Origin: Shewanella sp. HN-41
GTDB taxonomy: Bacteria; Pseudomonadota; Gammaproteobacteria; Enterobacterales; Shewanellaceae
NCBI RefSeq assembly: GCF_000217915.1
Contig: NZ_AFOZ01000014.1
Coordinates: forward strand, 434,001-498,000
DNA: 64,000 nucleotides
Direction of reading: 5' to 3'
The notes beneath the pieces were generated by a model, which was not told where the DNA came from, ran no database searches, and saw only the letters and a list, made by a program, of their open reading frames with translations. This document shows, one piece after another, positions 1 to 64,000 of this stretch. Numbering within the stretch: position 1 is the first letter of the stretch; each line of letters begins with the position of its first letter. Made by a program: the position numbers and the translations under genes.

Positions 1-910
1 TAGCAGCTTTTTCTAGGGCCTTATCAAAGCCCCAAGAGAGTGCGCCGTGTCCAGCAGGGATCATCTCATCATCGGGTAAACGTGGCGTATCGTCGATATA
101 GTTATCTTTTTTCCACGAGAGCGGCGGTAGCTTAGGCACAATTACCGCAGCCGCAAAACCCGCTAGGCATACTGTCAGGTAGAAGGGCACAAACATTTGC
201 TCTAACTTCACCTGTGAGATCACTACTAAGCTAAAAGTGATCGATACCGCAGAAAACGTCGTGCCGATAACCGCCGCTTCCCTCTGAGTATAAAAACGCG
301 CTTCATACTGTTTGCTGGTCAACAAAATACCGACGCTACCATCGCCTAACCATGAGGCCATACAGTCGATGGCACTGCGACCCGGTAAATTGAACACTGG
401 GCGCATGATTTTAGTTAACAGTGTGCCAAAGAGTTCGAGTAGGCCGAAGTTCAGCAGCAGCGGCAATAACATGCCCGCGAAAATAAACACCGAGAACAAC
501 ACGGGCAGTAAGTCGTTTAAGACTAAGGCGCCCGTACTGGAGGAGTGAATCGCTTCGGGGCCGACTGCAAAATAGGTCAGCACAATAAAGACTGCGCCCA
601 CAACTCGAGTCGTTAACCACAGTGGGCTTATATTGAGTAAGCCATTGAGAAAGTGGTTATGGAGGACAAACTTAGGTTTGAGCATTTTGGTGAGTAGGGA
701 GGCAAATGCCATAGTCACCACAATTGCCGTGATGATTAAGGTTAGGTCTTCACTTAATGCACTTTGCAGCGCCTTAGAGATGATTGCGATGGGAATAGTA
801 ATCGCATCGTTATAGCTGATAGGGGTCATAAACAGTAGCAGACCTATCAGCGAAGGGACGATAAAGGTGAGTATCGTCTTTATGTTGCGGTTTTTATGTT
901 CAGTAGCCAA
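1..910 (-). CDS. YjiH family membrane protein (partial, C-terminus beyond window)
   Basis: The reading frame runs open from the window edge to a TTG start at 908-910 (minus strand), giving about 303 residues. An AAGGTG ribosome-binding site lies about 7 bases upstream, which decides the unusual start. The product is a very hydrophobic polytopic membrane protein; the visible part has about seven membrane segments and short loops. Segments such as AIDCMASWLGDGSVGILLTS and an FIFAGMLLPLLLNFGLLELFG-like stretch resemble the nucleoside-recognition/Gate domain of YjiH proteins. Family members are putative transporters whose substrate is not settled. It is followed (upstream of its start) by a 500-bp gene-poor stretch, so it is probably the first gene of its unit. 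The family is fairly sure, the function is not. Confidence 0.75.
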   Translation of the reverse strand, partial: MATEHKNRNIKTILTFIVPSLIGLLLFMTPISYNDAITIPIAIISKALQSALSEDLTLIITAIVVTMAFASLLTKMLKPKFVLHNHFLNGLLNISPLWLTTRVVGAVFIVLTYFAVGPEAIHSSSTGALVLNDLLPVLFSVFIFAGMLLPLLLNFGLLELFGTLLTKIMRPVFNLPGRSAIDCMASWLGDGSVGILLTSKQYEARFYTQREAAVIGTTFSAVSITFSLVVISQVKLEQMFVPFYLTVCLAGFAAAVIVPKLPPLSWKKDNYIDDTPRLPDDEMIPAGHGALSWGFDKALEKAA

Positions 911-1421
911 TGGTGTACACCTTAAAGTACGAGTCGCACAAAATAAACTTGAATAAGCAGCCATCCAAAACTGTTTTTAGGGGCAGTTAAGGTGCATTTT
1001 CATTCAGCTCAAAATCGAGAAGGGGGAAGATTACTCGCTTAGTTCCGCTATGTAAAACGATTCGCTAGTTAGTTTGATATAAGCAACAAAACAGCATAGT
1101 TATTTTGGCGCCAGTAGCAAGGGGTTGTAGTGATGTTTATCGTAGTGGATTATGGTTATATTCATTTAAATCAATTGCTTGTTGATTTTAATTGGTTCGA
1201 GTTTAGCTAAATGCTCTGTTTTATAACTGATGGCTGCTCGTATTTGTATTCGACGAAAAAATACCAGCCAAGGAGCATTCAGCCATGCTTGGCCCACTTT
1301 TTACCCCAATTGAGTATGACTAAAAAGTCGATAAAGATGCGGAAAGTAAAAATTTTCTGATAAAGCGGATGCGCGCCGCTTTAAATCTTTTCAATTCCAT
1401 GTAAGGTATTACTACCTCTGT
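911..1421. other. Intergenic region with a two-stem inverted-repeat element and a 12-codon ORF
   Basis: This 511-bp stretch has no sizeable gene. At 1210-1279 two nested inverted repeats are visible: AATGCTC (1210-1216) with GAGCATT (1273-1279), enclosing TGGCTG (1231-1236) with CAGCCA (1265-1270). Directly after it an AGGAG (1271-1275) precedes a short ORF, ATG 1285 to TAA 1323 (MLGPLFTPIEYD). The arrangement would allow a folded leader, but nothing else supports a function and it may be chance. Confidence 0.3.
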
Positions 1422-2159
1422 TTGGCTAAATTACTTATGACTGTTACAAGATCAAGTATCACGATAAGGAAGGGGTCAGGGCTCGCCACTAAATTTGGCT
1501 TTCTTGGTCTCTTTGGGTTATTGCTGGGGATTGTTGTGGCGGTCGTGGGATTTAACTGTTCCGAGCCAGAAACCTTTAACTTTTTAAACTATACCCTAAG
1601 TGAACTAGGCACTTATGGGCATTCTACCTATGCTGTGGTCCTCAATGGCGGATTATTTTTTGGCAGTTTAAGCGTCGTTTTTTATTGCTTATCCTCGCTA
1701 CAAAACGTGACATCTTTCTGGGGATATCCTTTTTTTCTCTTCTTAGCCTTCACTTTTTTAGCCTTAGCTTGTGTGGGGCTGTTTCCGGTGAATGTGTACC
1801 ATTTGCACATTTTAGGACTGAAATGGTTTTTCTATTTTGGCAGCCTAAGTGCAATATCTTATTTGGTTTTAGTGGTAGCGAGTCGCTCGGCCCTTCGCCG
1901 TTTAACGGTATTGCTGGCGCTGATGGTGTTCACTAGCATGATGACATTCCTCTATGCCCCGCAGTTATCCTTGGGGCTCACCGAAGGTGGCAGGCCTTTC
2001 TACCAGGAAGTGGTTCTGCAGTTTCCTCGTCCAACATTATGGTGGCCAGCCCTATTAGAGTGGCTAGGGCTGGGGAGTTTATTGGGGTGGGTGGGTACCC
2101 TGTTACTGAGTCAGCTGAGTTTCACAAAAGTACCAGTGACCGAAAAACAGCTTAACTAA
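1422..2159 (+). CDS. DUF998 family membrane protein
   Basis: A 245-residue hydrophobic protein with about six membrane segments. The motif NYTLSELGTYGHSTYAVVLN after the first membrane segment and GLFPVNVYHLHILGLKWFFY in the middle match the layout of DUF998 proteins: a polar loop after helix 1, then a His-containing segment between helices 3 and 4. The family has no established function. The start is uncertain: TTG at 1422 or ATG at 1437 (240 residues); neither has a strong ribosome-binding site. The gene ends convergently against ubiV, and the two coding regions overlap by 8 bases (2152-2159). No operon partner is apparent. Confidence 0.75.
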   Translation: MAKLLMTVTRSSITIRKGSGLATKFGFLGLFGLLLGIVVAVVGFNCSEPETFNFLNYTLSELGTYGHSTYAVVLNGGLFFGSLSVVFYCLSSLQNVTSFWGYPFFLFLAFTFLALACVGLFPVNVYHLHILGLKWFFYFGSLSAISYLVLVVASRSALRRLTVLLALMVFTSMMTFLYAPQLSLGLTEGGRPFYQEVVLQFPRPTLWWPALLEWLGLGSLLGWVGTLLLSQLSFTKVPVTEKQLN

Positions 2160-3024
2160 TATGAATGGCGACGCCTGCCTCACCAAACCAGTAGCCATTA
2201 CATTGCTCTGCACTCATAGGGAAATAGGGGGACAACTCTGGTGCTTTGAGTGCAGTGACTAAGGTATCGGCCATAGTGATGCATTCCATGCTGCTGGGGG
2301 ACACCCTAAAGACATCTACCCCCATCTTCGCCATAGTGGTCATTTCGCTGCGTAAATCCAAGCAATGGGCAGACTGGGTTTGAATACCATTGAGCCTGAG
2401 CAAGGGTTGTTGTTCCTGAGTTTGGGCGAGAAGTCCTTTGCTGTATTGACGACAGATCGTTTCGCAACTGTCCTTCGTGAGTTGTTTGTGCCGTGCGGTA
2501 AAGCAGCGCGCCGAATGGGCGAGTGGCAAATAGCCATGGCCTAGCACTTCGACCTCAAATGAGGGTTTTTCTTGGATCACTTGACTCAGCCAGGTCTTAG
2601 ATAATTCCACTGGCATCACAAACCTTTGCATCCCAAAGCGCTGCAAGATATCTAAACTCGCACGATTGTAATTATTGATACTCGCACCGCAGACAAAGGG
2701 CAGTTTATGTTCTTGGGCAAGATACACTGCCGCCATATCGTTCGCTTCGACCATAAATTCGCCATTTTCAACTTGGCGTTTAAGCTCAGCGTATTCAGAG
2801 GGAGCCTCGATTAACGCCAGTGTTGATATCACCACCTCTTTACCCGCCTGCTTGAGCATCTGCGCCAGTGCCAGATAATCGCCCCATTTGAGTTCGCGTC
2901 GACGGCTGCAAACGGCTTCGCCTAAATACACTAAGGGAATTTGACTGGTAGATACTTGTTGGTAAAAATCAATAACTTGTTGTTTTTGCCAGCAATATAG
3001 CAACGGTCCTAGGGAAATATTCAT
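2152..3024 (-). CDS. ubiV: UbiV, U32-family protein of O2-independent ubiquinone hydroxylation
   Basis: A 290-residue U32 (peptidase-like) protein that in other proteobacteria forms a heterodimer with UbiU and hydroxylates the ubiquinone ring without oxygen. The start at 3024 has an AGGAGG sequence five bases upstream, better than the in-frame ATG at 3042. Cys39 (GEAVC) and the later cluster SARC-x12-C-x3-C (CFTARHK...SCETIC) match the four cysteines known to bind a 4Fe-4S cluster in UbiV. It lies directly downstream of ubiU with about 40 bases between them, so the two are co-transcribed. ubiT lies divergently just beyond. Length and motifs agree with the E. coli protein formerly called YhbV. 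Confidence 0.93.
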   Translation of the reverse strand: MNISLGPLLYCWQKQQVIDFYQQVSTSQIPLVYLGEAVCSRRRELKWGDYLALAQMLKQAGKEVVISTLALIEAPSEYAELKRQVENGEFMVEANDMAAVYLAQEHKLPFVCGASINNYNRASLDILQRFGMQRFVMPVELSKTWLSQVIQEKPSFEVEVLGHGYLPLAHSARCFTARHKQLTKDSCETICRQYSKGLLAQTQEQQPLLRLNGIQTQSAHCLDLRSEMTTMAKMGVDVFRVSPSSMECITMADTLVTALKAPELSPYFPMSAEQCNGYWFGEAGVAIHIS

Positions 3025-3064
3025 CACTCCTCCTTTATCCATTTTTGTTATCTGTCATTGACCG

Positions 3065-4066
3065 TTATTGCCAATTGCGCTCATAGGCACCCAGAGTGGT
3101 AATTTGCCCTTCGGACACCTTTGCAAGTGCCTGTTCCCAATGGGATTGGCTTTGGAATTGTTCGGGATTATTTAGGTAGGTATCTATGGCTTGACGCCAT
3201 ACCTTAGTCACTTGCTCAACATAGGCTGGGCTGCGTTGGCGTCCTTCAATTTTGAGAGACACTATGCCGGCTTTGGCGAGTTCAGGCAGTAGGCTTAGGG
3301 TGTTTAAACTGGTCGGGGACTCGAGCAAATACTGGGGCGAGTCCTGATCTTCGGTGAGATAACGGCCTTTACAGACGACGGGGTAGCCCATTTGCTCATC
3401 CAGCCCAGACTTATCAATGAGCACCTCATTGAGCCGAGTTAGTCTGTCCTGGCCTTGTTCTTCCCAACGCACATGCTTCGCGGGCGAGCAGGAGCCGCCC
3501 GTGTTGGGTGATTGCCCGGTCACATAGGAGGATAAATGACAACGCCCCTCAGCCATAATGCACAGACTGCCAAAGGCAAATACCTCTAAATCGACCGGAC
3601 TGACCTTGGCTAAGTCACGCACTTGCTTCATGGATAACACCCGCGGCAGCACGACTCGGGCGATATTGAAGGTTTCCTTATAAAAGCTGAGCGCCCCTAG
3701 GTTAGTGGCACTGGCCTGCACCGATAAATGCAGCGGCAGGTTTGGATAGTGCCTATGGGCATAATCGAGTAAAGACAGATCGGCAACGATTAGGGCATCC
3801 ATACCAAGCTTTGCTGCTAAATCAATAGCTTGATACCAACGGTGTTCTTCACCTGGTTTAGGGAAGGTATTTAAGGTTAAAAAGATTTTCTTACCGTGCT
3901 TCTGCGTTAGTTCTGCCGCTTCCTGCAATTTTGCTGGGGTGAAGTTTAATCCTGCAAATGAACGTGCATTGGTATCATCTTTTAGTCCTAGGTATATCGC
4001 GTCGGCTCCGGCCTGTAGTGCCGCCTTTAACGAGGCCAGATTTCCCGCTGGACACAATAACTCCAT
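3065..4066 (-). CDS. ubiU: UbiU, U32-family protein of O2-independent ubiquinone hydroxylation
   Basis: A 333-residue U32-family protein (MELLCPAGNLASLKAALQAG at the N-terminus), partner of UbiV in oxygen-independent hydroxylation during ubiquinone synthesis. The start at 4066 is preferred over the upstream in-frame start at 4108 because GGGAGC lies just upstream and the family begins with MELLCPAG. Conserved cysteines are seen in CIMAEGRC and GGSCSPAKH plus one in YPVVCKGRYL; in E. coli the equivalent set binds a 4Fe-4S cluster. It is the first gene of a ubiU-ubiV unit. Its 5' region is shared with divergent ubiT, where a weak FNR-like box is visible. Confidence 0.93.
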   Translation of the reverse strand: MELLCPAGNLASLKAALQAGADAIYLGLKDDTNARSFAGLNFTPAKLQEAAELTQKHGKKIFLTLNTFPKPGEEHRWYQAIDLAAKLGMDALIVADLSLLDYAHRHYPNLPLHLSVQASATNLGALSFYKETFNIARVVLPRVLSMKQVRDLAKVSPVDLEVFAFGSLCIMAEGRCHLSSYVTGQSPNTGGSCSPAKHVRWEEQGQDRLTRLNEVLIDKSGLDEQMGYPVVCKGRYLTEDQDSPQYLLESPTSLNTLSLLPELAKAGIVSLKIEGRQRSPAYVEQVTKVWRQAIDTYLNNPEQFQSQSHWEQALAKVSEGQITTLGAYERNWQ

Positions 4067-4125
4067 AATGATGCTCCCGATAAAATAATAGCCGCAGAGT
4101 GTAGGCAAGATTGAATGACGGTGAA

Positions 4126-4139
4126 TTGATTTAAAACAG
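4126..4139. promoter_or_regulatory. Weak FNR-like box between ubiU and ubiT
   Basis: TTGAT-N4-AACAG matches the FNR consensus TTGAT-N4-ATCAA at 8 of 10 positions. It lies in the 137-bp divergent region of ubiUV and ubiT. These genes serve anaerobic ubiquinone synthesis, and oxygen-dependent control of ubiTUV is known in E. coli. The match is imperfect, so it is only a candidate. Confidence 0.3.
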
Positions 4140-4203
4140 GTTTAAGATCATAAAATCTAGGTAAACTGAGATACATCGTGTTTTTTTCCGTAGGAATTTC
4201 CGT

Positions 4204-4740
4204 ATGTCCGCTGTTTTTTCAGCAAATGTTGCAAAACAATTGCTTGAACTCACCCCAAAACTGATCAGTTTGCCACTCTCCAAAGTGCCCTTTAGCCTCA
4301 AGGCCAAGGTGCTAAGCCAACTCCTGACACAACTGCTTGCGTCGCAGGCCGAAGATGGCGAGTTAGATTTCTTGGCGGACAAGTGGGTCGCGATCCGCGT
4401 TGAAGACTTAAATCTGTATTTTGAAGTGAGCTTTAGTGGCCGCTGGCAGGTGCGTGAACTTACCGATGCGCAGGTCAGCTTCAGTGCCAATTCCGCAGAA
4501 CTATTACTGGTTGCGGCAGCGAAAGAGGACCCGGATACGCTGTTTTTTCAACGAAAACTTAGCATCGAGGGCGATACTGAGTTAGGGCTTGAGGTGAAGA
4601 ACCTGCTGCTGAGCATTGAGTTTGCCAGCTTGCCGACACCGATCCGCTTAAGCGTTGAAAAGCTGACCGATGCGATTGTTCGTTTGCAGCTTGAGGCAAA
4701 ACCGACGGTTATCTTGGCCAAATCCCCGAGCATGAGTTAA
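4204..4740 (+). CDS. ubiT: UbiT, SCP2-domain accessory factor of anaerobic ubiquinone synthesis
   Basis: A 178-residue protein with an SCP2 sterol-carrier-like domain (about residues 50-140; DKWVAIRVEDLNLYFEV). In E. coli UbiT (YhbT) replaces UbiJ as the lipid-binding accessory factor when ubiquinone is made without oxygen, working with UbiU and UbiV. The divergent ubiUV genes 137 bp away support this. The N-terminal 45 residues are helical and amphipathic, as in the family. A strong terminator follows at 4771. Confidence 0.88.
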   Translation: MSAVFSANVAKQLLELTPKLISLPLSKVPFSLKAKVLSQLLTQLLASQAEDGELDFLADKWVAIRVEDLNLYFEVSFSGRWQVRELTDAQVSFSANSAELLLVAAAKEDPDTLFFQRKLSIEGDTELGLEVKNLLLSIEFASLPTPIRLSVEKLTDAIVRLQLEAKPTVILAKSPSMS

Positions 4741-4770
4741 TACGGTATTGACTATAATCGACTGATAAAT

Positions 4771-4800
4771 AAAAGCCCCGCCAGATTGCGGGGCTTTTTG
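4771..4800. terminator. Bidirectional rho-independent terminator
   Basis: AAAAGCCCCGC, a short loop and GCGGGGCTTTTT form a strong GC stem with A and T runs on either side. It sits between convergent ubiT and the yfhL-type ferredoxin and can serve both. Confidence 0.88.
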
Positions 4801-4824
4801 TTGGCTTGAACGGCTGGCGCTTAC

Positions 4825-5076
4825 TCAGATTTTTTGTGTGAGTAGGGCAAATTTGACTAATAGTTCGTCGTTAGACTCGATACGGCTTGGATCGGGGTCG
4901 ATGCAATCAATTGGGCAGACAGAGACACAGGTCGGTTTATCGTAATGACCTACACATTCGGTGCAGCGGTCGGGATCAATTTCATAGATCTCTTCGCCCA
5001 TGGTGATGGCCTGATTAGGACACTCAGGTTCACACATATCGCAGTTGATGCAGCTATCGTCGATCAGTAATGCCAT
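4825..5076 (-). CDS. YfhL-type 4Fe-4S dicluster ferredoxin
   Basis: An 83-residue ferredoxin. Two cluster-binding motifs are visible: CINCDMCEPECP (residues about 9-20) and CTEC-x8-CVSVCP (about 38-54). The larger spacing in the second motif and the C-terminal helix are typical of the YfhL/Alvin-type ferredoxins. The gene begins three bases after the stop of trhP, so the two are translated together. This suggests it may serve TrhP, a U32 tRNA hydroxylase depending on Fe-S chemistry, but that link is inference. Confidence 0.9.
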   Translation of the reverse strand: MALLIDDSCINCDMCEPECPNQAITMGEEIYEIDPDRCTECVGHYDKPTCVSVCPIDCIDPDPSRIESNDELLVKFALLTQKI

Positions 5077-5079
5077 ACC

Positions 5080-6447
5080 TTAACCTAGTTCATGTGGGTT
5101 GCGGGTATCCTGGCCTTGTGGCAGGTTACGCAGCAAAATTCCGTGGCTCAAATCGACTTCCTTAGGCACGGGCAGATACACAGTGTGCCCCGAACCTAAG
5201 CCAGCTTCAACCGCTTCTGCTCTACGATTTTCGAGGTGCTCAATCGTCAGGTTCATATTTCCTTGTGGTGTCATCAGTTCGACGCTATCACCCACGGAAA
5301 ACTTATTTTTCACTTCGATTTCGGCCAGCCCCGCAAGGTTGCGTTTACCCGTTAGTTCACCCACAAATTGTTGAGTGTCACTGACTGAGTAGCCATAGTC
5401 GTAATTTTGATATTCATCATGCACATGACGACGTAAGAAGCCTTCGGTATAGCCGCGGTGGGCGAGACCTTCTAATTGATTCATTAGGCTGCGATCGAAA
5501 TCTTTACCCGATGACGCATCTTCAATCGCTTGACGGTAAAGCTGCGCGGTGCGGGCTACATAATAAAAAGACTTAGTGCGGCCTTCAATCTTGAGTGAGT
5601 CAATGCCCATTTTTGTTAGGCGCTCGACGTGCTGGATGGCCCGTAAGTCTTTGGAGTTCATGATATAAGTACCATGTTCATCTTCAAAGGCTGGCATGTA
5701 CTCGCCGGGACGATTGGCTTCCTGTAGCAGGAAGATTTGGTCCGTTGGCGCACCAGCACCTAACGTCGTCGGGGTCTCGATTTGCACCGCATTAGGCATG
5801 GCAATAATGTCGCCGCTGTCGTTTTGCTGCGCTTCGTGCACATCGTATTTCCAGCGACAAGCATTGGTGCAGGTGCCTTGGTTTGGATCGCGTTTGTTGA
5901 TATAACCCGAGAGTAAACAACGGCCTGAATAGGCCATACACAGAGCACCATGGACAAACACTTCGAGTTCAATATCGGGGCAACGCTGACGAATTTCTTC
6001 GATTTCATCTAAGGACAATTCGCGGGATAGGATCACGCGCTTGATACCTTGGGTTTGCCAAAACTTGACCGAGGCCCAGTTGATGGCATTGGCTTGTACC
6101 GATAAATGCACCACTTGATCGGGAAACGCCTCACGTACCATCATGATTAAACCCGGATCTGACATGATCAGCGCATCTGGCTTCATCGCCACTACGGGTT
6201 CCATATCCTTGATATAGGTTTTGAGTTTGGCATTGTGGGGCGCAATGTTGCTCACCACATACAGTTTTTTCCCCAGCGCATGGGCTTCCTCAATCCCTGT
6301 GGCGAGATTTTCCATCTTAAAGTCATTATTACGTACCCTTAAGCTATATCTCGGCTGGCCGGCATACACGGCATCTGCACCATAGGCAAAGGCGTAGCGC
6401 ATGTTTTTCAGCGTCCCTGCGGGAGATAGTAGCTCTGGTTTAAACAT
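5080..6447 (-). CDS. trhP: TrhP (YegQ), prephenate-dependent tRNA U34 hydroxylase, U32 family
   Basis: A 455-residue U32-family protein starting MFKPELLSPAGTLKNMRYA. The start at 6447 is chosen because the family begins this way; the upstream in-frame start at 6510 adds an unrelated tail. The U32 signature is visible around ELEVFVHGALCMAYSGRCLL, followed by a cysteine pair (GTCTNACRW) and a further conserved SLKIEGRTKS segment. TrhP makes 5-hydroxyuridine at tRNA position 34, the first step to cmo5U and related wobble modifications, and needs prephenate. It is co-transcribed with the ferredoxin gene. It is the third U32-family gene within 4.3 kb, after ubiV and ubiU, probably an old duplication cluster. 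Confidence 0.9.
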   Translation of the reverse strand: MFKPELLSPAGTLKNMRYAFAYGADAVYAGQPRYSLRVRNNDFKMENLATGIEEAHALGKKLYVVSNIAPHNAKLKTYIKDMEPVVAMKPDALIMSDPGLIMMVREAFPDQVVHLSVQANAINWASVKFWQTQGIKRVILSRELSLDEIEEIRQRCPDIELEVFVHGALCMAYSGRCLLSGYINKRDPNQGTCTNACRWKYDVHEAQQNDSGDIIAMPNAVQIETPTTLGAGAPTDQIFLLQEANRPGEYMPAFEDEHGTYIMNSKDLRAIQHVERLTKMGIDSLKIEGRTKSFYYVARTAQLYRQAIEDASSGKDFDRSLMNQLEGLAHRGYTEGFLRRHVHDEYQNYDYGYSVSDTQQFVGELTGKRNLAGLAEIEVKNKFSVGDSVELMTPQGNMNLTIEHLENRRAEAVEAGLGSGHTVYLPVPKEVDLSHGILLRNLPQGQDTRNPHELG

Positions 6448-6804
6448 AATGACTCTCGAATTGGTTGATCTAAATAGAGGCGCAATGCGCGGGGGCGGCA
6501 TTTTACACAATGAAAGTAGGGTTATGCAAATGGTGGCACCTAACTTTAGCTATACTTCACATTTTGCGAATATAACCGTTTTAATCCCTCGGGGATGGAT
6601 GAGAAAAAGGCTCTATGGGTAGAATTAATAACGCAATCATACAAATTATTAACCTCCGCTGCTTTTTCTACCCATCTCATCACAGCCAACTGATATACTC
6701 CAACTATCCAATGTGCATGTTGATAGATTGATGGGAGCTAAGATGTCTACCGAACATCTACTGTTAGTCGGCTTATTAAAAAACTAAAAGATGATGCCTT
6801 AGTA

Positions 6805-7584
6805 TTGCCAACCTTACCCGAAGTGGCAATGCGGGTGCAGGAAGTCGTGGGACGTTCCGATGCCAGCCTTAAACAAGTGGCCGAAGTGATTGGCCAAGAT
6901 GCGGCGATTTCGGCTCGGATCATTAAGGTTGCCAACAGTGCTTTATATAGTCGCGGTATTCCCGCTGAGAGCATTAATAGTGCCGTTTCACGTATTGGAT
7001 TAATTCAGATCAAGAGCATTGCCACATCAGTTGCGATGGAACAATTATTTATTTCCACCAATGAAATGGTTTGGGAAGTGATGGATGAAGTGTGGCGTAC
7101 CTCCATCGACGTCACGGCGGCGGCTTGCGCTATGTTGCAGTTGTACAATAAGCGTCGTCCTAGTAGCGGGTTAAATTTCGATACCTTAACCTTGGCTGGA
7201 CTAGTACATAACATAGGGGCTTTACCCGTATTAACAGAGGCTGAAGCGCACCCTGAGTTGTTTACTAGCATAGATCAATTGCGTGCGTTAGTGCGTAAAA
7301 TGCAAGGGCCATTAGGTCGGGCCGTATTAAAGAGTTGGGATTTTGCCCCCGAAGTGATGGAAGTGGTTGAGCGCTGGGCGGACCTCCCTTATTTACCCGA
7401 GCAGGTGACTTACTTAGATTTTATCCGCGCCGCGGCATTTTATTCGGGGGAATTGCGGGCCGGCACAGAGTTAGAGCAGCGTTTGGATGTGTTTGTTGCA
7501 CGGGGATTGCCTGTATCGGCTAGTGATCTAGCCAGTGATGAGTTTATGGACAAATTCCATTCAATTAGAGAAAGTTACCAATAG
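6805..7584 (+). CDS. HDOD domain signalling protein, 5' end probably frameshifted
   Basis: HDOD (HD-related output) domain protein of 259 residues; LPTLPEVAMRVQEVV at the start, VIGQDAAISARIIKVANSA and a degenerate HD segment (TLAGLVHNIG) are visible. HDOD proteins act in bacterial signalling and often sit near c-di-GMP genes, as here. The open frame begins only at a TTG (6805) without a ribosome-binding site. An ATG at 6743 has a good GGGAG upstream and encodes MSTEHLL, but runs into a stop after 14 codons. The HDOD frame encodes TVSRLIKKLKDDALVLP just upstream of 6805, a typical family N-terminus. One base lost near 6760-6770 would explain this. The next gene is a GGDEF-EAL protein, 92 bases downstream. 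Confidence 0.75.
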   Translation: MPTLPEVAMRVQEVVGRSDASLKQVAEVIGQDAAISARIIKVANSALYSRGIPAESINSAVSRIGLIQIKSIATSVAMEQLFISTNEMVWEVMDEVWRTSIDVTAAACAMLQLYNKRRPSSGLNFDTLTLAGLVHNIGALPVLTEAEAHPELFTSIDQLRALVRKMQGPLGRAVLKSWDFAPEVMEVVERWADLPYLPEQVTYLDFIRAAAFYSGELRAGTELEQRLDVFVARGLPVSASDLASDEFMDKFHSIRESYQ

Positions 7585-7676
7585 TCGGCCTAGATGGAAC
7601 CCAAATGATGACTCGGTGCGACAGATGCTGGGTCACCATTGGAAATAAGCTTATGCGGTAAGATTGAGGCCTACGT

Positions 7677-9215
7677 ATGATTATATTGGGATTTATTGGG
7701 GTAGCACTGTTTATCGTCTTGATCGGCGTGCTTTACATTTTGTTAGAAAAATATCGTTCTTTGCGAGAACAACAGCGATTTCTAGCACAACTTTGCCCAC
7801 AGCTTGACCAACAAAAGGTTGAACGTCAGCCCCTGAATATCCCCATAGTCCCACAGGAGTTTGCCCCTCTTTATTACTCTTTAAACGAGATGTTAGCCGC
7901 CTTGCCCGCGGGAACGGGTAAGGATAAATTGACGGGACTGAGCAACCGTCTCGGGCTGAAACGCACCTTAGCCTCAATGATGCCGCTTACCCAAGGTACT
8001 ATGGTGTTGCTCGACATCTATCGGTTTCGCTATGTAAATGATCTTTTCGGCTTCGTGTTTGGAGATATCTTGCTCAAGCAGTTTGCCGAGCGGTTAACTA
8101 GCCTCAGTGTAGCCCCTAGACTCATTGCGCGTTTAAATGGCGATGAATTTTTTCTGTACTATGAGCAGAGCCTATCTGAGGCGCAATTACTGCACCTACG
8201 CGGCCGGCTACAAGTGCCCTTTAGGATTAAAGATACGCCTGTGAGTGTGCGGGTCCAGGTGGGGTGCGTACAGCTAGAACAGCACCATGCTGATGCCAGC
8301 AATATGCTACGCAGACTCGATCTTGCCCTTAACAAAGCGCGCGTGACACGCAGTGCCATTGCCTATTACAGTGAGAATGATGATATTAGGCAACTGCGGG
8401 AGCTGCAGATTATTGACAGCTTACCCAAAGGCTTACAGCGTAATCACTTGTATATGGTGTACCAGCCTAAGCAGGATGTAAAAACGGGGCAGTGCACCCA
8501 AGTAGAAGCGTTAATACGTTGGGAGCATGAAACCTTGGGGTCCATTTCCCCTGGGGAGTTTATTCCCTTGGCGGAATACGCAGGGATGATTGATTTAGTG
8601 AGTCGCTGGGCGCTGGAGCAGGTTTTCGCCCAGCAGGTAAAATGGCGGGCCATGGGGATGAAACTTTGCGTGGCAGTCAATCTATCGACTCGGGATCTTG
8701 ACAGTGAAACCTTGCCCCAGGAGCTGGCGGCGCGTCTTGCCCATTATCAGTTGCCACCAGAATGTTTAATGATCGAAATCACTGAAAGTACCTTGATGGC
8801 AGATCTCAATAAGGCTGTTGAAACCTTAGCGAAAATTCGCAAATTGGGGATAAAACTCGCTATTGATGACTTTGGTACAGGCCATTCGTCCCTCGCTTAT
8901 TTAAAGCATTTACCCGCCAATGAAGTCAAAATCGATAAGGCTTTTTTAAGGGATCTCGAGCAGAATAAATCGGCTGCATACATTCTCGAGGCTAGTATCA
9001 ACATAGCGAAAAAGCTCGGCTACAATGTGACTGTCGAAGGTGTTGAAACCCCTGAAATACGTGAAATTTTAGTGGCAATGGGTGCCGATACACTGCAGGG
9101 CATACATTATGCTAAGCCCATGAGGGCCGCTGAATTGGAAATGAACTGGGCACAGTTACAACCCGTTTTTAGGGATACGCAGATACTTACTCATCCAGTG
9201 CAAATCCGCGACTAA
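7677..9215 (+). CDS. Membrane-anchored GGDEF-EAL protein (c-di-GMP turnover)
   Basis: A 512-residue protein: one N-terminal membrane segment (residues 1-22), a short coiled linker, GGDEF domain (about 80-220) and EAL domain (about 245-490). The GGDEF signature reads NGDEF (ARLNGDEFFL), so the first glycine is replaced and cyclase activity is doubtful. The EAL domain looks intact: EALIRW, EITES, IDDFGTGHSSL, KIDK and EGVET are present. It is therefore most likely a c-di-GMP phosphodiesterase, perhaps with the GGDEF half as a GTP-sensing domain. It follows the HDOD gene. Its last 29 bases overlap the convergent thioesterase gene. Confidence 0.9.
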   Translation: MIILGFIGVALFIVLIGVLYILLEKYRSLREQQRFLAQLCPQLDQQKVERQPLNIPIVPQEFAPLYYSLNEMLAALPAGTGKDKLTGLSNRLGLKRTLASMMPLTQGTMVLLDIYRFRYVNDLFGFVFGDILLKQFAERLTSLSVAPRLIARLNGDEFFLYYEQSLSEAQLLHLRGRLQVPFRIKDTPVSVRVQVGCVQLEQHHADASNMLRRLDLALNKARVTRSAIAYYSENDDIRQLRELQIIDSLPKGLQRNHLYMVYQPKQDVKTGQCTQVEALIRWEHETLGSISPGEFIPLAEYAGMIDLVSRWALEQVFAQQVKWRAMGMKLCVAVNLSTRDLDSETLPQELAARLAHYQLPPECLMIEITESTLMADLNKAVETLAKIRKLGIKLAIDDFGTGHSSLAYLKHLPANEVKIDKAFLRDLEQNKSAAYILEASINIAKKLGYNVTVEGVETPEIREILVAMGADTLQGIHYAKPMRAAELEMNWAQLQPVFRDTQILTHPVQIRD

Positions 9216-9612
9216 GGGCGGCAATTAAATCCGCTGGCATTGGGGCTAGCTGGCGGGCTTGATTCATGCACACCATTTCAATTGTGGCCGTGACGGCAGG
9301 TTTTTTGCCGTTAGGGCGCCAAATTTCCTGTTGCCATACGGTGCGATACTTACTCTCAAAATAAAACCGGGTTCGCACATCGATAATATCGGCAAACTCT
9401 ACCCCTTCATGGCACAGCATATCGCTACGATACACTGCAAAACCTAATTGCTGTTGTTGCCATAGTGCACTTAAACGCTCGGCACCAATCACATGCTCGC
9501 GGGCGCGCTCGAAGTATTTCAAAAAATTGGGGTGATACACCACACCTGAGAAATCCGTATCTTCATAGTAAATTTGCACAGGGAAAGAATAACTCGGGCT
9601 AAATTGTGGCAT
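9187..9612 (-). CDS. YbgC/4-hydroxybenzoyl-CoA-type hotdog acyl-CoA thioesterase
   Basis: A 141-residue single hotdog-fold protein. The motif YYEDTDFSGVVYHPNFLKYF near the N-terminus carries the catalytic Asp and the helix of the 4HBT/YbgC family. Such enzymes hydrolyse acyl-CoA thioesters, usually short-chain. It is not placed next to tol-pal genes as classical ybgC is, so it is a paralogue of that family rather than YbgC itself. The 3' end overlaps the GGDEF-EAL gene by 29 bases on the opposite strand. Confidence 0.85.
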   Translation of the reverse strand: MPQFSPSYSFPVQIYYEDTDFSGVVYHPNFLKYFERAREHVIGAERLSALWQQQQLGFAVYRSDMLCHEGVEFADIIDVRTRFYFESKYRTVWQQEIWRPNGKKPAVTATIEMVCMNQARQLAPMPADLIAALSRGFALDE

Positions 9613-9734
9613 GGTGTGTTCGATATGGAGTAGTTTTGTTTGAGCGCAGTCTAGCGGTTTATGGGGCTAAACAAAACCCGATATATAGGCTAAATCCTGC
9701 TGTTAGGGTTGAAATTGCATCGACAGCACAGAGT

Positions 9735-9771
9735 AAAAAGCCATATTCGCCGAAACGAATATGGCTTTTTT
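9735..9771. terminator. Rho-independent terminator downstream of purA
   Basis: AAAAAGCCATATTCG, a short loop, and CGAATATGGCTTTTTT form a 12-bp stem flanked by A and T runs. It lies just past the 3' end of purA on the minus strand. Confidence 0.85.
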
Positions 9772-9803
9772 GTAGGGTAATCGGTGGCTTAAGCGAGTAT
9801 AGC

Positions 9804-11060
9804 TTAGCGAATGATCATCTGATCGCGCTCAGGACCCACAGACACCATGCTGACGCGCACACCCATTAAGGCTTCGATGCGTTCAACATATTGCTGCGCA
9901 GCCTTTGGCAGGCTTTCAAAGGTGCGACAAGTGGTGATGTCTTCGCTCCAGCTTGGCATTTGCTCATACACTGGGCTCAGCGCGGCCGTTTGTGGCCAAA
10001 TGGGGTTCTCTGTGTGCTCGCCTTCGTAGGCGACGCAAATCTTGAGATCTTTCATGCCAGTTAAGCAATCAATCTTAGTCAGCGCGATTTCAGTTGCCGC
10101 TTGTAGCTCAACACCATTGCGAGTTGCTACTGCATCGAAGTAACCCATGTCACGTGGGCGACCCGTAGTTGCACCAAACTCGTTGGCGTTTTCACGGAAG
10201 GCATCTTGTTCTTCCATCGCGGTGACTAAAGTGCCAGTCCCTACAGATGAGCTAAAGGCTTTAGCTACCGCAATCACCCGCTCTGGGCGCAGAGCGGGTA
10301 AACCACTACCTAGACCTGCGAAAGCTGCCGTCACGTTAGAAGAAGTAGTGTAAGGATACTCACCGTAAATTAAGTCGCGACCCGCGCCTAATTGCGCTTC
10401 AAACAGCAGGTTAGCATCTTGTTTTTGCAATGTTTTTAATGGCTCAGTCACATTGCAAATAAACGGACGCCAAGGCGCAGTCACATCCAATAACCACTGA
10501 GTCATTTCGGCGGCAGTTTGGCTAAAGTCACAGCTTGGGTACAGTGCTTTTAACTGGGGTAATTTCCAGTCGAGCATAAATTGAATGCGTTCTTGCAGCA
10601 CTTCGGGTTGGTTTAACCAGCCGACTAAGATGCCCTTTTTCATCACGCGATCGCCATAGGCTGGTGCAATCCCTTGACGGGTTGAACCATAGGCCAGATC
10701 GCCTAAACGCTGTTCTTCTAAGGTATCTTCCAGTGCGTGAATAGGTAAGCACAGGGTGGCGCGGTCAGAAATGCACAGTTTAACTTCAATGCCAGCTGCT
10801 TCGACTTCAGCGATTTCAACGCTGAGTTTTTCTGGGCTGATCACCATGCCAGGGCCCAAAACTGCAATGCAGTTAGGATTGAAAATGCCACTCGGTAATT
10901 GATGTAATTTAAAGGTGCCATAGTCGTTGACTACGGTATGGCCAGCGTTGTTACCGCCTTGAAAGCGAATACTGGCAGCGGCATCTGCGGCTAAATAATC
11001 TACGATGCGGCCTTTGCCTTCATCACCCCAATTTGCACCCACAACCACGATAGACGGCAT
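9804..11060 (-). CDS. purA: Adenylosuccinate synthetase, divergent paralogue
   Basis: A 418-residue PurA-family enzyme (IMP + aspartate + GTP to adenylosuccinate). The P-loop WGDEGKG with Asp13 and Lys16, and NNAGHT with Asn38 and His41, match the catalytic residues of E. coli PurA; NEFGATTGRPRDMGYFD matches the base/aspartate-binding region. It differs from the usual enzyme: GANWGDEGKGR instead of GTQWGDEGKGK, and STRQGIAPAYGDRV instead of TTGRGIGPAYEDKV. This suggests a second, specialised copy, with the housekeeping gene elsewhere. The start has GGAG upstream. A LysR gene is divergent and may control it. Confidence 0.88.
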   Translation of the reverse strand: MPSIVVVGANWGDEGKGRIVDYLAADAAASIRFQGGNNAGHTVVNDYGTFKLHQLPSGIFNPNCIAVLGPGMVISPEKLSVEIAEVEAAGIEVKLCISDRATLCLPIHALEDTLEEQRLGDLAYGSTRQGIAPAYGDRVMKKGILVGWLNQPEVLQERIQFMLDWKLPQLKALYPSCDFSQTAAEMTQWLLDVTAPWRPFICNVTEPLKTLQKQDANLLFEAQLGAGRDLIYGEYPYTTSSNVTAAFAGLGSGLPALRPERVIAVAKAFSSSVGTGTLVTAMEEQDAFRENANEFGATTGRPRDMGYFDAVATRNGVELQAATEIALTKIDCLTGMKDLKICVAYEGEHTENPIWPQTAALSPVYEQMPSWSEDITTCRTFESLPKAAQQYVERIEALMGVRVSMVSVGPERDQMIIR

Positions 11061-11201
11061 AACATCATCTCCACATTGATTAAGCGGTTATGCTAGACCT
11101 CCAATATAAATAAGAGAAATTAATTATAGTTATCGTGCTGATAAGAATTTCATATATCATTATCCCATGATTAATACATTTTCATTGTCTTAGGGTGCAC
11201 T

Positions 11202-12095
11202 ATGCTCGATCTTCATTGGTTAAAAACCTTTGTCGTCCTCGCTGAACATAAACATTTTGGTAAGGCTGCGGCGGCATTACATATGACACAGCCGAATGTG
11301 AGCTTACACATTAAGCAGTTAGAGCAAACGACTCGGGTGAAGTTGATTGAACGTAATCCCTTTCGATTGACGCAGGCGGGATTTCGTCTGTTAGAGAGCA
11401 GCCAAAGGACCCTGATGGAATTGCAAATTTGCCAGGCGGATCTGAATGCTATTAACGATCTTAGCCAAGGCACTCTCACCATTGCCGCGAGTGATATTAT
11501 TTCACGGTTACTGTTGATCCAACCGTTTCAGCTATTTAAGGCGGAGTTTCCGGGAATTGACTTTTCACTGCTCAATACGACTTCCTCGCAGGCCTCGGAG
11601 TTAGTGACCAATGCCGAAGCCGATTTAGGCTTTGTGATCGCGCAAAAGGAGAGTCAACCGCTGCATTTTACTGAGTTACAACAAATTAAATGGTGTGCCC
11701 TTGGGGACAATTTTGAGCTTTGGCAACAGGCTAAATTGTCAGCAGATACACCACTTGCCGAGCAACCGACATTGATTTTACTCGGCCATGATACCCGTAC
11801 CCGTGAGTTATTGGATCCTGCACTCCCATCCTTAAACCTGCCCAGTTACAGGATCATGGAAGTGGGCAGTGTTGATGCGCAAATTGATTGGGCTGAAGCC
11901 GGATTTGGGGTGGCGATTGTGCCCGAGTTTTCGATTTACACTAAGGCTAACTTGACGACTAAGGTGACGCCTCTGCCGCAATTTCCAAGCACGAGTTTAG
12001 GCTATATAGTGCGGCAAAACCAAATCCTTTCTAAGGCAATAAAACAGCTTTTATACTGGGTAAATCAAGAGATTATCCGTTCTCAACAGTCTTAA
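11202..12095 (+). CDS. LysR family transcriptional regulator next to purA
   Basis: A 297-residue LysR regulator: winged helix at residues 1-60 (FVVLAEHKHFGKAAAALHMT then QPNVSLHIKQLEQ) and a periplasmic-binding-like effector domain from about 90. It is divergent from the purA paralogue with 141 bases between them, the usual arrangement for a LysR regulator and its target. The inducer is not predictable from the sequence. Confidence 0.88.
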   Translation: MLDLHWLKTFVVLAEHKHFGKAAAALHMTQPNVSLHIKQLEQTTRVKLIERNPFRLTQAGFRLLESSQRTLMELQICQADLNAINDLSQGTLTIAASDIISRLLLIQPFQLFKAEFPGIDFSLLNTTSSQASELVTNAEADLGFVIAQKESQPLHFTELQQIKWCALGDNFELWQQAKLSADTPLAEQPTLILLGHDTRTRELLDPALPSLNLPSYRIMEVGSVDAQIDWAEAGFGVAIVPEFSIYTKANLTTKVTPLPQFPSTSLGYIVRQNQILSKAIKQLLYWVNQEIIRSQQS

Positions 12096-12133
12096 ATGTC
12101 TTATACCAATACATTAAATATCTAATCAGTTCA

Positions 12134-12958
12134 TTAGTGCTCAGCGGCGAAGAGTTTTTGGTATTGTCCATCACTTTTAAGTTGTGATAATCCTTTATCC
12201 AGTGCCTGAGCGAGCAAAACAGCCTTGGGATTTGTCTTGGAAAATGCGAGGTAAATATGGCTACTATGATTACTAAATGCGGGAATTACCACATCGCTCA
12301 CCCCCATCTTCTGTACATTTTCTTTGGCGACGAGGTCGAACATTAATGCGGTATCTATACGTCCTATCAGCAATAAATTGATTAACTGCTGTTGTGTGGC
12401 GACTTGTACTAGGTTCAGTTGTCTTTGTTTGACTAATAGGGGAAATTCATCACCATACTCGTAGCTTTTTATCACCCCAACTATGGTGCCCTTAGGCAGG
12501 TCCCATTTATTATCAGCTTTTATAGCGTGTTCTTTCTTATAGTAAAAAGAGGCTGTCGCAATAAATAATGGCGTCGTACCAAACACAAATCGCTGCTCAG
12601 TACTCACCTCGCGTGTCACATTGAATACACCGTCTACTGCGCCTTTTTCCGCCATCATTAATGCTCTGGAATAGGGTACGACGAGGCTATTGACTTCGAT
12701 ATTGGACTGCTTAAATGCGGCAGCAATTAAGCGATGGGAAATACCTTGCCCGAACTGATTTGCAAAGGGAGGCCAGCTGTCTTCTGCGGCTAAGGTAATA
12801 CTCTGTGATGCGGCTTGTGTGGGGTTAGCTTGGCTTTCTTGGGCGAAGGAGAAGTTGTCAGCGGTAGAGAGTAAAAGCAAGAAAGCAGCAGATAACAATG
12901 CCAGCGGGAGGGCCATCACTCGCTGAAATTCATTCCTTGTCGGGCTGCAAACACGCAT
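12134..12958 (-). CDS. Periplasmic solute-binding (SBP_bac_3) protein
   Basis: A 274-residue protein with an N-terminal signal peptide (hydrophobic stretch at about residues 16-32, cleavage likely near SFAQES). The mature part has the SBP family 3 fold: DSWPPFAN at the start, VPYSRALMMAEKGAVDGVFN, and GTIVGVIKSYEYGDEFPLL. Such proteins in Shewanella often lack a neighbouring ABC transporter, as here, and may be orphan binding or sensing proteins. The start at 12958 has GGAAG four bases away. Confidence 0.82.
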   Translation of the reverse strand: MRVCSPTRNEFQRVMALPLALLSAAFLLLLSTADNFSFAQESQANPTQAASQSITLAAEDSWPPFANQFGQGISHRLIAAAFKQSNIEVNSLVVPYSRALMMAEKGAVDGVFNVTREVSTEQRFVFGTTPLFIATASFYYKKEHAIKADNKWDLPKGTIVGVIKSYEYGDEFPLLVKQRQLNLVQVATQQQLINLLLIGRIDTALMFDLVAKENVQKMGVSDVVIPAFSNHSSHIYLAFSKTNPKAVLLAQALDKGLSQLKSDGQYQKLFAAEH

Positions 12959-13164
12959 CTTACTTCCATATCATCCTATTCCTAATGGAAATTTATATCA
13001 TAACTGCCTGTTGCGAACCTAATCATTTTACGATTTGTGGCGTGGCTTAGATTGTTTATTGCAAAATAATTTAGACACATAAAACTGTGATCTTAGGTTG
13101 TGACTTTTTGTTTTTTAATTATTAGAATAATCTGATTGAAAAAAAACTAATGGAGCAATATTCA

Positions 13165-13599
13165 ATGGCTGAAAAAGTTGTCGAAGTCACCACCCATATG
13201 GCAAGTGGTTGGAAAGTCACTGCGCAGGTTCGAGAGCATCTTTTAGTGATAGATCAACCTAGTGCCACTAACGAAGGGGCGAATCCTTTGGAGACATTCC
13301 TATTTTCACTGGGTGGCTGTATTTCTGCCATTGCGAAAATGGTCGCAAGGGAACGTCATATTGAGCTACGCCAGTTTGACGTGCATGTCCGTGCCGTGAT
13401 GAATTCCGCTGGGTTATTGGGTCAGCCCTCAGAAGATCCCGTCGGCTTTAAGCACATTGCCCTAAATGCCAGTATTGATGCCGACCTTACAGAGGAGCAG
13501 AAGCGTGAATTTTTAGATACTGTGTGTAATCGTTGTCCAGTACATGACAATCTTTTACAACCTACACTTGTGACCCATAGGGTTAATGGTCACGATTAA
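13165..13599 (+). CDS. OsmC/Ohr family protein
   Basis: A 144-residue OsmC-family protein. The two redox cysteines are visible in SLGGCISAIAKM (first) and CNRCPVHDNL (second). Family members reduce organic hydroperoxides or are of the YhfA type; the spacing and CPVH motif resemble the latter general OsmC group. The start at 13165 has GGAG upstream, preferred over the ATG at 13150, which has none. It stands alone between an SBP gene and a TetR gene. Confidence 0.87.
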   Translation: MAEKVVEVTTHMASGWKVTAQVREHLLVIDQPSATNEGANPLETFLFSLGGCISAIAKMVARERHIELRQFDVHVRAVMNSAGLLGQPSEDPVGFKHIALNASIDADLTEEQKREFLDTVCNRCPVHDNLLQPTLVTHRVNGHD

Positions 13600-13620
13600 T
13601 GGTGAGTTTTCCCCAAAATT

Positions 13621-13648
13621 CCCCTGTTAGGTCATGACCTAACAGGGG
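13621..13648. terminator. Perfect 28-bp palindrome between osmC-like and tetR genes
   Basis: CCCCTGTTAGGTCA is followed directly by its exact reverse complement, making a 14-bp stem with no spacer. It lies 20 bases past the 3' end of the minus-strand tetR gene and is followed on that strand by AATTTT, so it may end tetR transcription and the convergent OsmC gene. Confidence 0.6.
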
Positions 13649-13667
13649 ACTCAACTAAGCGGATACA

Positions 13668-14285
13668 TTAGCGGTTACTTTTGGGAAAACTCGCTAAAAC
13701 AAGCTCAGCCACTTGAAGCAATTCCTCCGAACTGATCCCATTCGTCGCTTGAATGGCCATGCCTTGCAAGACAGTGCCAATATAACGGGCGAGCAATAGG
13801 GGGTCGGCTGTGTCGGGTAAATCACCTTCGTCTTTGGCTCTTTGTAGTCTCTCACACAGGGCCAGCTCTCCGTCCCGACGGCGATTAATCAAGGTTTCTT
13901 TAATAGCCTCCCCCGCTTCACTACAGGCAAGAGCCCCTTGGACAATCAAACAGCCTTGCGGATGACTATCATCGGCAAGTGAGCTGGCGGCGCCTAAGAG
14001 CATGGACTCTACGACTTGATAGGCGGTTTTTTGTTCGAGTGCGGGGTAGAAAAATGCACAGGGGCGCTGCTCATATAATTCTATCGCTTTGAGAAATAAC
14101 TGTTCTTTATTACCGAAGGCGGCATAGAGGCTAGGCTTATTAATGCCCATTGCTTGGGTGAGATCGGTTAATGACGTGCCTTCAAAACCTTTGCGCCAGA
14201 AGACTTCTAAGGCTTTGGCCAATGCATCATTAGTGTCGAAGGCACGCGGGCGACCTACGCAGGGCATCTGGGTGGCGGTTGACAT
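13668..14285 (-). CDS. TetR/AcrR family repressor of the adjacent RND efflux operon
   Basis: A 205-residue TetR-family protein with an N-terminal helix-turn-helix (GTSLTDLTQAMGINKPSLYA then AFGNKEQLF) and a C-terminal ligand domain. The start at 14285 has AGGAG seven bases upstream. It is divergent from the RND adaptor gene, and the region between carries three copies of a TACC-N4-GGTA-like operator across the promoter, plus a separate inverted repeat close to its own start. It very likely represses the pump and perhaps itself. Confidence 0.88.
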   Translation of the reverse strand: MSTATQMPCVGRPRAFDTNDALAKALEVFWRKGFEGTSLTDLTQAMGINKPSLYAAFGNKEQLFLKAIELYEQRPCAFFYPALEQKTAYQVVESMLLGAASSLADDSHPQGCLIVQGALACSEAGEAIKETLINRRRDGELALCERLQRAKDEGDLPDTADPLLLARYIGTVLQGMAIQATNGISSEELLQVAELVLASFPKSNR

Positions 14286-14321
14286 CAATAGACTCCTCAA
14301 TTCTCAATTGCCCCTAGGATA

Positions 14322-14342
14322 GACATGGGTTTAGTCCATGTC
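14322..14342. promoter_or_regulatory. Inverted repeat upstream of tetR (candidate operator)
   Basis: GACATGG, a 7-base spacer and CCATGTC form a perfect repeat 37 bases upstream of the tetR start. It is unlike the TACC/GGTA sites near the pump promoter, so a second regulator may bind here. Confidence 0.4.
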
Positions 14343-14435
14343 CAGCCACACTTGCTGACGGGCGTTAGGGCGGGTGAGTGATCATCAATCCTTTCTCCCA
14401 CAATCCTCCAATGAAAAACACGCCTTTAAGATTTA

Positions 14436-14447
14436 TACCGACTGGTA
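14436..14447. promoter_or_regulatory. Operator-like site 1 (TACCGACTGGTA)
   Basis: Twelve-base interrupted palindrome just upstream of the -35 box of the RND operon. Its exact reverse complement occurs at site 3 (14509-14520), and a looser copy at 14485. Probable TetR-family binding site. Confidence 0.6.
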
Positions 14448-14457
14448 CATAAATTTG

Positions 14458-14485
14458 TTGACAGAGTCATTTTACGCTATATATT
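14458..14485 (+). promoter_or_regulatory. Sigma-70 promoter of the RND efflux operon
   Basis: TTGACA (14458-14463) and TATATT (14480-14485) separated by 16 bases. It lies between operator-like sites 1 and 3, with site 2 starting on the last base of the -10 box. Confidence 0.65.
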
Positions 14486-14496
14486 ACCGTTCAGTA
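14485..14496. promoter_or_regulatory. Operator-like site 2 (TACCGTTCAGTA)
   Basis: Degenerate copy of the 14436 site that begins at the end of the -10 box, so binding here would block transcription start. Confidence 0.4.
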
Positions 14497-14508
14497 CAGA
14501 ACATTTTT

Positions 14509-14520
14509 TACCAGTCGGTA
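14509..14520. promoter_or_regulatory. Operator-like site 3 (TACCAGTCGGTA)
   Basis: Exact reverse complement of site 1, in the untranslated leader 46 bases before the adaptor start codon. Probable TetR-family binding site. Confidence 0.6.
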
Positions 14521-14565
14521 TTTATTGGCGCTGCACAAAATGCCCACCACTTTGAGGATAGGAAT

Positions 14566-15804
14566 ATGATGAGTCACAACCCCTTACGAACAATGATGTT
14601 AACGGCCATTGCTGCTGTCGTCCTTTCTGCTTGTGGTGAGCAAACAGCGCAGCAGGGGCCTGCGCCGAGTGCGCCCAAGGTGGATGTCGCCCAAGTATTG
14701 CACGAGCGAGTCACCGAATGGGATGAGTTTACCGGTCGTTTACAGGCGCCCGAAAGTGTGGTCTTAGTCCCACGGGTTTCGGGTTATATCGAGTCTGTGG
14801 ATTTTAAAGAAGGCGCCTTAGTCAAAAAAGGCGATGTGCTATTTCGCATTGATGCGAGCGTATTTGAAGCTGAAGTGGCCCGGTTAAAAGCAGATCTTGC
14901 TAGCGCGCTCTCTGCTGAGCAACTGGCCACTAATGACCTCGAACGTGCCCGTAAACTCTTTGCCCAAAAAGCGGTGTCCGCAGAGTTACTCGACACCCGT
15001 GAGTCGAATAAACGTCAAACGACAGCGGCAGTGGCTTCGGTAAAAGCGGCATTGCTGCGGGCCGAACTCGATTTAGATTATACCCAAGTGCGGGCTCCGA
15101 TTGATGGCCGCGTGTCCTACGCCAATGTCACTGCGGGTAACTATGTCACCGCCGGACAGAGTGTACTGACCAGCTTAGTCTCTACCGCCAGCATGTATGC
15201 CTATTTTGATGTGGATGAGCAAACTTACCTTAAATACGTGAAGTTAACCGCACAGAAAAAACGTAACGATCCCCGCGCTGGTGATAACCCTGTCTACATG
15301 GCCTTAGCCAATGAGCGTGATTACCAGCGTGTTGGTATGGTCGACTTTGTTGATAATGCGATGGATAAGCAAACTGGCACCATTCGCGTAAGGGCCTCTT
15401 TTAACAATGAAGACAATAGCTTATTACCAGGATTATTTGCCCGCCTTCGTACCGCAGGGAGCGGTGCCTATGAAAGCATCTTGATCGACGATAAAGCCGT
15501 TGGCACAGATCTGAATAATAAGTTTGTGTTAGTGGTCGGTGCCGATGGTCTAGTCGAATATCGTGGCGTGACCTTAGGTGAGAAAGTTCAAGGGCTTCGT
15601 ATCGTGACTCAAGGTTTAGAGGCCGAAGATAAGATCGTGGTTAATGGTATGCAGCGCGTACGCCCTAAGATGCAAATTGAGCCGCACATGGTGGACATGG
15701 TTGACAGCGACAAGCTCGAAGCAATACGTCAAGCCCAGTTCATGCTCGATAAAAACCAAGATACTTTGACGGCGCAAGCGGTCGAAACGGCTAGCCGCGG
15801 TTAA
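14566..15804 (+). CDS. RND efflux periplasmic adaptor lipoprotein (MexE/AcrA type)
   Basis: A 412-residue membrane fusion protein. The start at 14566 is set by AGGAAT just upstream and by the lipoprotein signal that follows (lipobox LSAC at about residues 20-23); the longer open frame from 14374 covers the promoter and operators. Barrel-sandwich (VLVPRVSGYIESVDFKEGAL, then LDYTQVRAPIDGRVSYANV) and alpha-hairpin regions (about 105-170) are clear. It links the inner-membrane pump to an outer-membrane TolC-like channel, which is not encoded here. The pump gene follows after 13 bases. Confidence 0.92.
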   Translation: MMSHNPLRTMMLTAIAAVVLSACGEQTAQQGPAPSAPKVDVAQVLHERVTEWDEFTGRLQAPESVVLVPRVSGYIESVDFKEGALVKKGDVLFRIDASVFEAEVARLKADLASALSAEQLATNDLERARKLFAQKAVSAELLDTRESNKRQTTAAVASVKAALLRAELDLDYTQVRAPIDGRVSYANVTAGNYVTAGQSVLTSLVSTASMYAYFDVDEQTYLKYVKLTAQKKRNDPRAGDNPVYMALANERDYQRVGMVDFVDNAMDKQTGTIRVRASFNNEDNSLLPGLFARLRTAGSGAYESILIDDKAVGTDLNNKFVLVVGADGLVEYRGVTLGEKVQGLRIVTQGLEAEDKIVVNGMQRVRPKMQIEPHMVDMVDSDKLEAIRQAQFMLDKNQDTLTAQAVETASRG

Positions 15805-15817
15805 GGAATAAAACACT

Positions 15818-18800
15818 ATGTTGTCGCAGTTTTTCATTAAAAGACCGATATTTGCAGCCGTTTTGTCACTGCTATTTTTTATCTCAGGGGCGATCGCCGT
15901 TTGGCAACTGCCGATCACCGAATACCCTGAAGTTGTGCCGCCCACAGTAGTGGTGACTGCTAACTACCCAGGCGCTAACCCAAAAGTGATTGCCGAAACC
16001 GTTGCCTCGCCCTTAGAGCAAGAAATCAACGGCGTCGAAGACATGTTGTATATGTCATCGCAAGCCACCTCCGATGGCCGCATGACCTTGACCATCACCT
16101 TTGCGATTGGCACCGATGTGGATAGAGCGCAAACCCAAGTGCAGAGCCGAGTCGATCGCGCTATGCCACGTCTGCCGCAGGAAGTGCAACGCTTAGGTAT
16201 TGTCACCGAAAAATCATCGCCGGACCTGACCATGGTGGTGCATTTGTTGTCACCGGATAACCGTTACGACATGCTGTATCTGTCTAACTACGCGGCATTA
16301 AACGTAAAAGATGAGTTAGCACGCATCAAAGGTGTGGGCGCGGTACGCTTGTTTGGCGCTGGTGAATACAGCCTACGTATTTGGCTCGACCCGAATAAAG
16401 TTTCGGCTCTGGGTTTATCACCCGCGGACATTATTGCCGCCGTGCGTGAGCAAAACCAACAGGCCGCCGCCGGCAGTTTAGGGGCGCAGCCTAGCGGCAA
16501 TGCCGACTTTCAACTCCTGATCAACGTGAAAGGTCGTTTAACTGAACTGTCTGAATTTGAAGATATTATCATCAAAGTCGGTCAAAACGCTGAAGTGATC
16601 CGCCTAAAAGATGTCGCGCGAGTTGAATTAGGTGCAACCAGCTATGCACTGCGATCATTACTCGATAATAAGGATGCGGTGGCGATTCCTGTGTTCCAAG
16701 CATCGGGTTCTAATGCGATTCAGATTTCCGACGATGTGCGCGCCAAAATGGCTGAGTTGTCTCAGTCTTTCCCTGAAGGGCTAGAGTACGAAATCGTCTA
16801 CGATCCGACTGTCTTCGTGCGTGGCTCGATTGAAGCTGTGGTCAAAACCCTGCTCGAGGCTGTGTTGCTGGTGGTGTTAGTGGTAGTGCTGTTCTTGCAA
16901 ACGTGGCGCGCCTCGATCATCCCGCTGGTGGCTGTGCCTGTGTCTTTGGTCGGTACTTTTGCCTTTATGCATCTGCTCGGTTTCTCGTTAAACGCCCTAT
17001 CGCTGTTTGGTCTGGTGCTGGCCATCGGGATTGTGGTGGACGATGCGATTGTGGTCGTCGAAAACGTTGAGCGTAATATTGCCGCTGGTTTAAGCCCGAT
17101 TGCCGCGACACAAAAAGCGATGAAAGAAGTGACAGGCCCGATTGTGGCAACCACCTTAGTGCTGGCGGCGGTATTTATTCCAACGGCGTTTATGAGTGGC
17201 TTAACCGGGCAGTTCTATAAACAGTTTGCCTTGACTATCACTATTTCGACCTTTATCTCGGCCATTAACTCACTCACCTTGAGCCCTGCATTATCGGCTT
17301 TGCTGCTTAAAGGGCATGATGCGCCTAAAGATGGCCTCACAAGGTTAATGGATAAACTATTTGGTGGCTGGTTATTTACCCCTTTTAATCGTTTATTTAA
17401 TCGTGCATCAGACGGTTATGGCTATTTAGTGCGTAAGGTTATCCGTTTTGGTGGCATTATCGGCCTAGTGTATCTGGGTATGGTTGCGCTCACGGGCGTG
17501 CAATTTGCCAATACGCCAACGGGTTATGTGCCTGGCCAAGATAAACAGTATTTAGTGGCGTTTGCCCAGCTACCCGATGCAGCTTCCCTTGAACGTACGG
17601 ATACCGTGATCAAGAAGATGTCTGAGATTGCGCTTAATCACCCGGGTGTGGCGCACTCGATTGCCTTCCCTGGTCTTAGCATCAACGGTTTTACTAATAG
17701 TCCCAACTCAGGCGTGGTGTTTGTTGCGCTTGATGATTTTGAGTCGCGCAAGAGTCCTGAGCTGTCGGCCAATGCCATTGCTGGACAATTAAATCAGCAA
17801 TTTGCTGGTATTCAAGACGCGTTTATTGCCATCTTCCCGCCGCCACCTGTGCAAGGCCTCGGCACTATAGGAGGGTTCCGTCTGCAAATTCAAGACAGAG
17901 CCAACCTTGGTTATGAGGCCTTGTATCAGGTGACCCAACAAGTGATGTACAAGGCGTGGGCCGATCCTCAGTTAGCCGGAATTTTCTCCAGCTATCAGGT
18001 GAACGTGCCACAACTTGAACTGGATATAGATCGAACCAAAGCGAAACAGCAGGCAGTGTCGCTCGATCAAATTTTCCAGACATTACAAACCTATATGGGC
18101 TCAACCTATGTCAACGATTTCAATCGTTTCGGTCGAACCTATCAGGTAAATATGCAAGCCGATGAGGCCTTCCGTCAAAGCCCGCAGCAGATAAGTCAGC
18201 TTAAGGTGCCTAACGTGAATGGCGATATGATCCCCTTAGGCTCCTTTATCAATGTCAGCCAGAGCGCTGGGCCCGATCGCGTGATGCACTATAACGGCTT
18301 TACGACCGCTGAAATCAACGGTGGTCCTGCGCCGGGCGTGAGTACAGGTCAAGCACAGGCGGCGATTGAGAAAATCCTCGCCGAGACCTTGCCCATAGGT
18401 ATGACCTACGAGTGGACTGAGTTGACCTATCAGCAAATCTTAGCGGGTAACACAGGCTTGTTAGTCTTCCCGTTGGTGATCTTGTTAGTGTTTATGGTGC
18501 TGGCAGCCCAATATGAGAGTTTAAGCTTGCCATTGGCGATTATTTTAATTATCCCAATGACTTTACTCTCGGCGCTCAGTGGCGTGCTTATCTATGGTGG
18601 CGATAATAATATTTTCACCCAGATTGGTCTTATTGTCTTAGTCGGATTGGCAACCAAGAACGCTATTTTGATTGTGGAGTTTGCCAAAGAAAAACAAGAC
18701 CATGGTATGGAAGTCATGGAGTCAATTCTCGAGGCGGCGCGCTTAAGACTGCGCCCCATCCTGATGACCTCTATCGCCTTTATTATGGGAGTCGTGCCTA

Positions 18801-18967
18801 TGGTGTTCTCCACCGGGGCGGGCGCAGAAATGCGTCAGGCCATGGGCGTCGCGGTATTTGCCGGTATGATTGGGGTGACGTTGTTTGGCTTAATCCTAAC
18901 GCCATTGTTCTACTACGCGTTAGCTAAACGCGGTCGTCGCAAAGTAGAAGCATTGGCTGCGCAATAG
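15818..18967 (+). CDS. RND multidrug efflux pump permease (AcrB/MexF type, HAE1)
   Basis: A 1049-residue proton-driven resistance-nodulation-division pump, the usual HAE1 length. N-terminal FFIKRPIFAAVLSLLFFISG, the twin-Asp helix (IGIVVDDAIVVVENVERN) and repeated TM blocks near residues 335-500 and 875-1035 are seen, with two large periplasmic loops. It pairs with the adaptor directly upstream and ends at a strong terminator. Expression is likely controlled by the divergent TetR. Exports hydrophobic or amphiphilic drugs; the real substrate cannot be read from sequence. Confidence 0.93.
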   Translation: MLSQFFIKRPIFAAVLSLLFFISGAIAVWQLPITEYPEVVPPTVVVTANYPGANPKVIAETVASPLEQEINGVEDMLYMSSQATSDGRMTLTITFAIGTDVDRAQTQVQSRVDRAMPRLPQEVQRLGIVTEKSSPDLTMVVHLLSPDNRYDMLYLSNYAALNVKDELARIKGVGAVRLFGAGEYSLRIWLDPNKVSALGLSPADIIAAVREQNQQAAAGSLGAQPSGNADFQLLINVKGRLTELSEFEDIIIKVGQNAEVIRLKDVARVELGATSYALRSLLDNKDAVAIPVFQASGSNAIQISDDVRAKMAELSQSFPEGLEYEIVYDPTVFVRGSIEAVVKTLLEAVLLVVLVVVLFLQTWRASIIPLVAVPVSLVGTFAFMHLLGFSLNALSLFGLVLAIGIVVDDAIVVVENVERNIAAGLSPIAATQKAMKEVTGPIVATTLVLAAVFIPTAFMSGLTGQFYKQFALTITISTFISAINSLTLSPALSALLLKGHDAPKDGLTRLMDKLFGGWLFTPFNRLFNRASDGYGYLVRKVIRFGGIIGLVYLGMVALTGVQFANTPTGYVPGQDKQYLVAFAQLPDAASLERTDTVIKKMSEIALNHPGVAHSIAFPGLSINGFTNSPNSGVVFVALDDFESRKSPELSANAIAGQLNQQFAGIQDAFIAIFPPPPVQGLGTIGGFRLQIQDRANLGYEALYQVTQQVMYKAWADPQLAGIFSSYQVNVPQLELDIDRTKAKQQAVSLDQIFQTLQTYMGSTYVNDFNRFGRTYQVNMQADEAFRQSPQQISQLKVPNVNGDMIPLGSFINVSQSAGPDRVMHYNGFTTAEINGGPAPGVSTGQAQAAIEKILAETLPIGMTYEWTELTYQQILAGNTGLLVFPLVILLVFMVLAAQYESLSLPLAIILIIPMTLLSALSGVLIYGGDNNIFTQIGLIVLVGLATKNAILIVEFAKEKQDHGMEVMESILEAARLRLRPILMTSIAFIMGVVPMVFSTGAGAEMRQAMGVAVFAGMIGVTLFGLILTPLFYYALAKRGRRKVEALAAQ

Positions 18968-18993
18968 TTCTGCCTGTTCAACCTGTTAACAAT

Positions 18994-19022
18994 AAAAAGA
19001 CCTGCATTTGCAGGTCTTTTTT
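18994..19022 (+). terminator. Rho-independent terminator of the RND operon
   Basis: AAAAAGACCTGC, short loop, GCAGGTCTTTTTT, 27 bases after the pump stop codon. Confidence 0.88.
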
Positions 19023-19090
19023 CGCCTTTAGCGGCTAAATATTAAGGGAGTTACTATAGTTAGGCTAGCGCATTAAATCAGGGAAATTCG

Positions 19091-20359
19091 ATGAGTACTT
19101 TTCAGCCCCAAGAAATCCGCGTCAAAATTGATGTTCGGCATGCGCTGCTGGCCGTGGCGACCGTATTGGATTTTGTCGGTGTGGATGATTTACACCACGG
19201 TCATAGAGTGGCTTACATGGCTTACGAATGCGCCAATGTGCTGGGTTGGTCCGATGAAAAGAAGCAGTTTGCCTATTTTGCGGGGCTTATCCATGATTGC
19301 GGCGTCTCTTCCTCCGAAGAACACTTGCGTCTACTCAAATTAATGCAGCCGGAAGATGCAACTTCCCACAGTCGCCGCGGTTATGAGGCATTAGTGAAAT
19401 GCCCGATATTAGAACGCTTCGCCTTAACAGTGCTTTATCATCATACCCCTTGGCTTGAGCTGCAATCCCTCGATATTTCTGAATTTGACCGTGATATTGC
19501 CGCATTGATTTTTCTCTCGGATCGCACCGACTTTCTACGGGCGCGCTATACCCATGGTTGCCATGAAGAACTCATCACCCTCCATGAAGGCTTAGTCGCA
19601 GATAATTTGCGGGCACACAGTGAAGTTCTCTTCGAGCCTCAGATGGTATTGGCCATGTGCCAGTTAGTCAGCAAAGATGGCTTTTGGTACAACATGAATT
19701 CGGTCCATATTGAGCAAATGGCCTTGGATTTTGAAGTTAATCAGTTGTACGACAAAGAATTAGGTATTGAAGGCGTTAAACAGTTAGCCAGATTTCTGGC
19801 ACGGATTGTCGATGCTAAGAGCCCCTTTACCTTCCATCATTCGGATAAAGTTGCACTATTGGCAAAGCTTGTCGCCAAGGATTGCGGAGTATTGGATACC
19901 GATACCGAGTTACTGTTCGTCGCAGGGCTTTTGCATGATGTGGGTAAGCTTAAGACGCCTGACTTACTACTCCACAAGGACGGTAAGTTAACCAAGGAAG
20001 AATACTCGATCATTAAGCGCCATACAGTCGATACCGACCATACCTTAAAGAGTTTTTTTCCCAAGTCGGTGATTGGTGAGTGGGCTTCAAACCACCATGA
20101 GCGCCTCGATGGTTCGGGTTATCCCTTTAGTAAGCGGCAGGAACAGCTAGATCTACCTTCTCGCATTTTGGCTGTAGTTGATGTGTTTCAGGCGCTAACT
20201 CAAAAGCGTCCATATAGAGGTTCTTTACCGCTATCAGACATTTTTGACATTATGCAGCCTATGGTCGACAAAGGGCAGCTAGATGCTTATGTTTATAGCG
20301 TTTTGTTGGCTGATATAGATAATTTTTATCGACTTTCGACCCAAGAGTTTCAATCTTAG
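19091..20359 (+). CDS. Two-HD protein with C-terminal HD-GYP phosphodiesterase domain
   Basis: A 422-residue cytoplasmic protein with two HD-type domains. The N-terminal half (about 10-190) has HGHRVAYM and AGLIHDCG but a reduced motif set. The C-terminal half (about 230-410) has HHSDKV, AGLLHDVGKLKTPDLLL, HTVDTDH, NHHERLDGSGYP and DVFQALTQKRPY: a full HD-GYP set. HD-GYP proteins hydrolyse c-di-GMP (or cGAMP). No membrane segment or sensory domain is visible, so the first HD domain is perhaps the regulatory part. Single gene after the RND terminator. Confidence 0.87.
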   Translation: MSTFQPQEIRVKIDVRHALLAVATVLDFVGVDDLHHGHRVAYMAYECANVLGWSDEKKQFAYFAGLIHDCGVSSSEEHLRLLKLMQPEDATSHSRRGYEALVKCPILERFALTVLYHHTPWLELQSLDISEFDRDIAALIFLSDRTDFLRARYTHGCHEELITLHEGLVADNLRAHSEVLFEPQMVLAMCQLVSKDGFWYNMNSVHIEQMALDFEVNQLYDKELGIEGVKQLARFLARIVDAKSPFTFHHSDKVALLAKLVAKDCGVLDTDTELLFVAGLLHDVGKLKTPDLLLHKDGKLTKEEYSIIKRHTVDTDHTLKSFFPKSVIGEWASNHHERLDGSGYPFSKRQEQLDLPSRILAVVDVFQALTQKRPYRGSLPLSDIFDIMQPMVDKGQLDAYVYSVLLADIDNFYRLSTQEFQS

Positions 20360-20383
20360 CGATCAGTAGCGTTAGGTTGGCGG

Positions 20384-20857
20384 TTAGAGCAGTAGGGGTT
20401 GGTCAATGGGATAAAACTGAGTTGCTGCATCAATCAATGATTTTGCAGTGAGTGATGGCACGCCATACACCTCAGCTTCAACACCATATTTTTGCGTTAT
20501 CTTATCAAGTAAAAGTGAGAAGTCCCCATCGCCTGAAAGGAGTATCACAGTGTCCACATCGGGGGCAGCTTCTAAAACATCAATCGTGATACCGACATCC
20601 CAATCTCCCTTGGCTGAGCCGTCGCTACGTTGAATAAAGGGTTTCAGCTTCAACTCAAAGCCGATATGCCTTAAGGCATCTTGAAACTTTAACTGGCCAT
20701 CATCTCCGCGATGAATGGCATAAGCCACAGCACTGACAATTTCCCCCTGTGCACTCAAGTGTTGCCAGAGTTTGCGATAATTAAACTGGCGCTGATAGGC
20801 CTCGCGGCAGGTGTAATAGATATTTTGTACATCGACAAAGAGGGCGATTTTCTTCAA
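20384..20857 (-). CDS. NYN domain (LabA/DUF88-type) protein
   Basis: A 157-residue NYN-domain protein, a PIN-like nuclease fold. Acidic residues typical of the active site are visible: FVDVQNIYY at the N-terminus, WDVGITIDVLE in the middle and LLSGDGDFSLLLDKI. Family members are suspected RNases. The start is a TTG at 20857 without a clear ribosome-binding site, so expression may be low. It converges with the HD-GYP gene, with 24 bases between them. Confidence 0.85.
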   Translation of the reverse strand: MKKIALFVDVQNIYYTCREAYQRQFNYRKLWQHLSAQGEIVSAVAYAIHRGDDGQLKFQDALRHIGFELKLKPFIQRSDGSAKGDWDVGITIDVLEAAPDVDTVILLSGDGDFSLLLDKITQKYGVEAEVYGVPSLTAKSLIDAATQFYPIDQPLLL

Positions 20858-20997
20858 GGGATTTGTATATTGCTATCTGGGGGAAGACTCCCCGCACTAT
20901 AGCACAGCAAGATGGTAAAGGGCGCGAAAGGGGAATATTCACACTTGGTGTAACGGATTACCGCCTTTGAGTTGTACCAGAGGTATTTGAACTTCCG

Positions 20998-21130
20998 CTA
21001 AACGCCAGAGGATTTAAAGTATTGTGCCGGAGTGGTGCCAGTATATTGTTTAAAGAAGCTGATAAAGGCGCTGTCGCTGTTGTGCGTCGTGCAGATCTTG
21101 TAGGTTGGACAGAACGTAGAGGTAACTCTT
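20998..21130 (-). pseudogene. Relic of an AraC-family regulator (C-terminal HTH end)
   Basis: On the minus strand the frame ending at TAG 20998-21000 encodes HNSDSAFISFFKQYTGTTPA followed by QYFKSSGV. This matches the last helix-turn-helix of AraC/XylS regulators (typically DSAFIRAFKRWTGTSPSQYR). Upstream the frame continues briefly without any recognisable regulator sequence or start codon. It is the tail of a lost gene, just downstream of the second RND system, which it may once have regulated. Confidence 0.65.
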
Positions 21131-21144
21131 CTGAAACCTAAATG

Positions 21145-21176
21145 AAAAAGCCAAGGGATGGCTCCCTTGGCTTTTA
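21145..21176 (-). terminator. Rho-independent terminator of the second RND operon
   Basis: AAAAGCCAAGGG and CCCTTGGCTTTT form a 12-bp stem with a 6-base loop, 49 bases past the minus-strand pump stop codon. Confidence 0.88.
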
Positions 21177-21224
21177 TGATCTAAGCAAACGCGTTATTCA
21201 CACTGTTTTACATACAGCGATAAA

Positions 21225-24200
21225 TTAGGCTTTGGCCGTTTGTTCCTGTTGTTTGGCGGCCTCTTGTGCTGCTAATTCTTGAGCTTTAATGGCAGCTTCG
21301 AGTTTCGCTTCAACATAACCCGGTGAATGGGTGGCGGCCGAGATTAAACGGTACATCGCCGGGATCACGAACAGGGTTACAAAGGTCGCGAAGGCCATAC
21401 CGAAGAACACCACTGTACCCACCGCGATACGGCTCTCTGAGCCCGCGCCCGTCGAGAAAATCAGTGGAATGGCCCCAACTAAGGTAGTGAAGGCCGTCAT
21501 TAAGATCGGACGTAACCGACGGGTCGAAGCATCGATAATGGCCTTATCCAGTGCCAAACCTCGGTCACGCAGTTGGTTGGCAAACTCGACGATCAAGATA
21601 CCATTTTTGGTCACCATACCAATCAACATGATCATGCCGATCTGGCTATAGATGTTAATGCCTTGACTGGTCACTAGCAGGCCGAGGAAACCGCCGAATA
21701 CCCCCATAGGCACGGTAAACATCACCACTAAGGGGTTGATAAAGCTTTCAAATTGCGCTGCTAATACTAAATAAGCTACCAGTAGTGCGAGACCGAACAC
21801 AATCAGAATACTGCTCTGGTTTTCTTTAAAGTCCTTAGATTCGCCCGTATAACCGATGGAAATATCCTTAGGCAATAGCTCAATGGCCTTGCTATCCAAA
21901 AACTTCAATGCTTCGCCCAAGGTGTAACCTTTGCTGATGTTGGCCTTTAAGGTAATCGACTTTTGCTTATTGGTGTGGCTGAGTTTTTGCGCCGAGGCCA
22001 CTTCTTCGATATGGGTTACTGTATCGAGCGTGACTAACTCGCCCTTGGCCGAGCGCATATAGATCTGACTCAAATCGCCGACGTTATTAAAGCTATTTTC
22101 GTCGCCCCGCAGATACACATCGTATTCTTCGCCTCGGTCGACATAGGTGGTCTCTTTACGACCGCCTAGCATGACCTCTAAGGTTTGTGAGACTTCATCG
22201 ACGCTGATCCCAAGCTCCGCCGCACGTTCTTTATCGACGGTAACAATCAACTCTGGTGTGGTTTCGGCGTAGTCTAAATCCGCGCCTTCCATCATAGGGC
22301 TGGCGTTGGCTTCTTCTTTTAATACCTGTGCCCATTTAAACAGTTCGGCATAATCTGAGCCGCCGAGCACAAATTGTACGGGTTCACTCGATTGCCCCCT
22401 AAAACCTGGCATCATAGGGCGAACCATCACATCGGGAATATCTTTCAAAGCGTTGCTGATAATGCCCAGAGCCTGCTGCGCCGTCACATGACGACGCTCC
22501 CAGTCCTCTAGCTGCATGATCACAAAGCCCGTTTGATCGCCCGCGCGGCCACCAAACGCCGGAGCTTGCACGCTGAAGGACCGCAATACGCCTTGGCCGA
22601 GGAGGGGCATCAGTCGGTCTTCGACTATGTCCATGTTTGCCGTCATTCGGTTATAACTGGTTCCTTCGGCGCCTTTAACGAAGGCGAACAGTACGCCGCG
22701 GTCTTCCTGCGGCGCTAGTTGTGATGGTACCTGTTGCATCAACCATACACTGCCGCCGACACAGGCGAGGATCACCAGTGGCGCCAGTAATCTAAAGCGA
22801 ATGGCATGGGTGACTCCACCGCGGTAAACCCTTTCCATGCGCGCAAAACCACTGTCAACGAAACGATTGAAACGGTTCGGTTTAACATTGGCTTTCAGGA
22901 GCTTACTGCTAAGCACTGGGGTTAAGGTTAAAGCGATTAAAGATGAGAACAGTACTGAAACCGCCAGCATCACCGAGAACTCGGTAAAGAGTAAACCCAC
23001 CATGCCCTCCATAAAGGAGATTGGTAGAAACACCATTACCAATACCGCAGTAGTGGCCACGACCGCAAAGCCCACTTCCCGCGTGCCTTTGTAAGCGGCA
23101 AGCAGCGGCTCTTCACCGCGCTCAATATGGTGGAAAATATTCTCAACCACCACGATGGCATCGTCGACGACGAGGCCAATCGCTAGGATTAATGCCATGA
23201 GAGTCAATAGGTTAATAGAATAACCAAACATATTGGCGGCGATAAAGGCCGAGATCAGTGACACGGGCACTGTCACTGCGGGGATAAGCGTGGCTCTTAC
23301 TTGTCCGATAAAGATATACAGCACTAATACCACAAGGGCACCGGTGACATAGAGGGTGTTGTAGACTTCATTAATCGAGCGGTCAATAAACACTGTTGAG
23401 TCAAAATCGACCACGAGACTCGTGCCTTCGGGCAAAAAGTCTTGAATTCTATCGACTTCTTTATGGACTTCCTGTGCTACCACTAAAGGGTTTGCATCGG
23501 ACTGAGTGATCACCCCTAAACTTAAGTTAACGATACCATCACTCTTAAAGGTGGAGTTTTCGTTCTGCGCGCCAACGGCAACATCGGCTACATCTTTTAA
23601 ATAGATAGGCGTGCCATCGCTGGCGGTACGTACCACTAAGTAATCAAAATCCTTAGGTGTGTAGTAGAGCCGTTTGGTCCTTACCGACATCACTGTGGTG
23701 TCATTACGCACTTGGCCGCCGGGAGTTTCGACGTTTTCTTTACGCAGCGCGTTAGTAATGTCGGTGACTGTGACATTGCGTCCCGCCATCTGCTCGGGTC
23801 TGAGCTTGACGTACATGACCTTGTAGAGGCCGCCTGAGATGCTAATCGAACTCACGCCGCTGATCAGGCTAAATCTGTCTTCTAATACCCGCTGGGCGTA
23901 ATCGGTGAGTTGGGTTCGGTCCATCACACTCGAGCTTAAATTCACATAGACAGAGGGCTCGCCGGAACCATTGTCCTTAGAAACCACGGGATCGTTGGCA
24001 TCCTCGGGCAAGCGGCGCTGGGCACGGGCCACGGCGTCACGCACATCACTCACCCCTTCGGTTAAGTTCCAACCGAGCAGGAATTTAACCGTGATCCGTG
24101 AGCTGCCATTGCGGGTAGTGGAAGTGATCTCATCGATACCACTGATCCCCGTCAGTTCATCTTCGAGGGTCTTAGTGATTTGGCTTTCCATGATGGCGGC

Positions 24201-24365
24201 CGAGGCGCCGGAGTAACTGGTACTGACGGTCACCACAGGGCTTTCGACATCGGGCATTTCCCGCACCGAGAGCTTAGTGAAGGACACTAAGCCGAAGACG
24301 CACAGCAGTAGGCTTAAAACGATAGCGACGACGGGGCGCTTAACTGAAACATCGGACAGCCACAT
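21225..24365 (-). CDS. RND efflux pump permease (second system)
   Basis: A 1046-residue HAE1-type RND pump: MWLSDVSVKRPVVAIVLSLL at the start, the twin-Asp helix (IGLVVDDAIVVVENIFHH), and two TM blocks around 335-495 and 860-1020. The C-terminal 25 residues are an Ala/Gln/Glu-rich tail. The start codon overlaps the adaptor stop by one base (TAATG), so translation is coupled. Sequence and the partner resemble MexK/VexF-like pumps that use a non-lipoprotein adaptor. No outer-membrane channel gene is adjacent. Confidence 0.92.
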   Translation of the reverse strand: MWLSDVSVKRPVVAIVLSLLLCVFGLVSFTKLSVREMPDVESPVVTVSTSYSGASAAIMESQITKTLEDELTGISGIDEITSTTRNGSSRITVKFLLGWNLTEGVSDVRDAVARAQRRLPEDANDPVVSKDNGSGEPSVYVNLSSSVMDRTQLTDYAQRVLEDRFSLISGVSSISISGGLYKVMYVKLRPEQMAGRNVTVTDITNALRKENVETPGGQVRNDTTVMSVRTKRLYYTPKDFDYLVVRTASDGTPIYLKDVADVAVGAQNENSTFKSDGIVNLSLGVITQSDANPLVVAQEVHKEVDRIQDFLPEGTSLVVDFDSTVFIDRSINEVYNTLYVTGALVVLVLYIFIGQVRATLIPAVTVPVSLISAFIAANMFGYSINLLTLMALILAIGLVVDDAIVVVENIFHHIERGEEPLLAAYKGTREVGFAVVATTAVLVMVFLPISFMEGMVGLLFTEFSVMLAVSVLFSSLIALTLTPVLSSKLLKANVKPNRFNRFVDSGFARMERVYRGGVTHAIRFRLLAPLVILACVGGSVWLMQQVPSQLAPQEDRGVLFAFVKGAEGTSYNRMTANMDIVEDRLMPLLGQGVLRSFSVQAPAFGGRAGDQTGFVIMQLEDWERRHVTAQQALGIISNALKDIPDVMVRPMMPGFRGQSSEPVQFVLGGSDYAELFKWAQVLKEEANASPMMEGADLDYAETTPELIVTVDKERAAELGISVDEVSQTLEVMLGGRKETTYVDRGEEYDVYLRGDENSFNNVGDLSQIYMRSAKGELVTLDTVTHIEEVASAQKLSHTNKQKSITLKANISKGYTLGEALKFLDSKAIELLPKDISIGYTGESKDFKENQSSILIVFGLALLVAYLVLAAQFESFINPLVVMFTVPMGVFGGFLGLLVTSQGINIYSQIGMIMLIGMVTKNGILIVEFANQLRDRGLALDKAIIDASTRRLRPILMTAFTTLVGAIPLIFSTGAGSESRIAVGTVVFFGMAFATFVTLFVIPAMYRLISAATHSPGYVEAKLEAAIKAQELAAQEAAKQQEQTAKA

Positions 24366-25477
24366 TATTTGCTCTCCGTTGCTTTAACGTCTGATTGGAC
24401 CGTAGGGTTATTACCAGTGTTCTTTGCTTCGAGGGCGACTTCATTGATTTTTAAACCATCGCGCATATTCACTAGCCCTTGAACTACCACTTTATCGCCA
24501 ATCTTAAGGCCACTCTCGATAAGCACTTGATCGCCAACGCGTGCGCCTAGAATCACTTCGGTGCGGTGGGCAATATGATTGTCTGCGACTATATAGACAT
24601 AGCGTTTGGTTCCCGAGTACTCCAAAGCCTGTACTGGCACAATAGGTGCCGAAATCGGCGGGAAGGTGATGGTGGATGACATCATCATGCCGGGTTTTAA
24701 GCGGTTTTTTGCGTTTTCAAATTGCACACGGATCTTCAGGTTTAAGGTTTCTTCATTCACGCGGGGATCGATGGCGATCACTTTGCCAATAAAGGTTTCG
24801 CCTGGCCAAGCACGGCTGGTGGCCGAGACGGGCATGCCAATGCTCAGCTGTGATAGAAAATGTTCCGGCACTTGTAGGTCGAGTCGCATGCTGGATAAAT
24901 CATCCAGCGTCATCAACTCAGTGCCTATGCTTACCATTTTGCCTTCACTGAAATTAATCAGGCCAGTTTTTCCGGCAAAGGGGGCGATCAGTGAATGGTA
25001 ATGTAAGTCTGCCTGCGCCGAGGCGAGTCGCGCTCTGGCGATATCGACACTGGCCTTTTGGGCATCGATCTCGGTTTGGGTGATGGCGTTGCGGCTGATG
25101 AGTTTTTCAAATTCCCTAAGTTTTCGGGTTTCATCATTTAAAAAGGCATTGGCTTCGGCTATGGCGGCTTGGGCCTTCATATCATCGAGTTCGATAAGCA
25201 GTTGGCCTTGCTTAACCGATTGGTTAGAAGTGACAGCTATTTGTTTAATTTTCCCGGTCACCTGCGGCGCGATCACTACGGCACGCTCGGCGGCGAGTTT
25301 ACCGATTAATGAAATGGATTGTGCTAGTGGGTGCTCGACCACTTCACCCGTGACCACGGGAACTGTGCGCATTAAATGGGGGGCACTTTCGGGTTTCGCC
25401 GCTTGCAATACATCACTAAAACTCACAGCGGTGGCAACCGCTGCAATTAAGGCAATGGCTATTATGGTTTTTTTCAT
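24365..25477 (-). CDS. RND efflux periplasmic adaptor (second system)
   Basis: A 370-residue adaptor with an N-terminal signal or anchor (MKKTIIAIALIAAVATAVSF) and no lipobox. The barrel-sandwich halves (VVIAPQVTGKIKQIAVTSNQ and YHSLIAPFAGKTGLINFSEG) flank a helical hairpin (about 100-140). The start at 25477 is preferred because the signal peptide begins there; the upstream TTG at 25498 adds seven polar residues. First gene of a two-gene unit with the pump. No regulator gene is intact nearby; an AraC-type relic lies past the pump. Confidence 0.9.
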   Translation of the reverse strand: MKKTIIAIALIAAVATAVSFSDVLQAAKPESAPHLMRTVPVVTGEVVEHPLAQSISLIGKLAAERAVVIAPQVTGKIKQIAVTSNQSVKQGQLLIELDDMKAQAAIAEANAFLNDETRKLREFEKLISRNAITQTEIDAQKASVDIARARLASAQADLHYHSLIAPFAGKTGLINFSEGKMVSIGTELMTLDDLSSMRLDLQVPEHFLSQLSIGMPVSATSRAWPGETFIGKVIAIDPRVNEETLNLKIRVQFENAKNRLKPGMMMSSTITFPPISAPIVPVQALEYSGTKRYVYIVADNHIAHRTEVILGARVGDQVLIESGLKIGDKVVVQGLVNMRDGLKINEVALEAKNTGNNPTVQSDVKATESK

Positions 25478-25675
25478 TGTAATGATTATCTCGCACAAAG
25501 ACGGTTAAGAGGTGATAGCGCTTTAGGCGCTATTCTAGTGAATAACCGGCGGCTAGTGGGTAAAAGTTTGTAAAGTTAACTACTAGAAAGTGAAAGAAAT
25601 TGTGTTTTTTGTAAGTAGAGCACGCTTTCATTTTTTTGACACTCTCACCAAGGGTAAAATGGCTTACTCCTGAGG

Positions 25676-26470
25676 CTAGGGATATGCTTGTGTTTGTGGT
25701 TTTTCTATTGGGGCTAAAGCCGATTTGATCTGAGGATATTGGCTTAAAATAGCGGCTAGACTGCCATCTTTTCTCATATTTTCAAGCCCTTTATTAAATT
25801 CATCCACCAGTGTTAAGTGATCTGTTACTGCTAAGGATACGCCTAAATGAAATACCTCAGTGGCGATAGGCTGACCTACTTGCTCAAAGATATCGGTATA
25901 TTCATCGGGATGCTGCTGGATTAAATACTCCGCTAGGTTATGGCCAATCAATACTAAATCGATACGTTTTAAAAATAACTTTTTAAGATTCATTTCATCG
26001 GAATTGCCATCTTCAGTCGTCAGCCCTGCGGCAAAGATTTCGGGTGGGTTGGCGTAGCCTCGACCGATCCCAATAGTGTAAGGCTTGAGATCTGAAAGTT
26101 GGTTAAAACTTAATGGCTTATCTTTACGTTTATAAAACACAATCTGTATGGGGTGAATAGGGTCAGAATAGCGTGCCCATTGTTCACGTTCTTTGCGATA
26201 CCAGAGTCCTACAATACCATCGGCTTGCCCCGTTTTGACTAGCAGGGCTGCTCGGGCGAAGGGATAAAACCTCAAACTGGCATGGTAGCCTCGACGTTTA
26301 AAGGCCTCTTTAACGACCTGTGCAATCCCACCTTGCTCGGGTAATGCATCGGTATAAAAAGGGGGATAATTCGTGGCGACTAACTGAAGTTCACGGCCCG
26401 CAAAAGTGTCTGGAATATAGCCCGATAGCAGTAGCATTAAGCTCGCTATCAGAGGTAACGTTTTCTCCAT
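25676..26470 (-). CDS. Periplasmic solute-binding (SBP_bac_3) protein, orphan
   Basis: A 264-residue protein with a signal peptide (residues 1-25, cleavage near TFAG) and an SBP family 3 fold: ATNYPPFYTDALPEQGGIAQ, FYPFARAALLVKTGQADGIV, and a C-terminal LENMRKDGSLAAILSQYP. The start at 26470 has GGAG five bases upstream. No transporter genes adjoin. It resembles the 12134 gene in architecture but is not a close copy. Confidence 0.8.
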   Translation of the reverse strand: MEKTLPLIASLMLLLSGYIPDTFAGRELQLVATNYPPFYTDALPEQGGIAQVVKEAFKRRGYHASLRFYPFARAALLVKTGQADGIVGLWYRKEREQWARYSDPIHPIQIVFYKRKDKPLSFNQLSDLKPYTIGIGRGYANPPEIFAAGLTTEDGNSDEMNLKKLFLKRIDLVLIGHNLAEYLIQQHPDEYTDIFEQVGQPIATEVFHLGVSLAVTDHLTLVDEFNKGLENMRKDGSLAAILSQYPQIKSALAPIEKPQTQAYP

Positions 26471-26782
26471 ATACACTCCAGCACCTTAGTGAGTTGTATT
26501 TGGATTGAGTATAGAGTGTGTTGACGTTTCAGGGTTAATTTTGCAGGATTTGGCTGGCTTTTATGTAAGACAAAGTCCGTGCTGCGTAGTAATGCTAGGT
26601 AAACGGACGCTAACGCAGCAGAAACGTCAACCAAACACTGTCCGAATAAGGGGCTGGCAAGCGCTTATTTTCTGTCATAGGAGCTGCTTATCATTTGAGT
26701 AAAATGGCAGCTTTTTATCCTCGTTTCGCGATCGTGCGCTTGTCTTGGTGAACGAAATGCAACCATCAAATCTCAGTACACC
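26471..26782. other. Intergenic region with crossing inverted repeats
   Basis: No gene is supported here. TTGACGTTTC (26521-26530) recurs inverted as GAAACGTCAA (26621-26630). Inside, GTCCGT (26575-26580) pairs with ACGGAC and GCTGCGT (26581-26587) pairs with ACGCAGC, in an interleaved order that would give a pseudoknot in RNA. This could be a small structured RNA, a recombination site or a decayed mobile element end. Confidence 0.35.
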
Positions 26783-27481
26783 CTAGAGTGGCTCAGTGAA
26801 TTGCGTTCTAAGATCGTTTACCCACAGCTCGGGTTGGCCGTAATAGCGGCTGATATTAATGGCGGTTATTTTGCCGTCATTCGCCTCTATTGCCATCGAA
26901 GGAAAACCTTGAGCGCCTATCAGATTCAGTAATGCTCTGGATTCAACAATATGCTCATATAGCTTGTCTTCACCTTGGGCATAATGCAGCGCAAAGCCTA
27001 TAGGGTCGAGCCCAAGTTCAGCGGCTAACCTTGCGAGATTACCTTCATCACTGGCGCAGTGACCATCACGGTAATGGGCGCGTTGTACTGAGTGTAGATA
27101 GGCCAAACTGTCGCCACCCATAGCTTCGACGGCGAGCATGGCTTTAATAGGAGGCGCCGAGTCGAGTACGATTGTGGTATCGCGCAGCAGACCATCAAAA
27201 TAGTTTTCCCCAAAGGGTTGTCCGGTTAGTTCGCTAATACGCAGATCGTGGGGCATAACATAGTCGCGCCAGTTGGCATCGATTTGTTTGCGTCTCGGGC
27301 CCGTGAGCATACCGCCGCCGTGGAGCTTAATGGTAAAACCAGCTTTGGCGGCGGCATCGAGCAGTGGCGCTGCGGCATAACACCAACCGCATAAAGGGTC
27401 AATAATGGCATGCAGAGTGCGCTCTTTGGCAGCCAGTGTTCTGTTGGCTGAATTTGCTGAATGAACTGTTGGGTGAGTCAT
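26783..27481 (-). CDS. DsbA-family thioredoxin-fold protein
   Basis: A 232-residue protein of the DsbA/FrnE-like group. The active site CGWC is in IIDPLCGWCYAAAPLL (about residues 27-42), and the cis-proline loop is seen at GAQGFPSMAIE. No signal peptide, so it is probably cytoplasmic, acting on a cytosolic thiol or as an isomerase-like enzyme. Homologues are often annotated protein-disulfide isomerase. It stands alone between an SBP gene and an MBL-fold gene. Confidence 0.85.
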   Translation of the reverse strand: MTHPTVHSANSANRTLAAKERTLHAIIDPLCGWCYAAAPLLDAAAKAGFTIKLHGGGMLTGPRRKQIDANWRDYVMPHDLRISELTGQPFGENYFDGLLRDTTIVLDSAPPIKAMLAVEAMGGDSLAYLHSVQRAHYRDGHCASDEGNLARLAAELGLDPIGFALHYAQGEDKLYEHIVESRALLNLIGAQGFPSMAIEANDGKITAINISRYYGQPELWVNDLRTQFTEPL

Positions 27482-27669
27482 AGTGTTAAACCTTTTGGCT
27501 TAAGTTCGTCGCTAAATTCGCTACTTAAAGCCCTTTGAAATCATTGATTAAAATAGTTTAGTTGGTACAGTTATTTAGCTAAAAATGGCACGCAGTCGCT
27601 CACGTGCCCATCTTTAACTGTTTGCACTTAAATGCTTGTACCTAATCACCTGTATATTAAGTGCCGGAC

Positions 27670-28569
27670 TTACATAGGCCAGCTCATTTCGCCCATGTAA
27701 ACTTTGGCGCCGATCTCAAGCCCTGCATCGGCGGGCATTTGTGGGTATAGCGCCAGCATCTTCTGGATTAGTTTGGTTGAATTTTTTGATGTTTTTGCCG
27801 CAACTTCAAAGGCTTTCACATATTCACGGGTAAAACCGATGGCGCGGGTATCAAATCGCGCTTCGCCTAAGTAATGCCCTGGGATCACTGTGGTCGGCTG
27901 CAGTTTTTCCATCGCATCTAAATGAGTTAACCATTCTTGACGCTCTGGGGCTGTTTGAGTGTCAGCCATCCAAACATGGGTGTGATCAAAGACTTCTACA
28001 CCACCTGTGATGGTGTTTGCCGAGGGCACCCACAGGAAAGTGTGTTTAGGGTGCTTATCATTAAAACCTTTGATGATCACTTGCTCACCGTCGATAGTAA
28101 AAGTATTGCGGTGAACGGCCTTAGGTAACACTAATTCCCTTGGCGCATTGTCCTTTAAAATCGGCCCCCAGTAGGCAAGTTTGCCCGCCATTGAGGCCTT
28201 AATCGCATCGACTGTAGTTTGGGTTGCGACCACTTCAACCTGTGGGAAGTTTTGCTTAATCAGATCCAGCCCAAAGTAAAAATCCGGATCGCTGTGGCTG
28301 ATATAGACCAAAGTGAGCTTTTTACCGCTAGCTTTAATGGTATCCACTAAGGTTTGGGCGTCGTTACGTTGAAATTGTGCATCGACCAGCATCATCTCGT
28401 GCTCGCCGCTGATAAAGCTCGATGACACGGCAAAGATACTGTTTTCACCCGGATTAAAATGGCTCACTTGCAAAGGTGCGGCCTGAGCCGTGCCCATTGC
28501 CGCAACGAACATGGCGGCGGCTAACTGGAGTTTAAAGGAGGTCAAGTTTAGGTTATTCGATAGTGTCAT
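27670..28569 (-). CDS. Secreted MBL-fold metallo-hydrolase with atypical metal motif
   Basis: A 299-residue protein with a signal peptide (LQLAAAMFVAAMGTAQAAPL; cleavage after AQA). The MBL core is visible: LVDAQFQRND, a motif HSDPDFYFG where the family has HxHxDH, WMADT, and VIPGHYLG. Two of the usual His/Asp ligands are therefore changed, so metal binding and activity are uncertain. The start at 28569 is chosen because the signal peptide begins there. A LysR gene is divergent and probably regulates it. Confidence 0.82.
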   Translation of the reverse strand: MTLSNNLNLTSFKLQLAAAMFVAAMGTAQAAPLQVSHFNPGENSIFAVSSSFISGEHEMMLVDAQFQRNDAQTLVDTIKASGKKLTLVYISHSDPDFYFGLDLIKQNFPQVEVVATQTTVDAIKASMAGKLAYWGPILKDNAPRELVLPKAVHRNTFTIDGEQVIIKGFNDKHPKHTFLWVPSANTITGGVEVFDHTHVWMADTQTAPERQEWLTHLDAMEKLQPTTVIPGHYLGEARFDTRAIGFTREYVKAFEVAAKTSKNSTKLIQKMLALYPQMPADAGLEIGAKVYMGEMSWPM

Positions 28570-28761
28570 TTCTGTACTCACTGATTCATTCAAATAGGCA
28601 TTCGTCGATTTGCACAGCTGCAAAAGTGAGCTCAGTTTAGGTTGCAAAAAACGTTAGATAAACACGGAAAACTGCGCTTATTTGTTGCATAATTCGGATG
28701 AATTGGGATTTTAAAACGGATTATTCAGTGCAAGGCAATCAACACAAAGGGTGGATAAACC

Positions 28762-29685
28762 ATGGATAGACTCGAAGCGGCAAAGGTGTTTGTGACTATT
28801 GTCGAACGGGGCAGCATGATTGGCGCCGCCGAGGCGTTAGATATGTCGCGCTCTATGGTGACCCGTTATTTGGCCGAGATGGAAGAATGGTCGGGCGCCC
28901 GTTTATTGCACCGCTCTACAAGACGTTTGAGCCTGACCGGTGCTGGCGAACAAGTGCTCGATTATTGCCACAGGTTGCTCGAACTGGCTAATGAAGTACC
29001 AGCAGTCAGTCATGCCAGTGTGGCAATCCCGCGGGGATTACTCCGCATTAGCTGCTCACAATTTATGGCACATCAGATTTTAGCGCCTGTGGTACAACAA
29101 TATTTAGCCAATTATCCACAGGCGAGTGTGAATTTTCACGTGAGTAGCCAAACTGTCGATCTGGTCGCCGAGCGGATTGATTTGGCAATCCGCATCACCA
29201 ATGAACTCGACCCCAATCTTATCGCAAGACGGTTAGGGGAGTGCGAGTCTGTGGTGTGCGCCGCGCCGAGTTATCTCGCCTCCCGCGCAGCCATTACTCA
29301 CCCAGAGGATTTGACCCAGCATAACTGCTTAACCTATTCCTATTTTGGCGATGTGATGTGGCGTTTTACCCAAGTCAGCTCGGCATCGAACAAAATGCAG
29401 GGCAGTGAGTTGGGTCAGGCCCTTAATATTCCCGTTAAGGGGAATTTGAGTGCCAATGACTCTATGGTGGTGCTTAATGCCACGCTGGCGGGTGAGGGGA
29501 TTGCCATGCAGCCGCTATGGGCGGCGAAACCCTATTTAGATTCGGGCCAGTTAGTGCCTTTGCTAACGGAGTTTAAGCCGCAGTCTCTGGGAGTATATGG
29601 GGTGTACCAATCCCGCAAACATATGCAGCCCGCACTCAGGGTGATGATGGATATGCTGGTGGTCTACTTTGCTAGCTTGAAATAA
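28762..29685 (+). CDS. LysR family transcriptional regulator (divergent from MBL-fold gene)
   Basis: A 307-residue LysR protein of the single-target, PecT/DmlR-like type: MDRLEAAKVFVTIVERGSMI at the start, winged helix to about residue 60, and effector domain after 90. It is divergent from the secreted MBL-fold gene with 192 bases between, so that gene is the likely target. A terminator follows at 29725. Confidence 0.88.
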   Translation: MDRLEAAKVFVTIVERGSMIGAAEALDMSRSMVTRYLAEMEEWSGARLLHRSTRRLSLTGAGEQVLDYCHRLLELANEVPAVSHASVAIPRGLLRISCSQFMAHQILAPVVQQYLANYPQASVNFHVSSQTVDLVAERIDLAIRITNELDPNLIARRLGECESVVCAAPSYLASRAAITHPEDLTQHNCLTYSYFGDVMWRFTQVSSASNKMQGSELGQALNIPVKGNLSANDSMVVLNATLAGEGIAMQPLWAAKPYLDSGQLVPLLTEFKPQSLGVYGVYQSRKHMQPALRVMMDMLVVYFASLK

Positions 29686-29724
29686 TGCCAAAGTCAGCGG
29701 TACTCATAGCGTAACTGGATGCCA

Positions 29725-29765
29725 TAAAAAAGGAGCTTAACCCGTTCGAGCTAAACTCCTTTTTA
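29725..29765. terminator. Bidirectional terminator between lysR and ettA
   Basis: AAAAAGGAG, a 5-bp inner stem (AGCTT/GAGCT region) and CTCCTTTTT; it lies between the convergent lysR and ettA ends. Confidence 0.75.
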
Positions 29766-29789
29766 TAGGCTTGTAGAACCTAGATCCTT

Positions 29790-31457
29790 CTACTTAATCA
29801 TACGCTTGTATTTTAAGCGGTGTGGCTCAACCACATCGGCGCCATAGGTGTTCTTCAACCACGCCGAGTACTCGGTGTAGTTACCTTCGTAGAAGTTCAC
29901 TTGGCCTTCGTCGCGGTAGTCCAGAATATGGGTCGCTATACGGTCTAAGAACCAACGGTCATGGGAGATCACCATAGCGCAGCCTGGGAATTCGAGGATC
30001 GCTTCCTCCAGTGCGCGCAGGGTTTCAACGTCTAAGTCGTTGGTTGGTTCGTCGAGGAGCAGTACGTTTCCGCCAGCCTGCAGCAGTTTGGCTAAATGCA
30101 CTCGGTTACGCTCACCGCCCGATAGAGTACCGATGACTTTTTGCTGATCCGCACCACGGAAGTTAAAGCGGCCCACATAGGCGCGGCTTGGGATTTCCAT
30201 GTTGTTGATGCGCATGATGTCTTGGCCACCGGAGATTTCTTGCCAGATGGTGTTCTTATCATTCATCGAATCACGGAACTGCTCGACCGATGCCAGTTGC
30301 ACCGTCTCACCCAGTTCGATACTACCGCTATCTGGCGTTTCTGCGCCGGATAACATACGGAACAGGGTCGATTTACCCGCACCGTTGGCACCGATAATAC
30401 CGACGATGGCGCCCTTAGGAATCGAGAACGACAGGTTATCGATAAGGACTCGGTCACCGTAGGATTTGGTCAGGTTATTGACTTCGATAACCTTGTCACC
30501 CAAACGTGGTCCAGGCGGAATAAACAGCTCGTTGGTTTCGTTACGTTTTTGGTAATCGGTAGTGTTCAGTTCTTCAAAGCGTGCCATGCGGGCCTTGCCC
30601 TTAGACTGACGACCTTTCGCACCTTGGCGGACCCATTCCAATTCCTTGGCGATGGTCTTTTGGCGGGCGCTTTCGGCGGCAGATTCTTGCTTCAGACGGG
30701 CATCTTTTTGCTCAAGCCAAGAAGAGTAGTTACCTTCCCACGGAATACCTTCACCGCGGTCGAGTTCTAAAATCCAGCCAGCGGCATTGTCGAGGAAGTA
30801 ACGGTCGTGGGTAATTGCCACTACAGTACCGGCATATTCCTGCAGGAAGTGCTCAAGCCAAGCGACAGATTCAGCATCCAAGTGGTTGGTGGGCTCGTCG
30901 AGTAACAGCATTTCTGGCTTTTCAAGCAGCAAGCGACAAATCGCCACGCGGCGACGCTCACCACCCGATAGCACTTCGATTTTTTCATCCCAATCCGGCA
31001 GACGCAGGGCGTTGGCAGCGCGCTCAAGGATATGATCTAAATTGTGGGCATCTTGGGCTTGGATAATGGCTTCGAGTTCACCTTGCTCCCTGGCAAGGGC
31101 GTCGAAATCCGCATCCGGCTCGGCGTAGGCAGCGTAAACGGCATCGAGGCGAGTGAGGGCATTTTTGGCTTCAGAAACGGCTTCTTCAATCGCTTCACGC
31201 ACGGTTTGATTAGGATCGAGTTTAGGTTCCTGCGGCAGGTAACCAATCTTGAGTCCTGGCATTGGGCGAGCTTCGCCTTCAATCTCAGTATCGATACCCG
31301 CCATAATGCGCAGTAGGGTGGATTTACCTGAACCGTTAAGGCCTAATACACCAATTTTGGCGCCGGGGAAAAAGCTTAAAGAAATGTCTTTAAGGATCTG
31401 CTTCTTAGGCGGAACAACCTTGCCCACCCGCAGCATGCTATACACAAACTGAGCCAT
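29790..31457 (-). CDS. ettA: EttA, energy-dependent translational throttle (ABC-F)
   Basis: A 555-residue ABC-F protein. Two ATPase domains are clear: Walker A GLNGSGKST and GANGAGKST, signatures LSGGERRR and LSGGERNR, Walker B LLLDEPTNHLD and LLLDEPTNDLD. The linker and arm region (RMARFEELNTTDYQKRNETN) fits EttA, as does the usual 555 residues. EttA binds the ribosomal E site and senses ATP/ADP levels to gate the start of elongation. Single gene, convergent with lysR. Confidence 0.95.
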   Translation of the reverse strand: MAQFVYSMLRVGKVVPPKKQILKDISLSFFPGAKIGVLGLNGSGKSTLLRIMAGIDTEIEGEARPMPGLKIGYLPQEPKLDPNQTVREAIEEAVSEAKNALTRLDAVYAAYAEPDADFDALAREQGELEAIIQAQDAHNLDHILERAANALRLPDWDEKIEVLSGGERRRVAICRLLLEKPEMLLLDEPTNHLDAESVAWLEHFLQEYAGTVVAITHDRYFLDNAAGWILELDRGEGIPWEGNYSSWLEQKDARLKQESAAESARQKTIAKELEWVRQGAKGRQSKGKARMARFEELNTTDYQKRNETNELFIPPGPRLGDKVIEVNNLTKSYGDRVLIDNLSFSIPKGAIVGIIGANGAGKSTLFRMLSGAETPDSGSIELGETVQLASVEQFRDSMNDKNTIWQEISGGQDIMRINNMEIPSRAYVGRFNFRGADQQKVIGTLSGGERNRVHLAKLLQAGGNVLLLDEPTNDLDVETLRALEEAILEFPGCAMVISHDRWFLDRIATHILDYRDEGQVNFYEGNYTEYSAWLKNTYGADVVEPHRLKYKRMIK

Positions 31458-31646
31458 TTTTCTCTATCTTAAGTGACTAATGATGCGGCTAATTCTACTC
31501 GATTGCGCGCCGAACTCAACTCGGCAATGAGCCAAGTTCAAGCACAACCACTAGGAATTTCATGTTTCAAATACTGGGATTGTGGCCGCGTTCCGAGTAG
31601 AATACCGCGCAACCCTACCTATAAGAATTGGCAGCTGGAGTAAGCA

Positions 31647-32900
31647 ATGCTGAAAAAAGATATGAATATCGCAGATTATGATCCGGAACTGTTCAACGCA
31701 ATTCAGAACGAAACTCTGCGTCAAGAAGAGCATATTGAGCTGATTGCTTCTGAAAACTACACCAGTCCACGCGTGATGGAAGCGCAAGGTTCACAATTAA
31801 CCAATAAGTACGCCGAAGGCTATCCAGGCAAGCGTTACTACGGTGGTTGTGAGTATGTGGACGTAGTTGAAACCTTAGCGATTGAGCGTGCTAAACAACT
31901 GTTTGGCGCAACTTACGCTAACGTACAACCTCATTCAGGTTCACAGGCAAACAGCGCCGTTTACATGGCATTGTTAAATCCTGGCGATACTGTACTGGGC
32001 ATGAACTTAGCCCACGGTGGTCACTTGACCCACGGTTCACCCGTTAACTTCTCTGGCAAACTGTACAATATCATTCCTTACGGTATCGATGAGTCTGGCA
32101 AAATCGACTACGACGAAATGGAACGTCTGGCCGTAGAACACAAGCCTAAAATGATGATCGGCGGTTTTTCTGCCTATTCAGGTATCGTTGACTGGGCAAG
32201 AATGCGTGAAATTGCTGACAAAATAGGTGCTTACCTGTTTGTAGACATGGCGCACGTTGCCGGTCTTATTGCCGCCGGTGTTTATCCAAACCCAGTACCA
32301 CACGCCCACGTTGTGACTTCAACGACCCACAAAACCTTAGCGGGTCCTCGCGGTGGCGTGATCCTGTCTGCTGCCGACGATGAAGAGCTATATAAAAAGC
32401 TGAACTCTGCGGTATTCCCAGGCGGTCAAGGTGGCCCATTGATGCACGTTATCGCGGGTAAAGCGGTTGCGTTCAAAGAAGCCCTAGAGCCAGAATTTAA
32501 AGTCTATCAACAGCAAGTGGTTAACAACGCTAAAGCGATGGTTGAAGTCTTCCTCGAGCGTGGTTACAAGATCGTCTCTGGCGGAACCAGCAACCACTTA
32601 ATGTTAGTCGACCTGATTGGCCGTGACTTAACCGGTAAAGAAGCCGATGCCGCCTTAGGCAGCGCTAACATTACCGTCAACAAAAACTCAGTACCTAACG
32701 ATCCACGTTCACCCTTTGTGACTTCAGGTGTGCGTATCGGTACGCCAGCAATTACCCGCCGTGGCTTTAAAGAAGCCGAAGCGAAGGAACTGACTGGCTG
32801 GATCTGTGACATCCTCGACGATGCCCACAATCCTGCGGTAATTGAGCGTGTGAAGGGCCAAGTATTGGCACTGTGTGCACGTTTCCCTGTTTACGGTTAA
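31647..32900 (+). CDS. glyA: Serine hydroxymethyltransferase
   Basis: A 417-residue enzyme: serine + THF to glycine + 5,10-methylene-THF, with [23 protein letters not shown], the PLP-lysine motif [14 protein letters not shown], and the [14 protein letters not shown]-terminal segment are all present. GGAG lies just upstream of ATG 31647. A terminator follows at 32981. Neighbours nrdR and the rib genes are in the usual Shewanella order. Confidence 0.97.
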
Positions 32901-32980
32901 TCACCGCATCATATAGATGAGTGGCGAAGCGTTGCACCAGACTTGGTGGTTAACCTCAGCCCATAAATAGGATAAAATCC

Positions 32981-33006
32981 CATGGCCGCATCTTGCGGCC
33001 ATTTTT
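32981..33006 (+). terminator. Terminator of glyA
   Basis: ATGGCCGCA, short loop, TGCGGCCATTTTTA, 80 bases after the glyA stop and before nrdR. Confidence 0.82.
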
Positions 33007-33097
33007 ATTGCTAAAATCTTAGACTTAAATCAGCTCGATTTAAGCAATATTGCACCGTAAAGCCAAGGCTTTACACCATTCACTGGCAGGAGGCTCA

Positions 33098-33547
33098 ATG
33101 CATTGTCCATTTTGCAGCGCGACAGATACTAAAGTGATCGATTCCCGATTAGTGGCGGAAGGCCATCAAGTGCGCCGTCGCCGAGAATGCACCGAATGCC
33201 ATGAAAGATTTACCACCTTCGAAGGCGCCGAGTTAGTCATGCCTAGGGTGATTAAGCGCGATGGCACCCGGCAACCCTTCGATGAAGAGAAGCTTCAAGG
33301 TGGTATGTTGCGTGCCGTTGAGAAACGCCCTGTGTCTATGGATGAAATTGAACAGGCGCTCAGTAAGATCAAGTCAACTCTGCGTGCCACAGGCGAGCGC
33401 GAAGTGCCTTCCGAGATGATAGGCAACTTGATGATGGAACAGTTAATGAACCTAGATAAAGTTGCCTATATTCGTTTCGCCTCTGTGTACCGTGCCTTTG
33501 AGGATGTGTCTGAATTTGGTGAAGCGATTGCTAAATTGCAAAAATAA
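33098..33547 (+). CDS. nrdR: NrdR, ribonucleotide reductase repressor
   Basis: A 149-residue protein, the same length as E. coli NrdR. Start at 33098 has AGGAGG; the longer frame from 33050 is not needed. The N-terminal zinc ribbon ([17 protein letters not shown] and [16 protein letters not shown]) and the ATP-cone ([18 protein letters not shown]) are present. It represses nrd genes in response to ATP/dATP and is commonly the gene before ribD. Confidence 0.95.
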
Positions 33548-33624
33548 TTTTGGTTACCTTAGGTTAGAGCTTGGTCTAGCGCCGAGCATCAGGGTGATAT
33601 TCCCCAACATTTCATAGGGTTTAT

Positions 33625-34771
33625 ATGAATTGGTCAGAACTCGATAACCAAATGATGAGCCGTGCTATCCAATTGGCACGCAAAGGTTTTTATACCACTC
33701 GGCCCAATCCTAGCGTCGGCTGCGTTATCGTTAAAGCGGATCAGATTGTCGGTGAGGGTTATCATCAGAAAGCGGGTGAACCCCACGCCGAAGTGCATGC
33801 GCTGCGCATGGCTGGCGAACATGCCCGCGGCGCAACCGCCTATGTCACCTTAGAACCTTGCAGCCACTATGGCCGCACGCCGCCCTGCGCCTTGGCACTG
33901 ATCAATATTGGGGTAAAAACGGGTCGTGGTTGCGGTGGAAGATCCCAATCCGCAGGTCGGTGGCCGCGGTATTCAAATGCTGCGCGATGCAGGCATTCAA
34001 GTGGATGTTGGCTTGCACCGCGACGAAGCCTATGCCTTAAATTTAGGCTTTATGAAGCGCATGGAATCGTCTCTGCCTTGGGTGACGGTGAAACTGGCCG
34101 CGAGTCTCGATGGTAAAACTGCGCTATCAAACGGGGTGTCTAAATGGATCACAGGCCCTGAAGCTCGCCGCGATGTGCAGCGCTTACGTTTACGCGCCTG
34201 CGCACTGGTCACTGGGATTGAAACCGTACTGGCCGATGACCCATCGCTCAATGTGCGATACTCAGAGCTTGGCAGTCTCACCTCGCAATTGAGTGCGTCT
34301 CAGATGTTACAACCGCTGCGGGTGATTTTAGACAGTCGTTGCCGCATGCCTATTACGGCGGCATTATTTGCGATTGAATCGCCAATTTTATTAGTCTCAA
34401 CCGAGCCTTATTCTGAAGCTTTTGTCACGCAGTTGCCAGTCCATGTGACTTGTCTTCAATTACCGGCGATTGATGGTCGAATCTCTCTGCCCGCACTATT
34501 AAGCTATTTAGGCAAAAGTTGTAATCAGGTGCTTATCGAAGCGGGCGCGACCTTAGCTGGCGCCTTTATCGACGCCGGATTAGCCGATGAGTTAGTGCTG
34601 TATCAAGCGATGAAGGTCCTTGGCGCACAGGGACGTAATCTACTTGAATTACCCGATTATCAAATGATGGCCGATATTCCGACCCTCAAACTGGTCGATG
34701 AGCGTAAAGTGGGCGCGGATATGCGTTTCACCTTGAGGCTCGAGTCCAATCCATCTTTATCGAATAAGTGA
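33625..34771 (+). pseudogene. ribD: ribD, riboflavin deaminase-reductase, split by a one-base frameshift
   Basis: RibD makes two steps of riboflavin synthesis: deaminase (N-terminal) and reductase (C-terminal). The first part (33625 on) carries the zinc motif PHAEVHAL and LEPCSHYGRTPPCALALI, then the frame turns to nonsense after NIGVK. The reductase continues in another frame (RVVVAVEDPNPQVGGRGIQM on to the stop at 34771). The shift is at a run of five A at 33915-33919; four A would restore GVKRVVVAVEDPNP. Because ribD is essential in riboflavin prototrophs and the rest is intact, a sequencing error, or slippage on the A run, is more likely than real loss. Confidence 0.85.
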
Positions 34772-34778
34772 GTTAACC

Positions 34779-35435
34779 ATGTTTACTGGGATTATTGAGG
34801 CCGTTGGCACGCTGCGTAAGCTTGAACGCAAGGGCGATGATATTCGTTTAACGGTCGCCAGTGGCAAACTGGATTTAAGCGATGTGCGTTTAGGCGACAG
34901 TATCGCCACCAATGGTGTGTGTTTGACTGTGGTGCAACAGTTAGCCGATGGCTATGTGGCGGATGTGTCGGCTGAAACCGTCAGTCTCACAGGCTTTGCT
35001 AACTATAAAGTGGGCACTAAGGTTAATCTTGAAAAGGCTGTTACTCCAACCACACGTTTAGGTGGCCATATGGTCAGCGGCCATGTAGACGGTATAGCAA
35101 CGGTTGAGCAGCGTCACGCCCGTGGTCAAGCTATTGAGTTTTGGTTAGCCGCGCCCGCAGAGCTTGGACGTTACATTGCCCACAAAGGGTCCATCACTAT
35201 TGATGGGGTGAGCCTGACGGTTAATGAAGTGGACGGCAGTCGATTCCGTTTGACCATAGTGCCGCATACTGCAGGGGAAACCACCTTAGTCGACCTGCAA
35301 GCGGGCGATAAGGTGAATATCGAAGTGGATTTAATCGCCCGTTATCTAGAACGCTTGATGAGTTTTGATAACAAAGACAGCAAAAGCGGGGGCGTGACCC
35401 TCGAAATGTTAGCCCGTGCTGGCTTTGTGCGTTAG
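34779..35435 (+). CDS. ribE: Riboflavin synthase alpha chain
   Basis: A 218-residue enzyme that joins two lumazine molecules to riboflavin and a pyrimidine. It has the two lumazine-binding repeats: MFTGIIEAVGTL... (first half) and GHMVSGHVDGIATV... (second half), plus the HIV-like DLIARYLERL end. Begins eight bases after the ribD stop, so it is co-transcribed with it. The gene is called ribC in E. coli. Confidence 0.95.
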   Translation: MFTGIIEAVGTLRKLERKGDDIRLTVASGKLDLSDVRLGDSIATNGVCLTVVQQLADGYVADVSAETVSLTGFANYKVGTKVNLEKAVTPTTRLGGHMVSGHVDGIATVEQRHARGQAIEFWLAAPAELGRYIAHKGSITIDGVSLTVNEVDGSRFRLTIVPHTAGETTLVDLQAGDKVNIEVDLIARYLERLMSFDNKDSKSGGVTLEMLARAGFVR

Positions 35436-35502
35436 AGCACTGGCAATCGTATTGCTAAGGTATAAAATTCCATAACAACAGCAAAATCATAAAGGTCCTA
35501 CA

Positions 35503-36603
35503 ATGGCGCTGCACAGTATAGAAGAGATCATCGAGGATATTCGTCAAGGTAAGATGGTTATTTTGATGGATGACGAAGACAGAGAAAACGAAGGTGATTT
35601 GATCATGGCGGCCGAAATGGTCACGCCAGAAGCGATCAACTTTATGGCGAAATATGGCCGTGGACTCATTTGCCAGACCATGACCAAAGCCCGTTGCCAG
35701 CAGTTAAATTTGCCCTTGATGGTAACTAATAACAATGCGCAGTTCTCGACTAACTTTACCGTTTCTATCGAAGCTGCTGAAGGTGTGACGACGGGGATTT
35801 CGGCCCATGACCGCGCCGTGACGGTAAAAGCGGCTGTGGCTAAGAATGCTAAAGCATCGGATTTAGTGCAGCCTGGACATATCTTCCCCTTGATGGCGCA
35901 GGACGGCGGTGTATTAACCCGCGCTGGCCACACTGAAGCGGGCTGCGATTTAGCACGCCTTGCTGGACTCGAACCATCGGGCGTGATTGTTGAGATCCTT
36001 AATGAAGACGGCACTATGGCACGCCGTCCAGATTTAGAGATTTTCTCCGAATTACATGGCGTTAAAATTGGCACTATTGCGGCATTAATCGAATATCGCA
36101 ACACCAAAGAAACCACAGTGGTGCGTGAAGCTAAATGCAAACTACCGACCCGTTTCGGCCAGTTCGATATGGTCACCTTTAGAGACACAATCGACAATCA
36201 ACTGCATTTTGCCTTAGTGAAAGGCGAGGTAAAGCCCGATTGTTTAGTGCGCGTGCATCTGCAAAATACGTTTAATGATTTACTTCATTCTGAACGCGAT
36301 CAACAGCGCAGCTGGCCGCTGGAAAAAGCAATGGAGCGCATTGCCGCAGAAGGTGGTGTGTTAGTGTTACTCGGTAATCAAGAACATCCTAATGAGATCC
36401 TCGCTAAGGTCAAAGCCTTTGAGGCGGAAGATCAAGGGCGACCTGCCTGCGCCAAATGGCAGGGAACTTCACGCCGCGTTGGTGTGGGGTCACAAATCCT
36501 CGCCAGTCTAGGGGTGACTAAAATGCGCCTGCTCAGTTCTCCTAAGCGCTATCATTCACTTTCTGGCTTTGGCCTCGAAGTGACCGAGTATGTGGCCGAC
36601 TGA
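35503..36603 (+). CDS. ribBX: RibBX: DHBP synthase fused to degenerate GTP cyclohydrolase II-like domain
   Basis: A 366-residue protein. The N-terminal half is a full 3,4-dihydroxy-2-butanone-4-phosphate synthase ([32 protein letters not shown]). The C-terminal half is GTP cyclohydrolase II-like, but where that enzyme has the zinc-binding Cys cluster after VRVHSE it reads [16 protein letters not shown] with no cysteines, so it cannot bind zinc. This is the RibBX variant described in Shewanella and other proteobacteria. A true ribA must lie elsewhere. Part of the rib operon; 67 bases after ribE. Confidence 0.92.
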
Positions 36604-36749
36604 GTCACTTGCTACGCTGGGGCGAAGTTGCAGTAAGGTAAAATTAACTATTTCTGATAATTTGCATAGGGCTCTGGGCAAATGGCTGTGATATCATATC
36701 GCCACTTTTCGCCCCGAGCTGGGTGCTTTAGCAAAATTTAGGTAAGATA

Positions 36750-37226
36750 ATGAACATAGTTCAAGGTAATATCGAAGCGAAAAATGCCAAAGTTGCGATT
36801 GTTATTTCGCGTTTCAACAGCTTTTTAGTTGAGAGCCTGCTTGAAGGTGCACTTGACACGCTGAAGCGTTTTGGCCAAGTCAGCGACGACAATATCACTG
36901 TTGTCCGTGTACCCGGTGCGGTTGAGTTACCGCTAGCTGCCCGTCGTGTGGCTGCCAGTGGTAAGTTCGACGGTATTATCGCCTTAGGTGCGGTGATCCG
37001 TGGTGGTACTCCCCATTTTGATTTTGTTGCAGGCGAATGTAACAAAGGTCTAGCTCAAGTTGCCCTTGAGTTTGATCTGCCTGTTGCCTTCGGTGTGTTG
37101 ACCACTGATACCATTGAACAAGCGATTGAGCGTTCTGGTACTAAAGCGGGCAATAAAGGCGGCGAAGCTGCGCTAAGCTTGCTTGAAATGGTCAATGTTC
37201 TGCAAGAACTTGAACAACAGTTGTAA
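36750..37226 (+). CDS. ribH: 6,7-dimethyl-8-ribityllumazine synthase
   Basis: A 158-residue lumazine synthase, the usual length. The motif [20 protein letters not shown] (residues about 80-100) holds the phosphate-binding region and the catalytic His. Condenses the RibD product with the butanone phosphate made by RibBX. A 146-bp spacer separates it from ribBX and nusB follows after 14 bases. Confidence 0.96.
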
Positions 37227-37240
37227 TAGTAGGAAAAATA

Positions 37241-37645
37241 ATGAAGCCTTCTGAGCGCCGCAAGGCCCGCCGTTTAGCCGTTCAAGCCATTTATTCATGG
37301 CAACTAAGCGGGAATAATATTGCCGATGTCGAGCATGAGTTTTTAACTGAGCAGAGTCTCGACGGTGTTGATGTAGCTTATTTTCGTGAGCTATTTGCAG
37401 GCGTTGCAACTAAGAAAGCCCAACTGGATGAACTGATTATCCCGTTTCTGGACCGCCCAATTGATGAGGTGTCGCCAGTGGAAAAGGCCATAGTTCGCTT
37501 AGCGAGCTATGAACTGACCTTCCGTAAAGATGTGCCCTTCAAGGTTGCGATTAATGAAGCAATCGAGTTGGCTAAAGCTTTCGGTGCGGATGACAGTCAT
37601 AAGTTTGTTAATGGATTACTCGACAAACTGGTTGCACGTAAGTAA
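37241..37645 (+). CDS. nusB: Transcription antitermination factor NusB
   Basis: A 134-residue all-helical protein starting [20 protein letters not shown], and ending [17 protein letters not shown], the conserved NusB ends. It binds boxA RNA with NusE (S10) to prevent termination in rRNA operons. ribH-nusB-thiL-pgpA is a common gammaproteobacterial order. Confidence 0.96.
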
Positions 37646-37652
37646 TAAAGAC

Positions 37653-37678
37653 AAACGGTATCCTAGGATACCGTTTTT
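37653..37678 (+). terminator. Terminator between nusB and thiL
   Basis: ACGGTATCC followed directly by GGATACCGT around a TA centre, then TTTTT. It lies 7 bases after the nusB stop, so thiL may be partly separated from the rib operon. Confidence 0.7.
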
Positions 37679-37723
37679 CATTGCTAACAAAGGTGGCCGA
37701 TGTAAGTCGTGCCAAACTGTACA

Positions 37724-38680
37724 GTGAAAGAATTCCAATTAATTGAATGTTATTTTAATAACCGCGGCCCCACTCGCCGTGATGTGAAGCTTGGCATCGG
37801 CGACGATTGTGCCCTAGTGCAACCCGCAGAAAATAAATCGATCGCTATCTCCTGTGACACTTTAGTCGAAAATGTCCACTTCTTCCCCGATATGTCTCCC
37901 GTTGCTTTAGGTTACAAAGCCTTAGCGGTAAATTTATCTGATCTGGCTGCCATGGGCGCTGAACCCGCGTGGATGACGCTTGCCTTAACGCTGCCCGAAG
38001 TCGATGAAACTTGGCTCAGTGGTTTTAGCGAAGGTTTATTTGAAGCGGCTGAATATTATGGTGTCGCTTTAATTGGTGGCGATACGACCCGTGGTCCACG
38101 GGCCATTAATATCACTGTACACGGTCAAGTTCCGCAGGGGAAAGCGTTGACCCGCCACGGTGCTAAGGCTGGCGATTGGATCTATGTCACTGGTACGCTT
38201 GGAGATTCTGCCTTAGGTTTGGATATCATTCGAGGCGCTCAACACGCGCGAGCAGAGCATAAAGAGTTTCTGATCAACCGCCATTATCGTCCTACACCTA
38301 GGGTCTTAGCTGGACAATCTCTGCGTTCACTGGCATCGAGTGCTATCGACCTTTCCGATGGTTTTATCTCAGATATTGGTCATATCCTTAAGGCGTCACA
38401 GGTTGGGGCCATTGTCGATGTGGCGAATATTCCCTTGTCCCGTGCGATGAAAGATACAGTGAGTGAAGAGCACGCCTTAGGGTATGCACTGACTGGGGGC
38501 GAAGATTACGAACTGCTGTTTACTGTCCCTGAGGCGCAAAAAGGCGCTTTAGAAACAGCTTTAAGCCATGCGGGGACTAAATTTGTGCGAGTTGGACAAA
38601 TCAGCGCAGGCACTAAGCTTAAGCTGCAACTCAATGGCGCACCCTTTACACCGCCTTACCACGGTTTTGAGCACTTCTAA
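37724..38680 (+). CDS. thiL: Thiamine-monophosphate kinase
   Basis: A 318-residue ThiL-type kinase: VKEFQLIECYF at the start, GIGDDCALVQ, ISCDTLVENVHF, ALAVNLSDLAAMGAEPAW, GGDTTRGP, and GEDYELLFTVP near the end are the family's ATP and Mg motifs. Makes thiamine pyrophosphate from thiamine monophosphate. The start is set at GTG 37724 because the family begins (M/V)KEF; GTG 37709 also lies in frame. Its TAA overlaps the pgpA ATG by one base. Confidence 0.94.
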   Translation: MKEFQLIECYFNNRGPTRRDVKLGIGDDCALVQPAENKSIAISCDTLVENVHFFPDMSPVALGYKALAVNLSDLAAMGAEPAWMTLALTLPEVDETWLSGFSEGLFEAAEYYGVALIGGDTTRGPRAINITVHGQVPQGKALTRHGAKAGDWIYVTGTLGDSALGLDIIRGAQHARAEHKEFLINRHYRPTPRVLAGQSLRSLASSAIDLSDGFISDIGHILKASQVGAIVDVANIPLSRAMKDTVSEEHALGYALTGGEDYELLFTVPEAQKGALETALSHAGTKFVRVGQISAGTKLKLQLNGAPFTPPYHGFEHF

Positions 38681-39174
38681 TGAATTGGTTTTCAAAGGAT
38701 CAGGCGTTGGCTCGCCTGTCATTAAAAAATCCTGTCCACTTTTTAGCGCTCGGTTTTGGTAGCGGGCTGGCCGCTAAAGCGCCCGGCACCTTCGGCACTC
38801 TCGCGGCCATTCCTTTATATTTGCTGATGTCACCGTTGCCCTTGGTTTGGTATTTGGGGTTAACCCTTCTTAGCGTGTTGGCGGGTGTTTATATTTGTGA
38901 TAAAGCCGCTAAGGATATGGGCGTACATGACCATGGTGCTATTGTTTGGGATGAAGTGGTTGGGTTATTGATCACTATGATAGCGGCGCCAGCGGGCTGG
39001 GGTTGGCTACTGGTTGGATTTGGTTTATTTCGCTTTTTCGATATTATCAAACCTTGGCCAATCCGCTGGCTCGATGCCAAAGTCGAAGGTGGTTTTGGGA
39101 TTATGATCGATGATGTGCTAGCGGGCGTTTTTGCTTTTATCGGTCTACAACTGCTAGCCATGCTCCTCTTATAA
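38680..39174 (+). CDS. pgpA: Phosphatidylglycerophosphatase A
   Basis: A 164-residue membrane protein of the PgpA family: GFGSGLAAKAPGTFGTLAAI, DHGAIVWDEVVG, RFFDIIKPWPI and EGGFGIMIDDVLAG are conserved motifs holding the acidic active-site residues. It dephosphorylates phosphatidylglycerophosphate to phosphatidylglycerol. Translation is coupled to thiL through TAATG. A convergent terminator lies at 39210-39248. Confidence 0.94.
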   Translation: MNWFSKDQALARLSLKNPVHFLALGFGSGLAAKAPGTFGTLAAIPLYLLMSPLPLVWYLGLTLLSVLAGVYICDKAAKDMGVHDHGAIVWDEVVGLLITMIAAPAGWGWLLVGFGLFRFFDIIKPWPIRWLDAKVEGGFGIMIDDVLAGVFAFIGLQLLAMLLL

Positions 39175-39209
39175 CGGATACAGTACGCCGCATATCCATG
39201 TTCACTCTC

Positions 39210-39248
39210 AAAATGCCTTTATAACATACTGTTGATAAAGGCATTTTA
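39210..39248. terminator. Terminator between pgpA and the usp gene
   Basis: AAAATGCCTTTAT and ATAAAGGCATTTTA pair around a 12-base loop, with A and T tails on both strands; convergent genes on either side. Confidence 0.72.
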
Positions 39249-39275
39249 TATTGTTTCGCTTAGTTTTTGTCTTAC

Positions 39276-40154
39276 TCAATGCTGTAGTTTCGGTTTTACG
39301 ATATAGAGATCGGTTTTTAGCTGATTGATAATATTTCGAGAAGCATTGCCTTTCAATAGACTCAACAATCCTTTGTGTTCCGCGCTCCCCATGATAAGCA
39401 TATTCACATTAAGCTTTTGAGCTTCCATGGAAATGGTATCCTCAGGTAATCCCTCGACCACATGAAGATTATCGGTATCGAGATTATAATATCGGGCGAC
39501 ATTTGTTAGCTTTTCTTTGTATTTATCTCGCTCAGATATCAGTAGTGTGGTGTTTGGTACATTAAAGCTCATATAGAATGGATCGGGTAAGTAGCTGTTA
39601 ATTAAATGGAGATCATTAGAGAGAATATTCGCAACACGTTTGCTTTCTTCTATCAGGGTTTCATTAAACATCGTATGTGAAAAGTGTTCATTGTCTAGTT
39701 CGAGCGCCGTTAAAATATGTCCATTTTCATGCCAGTCATCAAGGTTGACAAACATCACTGGAATATCTGGCATACGCAGTAATAACCATTCATCTGCAAT
39801 TAAAAATTCACTGAAAAAGGGTGGATAGAATTTGTGACTCACCACAATAAGATCATAGGGCAGTTGTTTACATTCGTTGACGATGGCGTTGTGGATAGAA
39901 TGAGACTGACATTCTTTTATGACAATAGAATGCTCTTTATCTGGATATGCTAGTATGGGCTTTCGTTTTTTCTCTTTATTTTCAACATGGTTATCGTGGT
40001 GAAAAAACAAGCTTAAGTTGAAGTGATGGGTTCGTTTAACTTTTAGGATGGTTAAGGATGCATGACTTTTTTGGGCTAAGATAACGGCTTTTTTAAGCAC
40101 GGCCGCGGGTGAGACTACATCATCAATCGCGGCGAGAATATGCTGAAAGGACAT
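39276..40154 (-). CDS. Tandem universal stress protein (UspE-like)
   Basis: A 292-residue protein with two Usp domains (about 1-140 and 145-290). MSFQHILAAIDDVVSPAAVL and the second half's MLIMGSAEHKGLLSLLKGNA (close to the G-2x-G-9x-G nucleotide motif) support the family. The first half has lost the clear ATP motif. UspE-like proteins act in stress and motility or aggregation. Single gene. Confidence 0.8.
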   Translation of the reverse strand: MSFQHILAAIDDVVSPAAVLKKAVILAQKSHASLTILKVKRTHHFNLSLFFHHDNHVENKEKKRKPILAYPDKEHSIVIKECQSHSIHNAIVNECKQLPYDLIVVSHKFYPPFFSEFLIADEWLLLRMPDIPVMFVNLDDWHENGHILTALELDNEHFSHTMFNETLIEESKRVANILSNDLHLINSYLPDPFYMSFNVPNTTLLISERDKYKEKLTNVARYYNLDTDNLHVVEGLPEDTISMEAQKLNVNMLIMGSAEHKGLLSLLKGNASRNIINQLKTDLYIVKPKLQH

Positions 40155-40459
40155 GTTCTTCTCCTATTTCCTTTGGGTTATTAAGTCTAGGAGAAGCCCA
40201 ATAATAGAGTAATATTAAATATCGCTATCAAATTTGCAATTTAGGTAATAATAATCTATGTAAATTAACGCTTTTAAATTCATATCATTACTTAGTAGTG
40301 AAAATTCGTTATTTATCCTTTATGCCTAAAAAGCTGTTTAATATACGAATTTATTCGTATTCAATAATGTTAATCTGCTCTTTATTAAAGCTTTGATGGA
40401 CAATAAGCTGCTGAGTATCAAATGGATTTTTGTCGCTCAAACGCTTATATAGGTAACTA

Positions 40460-42121
40460 CTATGCTTGTAATAACTCTCGCGCATTCGCCAACGTATTAG
40501 TCGTGATAATATCACCACCCAGTAATCGAGCAAGCTCTTGAATACGCTGCTCTTTATCTAGTGCAGTCATTGTGGTCTCTGTACTTCCCGCTTTATTATG
40601 CTTGTTGACAAACATATGCTGATGGCCATTACCAGCGACTTGTGGCAAGTGGGTTACACACAGCACTTGGGTAGACTCGCCTAAGCTGCGCAGCATTCGA
40701 CCAACGACCGCGGCAGTCGGTCCCGAAATACCTACATCGACCTCATCGAAAATCAGTGTGGGTGTTGCCACCTTTTTAGCAGTAATCACTTGTATACCAA
40801 GGCCTATGCGCGACAACTCTCCCCCCGAAGCCACCTTAGAAATAGGTTGCAAGGGTTGCCCAGGGTTAGTTGTGACCATAAATTCGATATGATCACTGCC
40901 GTTGGGAGACATTAACTCTGGGTTAAAACTGACATCAATAGTGAATTTCCCCTTAGGCATATTGAGTTCGTGGATCGACTGAGTCACGAGTTTATCTAGC
41001 TCTTTAGCATAGCGGGCACGGCTTTGGCTGAGTTTTTGTGCGCAGGTAAGGTAGGCCGCTTTGCTGGCTTCGACCTGTTGTTGGATGCCTTCAAGCTTAG
41101 TTTCATCTTCATCTAAGGTGGCAAGTTCCGCTTTTAAAGCGCGATGATGCTCTGCCAGTTTGTTTGGGCTGACGTGGTGTTTACGCGCCAGCTGCATAGA
41201 TTTAGACAGCCGTTCTTCTAGGTAGGCGAAATGTGCTGGATCTAGCTCTAACTTGCTTAGGTAATGCTGCAACTCACTGCTACTTTCCTGAACTTGGATC
41301 AGGGCGTCATTTAGCATAGTGCTGACGTTGTTTAGCGCTGGGTCAAAGTTTTGTAGATTTTCCGCAAGGGAAACGACTTTATTTAGCAGAGAGCTAATGT
41401 TGCTCTCTTCACCATCGGTGAGTAAACAAAGGCTTGCTTGGCAGGTATCGACGAGTTCTGTGCCGTTTGCGAGGCGTTTATGTTCCTGTTCAATTTCTTC
41501 AAATTCATCGACTTTAAGGTCAAATTCATCGAGTTCTTCGACTTGATACTGGACTAATTGTTTACGGGCAATACGCTCCTGTTGGGAGGCCTCTAATTGG
41601 TTCAGTTCGGCTTCAATTTGTTTACAACTTTGATAGCTGGTGGCGACCGTATTAATCAGGAGTCTGTGATTAGCATAGCTATCGAGCAGAGTCAGCTGAT
41701 GCTCGCTCTTTAACATGGCGTGGTGGGCGTGTTGTCCGTGGATACCGACTAACAGCTGTCCTAACAACTTAAGCTGAACTAATGGAACAGGGTTGCCATT
41801 GATATAGGCCCGCGAACGGCCATCGCTACTAATAGTGCGGCGTAGGATACATTCATCGTCGAGATCGAGGTCATTATCTTCTAACCAGCGTTGTGCTAGG
41901 GGAATATCTTCCAAGGAGAAGCGGGCGCTGACCTCTGTCTTGCTTGCTCCTGGTCGGACACTGCTGGCATCGGCACGATTGCCAAGACAGAGCCCAAGGG
42001 CATCGATGGCAATCGATTTACCTGCACCCGTTTCACCGGTAATGCTGGTCATGCCAGGACGAAAGTCCAGCTCAAGAAAACGTACGATAGCGAAATTGTT
42101 GATGCTGAGTTGGCAAAGCAT
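40460..42121 (-). CDS. recN: DNA repair ATPase RecN
   Basis: A 553-residue SMC-like protein: Walker A GETGAGKSIAI at about residue 30, long coiled-coil arms (about 150-360), ABC signature SGGELSRIGLGIQV, and Walker B TLIFDEVDVGISG. RecN helps double-strand break repair and is usually LexA-controlled. Upstream, at 42160-42210, direct and inverted TATACTG/ACTGTATAT sequences resemble a SOS box (ACTGTATAT followed by ACAGTA), fitting LexA regulation. Confidence 0.95.
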   Translation of the reverse strand: MLCQLSINNFAIVRFLELDFRPGMTSITGETGAGKSIAIDALGLCLGNRADASSVRPGASKTEVSARFSLEDIPLAQRWLEDNDLDLDDECILRRTISSDGRSRAYINGNPVPLVQLKLLGQLLVGIHGQHAHHAMLKSEHQLTLLDSYANHRLLINTVATSYQSCKQIEAELNQLEASQQERIARKQLVQYQVEELDEFDLKVDEFEEIEQEHKRLANGTELVDTCQASLCLLTDGEESNISSLLNKVVSLAENLQNFDPALNNVSTMLNDALIQVQESSSELQHYLSKLELDPAHFAYLEERLSKSMQLARKHHVSPNKLAEHHRALKAELATLDEDETKLEGIQQQVEASKAAYLTCAQKLSQSRARYAKELDKLVTQSIHELNMPKGKFTIDVSFNPELMSPNGSDHIEFMVTTNPGQPLQPISKVASGGELSRIGLGIQVITAKKVATPTLIFDEVDVGISGPTAAVVGRMLRSLGESTQVLCVTHLPQVAGNGHQHMFVNKHNKAGSTETTMTALDKEQRIQELARLLGGDIITTNTLANARELLQA

Positions 42122-42161
42122 AATGAATTCCTGTCGAAAGACCGATCAAAACACTGTATTG

Positions 42162-42195
42162 ATAAACAGTATATACTGATTTTATATACAGTAAA
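42162..42195. promoter_or_regulatory. Candidate LexA (SOS) boxes upstream of recN
   Basis: The 34 bases upstream of recN contain an ACAGTATATACTGAT-like segment and TATACAGTAAAG. CTG-N10-CAG-type arms in overlapping pairs are what LexA binds before recN in E. coli, which has several boxes there. Confidence 0.6.
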
Positions 42196-42249
42196 GTGGG
42201 CTTGGGTAAATATTCGACGTTTTTCTGATGCTGTATATTAATATATTGA

Positions 42250-43212
42250 TTAAGAATATGTTTTTACCAGGTCCTCTAATATTGGAAGGCTGAAAAAGGT
42301 CACCAGAGTGCCAAACAATATCCCTTGGGCACTGGTGGACGCTTGGGTGTTGTAACGCTGTGCGAGTAAATACACACTCGCTGCCGTCGGTAATGCACTG
42401 AGAATAACTCCCATCACCAGATAGTCGCCGCTGACACCAAAGCATTTCAACATTACAAAGGCTACTGCGGGTTGTAGAGCCAGTTTGAAAAGATTTATTA
42501 AGCTCAGTTCGACAAAATTTGCAACCCTAAAAAGGGAACTGTCCTTTTGATAGCGCATCGCTTTTGCCAATACCATCCCCACGGCAAAGAGTGCACAGGG
42601 ACTAGAGGTATTGCCTATTTGTTGGATCATCATTGCCAGCCCAGAAGGCAGCTTAATGCCGGATGCTGAGATACCAACGCCAATCAAACAGCCTATTACG
42701 ATGGGATTTTTGCCTACGGCCATAAGCATGATGATGATGGCATGCTGTTGCCGCTGCGTATTGGTGGCCAGCTCCAATGAGACCAAGGCTACGGCAAACA
42801 TCAACACGGATAATAGGCTCGCAATCGCCGCGGCAACTAAGGCACTTTGTTGCTGCGGAAAGAGAATGATCAATAGTGGGATCCCAATAAATGCGGTATT
42901 GCCAAAGGTTGCATTGAGGGCTCGAATCGCGGCTATTGCATGTTTTTTGGGTTGAGCGATAAGGGAAATGCCTAGGCAGATCAGATAAATAATAACCATG
43001 GCTGCACTGTAGCCCGCAATGAATCCCCATTGCAAAATCTCGCCAATCGGTTGCTGTGCGAGGGCAATCAGTAAGATCGCAGGGAAGGCAATATAGTACA
43101 CATATTGATTCAGCACTTGGTCCGTTTCCACGGGAAGAAGTCGCAGTTTCTGTACTACTGTACCCAGTAACATGATCCCGAAGACGGCAAACAGAGGGGT
43201 TAAGATAGTCAT
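42250..43212 (-). CDS. AEC (auxin efflux carrier) family transporter
   Basis: A 320-residue membrane protein with about ten segments in two repeats of five; MTILTPLFAVFGIMLLGTVV starts the first. The AEC family exports or imports small carboxylates or amino acids. Start 43212 has GAGGG upstream; GTG at 43221 with AAGGA is a second choice. A LysR gene is divergent, 192 bases away, and may control it. Confidence 0.85.
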   Translation of the reverse strand: MTILTPLFAVFGIMLLGTVVQKLRLLPVETDQVLNQYVYYIAFPAILLIALAQQPIGEILQWGFIAGYSAAMVIIYLICLGISLIAQPKKHAIAAIRALNATFGNTAFIGIPLLIILFPQQQSALVAAAIASLLSVLMFAVALVSLELATNTQRQQHAIIIMLMAVGKNPIVIGCLIGVGISASGIKLPSGLAMMIQQIGNTSSPCALFAVGMVLAKAMRYQKDSSLFRVANFVELSLINLFKLALQPAVAFVMLKCFGVSGDYLVMGVILSALPTAASVYLLAQRYNTQASTSAQGILFGTLVTFFSLPILEDLVKTYS

Positions 43213-43403
43213 GTCCCTCACTCATCCTTTTGATTTAGTATTATTCGAACTAGCGCAGTAAAACTGTCCGCAAATTAGCATACCATTTACCAGTAAGGCT
43301 ATTGCGCTATGGTCGTATAAATGAATAATTCAATGTTTAAAACACAGTTACTTAGCGTTAAGGTTGCTTGTAAAACCTGCGCACAGGGACATTAGGAACT
43401 AAG

Positions 43404-44303
43404 ATGAGTGATGATTTAGGCGGTGAATTACAGCTTATTTACCTGTTTGTACACTTAGTGAATGCGGGCAGTTTTTCCCAGGCTGCGAAGGTGCTAGATA
43501 TGCCCATCGCTACCGTGAGCCGCAAATTAGCTAAGTTGGAAGAGAAGCTCGATAAGCAACTTTTTATGCGTAGTACCCGTAAATTGCGACTGACGGAGGA
43601 AGGTTTAGCACTATTTCAGCGCTATCAGAGTGTTATAGCTCAATTTGATGAGCTTAGTGGTGTAGGAAGTGATAAACCTGAAGGCACGTTACGCATCGCC
43701 GCTCCAATCTCGATTATCTCCATCATCTTTATCCGTGCTCTGAACGAGTTTGGTCGTCTCTACCCAGATATTCGGCTGCATATTTCCCAAAGCAATGAGT
43801 TGGTCGATTTAATTGATAAGGGGATCGATGTGGCTATTGTGGGGGGGGCTCAGCCCGATTCTTCGTGGGTCTCGAGTACCTTGGGGGAACTGGATTATTG
43901 CTTGTTCGCAACACCGGAATATTTAGCCCATGCGCCAAAATTAACGCACCCTGACGATTTAGAAGACCATCAACTCATAAAAGTATGGCCCTTATTTAAC
44001 TGGCATTTAAAACATCCTAATGGAGAGTCCTTCTACTTTAATGGTCCGACTAAGTTGACCTTAACGGATTTGCACGGTGCGATTGAGGCGGCGTTAGACC
44101 ACGGTGGGATTTTGTATGGTCCTGAATTATTTGTAAAACAGCAGATTAAAGCGGGGCAACTACAAGTACTACTCCCAGAGTGGATAGGTGAGCAGCGGCG
44201 GATTTCGATTTTATATCATCAGCGCAGTCAGCAGCCGCTAAAGGTAAGAGTCTTTATTGAATTTATGCAGTCAAAGGCGCCAGAGTTATTCTCTATGCGT
44301 TGA
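43404..44303 (+). CDS. LysR family transcriptional regulator (next to AEC transporter)
   Basis: A 299-residue LysR protein: HTH in FVHLVNAGSFSQAAKVLDMP / IATVSRKLAKLEEKLDKQLF and an effector domain from about residue 90 (GTLRIAAPISI). Divergent to the AEC transporter. The long-helix form resembles the DmlR/CrgA-like group. Confidence 0.87.
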   Translation: MSDDLGGELQLIYLFVHLVNAGSFSQAAKVLDMPIATVSRKLAKLEEKLDKQLFMRSTRKLRLTEEGLALFQRYQSVIAQFDELSGVGSDKPEGTLRIAAPISIISIIFIRALNEFGRLYPDIRLHISQSNELVDLIDKGIDVAIVGGAQPDSSWVSSTLGELDYCLFATPEYLAHAPKLTHPDDLEDHQLIKVWPLFNWHLKHPNGESFYFNGPTKLTLTDLHGAIEAALDHGGILYGPELFVKQQIKAGQLQVLLPEWIGEQRRISILYHQRSQQPLKVRVFIEFMQSKAPELFSMR

Positions 44304-44324
44304 TTTAACAAGGGAAATTGATTT

Positions 44325-44558
44325 TTAACGTTTTTTGGGTTTTACCGTATTTTTGCTCATGGTATTTTGCGTTTGTTTCGCGTCCTGCAGGCTTGAACGC
44401 GTCGCGGGGAGTATGCCTAGCTCCAAGAAATATCCGACTAAACGCCGTAATTCGAATAAAGAACCGATGCGCTGTTGATCTCTGATGCTTAGTTTCCAAC
44501 TGTCGGTTCGTCCTTCGCTATTGGTTAAGATAAATCCTTGATAAACAATCTTTCTCAT
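44325..44558 (-). CDS. Small hypothetical protein
   Basis: A 77-residue open frame between convergent lysR and the DUF416 gene. It encodes a basic protein with a helical start (MRKIVYQGFILTNSEGRTDS) and a Lys-rich end. No recognised family; upstream has only a weak GAG 8 bases from ATG. Composition is protein-like and no larger ORF competes, so it may be real. Confidence 0.45.
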   Translation of the reverse strand: MRKIVYQGFILTNSEGRTDSWKLSIRDQQRIGSLFELRRLVGYFLELGILPATRSSLQDAKQTQNTMSKNTVKPKKR

Positions 44559-44734
44559 TGGAATAACTCAATATTGGCTGATGTAACCGGTTAGCTCGGG
44601 TGCTTATTCGTTATGGGGTTTGCTTGGCAGTGATATGGTCGTGATTGGGCTTATGATTCGGTCATTTATTCTATAGGTACCTAAATATAGGCACCTAAAT
44701 ATAGGTGCTTGAGTCGCCCCAAGCACCCCATCAA

Positions 44735-45334
44735 TTAAGCGACGCTGATGCCGATATTTGACACTCCAGCCTCGATAATATCTTTGCGTAACCCTTTCAC
44801 CAGTTCTGCGGTGATCTTGGGATTTTCTTCAATAATTTCCAGCAGAGTATTCTGTAATGCTTTTTCTTCTTCCATGACTTCATGGGCGAAGATGAAATCA
44901 TCCAGTGCATCATCGACGAGATCGACTTCGCTGATAGCCTCAATATAGTTAGCAACAGTACTTGAAGATAACTTGCTAATATTAATGATATCTTCTTCAA
45001 TCTTACCTTGAATGGCGCCTAATAATGTCGATAGGGCAACGACGGCATCCATGGCGGGATAAACACCATAGGCCTCAAAGTCAGCGGGATCCGGTGTGTT
45101 GTCTTCTAATCGTTGCAGATGAACATCGATATTAAACTTGAGTTTATTATCGTATTGGGATTGCCACAGTAACTCTAAGGCAGTGCTTAATACCGTCGGA
45201 TCGCCAAATTCGCAGACTTCTGAAAACAGTTGGTAGTTGGGCAACATGCGTTGACAGAGTGCAATGGCAAAGAGTTGTTTTTGTGGTAGTTCTAGCGCCT
45301 TTAGACGCTTAAAGAAGCCCGTTTTTTTGGTCAT
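44735..45334 (-). CDS. DUF416 (YjaG) family protein
   Basis: A 199-residue YjaG-type protein: LPQKQLFAIALCQRMLPNYQ near the N-terminus and DVHLQRLEDNTPDP in the middle are characteristic. The function is unknown. Its start overlaps the barA stop by 26 bases on the same strand, so it is co-transcribed with barA. Confidence 0.85.
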   Translation of the reverse strand: MTKKTGFFKRLKALELPQKQLFAIALCQRMLPNYQLFSEVCEFGDPTVLSTALELLWQSQYDNKLKFNIDVHLQRLEDNTPDPADFEAYGVYPAMDAVVALSTLLGAIQGKIEEDIINISKLSSSTVANYIEAISEVDLVDDALDDFIFAHEVMEEEKALQNTLLEIIEENPKITAELVKGLRKDIIEAGVSNIGISVA

Positions 45335-48092
45335 CTGTTATTTCCGCTGATAGCTGTGATAGCACTTGTTTTGCCGCAGATTCTACCTTAGTTAACTCAT
45401 CAAGTAACTCTAGTATTTCCGGTTCGAGATCTGCCACAGGGGTTTCACGTTTTAATGCTGATTCAATCTCTTGGCATAAACGCTGTGTCGTTGGCACTCC
45501 ACAGTAGCAACTCGCACCGTGTAATTTATGTATGGTACTGAGCATAGTGGCTTGATCGTTTTGATTCAGTGAGGTTTGAATCGTTTCCACGGTTTGTGGG
45601 AGTGAGTCCAAGAGCATTCTTAGCATATCGAGGGCCAAGTCCGACTTATGGTTGGCTTGGGTTAAACACAGATCCCAGTTTAGGGTGTGCAGATCAAAAT
45701 GGGTAAACTTGGGCCGCGTGATCCAGCGGTTGATCACCACCTTAAGCGCGGCTTCATCTATGGGTTTAGGTAAATAGCCATCCATACCACTGCCTAAAAT
45801 CAGTTCGCGCTCTTCGGCTATCGCGTGGGCCGTCACCGCGATAATCGGTGTGTTGCGGTTCATTGAACCCTGACGAATTTGCTTAGTGGCGCTAATCCCA
45901 TCGGTTCCTGGCATTTGGATATCCATAAAAATCAGATCGAAGGTACGGCTCTTCGCCTGTTTTACGGCATCTTCTCCGCTATTGACGGCGATAACTGTCG
46001 TCACTAGCTCGTTGAGTAAGGTTTCTATCAGTTTTAAATTGGCAAAATTGTCATCCACTGCCAGTACTGTTAAGGATTGACGGGCTGCAGGTGCAGCGAT
46101 GGTAATGGGGGCGACTATGTCGTATTCCATTGGTGGATAAAGCATATTGCGAGCGAGTTGATGTTCACTGACAGGAAGTGAAAGCACTACATCGGCATTG
46201 GGACGGATAAATTGGCTGAGAGCATCTTGCTCTTGGCAATCGTATAGCACAATTAAACAATCGGTTTTTGTTTTGGCTAGGTTTAAGGTATTAACCAGTT
46301 GGCCAGCATCACTAAAACCGTGGCAACTCAACAGAATATAATCGAAGTTGCCCTCGGTGGTGGAGAGAGTGATGAGCAAACTTGGAATATGCTGATGGTG
46401 GGTGACTTTTGTCTCCCAGAGTTGCAATTGGCGACTGAGTACTGAGTGTGTCAGTACCCTAGGCTCATAAAAGAGTATGGTTTTATGTTTGAGTTTCTCA
46501 AGGGGTAACGAGTCGCCAATTTGGAATTGGCCTAGCCCTAATGGCAGGGTAAACCAGAAATTTGAGCCCTTATCAACAGAGGAGGTGAAACCAATTTGGC
46601 CCCCCATTTGATTAACTAAGCGTTTAGTGATGACTAAACCGAGCCCTGTGCCACCGAAGCGGCGTGAAATCGATGAGTCTGCTTGGCCAAAGGCTTGAAA
46701 TAAAAAGTCCTGCTGACTTTCATCGATACCAATACCCGTGTCTATCACATCACAGCGGAGTACGACCTGTTCGTCCGATTGACTCTGTAATTCGAGTTTG
46801 ACTAATACGCTACCCGAGTCGGTAAACTTGATCGCATTACCGACTAAGTTATTGATGATTTGGCATACACGCATGGCATCACCGTTGACACTGTCGGGCA
46901 CATTGGGGGCGATATCGACGACCAATTCGAGGCCCTTTGCTTGGGCACTGCCTGAGATCAAGGTCATAGTGTCGCCTATGGTTTCCCGTAAACCGAAGGG
47001 CATGTTTTCCAACACCATCTTACCTGCCTCAAGTTTGGAAAAGTCGAGGATATCGTTAATGATGGCCAGCAGGTTGGTGGCACTGCGTTCAATGGTATTG
47101 ATGTAATCGACTTGGCTTGAATGTAAGGGGGTTTTAACCAGTTGGCGGGCAAAGCCGATGACACCATTGAGCGGTGTGCGCAACTCGTGGGACATATTGG
47201 CTAAGAATTCGGATTTAATCCGGCTCGCTTCTAAGGCGCGTTTCTTGGCTAAGTCCAGCTCGACGTTTTGGATTTCGATTTGTTCTAAGGTTTCCCTTAA
47301 GTCGGACGTAGCCTGATCGATATTTTGCTGCATCTCATCGTGGTACTCCGACAGCGAACCCGCCATGGCATTGATGCCGCGTTTGAGTAAATCCAGTTCC
47401 CCAATCAGATTGCCATCTAAACGCGCGTCTAATTTCCCTTCACGGATTTTGGCGACCACACGCACCATTTCGGTAATAGGCTGAGTGACATTTTTCACTA
47501 AACGGAAAGTGAATAGCAGGTTTAATTGCACCCCAATCAACACAATAATAAAAGCGGCAACGGCGGCTCTGTGCTGCTCGAGTAAAGCGCGCTCCTTGTT
47601 GATAATGACGGAAATATACCCCAATAGCTCGCCATTCTCGGTGTGGGCCTCCATATTGGCAGGGGCTGCGGTGGGCGCTGTGGCAAAAATGGGGGTGCGT
47701 AAAATCAGGCTATCGCCGACATGTTCGATTTCTGTCTGCTGTAAATTGCCGAGCGCCTCTTTATAGCGCATGATCTCAAAGTCTTTATGGTAATGGGAAG
47801 TGACAAACAGCTGGTTGTGAATATCAAAAATGGCAATGGATTTCACTAAGGTGGATTTATTGAGCTGTGCCGCAGCGAGTAATCGTTTGGTGGCTTCACG
47901 ATCGTTGTTGACTAATCCCCCTTCACTGGCAATGGCGAGGGGCTCAATAATGTTACTGCCCTGCTCAATGAGCGTATCTTCGAGTTCATAAAAGCGATTT
48001 ATGGTAAAGTAGCTGCCCAGAAGAATACCGACCAAGATCGTTGGCGCAAGCGCCAGTACCAGAACCCAAGAACGCAGGCTGTATTTGGTCAT
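45309..48092 (-). CDS. barA: Hybrid sensor histidine kinase BarA
   Basis: A 927-residue hybrid kinase: two membrane segments flank a periplasmic region (residues about 10-30 and 165-185), then HAMP, coiled coil, HisKA (phospho-His in MSHELRTPLNGVIGF), HATPase (GGTGLGLVITKRLV), REC (VLAVDDNFANLKLIETLLNE; MDIQMPGTDG) and HPt (HKLHGASCYCG). The start at 48092 (MTKYSLR) is as in E. coli BarA; ATG 48110 is also possible. BarA signals to UvrY and the csr system. Confidence 0.94.
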   Translation of the reverse strand: MTKYSLRSWVLVLALAPTILVGILLGSYFTINRFYELEDTLIEQGSNIIEPLAIASEGGLVNNDREATKRLLAAAQLNKSTLVKSIAIFDIHNQLFVTSHYHKDFEIMRYKEALGNLQQTEIEHVGDSLILRTPIFATAPTAAPANMEAHTENGELLGYISVIINKERALLEQHRAAVAAFIIVLIGVQLNLLFTFRLVKNVTQPITEMVRVVAKIREGKLDARLDGNLIGELDLLKRGINAMAGSLSEYHDEMQQNIDQATSDLRETLEQIEIQNVELDLAKKRALEASRIKSEFLANMSHELRTPLNGVIGFARQLVKTPLHSSQVDYINTIERSATNLLAIINDILDFSKLEAGKMVLENMPFGLRETIGDTMTLISGSAQAKGLELVVDIAPNVPDSVNGDAMRVCQIINNLVGNAIKFTDSGSVLVKLELQSQSDEQVVLRCDVIDTGIGIDESQQDFLFQAFGQADSSISRRFGGTGLGLVITKRLVNQMGGQIGFTSSVDKGSNFWFTLPLGLGQFQIGDSLPLEKLKHKTILFYEPRVLTHSVLSRQLQLWETKVTHHQHIPSLLITLSTTEGNFDYILLSCHGFSDAGQLVNTLNLAKTKTDCLIVLYDCQEQDALSQFIRPNADVVLSLPVSEHQLARNMLYPPMEYDIVAPITIAAPAARQSLTVLAVDDNFANLKLIETLLNELVTTVIAVNSGEDAVKQAKSRTFDLIFMDIQMPGTDGISATKQIRQGSMNRNTPIIAVTAHAIAEERELILGSGMDGYLPKPIDEAALKVVINRWITRPKFTHFDLHTLNWDLCLTQANHKSDLALDMLRMLLDSLPQTVETIQTSLNQNDQATMLSTIHKLHGASCYCGVPTTQRLCQEIESALKRETPVADLEPEILELLDELTKVESAAKQVLSQLSAEITDDQKNGLL

Positions 48093-48209
48093 GTTGTTGA
48101 CAGGGTTCATAGCAGCGGTGGTATTTCCTGAAACAGAGACATAATCGTTTTATAAGACTGCCAGAAAAAGGCCTGTCTTTGCCAGTTTTTTATTGATTTA
48201 GAGGCCGAA

Positions 48210-49568
48210 ATGGCACAATTTTTTAAAGCAAAACCAAATAGTTCCAAACAGTTGTCGGCCAAATTGTCGCTAACGGTCAACCAGCTCGATCACTTAGGGG
48301 CAGGTATAGCACAACATCAGGGGAAAGTCGTGTTCATCCCCGGTGCGCTGCCTAATGAAAACGTGCAGGTACAGCTGACGGAGCAGAAGAAAAATTATGC
48401 CCGCGCTAAGTTGGTCACTATTGATACGCCTAGTGCTGAGCGGGTTGTGCCTGCTTGCCCCCATTACCATACCTGTGGTGGTTGTGATTTACAGCATATG
48501 TCCTTAGCGGGTCAGCGTGAGCATAAAGAAGCCGCGCTGCTGGATATTATGGCTAAGTTTGCCGGTGCTGCTGGCGGTGTGTTATCTCCCGCCTTAACGG
48601 GGGAAGGCTGGCATTATCGCCGCCGTGCCCGTCTGGCAACCTTATTCGACAAAAATACCAAACAGTTAAGTTTAGGTTTTCGTGCGGCGAGCAGCAGCAA
48701 TGTCGTGCCTATCAGCCAGTGTCAGGTGTTAGCTAAGCCATTATCGGATTTGATCGTGCCATTTGCTAAATTGCTGAATCAATTGTCGGCTAAAGCAAGT
48801 CTAGGTCATTTAGAGCTTATTGAAGCCGATAATGGTCACTTTGCGGTGCTGCGTATCACTAAGGCGTTAAACGATAAAGATCTCGCTAAGTTGTCAGCCT
48901 TTGCCGAGCAGCATCAGATCCACATTTGTTTGCAGGATAATGAAGGGCAATTCCACGGCGTCGGTGAGGCACTAGTCCTACCGAGTTACTCGCTTCTCGA
49001 TGACCAAGGTTTGGCAAGTCCACAGGCTGTTAGTTTACGTTTTACCCCAGGTAACTTTGTGCAGGTCAATGGCCAAATCAACAAGGCTATGGTTGAGCAA
49101 GCATTGGCGTGGCTAGCCCCACAGGCCGGTGAGCGGATTTTAGATCTGTTCTGCGGTATGGGTAATTTTAGTTTGCCCTTAGCCAAAATGGGCAGCGATG
49201 TGATAGGCGTCGAAGGGGTTGCCGAAATGGTGAACCAAGCGCGGGATAATGCCTTAGCTAATGGGCTCGATAATCTCACCTTCTACCACGGCGATTTGAG
49301 TGCGGATTTATCCCTCGAGCCTTGGATGGGGAAGATCGATAAATTATTGCTCGATCCTGCTCGGGCTGGTGCCTTTGAAAGTTTACAGTGGCTGAAGAAA
49401 ATGAAGCCGCGCAAGGTTGTGTATGTCTCTTGTAATCCCGCCAGTTTAGGCCGCGATAGTGCGGTTTTACTAGATCGGGGTTATAAGCTGCAACAACTCG
49501 GATTAATCGATATGTTCCCGCAGACGCATCATATCGAAGCGATGGCGTTGTTTGAATTGGTAAAATAA
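48210..49568 (+). CDS. rlmD: 23S rRNA (uracil-1939-C5) methyltransferase RlmD
   Basis: A 452-residue enzyme with TRAM-like N-terminus (residues 20-75), the Fe-S motif [15 protein letters not shown], and the SAM domain ([36 protein letters not shown] with the catalytic Cys). Methylates m5U1939. Divergent from barA and followed by relA, the common gammaproteobacterial order. Formerly rumA. Confidence 0.96.
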
Positions 49569-49768
49569 ATCTAGGACACTTAAAGTCAGTTAGATATCGC
49601 CACTTGAGCCGCTAAGAGTGAATCAACAAAGTAAGCAAAGCGTTTGAATAACGTAAAAAATGTGATTATTACGTCGGTTGGGTTTGACAAGTTCGCGCCA
49701 ATGCTGAAGATAGGAGAGCTGAAGTGGTGCCCACTTTCTCCCTGAGCACGGATAAGGAAATAAATTAG

Positions 49769-51976
49769 ATGGTCTCTGTTCGCGAAGCGCACTTTAATGA
49801 TCCCGATTTTCACTTAGAAGATTGGGTGGCCCGCTATGTCGCTCATGCCGATGAAGCTCAGATGCTGCTCACTCTGATTGGGCAGATTGATGCTTTGCCC
49901 TCCAAGAGTCCCGCTGCGAAGAGAGAACTGCTCGAACGTGCCCGCGAGATGATTGAAATCCTCGCGCCGCTGAACATGGATATCGAAACCCTGCAGGCGG
50001 CAATTCTGTTTGTGGTGTTCGATGCCGGACTCTTGACCGAAGAAGCCATCAAAGAAAAATTTGGTGAGCCGCTGGCGCGTTTAGTGGCGAGCGTCGTGAC
50101 CATGAATGCCATCGGCGCCTTGAAAATTAACCCCAATTCGCGCTCAACCGAGCCGCAAATCGACAATATCCGCCGCATGTTATTGGCGATGGTTGAAGAT
50201 GTGCGCGCAGTAGTGATTAAACTTGCCGAACGCGTGTGTTTGCTACGGGCGGTGAAAAATGCCGATGAAGAAACTCGCGTGTTGTTGGCCCGTGAAATTG
50301 CCGATATTTATGCGCCGCTGGCTAACCGTTTAGGGATTGGCCAATTGAAGTGGGAGCTGGAAGATATTTCTTTCCGCTATCTACATCCAGACACCTATAA
50401 AGACATCGCTAAGCAGTTAGACGGTAAGCGGCTGGATCGTGAAGTCTTTATCGACAAGTTTGTCAGCCAATTGCAGCAAAGGTTAGATGAAGATCATATC
50501 CGCGCTAAGGTCTACGGCCGGCCGAAACACATCTACAGTATCTGGCGCAAGATGAAGGGCAAGCACCTCAAATTCGATGAGTTGTTTGATGTGCGCGCCG
50601 TGCGTATCGTGACCGAGCGTTTGCAGGACTGTTACGGCGCCTTAGGTGTTGTACATACGCTTTGGCACCATATTCCCCGTGAATTTGACGACTATGTCGC
50701 TAACCCTAAACCTAACGGTTATCAATCGATTCATACCGTAGTGGTGGGGCCTGAGGGCAAAACCGTTGAAATTCAAATTCGTACCCAAGACATGCATGAA
50801 GATGCAGAGCTGGGTGTGGCCGCGCATTGGAAATATAAAGAAGGCAATCATTCCGGTAAGCAAAGCGGCTACGAAGAAAAAATTAACTGGCTGCGCAAAA
50901 TTCTGCAATGGCAGGAGGATGTGGTCGAAAGTGGCAACTTGGTCGAAGAAGTACGCAGCCAAGTGTTTGAAGACAGAGTCTATGTGTTCACCCCAAGCGG
51001 TGAAGTCGTTGACCTGCCACTGGGCTCAACTGTGCTCGACTTTGCCTATTACATTCACTCCCAGGTGGGGCATAAATGTATTGGTGCTAAGGTCGATGGC
51101 CGTATTGTGCCGTTCACCTATCAGGTTGAAACGGGCGAGCGTATCGAGATCATCACCTCGAAACAGCCTAATCCCAAGCGCGACTGGCTTAACCCTAACT
51201 TAGGTTATATCCGTACCTCGCGGGCGCGTTCGAAAATCCAGCATTGGTTCAAGCAACAGGACAGAGACAAGAATATTGTCGCCGGCAAAGAAATGCTTGA
51301 ATCTGAACTGGCGCGGGTGAGTCTTAAAATTAAAGACGCTGCGATTGCGGTCGAGCGCTTTAATATGGCGAGCATGGATGACTTACTGGCAGCGATTGGT
51401 GGCGGTGATGTTCGTCTGCACCAAGTGGTTAACCATATTCAAAGCCGTCTGCGGCTCGACGACGTGTCAGAAGAAGATGCCGTCGAAGAATTAGTCAAGA
51501 AAGGCCAACATAAGCCAACCTCCAGTGGCCGAGGTCAGGTTGAAGTCAACGGTGTGGGTAATTTACTTAATCATATTGCCCGTTGTTGTCAGCCAGTACC
51601 CGGAGATGAGATTTTAGGTTTTATCACTAAGGGGCGTGGCATTTCAGTGCATCGCGCCGATTGTGAACAAGTTAAAGAGCTGATGCGCCTTCATCCAGAG
51701 CGTGGTGTCGATGTGGTCTGGGGGGAAAATTACTCTGGCGGTTATCGCATGCGCCTGCGGGTATTGGCCCACGACCGTAGCGGCTTATTGCGTGACTTAA
51801 CCTCAGTGCTGGCCGCCGAAAAATCCAATGTATTGGCCATGAGTTCGTCATCGGACACTAAAAACCAGACCGCCGCGATTGAGTTGGAACTGGAGCTTTA
51901 TAACCTAGATGGTTTATCGCGGGTGTTATCTAAGTTATCCCAAGTCGATAGTGTGATTGAGGCTCGTCGACTGTAG
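49769..51976 (+). CDS. relA: GTP pyrophosphokinase RelA
   Basis: A 735-residue (p)ppGpp synthetase: inactive HD-like N-terminal domain, synthetase domain with NGYQSIHTVVVG and EIQIRTQDMHE (about residues 310-340), TGS (RVYVFTPSGEVVDLPLGSTV), zinc-finger (IARCCQPVPGDEILGF) and ACT domain at the end. It makes the stringent-response alarmone on stalled ribosomes. A strong terminator follows; mazG, which often follows relA, is absent and is replaced by the accessory island. Confidence 0.96.
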   Translation: MVSVREAHFNDPDFHLEDWVARYVAHADEAQMLLTLIGQIDALPSKSPAAKRELLERAREMIEILAPLNMDIETLQAAILFVVFDAGLLTEEAIKEKFGEPLARLVASVVTMNAIGALKINPNSRSTEPQIDNIRRMLLAMVEDVRAVVIKLAERVCLLRAVKNADEETRVLLAREIADIYAPLANRLGIGQLKWELEDISFRYLHPDTYKDIAKQLDGKRLDREVFIDKFVSQLQQRLDEDHIRAKVYGRPKHIYSIWRKMKGKHLKFDELFDVRAVRIVTERLQDCYGALGVVHTLWHHIPREFDDYVANPKPNGYQSIHTVVVGPEGKTVEIQIRTQDMHEDAELGVAAHWKYKEGNHSGKQSGYEEKINWLRKILQWQEDVVESGNLVEEVRSQVFEDRVYVFTPSGEVVDLPLGSTVLDFAYYIHSQVGHKCIGAKVDGRIVPFTYQVETGERIEIITSKQPNPKRDWLNPNLGYIRTSRARSKIQHWFKQQDRDKNIVAGKEMLESELARVSLKIKDAAIAVERFNMASMDDLLAAIGGGDVRLHQVVNHIQSRLRLDDVSEEDAVEELVKKGQHKPTSSGRGQVEVNGVGNLLNHIARCCQPVPGDEILGFITKGRGISVHRADCEQVKELMRLHPERGVDVVWGENYSGGYRMRLRVLAHDRSGLLRDLTSVLAAEKSNVLAMSSSSDTKNQTAAIELELELYNLDGLSRVLSKLSQVDSVIEARRL

Positions 51977-51995
51977 TTTTCGATTTTGCTTTCAA

Positions 51996-52030
51996 AAGGG
52001 CGGTAGGGCGTAAATCCCTACCGCTTTTTT
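51996..52030 (+). terminator. Terminator of relA
   Basis: GGGCGGTAGGG, a 7-base loop, CCCTACCGC and TTTTTT, 20 bases after the relA stop; marks the core boundary of the accessory island. Confidence 0.88.
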
Positions 52031-52052
52031 GTTTGTTTTTGGAAAAGAGCTC

Positions 52053-52072
52053 CAATGCCAATCTTAACTACC
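52053..52072 (-). repeat. Left copy of a 20-bp perfect inverted repeat flanking the island
   Basis: CAATGCCAATCTTAACTACC; its exact reverse complement lies at 56559-56578, 4.5 kb away. The pair brackets the RAYT pseudogene and the whole cassette array. It may be a REP-type dispersed repeat that the RAYT family uses. Confidence 0.75.
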
Positions 52073-52195
52073 GAACGTGCTATTTGTTAGGCTAAAAAGT
52101 AAAGGGACAAAAGCGATCAGCATTATTCGCGGGATTATCTGCAATTCGGATAAACAAAAGTCATACCGAGCGTTGAATAGTGGACATTTATTAGC

Positions 52196-53232
52196 TTAAG
52201 GATGCAACGCTTGGCTTGGCGATTTACCTTTACACCAATGTCCGCTGTGATGTTGCTCTTTGAATTCACACATCGCATCCCAACGACCACTTATGCCACT
52301 GTATTGACGGCGAAATTCTTTGGCTGAGGTCAACCAAGCATCGGGCGCAATGCCTAACTCATTAAGCAGTTTTGGCCGTTGGTTATCGATATAACCTTTT
52401 TTATCCTGGCGAATCGCTCGGCCGGTCCAATCAATCAGTTCGAGATAATCGGCAAAATGAAACGGAATGCCAGATTGCTGACTTAGATGTGTTGAACCAT
52501 CAAATTTGGCGAGAGACTTGTATGTTGTTTGCGGTAGTTTATTTGCGGATTGAGCCAGTGTGTTAAGTGAGGGAAAAGTGTCATCTTGCGGGTCTAGCGA
52601 ACTAATTCTTTCTTGAATCGATGTAAAATCAGAGGATTGCAAAGAGTCAGCAATGCCCGCTCTGATAGGATTTAAATCCACATACATCATGCATGCCAGC
52701 AAAGCTTGTTCATCCAATAATGCTTGCGACTTAAACCGACCTTCCCAGAAGGCCCCTTTACACTCATCTTCACGATTGGCCTTACGAGCAATTTCTTCAT
52801 TTAAACAGCGCATAAACCAGCTGATACTACTTAATCGTTCATGCCACTCGGCAAGTAAGCCATCGAGTAACATGACTTCAGCGTCGATTAAAAGCATCAC
52901 CATTCATATATTTAGTGGCGACTGAATGGCCCTTAGTGATTTGACGCCAGCGGCTGATAATGTCTTTTTGCGTTAACGATTTTGCCTTGTCGACGATCAA
53001 TTTTAAGCACTAAATGATAGTGATTGCTCATCACCGCATAAGCGCAAATATCAATGCAAAAAATCGCAGATAATGCCTTGATTTTATCGACAATCCAGCC
53101 ACGTCTATGCTCATAACTACGGCCCGTGAGTTTATCTTCACCACATAAAAAAGCCCTACGAACACAGCGATTTATCACATGATAGAAAGGCGTTGCATTG
53201 GCATCAATTAACTGTCTTCTGGCCGAGGTCAT
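52196..53232 (-). pseudogene. REP-associated tyrosine transposase (RAYT/TnpA-REP), two frameshifts
   Basis: Reads as three pieces in different frames. The first (53232 down, ATG with GGAG upstream) has AYAVMSNHYHLVLKIDRRQG, the HUH motif. A middle piece encodes DIISRWRQITKGHSVATKYM then NGDAFNRR. The last (52196-52903) has FWEGRFKSQALLDEQALLAC then MMYVDLNPIRAG. Together they would be one protein of about 340 residues, the Y1 REP-associated family, which moves REP palindromes. One-base shifts near 52960 and 52880 break it, so it is not functional as read. A REP-like repeat copy lies 120 bases past its end. Confidence 0.8.
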
Positions 53233-53340
53233 CACAAACTCCACACAGACAAAATCAAGATAATTTAAAGCCTAGTAGAAGGGGCTGAAAAACACAAAAA
53301 GATGTGGCTGTCCTTGCCTGTTTCCTTGCCTGTTGCCTTT

Positions 53341-53381
53341 GCTAGCAGCCGAAGGCTGCGTGCTGCCGGACCTTGTTAGAG
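53341..53381. other. attC-like site remnant after cassette gene A
   Basis: The right end has CCTTGTTAGAG beside the stop of the 53386 gene, and a GCAGCC/GGCTGC hairpin to its left, but the far-side core is missing. Read as a truncated cassette recombination site at the left edge of the array. Confidence 0.4.
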
Positions 53382-53385
53382 GCCC

Positions 53386-53865
53386 TTACTCTTTTTCCCA
53401 TGAACCAGCCTGATAATTAACTTTTAAGGTGTATGTTTCATTAACCCACCAAGATTTATTGACGTCTTTGCTAGGTTTTTGTGACTTTACTTTAAGGATT
53501 AAATTACTCGGTGGATCCTCTGTTTCTGGAAAACTTACCCACTTAATAAATTCCCAGTTATACCCTTCTGGTAATTGATAAAGTTTCTGCTCGGGATACT
53601 CACCGTTTTCTGACACGGCAATATACATTGTTGATTTTGGACAGGTGTCCGGTGAACCATCACATTCTCCGTGCTCTTGCACGCGAAAAACACGAGCAAA
53701 CATTTTTGACGATTCAGGCGTTTCAGCGAGTAAAACAAAATTTGTCAGAACGTCTTTTAGCTTTGAGTCTTTAATAACAGACAACTGCTCAGCATCAGTT
53801 AAAAATGGGACAAGTAAAAAAATAGCATTGCGCTGAATCGCATATAAGCCTCTAACGCTTAGCAC
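53386..53865 (-). CDS. Cassette gene A: hypothetical protein
   Basis: A 159-residue protein of no recognised family. The start is a GTG at 53865 inside the cassette boundary (core GTTAGAG of the neighbouring attC), so the N-terminal 10 residues may be vector-like; no better start is seen. Contains Cys-x-Gly-x5-Cys (ECDGSPDTCPK) and a basic C-terminal domain rich in Trp/Tyr. Residues 12-22 are hydrophobic (NAIFLLVPFLTDA), perhaps part of a signal. First minus-strand gene of the cassette array. Confidence 0.55.
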   Translation of the reverse strand: MLSVRGLYAIQRNAIFLLVPFLTDAEQLSVIKDSKLKDVLTNFVLLAETPESSKMFARVFRVQEHGECDGSPDTCPKSTMYIAVSENGEYPEQKLYQLPEGYNWEFIKWVSFPETEDPPSNLILKVKSQKPSKDVNKSWWVNETYTLKVNYQAGSWEKE

Positions 53866-53936
53866 ACGGGCGGAAAAACGCGTTAGCGTTTGACGTCCCA
53901 GTGGCCTCAGGCCACGAGTGTTGCGCCTTGTTATAA
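53850..53936. other. attC-like recombination site (cassette gene B)
   Basis: 87 bases with complementary ends: CTCTAACGCTTAGCACAC at the left and GCGCCTTGTTATAAG at the right, with an internal GTGGCCTCAGGCCAC palindrome. Gene B's stop codon lies in the right core. This is the attC layout of paired ends around a mid-stem. Confidence 0.7.
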
Positions 53937-54281
53937 GCCATTTGTGTTAACCCTATTACCACAATGAATGCAAACAATTGTGCCAGAAAACCAACGCCAA
54001 ACAACTTTAGACCAATCCCCACTTGATGCTGGATGTGGTGCTGCGAGGCCCTGAACAGTTAAACATTTATTGCAGTGAGGGCAACGGTTAAAAAATGCCA
54101 AGACAATATGAACAGCAACAGCACCAAGAAACGCACCGAAGATGTATACCAAATGACTCGCACTTGCTCCCGGTGGAGAGAAAAACTTACCGTAACCCAG
54201 CGCTAGAAAGAAGATGATCAGAAGAGACCACCCAATAAAAACGCTGAGTACATCGAGTTTGCCTATTAACGTTTTGAACAC
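53931..54281 (-). CDS. Cassette gene B: membrane protein with zinc-ribbon-like motif
   Basis: A 116-residue protein with two membrane segments (LSVFIGWSLLIIFFLALGYG and LVYIFGAFLGAVAVHIVLAF) and two CxxC pairs (CPHC at about residue 68, CIHC near 105) that could bind zinc. No family recognised. Start GTG 54281 with GGGAAG upstream. The stop codon sits in the core of the 53850 attC-like site and the cassette boundary lies just before the start. Confidence 0.6.
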   Translation of the reverse strand: MFKTLIGKLDVLSVFIGWSLLIIFFLALGYGKFFSPPGASASHLVYIFGAFLGAVAVHIVLAFFNRCPHCNKCLTVQGLAAPHPASSGDWSKVVWRWFSGTIVCIHCGNRVNTNGL

Positions 54282-54296
54282 CGATCTTCCCTATGG

Positions 54297-54386
54297 CTTA
54301 TAACGCTCCGTTAACGGGCGAGCGTTGTTTGCGAGTCCGTGCCAGCGTTGTTTGCTGGCGTTTTCGTTAAACGGCTTGTTATACAT
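54297..54386. other. attC-like recombination site (cassette gene C)
   Basis: 90 bases. The left end TATAACGCTCCGTTAACG aligns with the reverse complement of the right end CGTTAAACGGCTTGTTATAC, with an interior stem containing AACGC repeats. The clearest attC in the array; gene C's stop codon TAA lies in its right core. Confidence 0.78.
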
Positions 54387-54786
54387 CGTTATCTTTTGAC
54401 CAGGGCAATTGAATATACAGCAATGCATGAATCACCAAGCTTATGGGTGTTATACGCGCAATAGAGTTTAAGTCAATTTCGTTTGCGTCGAGATAATTTC
54501 CCACGACATAAGAAAGCATTAATGTAAAAGTTCCCGAAATTGAAAACCCTATCGCCCTGATGGTTTTATTGCGTTGAGAGGTTTCTAGTTGAGAATAAAC
54601 AACGACAGATACAACAATCGAAGGTATCAAAAATAACATATACAAAGGTACAAGGGCATTCGAATAATCATCTTCAAGTAGAGCATTTACAACAATGAAT
54701 ATAGCCATAGGTAAATAAACTAAGCCCAAAAATTTAGACGTAGATTTTAAATTCGAAACAAATCGTTTTTTCGTATCCTGATTCAA
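54379..54786 (-). CDS. Cassette gene C: four-TM hypothetical membrane protein
   Basis: A 135-residue protein with four membrane segments (residues about 17-35, 45-62, 75-93, 110-128). No family recognised. Start TTG 54786 has GGAG six bases upstream (ATG elsewhere is out of frame). Sits between the 54297 attC-like site and the IS110-type remnant. Confidence 0.55.
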   Translation of the reverse strand: MNQDTKKRFVSNLKSTSKFLGLVYLPMAIFIVVNALLEDDYSNALVPLYMLFLIPSIVVSVVVYSQLETSQRNKTIRAIGFSISGTFTLMLSYVVGNYLDANEIDLNSIARITPISLVIHALLYIQLPWSKDNDV

Positions 54787-54835
54787 ATGTGCTCCATGCT
54801 AAAAAGATGTATAGACATAATGACTCCCCACAAAG

Positions 54836-54921
54836 ATGCTGATCTCCAATCAATCGTGGGTTAGCTGAAAGCTAGAGCCATAATAGTTTTGTCAAAGAAA
54901 CTAAAAATTGGAGATCAGCAT
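54836..54921. repeat. 15-bp inverted repeat covering the transposase start site
   Basis: ATGCTGATCTCCAAT (54836-54850) and ATTGGAGATCAGCAT (54907-54921) are exact complements. The right arm contains the GGAG ribosome-binding site and part of the ATG, so a transcript entering from outside would fold and hide the start. Confidence 0.65.
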
Positions 54922-55152
54922 GATAAAACATAACATACTTTTCATTGGCTTAGATACTCATAAAGCATTCGTCGAGGTCGCCTACATCGAAGATGATTAT
55001 GGGGCACAAGCGGTACATTACGGCCGCGTTTCTAGTGCAAAAGCCTCCATCACTAAACTAGCAAAACAATTTCAATCCAAGTATCCAGATGCAACACTGC
55101 ACTTTGTCTACGAAGCAGGCCCTTGTGGCTATTGGATCTATCGGCTCCTCAC
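54920..55152 (+). pseudogene. IS110/IS1111-family transposase, N-terminal remnant
   Basis: Starts MIKHNILFIGLDTHKAFVEV with GGAG upstream. The N-terminal DEDD-type catalytic motifs are seen (GLDTHK; YEAGPCGYWIYR), as in IS110-family transposases. After about 77 codons, at Leu-Leu-Thr-Thr, the sequence turns into the boundary of the attC-like site at 55153; some 250-270 residues are missing. IS1111-attC elements are known to insert in cassette attC sites, which fits its place. It is the only plus-strand gene in the array. Confidence 0.78.
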
Positions 55153-55267
55153 TACCAACGCCCCGCTTAGGGGCAATAACACGTGGGTTAAAATTAGGAG
55201 CGAAGCGACTGAGCCCACGTGTTATTGTCCCAGGGTGCTTGCGACCGGCTACAGCGGTTTGTTATGC
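55153..55267. other. attC-like recombination site (cassette gene D), long form
   Basis: 115 bases. Ends TACCAACGCCCCGCTTAGG and CAGCGGTTTGTTATGC align as complements, and inside lies a further exact 14-bp stem (55174-55187 with 55214-55227). Gene D's stop lies at its right edge. Its left end abuts the transposase remnant directly. Confidence 0.68.
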
Positions 55268-55268
55268 G

Positions 55269-55808
55269 TTAGCGCCGATGGTATAAAATACCAAGCGATC
55301 CTCGAACCCAGACTTCCTTGAACTCTGAACCAACTTCGAATGTATTAAAGTGCGCTTTTGATACATCCAATTTCACCGGCTCACTTGAGTTCGGAAGTGA
55401 AACGTATACATAGTAACTCATACCGCCTTTCGTACTCTTATATGTATCAAGTTCGACAACTGTACCTGTTAGATAAACTTCATCTTGGCTACCCACAAAA
55501 GCATTAAAGAACAGAACATAGCCGCCACTAAATAGTAATAGCAAAGCTGCAACCATTGAAGTCCATGCAATACCCTTAAATTTTCCAGCTTTACGTCGAA
55601 ATTTTGGTAGCTTGTAAAAATAAACGTAGAAAGATATGCCAAAGATTGGAATAGACAAATATTTAAAGGCCCAGTGATAAGGCGCATTCAAAACTGTGTC
55701 ATATAAAAAGTTGGGGACTATGGCAACAATTGCTACAAGAATAAAAAGCCAGTCTCCATACTTTTTTAGATAAAACTCCAAGGCCTCTCCTTTGACGCAT
55801 AACTTCAA
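55269..55808 (-). CDS. Cassette gene D: hypothetical membrane protein
   Basis: Up to 179 residues; TTG 55781 with GGAGAG upstream (170 residues, LEFYLKKYGDWLFILV) is a better start than TTG 55808, which overlaps the cassette core. About four membrane segments in the first 100 residues, then a soluble beta-rich domain (EVYLTGTVVELDTYKSTKGG). No family recognised. Flanked by the attC-like sites at 55153 and 55797. Confidence 0.58.
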   Translation of the reverse strand: MKLCVKGEALEFYLKKYGDWLFILVAIVAIVPNFLYDTVLNAPYHWAFKYLSIPIFGISFYVYFYKLPKFRRKAGKFKGIAWTSMVAALLLLFSGGYVLFFNAFVGSQDEVYLTGTVVELDTYKSTKGGMSYYVYVSLPNSSEPVKLDVSKAHFNTFEVGSEFKEVWVRGSLGILYHRR

Positions 55809-55883
55809 GTTAACGGGCTGGGCGTAGCGAAGCGGAGACCAGTCCAGTGAGCAACGCGAACGGCGTTGAACGCCTTGTTATGC
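55797..55883. other. attC-like recombination site (cassette E)
   Basis: 87 bases, left core GCATAAC and right core GTTATGC (55877-55883) are exact complements; inner parts AACGGGCTGGGCGTAGCG and GTTGAACGCC also pair imperfectly. The most symmetrical site of the array. Confidence 0.75.
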
Positions 55884-55945
55884 AGTATTGAAAAAATGAA
55901 CCCGATTTCGCCTCAGAAGTAACGACTGGTTTCTCGGACTAGCGT

Positions 55946-56176
55946 TCAACACTGTAAACAGAAAAAATGGTTGTAAGGAATTACCCACGACGGCGTTGAT
56001 GTGCAGAAGCTCATAATCGCTGCGTCGAAATTGCTGAAGCCCACGGCTAAAATGTTTGGCGTATTATGAGCGGGCACCACGCTGCAATAGTGAGCTGTAA
56101 ACAACACTGAACTTGCAGCTAACACCGCTTTAAAACTCGAATTCCCCGCAAAGCTACCAACGAATAAAAACTGCAT
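55946..56176 (-). CDS. Cassette E: small hypothetical protein
   Basis: A 76-residue open frame, the only candidate gene in cassette E. The ATG at 56176 is inside the boundary core (GTTATGC) with no ribosome-binding site, and the protein (MQFLFVGSFAGNSSFKAVLA) is Cys/Ser/Ala-rich, without a known family. It may be a chance frame in a gene-less cassette. Confidence 0.3.
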   Translation of the reverse strand: MQFLFVGSFAGNSSFKAVLAASSVLFTAHYCSVVPAHNTPNILAVGFSNFDAAIMSFCTSTPSWVIPYNHFFCLQC

Positions 56177-56215
56177 AACATTTTATTAGTGCGCATGCGC
56201 GTTTACCTTGTTGGA
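56173..56215. other. Cassette boundary / possible short attC or attI-like site
   Basis: GCATAAC core at 56173-56179 and TTGTTGGAC near 56207-56215, with the palindromic GCGCATGCGC between. Only 43 bases, shorter than usual for attC, so it may be a truncated site or the array's right end. Confidence 0.4.
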
Positions 56216-56287
56216 CCAGTGAAAACGCGCACAGTTAACTAGCTGTATGCAAAGAACTTATCAGCTTTCTATCAAATACACCACTTG

Positions 56288-56311
56288 GGAAAACGCGCAT
56301 GCGCGTTTTCC
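56288..56311. repeat. 24-bp perfect palindrome (GGAAAACGCGCA and complement)
   Basis: Half-site GGAAAACGCGCA followed directly by its complement. Related half-sites lie at 56189-56202, 56221-56230 and 56381-56391. Confidence 0.65.
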
Positions 56312-56558
56312 AAACCTATTAACTAATTTGGTTAAACCATATGTAGTTGATTTTAAATGGTTTTGATAATTTCAGATTGGAAAAACGCGCAAAATAATGG
56401 GTTTAAAACGCGAAAAGCTACTTAAATTTGAATATGACTGTATACCCATGGCTCTTCTCTGAACTGTTAGAGCAAGTAGTTCGTCAATTTTCGATTCACT
56501 AAATAAATGCTAGCAAGCTTTGGGGCAATAGCTTTTTAGCTGAATGAACAGCCAGAGG

Positions 56559-56578
56559 GGTAGTTAAGATTGGCATTG
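56559..56578 (+). repeat. Right copy of the 20-bp inverted repeat flanking the island
   Basis: GGTAGTTAAGATTGGCATTG, exact reverse complement of 52053-52072. Confidence 0.75.
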
Positions 56579-56583
56579 TTGCA

Positions 56584-56665
56584 CCAGTGACCTTCTAAAA
56601 CATGGGTGTTTTAGTAGAGCCCTCAGGGACGCTTCTTGTTAAATAAAGGGGCGGCGTGTCACTGG
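56584..56665. repeat. MITE-like element with terminal inverted repeats
   Basis: CCAGTGAC (56584-56591) and GTCACTGG (56658-56665) flank a 66-base core including AAAACATGGGTGTTTTAG. A non-autonomous repeat is likely; its sequence suggests a dispersed family. Confidence 0.45.
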
Positions 56666-56756
56666 GGAAGTAATGTCAATTAATGCGTAATGCGCGTAGC
56701 TCAACTGTCTTACTTTGGGGCAATTGCGTTTCAGAGGGTCCTTTATATTCAGAAAA

Positions 56757-57269
56757 TTAGCTGTAATACACTTCGGCCTGGTTATTACGCTGCCGCTCTT
56801 CATTTTTCTCGCTGGCTTCTTTAATCAGTTCTACTTTTTGAGCCTGAAGCAATGCGATTTGCTTGGTTTTTTCTTCCTCGGATAAAGTGTTATCGGCGGC
56901 GATTTTGGCCATTTCCTCTTCGAGTTGTTTCAGTTTTTCCCTATCCACGCCTGTGCGTTTATCGAGAATTGCCTGCATCGCTTCTTCTAGTCTATTGGTT
57001 GGTTTTTCTGGTTCAGAGGTTCCAGCAATGGCTTGTACATTCTCCGTATAGCCTTGTTTGGCATTGGGCGCGAGGTGACTATAGGTATCGGCTGTTGCAA
57101 CAGGCGCAGTAGAAGAGAGCGTGACTGAATCTTGGCTTGCCGCTGAACCCGATGTGGTCATTGAAGATGAATTATTGGCTTGGCTACTCTGGCTCGATTT
57201 GAGTTGTGTGAGTGCCACATTGGCATAGTTCTTAGCAATGGTATAGCTATTGGGGTTGATGGTGCTCAT
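56757..57269 (-). CDS. Hypothetical coiled-coil protein
   Basis: A 170-residue hydrophilic protein: a Ser/Thr/Gln-rich N-terminal half (ALTQLKSSQSSQANNSSS) and a C-terminal helical half with heptads (REKLKQLEEEMAKIAADNTL then SEEEKTKQIALLQAQKVELI). No signal or membrane segment. The QDSVTLSSTA segment resembles a motif of flagella-associated regulators (FlgM-like) but too weakly to assign. Not part of the island's cassette pattern; codon use looks like the host. Confidence 0.65.
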   Translation of the reverse strand: MSTINPNSYTIAKNYANVALTQLKSSQSSQANNSSSMTTSGSAASQDSVTLSSTAPVATADTYSHLAPNAKQGYTENVQAIAGTSEPEKPTNRLEEAMQAILDKRTGVDREKLKQLEEEMAKIAADNTLSEEEKTKQIALLQAQKVELIKEASEKNEERQRNNQAEVYYS

Positions 57270-57493
57270 GTCCGATTCCTTTACGTATGGCCCAGTGGTT
57301 GCGATTAAGTCCCTTTGTACCTTTGATGTTAATGCTGTGCGGTTAAATGGCGCTACCGGGCGTTTGAACTCAATCTAATTACCGCACATTTTTAATAAGC
57401 AAGTTAGAGGCCAAGCTTGATTCATCTGTGATTAACTTATTGGAGTACGTTTGAACCAGACTTCTCGAAAATATTTATACAAAAATTTGATCC

Positions 57494-57534
57494 TTGTACA
57501 ACTATGGACCGTAATACTGTCCATAGTTATACAA
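57494..57534. promoter_or_regulatory. Large inverted repeat: candidate MerR/LitR operator of the photolyase operon
   Basis: TTGTACAACTATGGAC (57494-57509) and GTCCATAGTTATACAA (57519-57534) are complements at 15 of 16 positions around a 9-base spacer. It lies 12 bases before the ATG 57546. MerR-type LitR/CarH regulators bind TGTACA-type repeats next to photolyase genes, and a LitR-like gene is in the operon. Confidence 0.7.
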
Positions 57535-57545
57535 CGAGTCTTCTT

Positions 57546-58499
57546 ATGTACAAGTTTAACCCGCAGCGAATTCAGATTGGGATCAGTGCTTGCTTATTGG
57601 GGGAGAAGGTTCGTTTCGATGGTGGCCATAAAAACTCTTCCTACTGTAATCAAGAGATTGCGCCATTTTTTGATTATGTGCCAGTTTGCCCTGAAATGGC
57701 GATTGGCCTTGGTGCGCCCCGTAAAAGTATCCGTCTAGTCCGTGATGGTGAAACCATCTTGGTTCAGAGCGGTGACGGTAGCTTAGATGTGACCGACAGG
57801 CTCAATGAATACAGCGAAAACAAGGTTCAGGAGCTCGACTTCCTCGGCGGGTATTTGCTCTGTGCTAAGTCGCCAACCTGCGGCATGGAACGGGTCACTG
57901 AGTACAAAATTGGCACCAACAATGGATCTAAGTCGGGGATTGGTGTGTTTGCCCGCAAGTTGATGGAGCGTTACCCATTATTACCCGTGGAAGAAGAAGG
58001 CCGCTTGCATGACATGGTGCTGCGGGATAACTTTTTCACCCGCGTTTATGCCTATCACGATTGGCACCTTATGCGGCATGAAGGGCTGACTAAGCATAGG
58101 TTAGTGAAGTTTCATTCCCGCTATAAATATCTGTTAATGGCACATAGCCCAATATGGTATCGCGAGCTTGGGTCGATAGTGGCCAATATTGAGGATCTTG
58201 AGCAAAGCGCGACCCACTACTTTGACGGCTTTATGGCGGCGCTGAAAATCAATGCGACCCGTAAAAACCATACCAGTACGCTGCAGCATATTCAGGGTTA
58301 CTTTAAAAAGCATCTGAGCAAAGAGCAAAAGACAGAACTGTCTGAAGCTATTATGAAATATCGCCAAGGCCTATTGCCTCTGTTAGTCCCCATCACGCTG
58401 ATTAACCATTACCTGCGGGAATTTCCGACGCCTTATATTGAAGAACAAGTGTATTTAAATCCTCACCCAGAGGCGTTAAAGCTGCGCTATGCCTATTAG
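57546..58499 (+). CDS. DUF523-DUF1722 fusion protein (YbgA-like)
   Basis: A 317-residue protein: DUF523 (residues 1-150; IGISACLLGEKVRFDGGHK and AKSPTCGMERV with conserved Cys) and DUF1722 (about 185-310; KHRLVKFHSRYKYLLMAHSP), the domain of E. coli YbgA, which lies next to photolyase (phr) there too. Function unknown; association with photolyase suggests a role in DNA damage or light response. Start 57546 is chosen because the conserved part begins there; ATG 57504 lies in the operator. Confidence 0.85.
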   Translation: MYKFNPQRIQIGISACLLGEKVRFDGGHKNSSYCNQEIAPFFDYVPVCPEMAIGLGAPRKSIRLVRDGETILVQSGDGSLDVTDRLNEYSENKVQELDFLGGYLLCAKSPTCGMERVTEYKIGTNNGSKSGIGVFARKLMERYPLLPVEEEGRLHDMVLRDNFFTRVYAYHDWHLMRHEGLTKHRLVKFHSRYKYLLMAHSPIWYRELGSIVANIEDLEQSATHYFDGFMAALKINATRKNHTSTLQHIQGYFKKHLSKEQKTELSEAIMKYRQGLLPLLVPITLINHYLREFPTPYIEEQVYLNPHPEALKLRYAY

Positions 58500-58539
58500 T
58501 CGTTGTTTTCTACGCCACAAAAAAGAGTAAGTGATTAAT

Positions 58540-59541
58540 ATGAAAAAAGATTTACCCTTAATCAGCGATGACGAAACCTTACTGCCTATAGGTGAAGTGT
58601 CGGCATTAACGGGCGTGAATGCCGTGACCTTAAGGGCATGGCAGCGCCGTTTTGGTTTAGTGATCCCCAAGCGCACACCTAAGGGGCACAGGCTATATAC
58701 GAGCGAAAATATCCAAGAAATCCATGAGATTAATGCATGGCTAGCTAAAGGCGTTGCGATTAGCAAGGTTAAACCTTTGCTGACGAGTACTGCCAAATCT
58801 TCGTCTACAGAAATGGTTGAACCTCAAGTTGTCGAGCTGTGGGGCGAGCAAATGACTACGTTGAATACGGCAGTGTTCGACTTCAATCAGCGCAAATTGC
58901 AGCAGATATTGGATGAGGCATTTAGTTTATATCCTTTTCAATTAGTGAAAGAAAAGTTACTGCAACCTTGGCTTAATCAACTCGATGACTTAGTGGATGA
59001 ACGGCTCGATGCCGAACTCATTATGGCGTGGTTAAAGAGCGAATTACTCAGCCGAGTAGGCGGGCGTTATGCTTTTACTGGGCAGCCAGCCGCGGCGCGC
59101 ATTGCTGTGGTGCAGTTATCCCACGGCGCTGCAACACCGCCTAACTCTAGTCGTACTAAAAGCTTGTATTCTCTGCTGCTATCCCTCGAGTTAGCGTCGC
59201 TTAGGGTATCGGTTATCGACCTTGGCGAGCAGGCCATAGGCCATTTACCGCTGCTGCGAGGCCGGCTTAAGCTCGATGCGCTCCTGCTTATTCCTGATCC
59301 AAATCATTCCGGTTCTGAGCAGGCTGAAATGCTCACTGTGCTGACACAAATGAGTTTCCCCTGTCGATTTGTTGGCCCCTTTGCGCCGACTTTGACTTCC
59401 TTATCGGCTTTCTGGGCGCCTTCGATTGCTGACTTGATTGGGCAAATATCGACTCGCTCGGTGGGGAAGGTCAACAGAAGTCACAAAGGCAAAGGGAAAA
59501 GCGAGCAGGGCAATAGTGGGGAACACAATGATATCAGCTAA
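58540..59541 (+). CDS. MerR family regulator with cobalamin-binding-like domain (LitR/CarH type)
   Basis: A 333-residue MerR-type protein: winged helix at residues 14-80 (GEVSALTGVNAVTLRAWQRR), then a linker and a C-terminal alpha/beta domain (about 180-310) shaped like a B12-binding domain. LitR and CarH use coenzyme B12 as a light sensor. The usual B12-binding His motif (DxHxxG) is not evident, with VQLSHGAATPP in that region, so B12 binding is uncertain. Its end overlaps the photolyase start by 14 bases. GTG 58531 is another possible start. Confidence 0.85.
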   Translation: MKKDLPLISDDETLLPIGEVSALTGVNAVTLRAWQRRFGLVIPKRTPKGHRLYTSENIQEIHEINAWLAKGVAISKVKPLLTSTAKSSSTEMVEPQVVELWGEQMTTLNTAVFDFNQRKLQQILDEAFSLYPFQLVKEKLLQPWLNQLDDLVDERLDAELIMAWLKSELLSRVGGRYAFTGQPAAARIAVVQLSHGAATPPNSSRTKSLYSLLLSLELASLRVSVIDLGEQAIGHLPLLRGRLKLDALLLIPDPNHSGSEQAEMLTVLTQMSFPCRFVGPFAPTLTSLSAFWAPSIADLIGQISTRSVGKVNRSHKGKGKSEQGNSGEHNDIS

Positions 59542-61036
59542 CCATCCAATAAAATCAGCTCATCATTCAACCCCAAAAGAAGCGCAGGGCAATAATGCAC
59601 TGATGTGGTTTCGCCAGGATTTACGCCTTGCCGATAATCAAGCGCTAACCGCCGCTTGCGATTGGGCGCGGGCGAATAGCGTGGCACTTAAGGCCATTTA
59701 CATCGCTACCCCAAGCCAGTGGCAACGCCATGATGTGGCGCCCATCCAGTTAGATTTTATCGAACGTCACATCAATTTACTTGCCCAAGGGCTGGCGAGT
59801 CTGGGTATTACATTCGAATTAATTCAGCTAGATACCTTTGCCGATGTGCCTAGGTTTCTCGGTCATTACTGTCTACAGCAGGGTATTGGCCGCGTGTTTG
59901 CCGGCAGTGAGCCTGAGATTAATGAGCAACAGCGCGACCAAGCCTGTATTCAGGTGGGTATCCCTCTAGTGTTAACCGAAGAGCATTGTTTGCTTAAGCC
60001 GGGCACAGTGCTGAACTTGTCCGGCGACATGTATAAGGTGTTCACGCCTTTTAGCCGTAAGTGGCGAGAAATTGCCGCCCGCCATGCCATTTTGCCGCTT
60101 CCAGTTCCGGCGCCGCTTGGACCTGTGTTGGCCGAGCCAAAGCCGCTTTTATTTAACCATGTCACTAAAGTATCGAGTGAATTTTGGGCAGCGGGAGAAG
60201 GGCAGGCAAAGCTTTTACTCTCGGCATTTATTCAACAGAAAGTGCAGGATTATAAGCAAGATAGGGATTTTCCTGCCATCGATGGCACCAGTTCAATGTC
60301 ACCCTATCTGGCCATTGGTGTGGTTAGCCCAAGACAATGTGTTGCCGCGCTGCTGCATCACTTTCCTGAGGTGATTGCCGATGACACTAGCCCAGCCCGT
60401 ACTTGGTTAAATGAGCTTACCTGGCGTGAGTTTTATCGTCATTTGCTGGTGGCGTTTCCTGACTTATCTAAGAGTCACAATTTCAATCGGCAAGCCGACC
60501 ATGTGCAGTGGCGCAACAATCCGCAGGAGTTTGCCGCTTGGTGTGAAGGTCGTACAGGCTATCCGATTATCGATGCGGCAATGCGCCAACTCAATCAAAC
60601 GGGTTGGATGCACAACCGTTTGCGTATGGTGGTGGCGAGTTTCCTGACTAAACATCTGCTGATCGATTGGCGTTGGGGCGAGCGTTATTTCCGCCAAAAG
60701 CTCATCGATGGTGATTTAGCCGCGAATAATGGCGGCTGGCAGTGGTCCGCTGGTTGTGGCTGCGATGCCCAGCCCTATTTCCGCATTTTTAATCCTATGA
60801 GCCAGAGTGAAAAGTTTGATCCAGATGGCAGCTTCATCCGTAAGTACTTACCAGAGCTCGCATCTTGGGGAATTAAGCAATTACATCAACCCAGTACAGC
60901 GCAGACACCGTCCTTGTTTGAACCGCCGTTATTCAACACTCAAACGGCTTACCCGAGTGCGATTGTCGAGCACAGTGCAGCAAGAGCAAGGGCGTTAACC
61001 GTACTAGGCGTATTGAAAAAGGCCGCGGCCCAATAA
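59528..61036 (+). CDS. phrB: Deoxyribodipyrimidine photolyase (CPD)
   Basis: A 502-residue class I photolyase. N-terminal antenna domain (MWFRQDLRLADNQALTAACD; residues about 25-160) and FAD domain (TWLNELTWREFYRHLLVAFP; GRTGYPIIDAAMRQLNQTGW; WQWSAGCGCDAQPYFRIFNP). It repairs cyclobutane pyrimidine dimers with blue light. Start 59528 (MISANHP) overlaps merR; the frame open from 59438 is within merR, and the conserved part begins near 59600. Translation is coupled to the regulator. Confidence 0.94.
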   Translation: MISANHPIKSAHHSTPKEAQGNNALMWFRQDLRLADNQALTAACDWARANSVALKAIYIATPSQWQRHDVAPIQLDFIERHINLLAQGLASLGITFELIQLDTFADVPRFLGHYCLQQGIGRVFAGSEPEINEQQRDQACIQVGIPLVLTEEHCLLKPGTVLNLSGDMYKVFTPFSRKWREIAARHAILPLPVPAPLGPVLAEPKPLLFNHVTKVSSEFWAAGEGQAKLLLSAFIQQKVQDYKQDRDFPAIDGTSSMSPYLAIGVVSPRQCVAALLHHFPEVIADDTSPARTWLNELTWREFYRHLLVAFPDLSKSHNFNRQADHVQWRNNPQEFAAWCEGRTGYPIIDAAMRQLNQTGWMHNRLRMVVASFLTKHLLIDWRWGERYFRQKLIDGDLAANNGGWQWSAGCGCDAQPYFRIFNPMSQSEKFDPDGSFIRKYLPELASWGIKQLHQPSTAQTPSLFEPPLFNTQTAYPSAIVEHSAARARALTVLGVLKKAAAQ

Positions 61037-61059
61037 ATAGGATCAGGAGCAATAACCAG

Positions 61060-61506
61060 ATGACAAACCAAGTGACGACTGAGACTAATACGCTTGTTGA
61101 TGATTTTATTCAGCTTTATCAAGCTTTGAATAAAGATAACTTGCATTTGTTAGCTCAGGTTTATGACGACAGTATTAGCTTTACCGATCCTATGCATCAA
61201 ATCACCGGGCTAGCATCGTTAACTCAGTACTTCGCGAAGTTATATAAGAATGTTAAGCATATTCAGTTTGAGATCAAAGAAGTACAGCAGGATGCGAATC
61301 AAGCTGCGCTATTTTGGCAGATGCAATATTGCCACCCTAAGTTGAATAAAGGCGGACTTATCCGTGTCGATGGCATGAGCCAACTTAAATTCAACGACAA
61401 GATTTATTTTCACAGGGATTACTTCGACCTAGGGCAAATGTTGTATGAGCATTTGCCTTGCATGGGCGGCCTTATCCGCTTGCTCAAAGACAGGGCGGCT
61501 AAGTAA
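61060..61506 (+). CDS. NTF2-like/SnoaL-type protein
   Basis: A 148-residue protein with the small alpha+beta cone fold of NTF2-like proteins: DFIQLYQALNKDNLHLLAQV at the N-terminus and FHRDYFDLGQMLYEHLPCMG at the end. Homologues recur in the phr-SDR-amine oxidase-DUF1365 clusters. Could bind a hydrophobic ligand. Its stop overlaps the SDR start (TAATG). Confidence 0.85.
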   Translation: MTNQVTTETNTLVDDFIQLYQALNKDNLHLLAQVYDDSISFTDPMHQITGLASLTQYFAKLYKNVKHIQFEIKEVQQDANQAALFWQMQYCHPKLNKGGLIRVDGMSQLKFNDKIYFHRDYFDLGQMLYEHLPCMGGLIRLLKDRAAK

Positions 61507-62306
61507 TGGACGTTGTTAAGCCATTGAAAATAAATTCAGTGCTGATTACAGGTGCAAGCTCAGGCATTGGGCTGCAACTGGCGCAGGATTATTTAGCCTT
61601 AGGTTGGCACGTCATTGCCTGTGGCCGCTCCCAAGAAAGATTAGATGCGTTAGCCTTGAATGAACTCGTAGGTGCCACGCTGTTAATTTTTGATATATCC
61701 CAGCGCGACCAAGTTCAACAAGCTGGCCAAGATTTAGCCGAGCTATTGGCGAAAACCGATTGCCAGCTCGATTTGGTGATTTTGAATGCCGGCAGTTGTG
61801 AGTACATAGACGATGCGAAGGCCTTCGATGATGTGTTATTCGAGCGCGTCGTCCATACCAATTTGATTGCGATGGGATATTGCCTCGGGGCATTTTTACC
61901 TTTAATGCCAAGGGGTTCACGTATTGGCTTAATGAGTTCCAGCGCTATTTATCTGCCTTTCCCTCGCGCGCAAGCCTACGGCGCCTCTAAAGCTGGCGTG
62001 CAGTATTTAGCCTCGAGTCTCGCGCTTGATCTTGCCAAGAATGACATAGGCGTGAGCTTGGTTTGCCCTGGTTTTGTGGCGACACCACTGACCGCAAAAA
62101 ATGATTTTTCTATGCCAATGCAAGTGAGTGTACAAACCGCTTCTAAGGCGATACGTAATGGGCTGAAAGGTGGCAAGCGCGAGATCCATTTTCCGCGACG
62201 CTTTACTTATCCATTGAAATTAATGTCGTTTTTACCTGCCTTTGTATGGCAAAAAATGATTGCAAACGATACTCAAGCCAAGCCGCTTAAGGACAAGAGT
62301 GTATGA
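61506..62306 (+). CDS. Short-chain dehydrogenase/reductase
   Basis: A 266-residue classical SDR: GASSGIGLQLAQ at the N-terminus (Rossmann loop), NAG motif (LNAGSCEYIDD), Ser (MSSSAIYLP), and the YGASKAG active site (YxxxK). Oxidoreductase on an unknown substrate, probably lipid-related in this operon. Start overlaps the NTF2-like stop; its stop overlaps the next start by ATGA. Confidence 0.92.
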   Translation: MDVVKPLKINSVLITGASSGIGLQLAQDYLALGWHVIACGRSQERLDALALNELVGATLLIFDISQRDQVQQAGQDLAELLAKTDCQLDLVILNAGSCEYIDDAKAFDDVLFERVVHTNLIAMGYCLGAFLPLMPRGSRIGLMSSSAIYLPFPRAQAYGASKAGVQYLASSLALDLAKNDIGVSLVCPGFVATPLTAKNDFSMPMQVSVQTASKAIRNGLKGGKREIHFPRRFTYPLKLMSFLPAFVWQKMIANDTQAKPLKDKSV

Positions 62307-63553
62307 AAAATATCGCCATCGTCGGCACCGGCATTTCTGGATTAACCTGCGGCCATCTATTAAGCGAGTCGCATAAGATCACAGTGTTTGAGGCCAATGA
62401 CTATATTGGCGGCCATACGGCGACAGTCGATGTGGAGCACCAAGGACAAACCTACGCCATAGACACAGGTTTTATCGTGTTCAACGACAGAACCTATCCA
62501 CGATTTGAACGTTTATTGGCTCGCCTCAATGTCAGCATATTACCGACTGAGATGAGTTTCAGCGTCCATAATGCGCTGACAGGGCTTGAATATAATGGCC
62601 ACAATTTAGGGAGTTTGTTTGCCCAAAAGCGTAACCTGCTGAATCCGCGCTTTTGGGCCTTTTTAAAAGAAATTCTACGCTTCAATAAAGGCTGTAAGGC
62701 ACTCTATCAACAGGATATTTACCCTGAAGGTAACTTAGGTGAATATTTAGACAGTGAAAACTTTTCGCGCTTTTTTGCCGAGCACTATATTTTGCCCATG
62801 GGGGCGGCGATTTGGTCTTCGAGCATAGAAGATATGCGCGCGTTTTCGTTGAAGTTTTTTATTCGTTTCTTCCAGCACCATGGTTTATTAAATGTCAGTG
62901 ATAGACCCCAGTGGTATGTGTTAAAGGGCGGTTCACGGAGTTATATTCCTGATCTTATTGCGCCCTTTAAAGACAATATTCGCCTTAACTCCCCCGTGAC
63001 GGGTATTGAACGCCATGGCAATGGGGTGAAGCTAGCGGTTAACGGTGAATGGTTGGAATTCGATGAGGTGATTTTAGCCTGTCATAGCGACCAAGCACTG
63101 CGGATGTTAAACGATCCCACGCCAACAGAACGCGCCATTCTAGGCGATCTCAGCTATCAGAATAACGATGTGGTGCTGCATATGGATACAAGTATCTTGC
63201 CTAAGCGAAAAGTGGCTTGGGCGAGTTGGAACTATCGGCTTGACGGCAATCTAAAACGTCCAGCGTCAGTGACTTACAACATGAACATACTGCAGCAGTT
63301 GCCAGCTAATGCGCCGACGTTTTGTGTCACCTTGAATCAGTCAGAGTTGATTGATGAGGCGAAAGTGATACGCCGTTTCAATTATGCCCACCCAGTGTTT
63401 AACGAAGCTAGCCTTAAGGCCCAGGGCCGCCGTGAGGAAATATCCGGTCAAAATCATACTCATTTTGCAGGAGCCTATTGGCACAATGGTTTCCATGAAG
63501 ATGGTGTTCGCAGTGCACTGGATGTGTGTGCCCATTTTGGTGTCAGCCTATGA
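62303..63553 (+). CDS. FAD-dependent amine-oxidase-like protein (COG2907)
   Basis: A 416-residue NAD/FAD-binding protein: N-terminal Rossmann motif GTGISGLTCGHLL, then FEANDYIGGHT and DTGFIVFNDRTYPRFERLL, and C-terminal GAYWHNGFHEDGVRSA. COG2907 proteins occur beside DUF1365 and cyclopropane fatty acid synthase-like genes, and in some bacteria belong to the singlet-oxygen response. Probably acts on membrane fatty acids. ATGA overlaps join it to SDR and DUF1365. Confidence 0.9.
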   Translation: MKNIAIVGTGISGLTCGHLLSESHKITVFEANDYIGGHTATVDVEHQGQTYAIDTGFIVFNDRTYPRFERLLARLNVSILPTEMSFSVHNALTGLEYNGHNLGSLFAQKRNLLNPRFWAFLKEILRFNKGCKALYQQDIYPEGNLGEYLDSENFSRFFAEHYILPMGAAIWSSSIEDMRAFSLKFFIRFFQHHGLLNVSDRPQWYVLKGGSRSYIPDLIAPFKDNIRLNSPVTGIERHGNGVKLAVNGEWLEFDEVILACHSDQALRMLNDPTPTERAILGDLSYQNNDVVLHMDTSILPKRKVAWASWNYRLDGNLKRPASVTYNMNILQQLPANAPTFCVTLNQSELIDEAKVIRRFNYAHPVFNEASLKAQGRREEISGQNHTHFAGAYWHNGFHEDGVRSALDVCAHFGVSL

Positions 63554-64000
63554 CAGCTTTAAATGTGACAGGTCCCAATATGCCAGAGCTAAATAGCGGC
63601 ATTTATTACGGTACTGTATCCCACAGCCGTTTTACGCCGATTAAACATAGTTTTAGTTATGCAATGGCGCTGCTGGCGATTGACTTAGATGAAGTCGACA
63701 AGATAAGTGCCATGGGGCGTATTTTTGCCAGTCAGCGCCGTGCTTTACTGAGATTTAATCCAAGGGATTATTTAACGACCTTTACGACTAAATCCAATAA
63801 CAGCGGTGAAGTAGTCGTTGCCGATCCGAGCGCCGCGGCACTGAAGAGTCGAGTGCTGGCTCAAGTGGCCGAGTTAGGTGCAGATAAGCTGTGCGACCGA
63901 GTCTTGTTTGTGGGGCAGATCCGTCATTTGGGTGTGTATTTCAGCCCTGTCAATTTTTACTTTTGTTATCAAGATCAAACGCCTTTATACATGTTGGCCG
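63550..64000 (+). CDS. DUF1365 protein (partial, runs past window end)
   Basis: About 150 residues are visible. Start ATG 63550 overlaps the previous stop (ATGA). The segment IYYGTVSHSRFTPIKHSFSY and LGVYFSPVNFYFCY match DUF1365, found with COG2907 and cyclopropane synthase genes. The family has no known reaction but is tied to membrane lipid modification. The last part is outside the window. Confidence 0.88.
   Translation, partial: MTALNVTGPNMPELNSGIYYGTVSHSRFTPIKHSFSYAMALLAIDLDEVDKISAMGRIFASQRRALLRFNPRDYLTTFTTKSNNSGEVVVADPSAAALKSRVLAQVAELGADKLCDRVLFVGQIRHLGVYFSPVNFYFCYQDQTPLYMLA

Follow-up and report, generated by a model that had tools for sequence, protein, structure and literature searches.

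The 64 kb stretch of Shewanella sp. HN-41 DNA analysed here (the window, C34:434001-498000) contains an integron platform without an integrase gene (intI), in which an attI site is followed by four cassettes and then a truncated fifth. Integrons are usually depicted with a single integrase, a single attI and a single array. Here, gene capture appears to be distributed across the genome and not confined to one locus, because attI matches are scattered and most of those examined have cassettes but no integrase of their own. Across the copies, we found attI identity, correctly oriented cassettes, a recurrent left end (LE), and shared host loci at which the cassettes are mostly different. These are probably many inherited intI-less attI platforms to which an integrase supplied in trans adds cassettes, i.e. 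a distributed integron.

The sequence-only reading had classified the array as a CALIN, a category defined by at least two attC sites and no integron integrase nearby. The array has both properties, and that part of the classification holds. However, the cluster is not an orphan one, since an attI (56176-56323), which had been missed, lies directly next to it; the array is therefore part of an integron platform lacking intI and not a plain CALIN. An earlier reading, in which a plain CALIN lay next to a REP transposase, was dropped when attI was recognised. The features are listed in Table 1.

Table 1. Features of the intI-less platform (positions within the 64 kb window)
Feature	Position	Strand	Details
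Partial attC	about 53341-53381	-	One half only; outer, truncated array end; from sequence
Cassette ORF, 159 aa	53386-53865	-	No family; its own attC is the partial site
attC	53850-53936	-	87 nt; covariance model 25.6 bits, E 9.7e-4
Cassette ORF, 116 aa	53931-54281	-	No family above cut-off
attC	54298-54384	-	87 nt; covariance model 42.5 bits, E 1.4e-7; simpler detector also
Cassette ORF, 135 aa	54379-54786	-	Hydrophobic stretches (by eye); no family above cut-off
IS110-type transposase gene, truncated	54804-55154	+	Left end and start; in same cassette as 135 aa ORF
attC	55153-55267	-	115 nt; covariance model 18.1 bits, E 0.049; simpler detector also
Cassette ORF, up to 179 aa	55269-55808	-	Start codon uncertain; hydrophobic stretches (by eye); no family above cut-off
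attC	55797-55883	-	87 nt; covariance model 19.9 bits, E 0.02; simpler detector also
First-cassette ORF, 76 aa	55946-56176	-	No family
attI core, Shewanella type	56177-56204	-	28 nt, AAACGCGCATGCGCACTAATAAAATGTT on minus strand; crossover G/TT adjoining first cassette
attI block A	56176-56323	-	Conserved among scattered copies
Block B	56324-56449	-	Homology in 41 of 72 copies; IntI trace in none of these
CTGTATACCCAT within block B	56438-56449	-	Resembles CTGT-N8-ACAG box preceding intI in intI-bearing copies
Tail repeat adjoining attI	56517-56724	+	Present elsewhere in genome; REP-like
Inverted partial copy of tail repeat	52053-52114		

A covariance model trained on 18 attC sites other than those of the window gave five matches in the 64 kb. 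Four are the array sites, all of them where they had been placed from the sequence alone, and the repeats were not found as REP elements only. The fifth match (35366-35437, plus strand, 19.1 bits) lies outside the array. All four array sites are on the minus strand, that is, directed from attI as a complete integron requires. A simpler detector took its thresholds from eight plasmid sites, seven of which reach an L-box score of 7 and the eighth 5. At a score of at least 7 it recovered three of the four array sites, the site at 53850 scoring 5. Relaxed to 5, it also flagged 55317-55395 and 51795-51889, which are probably false. The window sites were overlooked in the first scan with a strict regular expression because their core boxes are TATAAC-like and not RYYYAAC. 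Rfam gave nothing above the gathering score over 51800-58000.

The cassette genes had been read as being of no known family; searches of the five proteins against Pfam and NCBIfam gave nothing above cut-off, and PADLOC assigned none. The IS110 fragment is 98 % identical to C8:59714-60061, and its family match (35.3 bits) is under the cut-off of 140. The idea that it was severed exactly at the IntI crossover was dropped, as homology to C8 does not extend beyond 55154 and so misses the crossover by a few bases.

The window attI is identical at 28 of 28 nt to the site quoted in PMC9892861, as expected of a complete integron, but intI is not adjacent to it and no IntI trace was detected within 3 kb to its right. 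As the sequence-only reading had stated, there is no tyrosine integrase in the window; the 10 PF00589 matches in the genome are all outside it. The genome-wide search for IntI that it had suggested found one IntI-like gene, on another contig (C32:84890-85829), with a broken reading frame. No sigma-70 promoter reading from attI into the cassettes was found above chance, and one promoter-like site, on the opposite strand, is not above chance. LE was searched for at the window copy and not found. The right flank has probably been rearranged and is not the original one, since the gene after relA is mazG in G013 and G070, and in several other genomes mazG comes after an insert, while mazG of this genome lies elsewhere (C12) and not at the window right flank. 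No attI was found beside mazG on C12.

Among 97 Shewanella genomes there were 322 attI matches (E≤1e-3) in 68 genomes, with up to 14 in any one genome and 14 in HN-41, though these counts take in partial matches, split matches and draft genomes. Sixty regions were fetched from 13 other genomes. Requiring an alignment starting within 12 nt of the core and at least 90 nt long excluded L133 and L161; the 58 accepted, together with the 14 from HN-41, give 72 copies. The 28 nt core is exact in 26 of these, one off in 23 and two off in 11, and the junction core is GTT in 63 and GTTA in 50. The attC model found 89 matches in the 60 regions, of which 87 are in loci with a defined attI (the two in L161 were excluded). 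All 87 are on the cassette side and strand, with none in 187 kb of the other side. The 18 training sites were chosen on the cassette side only; 17 came from the fetched regions and one from another HN-41 copy, so approximately 70 of the 87 are not training sites. At least one attC match was found in 46 of the 58 fetched copies (31 of 43 for loci without a training site) and in 11 of the 14 HN-41 copies, the latter count read by eye, leaving 12 and three copies, respectively, with none.

LE, a second shared sequence at the far end of the array, was found in 26 of the 72 copies, and also in two intI-bearing platforms, L356 and L357. Fuller platforms have the order LE, cassettes, attI, block B, tail. 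In a minority, intI lies behind attI and is presumably of the SonIntI type. An empty platform, with LE joined directly to attI, was not found using one strict pattern among the loci scanned with it. An IntI trace was detected in only four of the 72 copies, two of them full length, though for three copies the right flank available for searching is shorter than 3 kb. The platforms resemble the SonIntI-type chromosomal integron of S. oneidensis in their attI, and differ from it in that 68 of 72 have no IntI trace. In the genus, IntI was found in 63 of 97 genomes (E≤1e-30), but 16 of the 31 genomes with at least four attI matches had none. Matches 91-98 % identical to the query, an S. xiamenensis plasmid integrase, are taken to be of the SonIntI type.

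In nine groups (24 copies), the right host flank is common between species, and in seven of them so is the left. The attI-to-host distances differ within these groups, and the cassettes are mostly different; one orthologous pair, L111/L143, has an identical insert of 327 bp. The L118 and L128 platforms, which lack intI and come from a pair of species, are 96.2 % identical up to -679/-770 and 99.4 % identical from -4, with unrelated DNA between. The main difference between them is a replacement of cassettes whose limits fall exactly at two core sites. Of the two genomes of this pair, G024 carries IntI genes that are all distant (46 % and 41 %), and the IntI match in G015 begins at residue 24, so the exchange could date from long ago or reflect an integrase since lost. 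In HN-41, the one close IntI relative is frame-broken.

It is possible, though not probable, that an active transposable unit, in the form of an integron-bearing miniature transposon, spread the platforms, with cassettes moved already loaded and not inserted at each site. Both ends (LE and attI) do recur at non-orthologous loci, and identical inserts are found at several platforms, namely one of 327 bp (four copies in G013 and two in G051) and one of 2378 bp (three copies in G061, one in G036 and one in G083). However, in the one comparison of a filled with an empty site (2.27 kb in HN-41, 30 bp in L293), which has repeats at both edges, no transposase and no terminal repeat with a target duplication were recognised, and mostly different cassettes at shared loci are not an outcome of transposition. 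Such a spreading step is compatible with loading in trans, and the two may have acted together.

We regard it as unlikely that many complete integrons each lost intI independently, leaving attI and cassettes to decay, with exchange now over. This would fit the broken frame of the HN-41 IntI-like gene, the IntI fragment of 39 residues retained in L159, the altered CTGTATA box in intI-less copies, and the truncated outer end of the window array. However, an IntI trace was detected in 0 of 41 copies with block B versus four of the 31 others (Fisher p 0.03, the copies not being independent), which suggests a single intI-less lineage. In addition, conservation of block A exceeds that of block B in 12 of 14 orthologous pairs, some of which compare different block B types, and cassettes adjoining attI have been exchanged between close relatives. 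That IntI put cassettes into an ordinary intergenic repeat with a chance GTT and no functional attI (attG) is very improbable, even though insertion of that kind is described in PMC12901181 and the copies form a repeat family with a REP-like tail, because the same repeat is the attI standing before intI in L016, L112 and L152, at the canonical crossover, the 87 attC matches all point one way, and the window site, far from being unrelated to attI, is of a known attI type.

Under the distributed integron that we favour, IntI made elsewhere in the cell, encoded on the chromosome or transiently on a plasmid or phage, would act on the platforms, inserting and removing cassettes in trans. The integron would thereby work as docking sites distributed next to different host loci. 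We lean slightly towards a fuller version, in which inherited intI-less attI sites form a network across many chromosomal loci, plasmids and a prophage. Selection on attI would maintain this network, and one SOS-controlled integrase, often only briefly present, would serve it in trans; captured genes would then come to lie next to many different host loci and not in one array. An attI that exists as a scattered family could explain why unusually many orphan cassettes are reported from Shewanella. If this is true, those arrays would be integrons in a dormant state, open to reuse when an integrase of the right type arrives. The model lends itself to a direct test.

Shewanella CALIN/SALIN, with cassettes lacking a neighbouring intI and with IS110 and IS91 elements in arrays, are described as frequent in the excerpted text of PMC9229058, and the platforms here are similar in having cassettes without an adjacent intI and IS110 in the window array. 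In contrast to that account, which in the excerpt does not mention an adjoining attI, the arrays here were found via attI and LE is present in 26 of 72. As precedent for an attI-headed CALIN we found one, in the Shewanella prophage M16-3 (PMC9892861), where it lies beside a complete integron and lacks intI. The same attI heads the window array, but M16-3 is one prophage instance, whereas the family described here is genome- and genus-wide and partly at conserved host loci.

The AATAAAATGTT core is shared with the attI2 consensus of class 2 integrons, as given in PMC12901181. An IntI2 from a plasmid and a 220 aa part of the HN-41 IntI have 61.8 % identity. Unlike attI2, the platforms here are chromosomal, scattered and mostly without intI. 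The pattern search of named and viral contigs gave 39 matches, with attC to the left in 25 (simpler detector) and an IntI trace to the right in five (L315, L327, L330, L338 and L340), one of them full length, several loci having short right flanks. The same attI type was also found on plasmids of Enterobacter, Citrobacter, E. coli and Moellerella. In the two such plasmids inspected, there is no IntI within 5 kb, and a resistance gene with an attC lies directly at attI.

The four minus-strand attC sites proposed in the sequence-only reading were all matched by a covariance model trained outside the window. The 18 Shewanella training sites came from other genomes (17) or from another copy in the strain's own genome (1). 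The model gave five matches across the 64-kb window, four of them the claimed sites. A simpler detector, with thresholds fixed on 8 plasmid sites, recovered three of these window sites at the threshold applied in the counts. The site at 53850 was recovered at a relaxed score only, at which two further places in the window, probably false, were also flagged. The array consists of four cassettes and a truncated fifth, and its outer end is half an attC. The cassette genes do appear to be of no known family, as none of their proteins matched above the cut-off in family searches. The fifth covariance model match, a lone attC-like sequence on the plus strand (35366-35437, 19.1 bits), is far from the array and unexplained.

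Recombination sites of the window array
Feature	Position	Strand or location	Basis
attC	53850-53936	minus	sequence and covariance model
attC	54298-54384	minus	sequence and covariance model
attC	55153-55267	minus	sequence and covariance model
attC	55797-55883	minus	sequence and covariance model
attI	56176-56323	right of array	28-nt core identical to the Shewanella-type attI in the available text of PMC9892861

The Shewanella-type attI sequence is given in the available text of PMC9892861, which cites Drouin 2002. In the own genome, the window attI stretch also precedes an IntI-like gene on contig C32. This is the only IntI-like gene in that genome at E<=1e-30, and its reading frame is broken. 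As attI adjoins the array and the same stretch lies before the C32 gene, the window array is an integron platform (an attI docking site with cassettes) without intI. The earlier label, a cassette array without integrase (CALIN), holds in that intI is absent at the array, but this is not a plain CALIN because it adjoins an attI; the observation was right and the interpretation too small.

Numerous copies in the own genome begin at the same attI core. Across 97 genomes of the genus there were 322 attI matches at E<=1e-3, partial and split ones included, with 68 genomes positive and 14 matches in the own genome. IntI was detected at E<=1e-30 in 63 of the 97. Of the 31 genomes in which attI matched four times or more, 16 have no IntI match, as do 9 of the 18 in which it matched eight times or more; G094 and G002, for example, have 13 and 5 attI matches, respectively, and no IntI match. 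The 72 copies examined comprise 14 in the own genome and 58 of 60 fetched from 13 other genomes, two fetched regions having been dropped. An IntI trace was found within 3 kb of four of the 72 (the right flank is shorter than 3 kb in L016, L056 and L060), namely full length at L112 and L152, in two frames at L016 in the own genome and as a 39-residue fragment at L159. Conservation runs to the attI core, where 63 of the 72 copies have GTT and 50 have GTTA, and the sequences then diverge. The published 28 nt are present exactly in 26 copies, with one change in 23 and with two changes in 11. A second attI subtype, with CTTAGTATTTATGCGCTG beside the core, was seen at L132, L134, L162, L165, L260 and L285. 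Among the listed matches in single-contig genomes, cassettes seemed mostly co-oriented with the replication fork, though this is an uncounted impression.

In the fetched loci with a defined attI, the covariance model found 87 attC matches (approximately 70 at non-training sites), all on the cassette side of attI (left) and on the cassette strand. The other side made up 187 kb of the 535 kb searched, yet contained none. At least one match was found in 46 of 58 fetched copies, and in 31 of 43 among loci that supplied no training site. The simpler detector flagged 0.51 sites per kb to the left of attI, 0.14 to the right and 0.10 in window positions 1-50000, and found attC in 50/72 copies versus 18/72 in the control. 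It flagged the two strands about equally (111 vs 103), as expected of near-palindromes. By eye, oriented attC were present in 11 of the 14 own-genome copies, the exceptions being two in L052 and one in L061.

A left-end sequence (LE) of approximately 190 bp, ending TTTCTATGG(n)TAAC, is common to the far side of the array in 26 of the 72 copies, and in many of them the sequence that follows is attC-like by eye. LE is also present in intI-bearing platforms of two genomes, G015 (L356) and G073 (L357). This recurrence indicates that the unit is LE, cassettes, attI and tail, the tail being a repeat beyond attI. The window copy lacks LE and its array stops in the half attC. The attI copies appear to fall into two lineages according to the type of block B, the stretch following the conserved attI stretch (block A). 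Block B as in the window is found in 41 copies, none with an IntI trace, and the remaining 31 include all four with a trace (Fisher p 0.03, copies not independent). In these four, CTGT-N8-ACAG, which we take to be a LexA box, precedes intI. Many intI-less copies have CTGTATACCCATACAT or similar, and some have neither. In 14 orthologous pairs, block A was 85-100% identical and block B 54-98%, with A better kept in 12. However, as the pairs overlap and some pit different block B types against each other, this argues only weakly for selection on attI.

When links via IntI or transposase genes were discarded, 24 of the 72 copies fell into nine groups with the right host flank in common between species, and seven of the nine also have a left flank in common. 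The left host gene lies at varying distances from attI (4.2, 1.96, 1.94 and 2.6 kb for L054, L127, L131 and L141, respectively). Near attI, members of a group showed no stretch of similar cassette DNA of at least 150 bp except in L111/L143, which have an identical 327-bp insert, and L118/L128. One site occupied by 2.27 kb in the own genome has 30 bp in a relative (L293), the exact ends being blurred by repeats at both edges; no attI was found in L293, attI variants included. The clearest case of exchange is L118 (in G015) and L128 (in G024), whose identity is 96.2% across the 5.2 kb ending at -679/-770 and 99.4% from -4 onward. Between the two core sites, by eye, where one copy holds a lone cassette, the other holds two unrelated ones. 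The attC of the first L118 cassette, approximately 0.7 kb left of attI, resembles a Vibrio cholerae repeat, which suggests that this cassette derived from a Vibrio superintegron. There is no IntI trace beside L118 or L128. In G015, a close match to IntI (98%, beginning at residue 24) lies at a distance of approximately 1.1 Mb, measured along the shorter arc of a replicon assumed to be circular, and G024 has only distant matches. IntI recombines the bottom strand of attC with double-stranded attI, and this chemistry accounts for the junctions. Because cassettes were exchanged at platforms without intI, we infer that the integrase would act on them in trans.

Three inserts (327 bp, 2378 bp and an IS110-like 1317 bp) are each found immediately at the attI core of more than one platform (L108, L111, L112, L113, L143 and L145; L135, L150-L152 and L160; L120 and L167), and may be either core-targeting elements or travelling cassettes.

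Among species genomes, the exact attI pattern occurred in 37 stretches, 31 in Shewanella and the others in Vibrio, Pseudoalteromonas, Planctobacterium and an uncultured Enterovibrio, and it was also found in one viral contig. The attI query matched 20 plasmid records, 8 over at least 80% of its length, and an already described Shewanella prophage (two records). A Shewanella-type attI is directly adjoined by fosG in an Escherichia coli IncC plasmid (L349 4501-5270; 1 mismatch in 28 nt) and by dfrA1 in a Moellerella plasmid (L351 4421-5151; no mismatches), with attC-model matches of 70.8 and 32.1 bits, respectively, behind these genes. No IntI match lies within 5 kb of either attI. Site-specific integrase gene sets adjoin attI in L349 (5472-10270) or lie within approximately 7 kb of it in L077 (1-4919). 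We take them to resemble strand-biased circularising integrative elements, and they are possible carriers of platforms.

Scattered attI platforms were not described in the literature searched, which covered few subscription papers. According to the available text of PMC9229058, CALINs occur in 59 Shewanella genomes, a total of 115 single orphan cassettes are spread over 41 genomes, and the mechanism of integron insertion or deletion is unknown. That text does not mention attI at the arrays, whereas those described here are attI-headed. The available text of PMC9892861 includes one attI-headed array without intI, the single such case reported there.

In the window, a gene between relA and the array (52196-53244) encodes a REP-associated tyrosine transposase but is split over two frames, and a 341-aa single open frame of the same kind is found downstream of relA in G036 and G002. 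The relA-mazG interval (window 51976-56757) carries varied insertions in relatives. With mazG located on contig C12 in the own genome, and with approximately 64 kb (G083) and 100 kb (G036) separating relA from the gene at 56757 in relatives, this locus is a rearrangement point. L063 (C8:59.6-60.4 kb) is perhaps another damaged platform: its IS110 start is nearly identical to that in the window, and an attC-like site, the tail repeat and a short match to LE lie close by.
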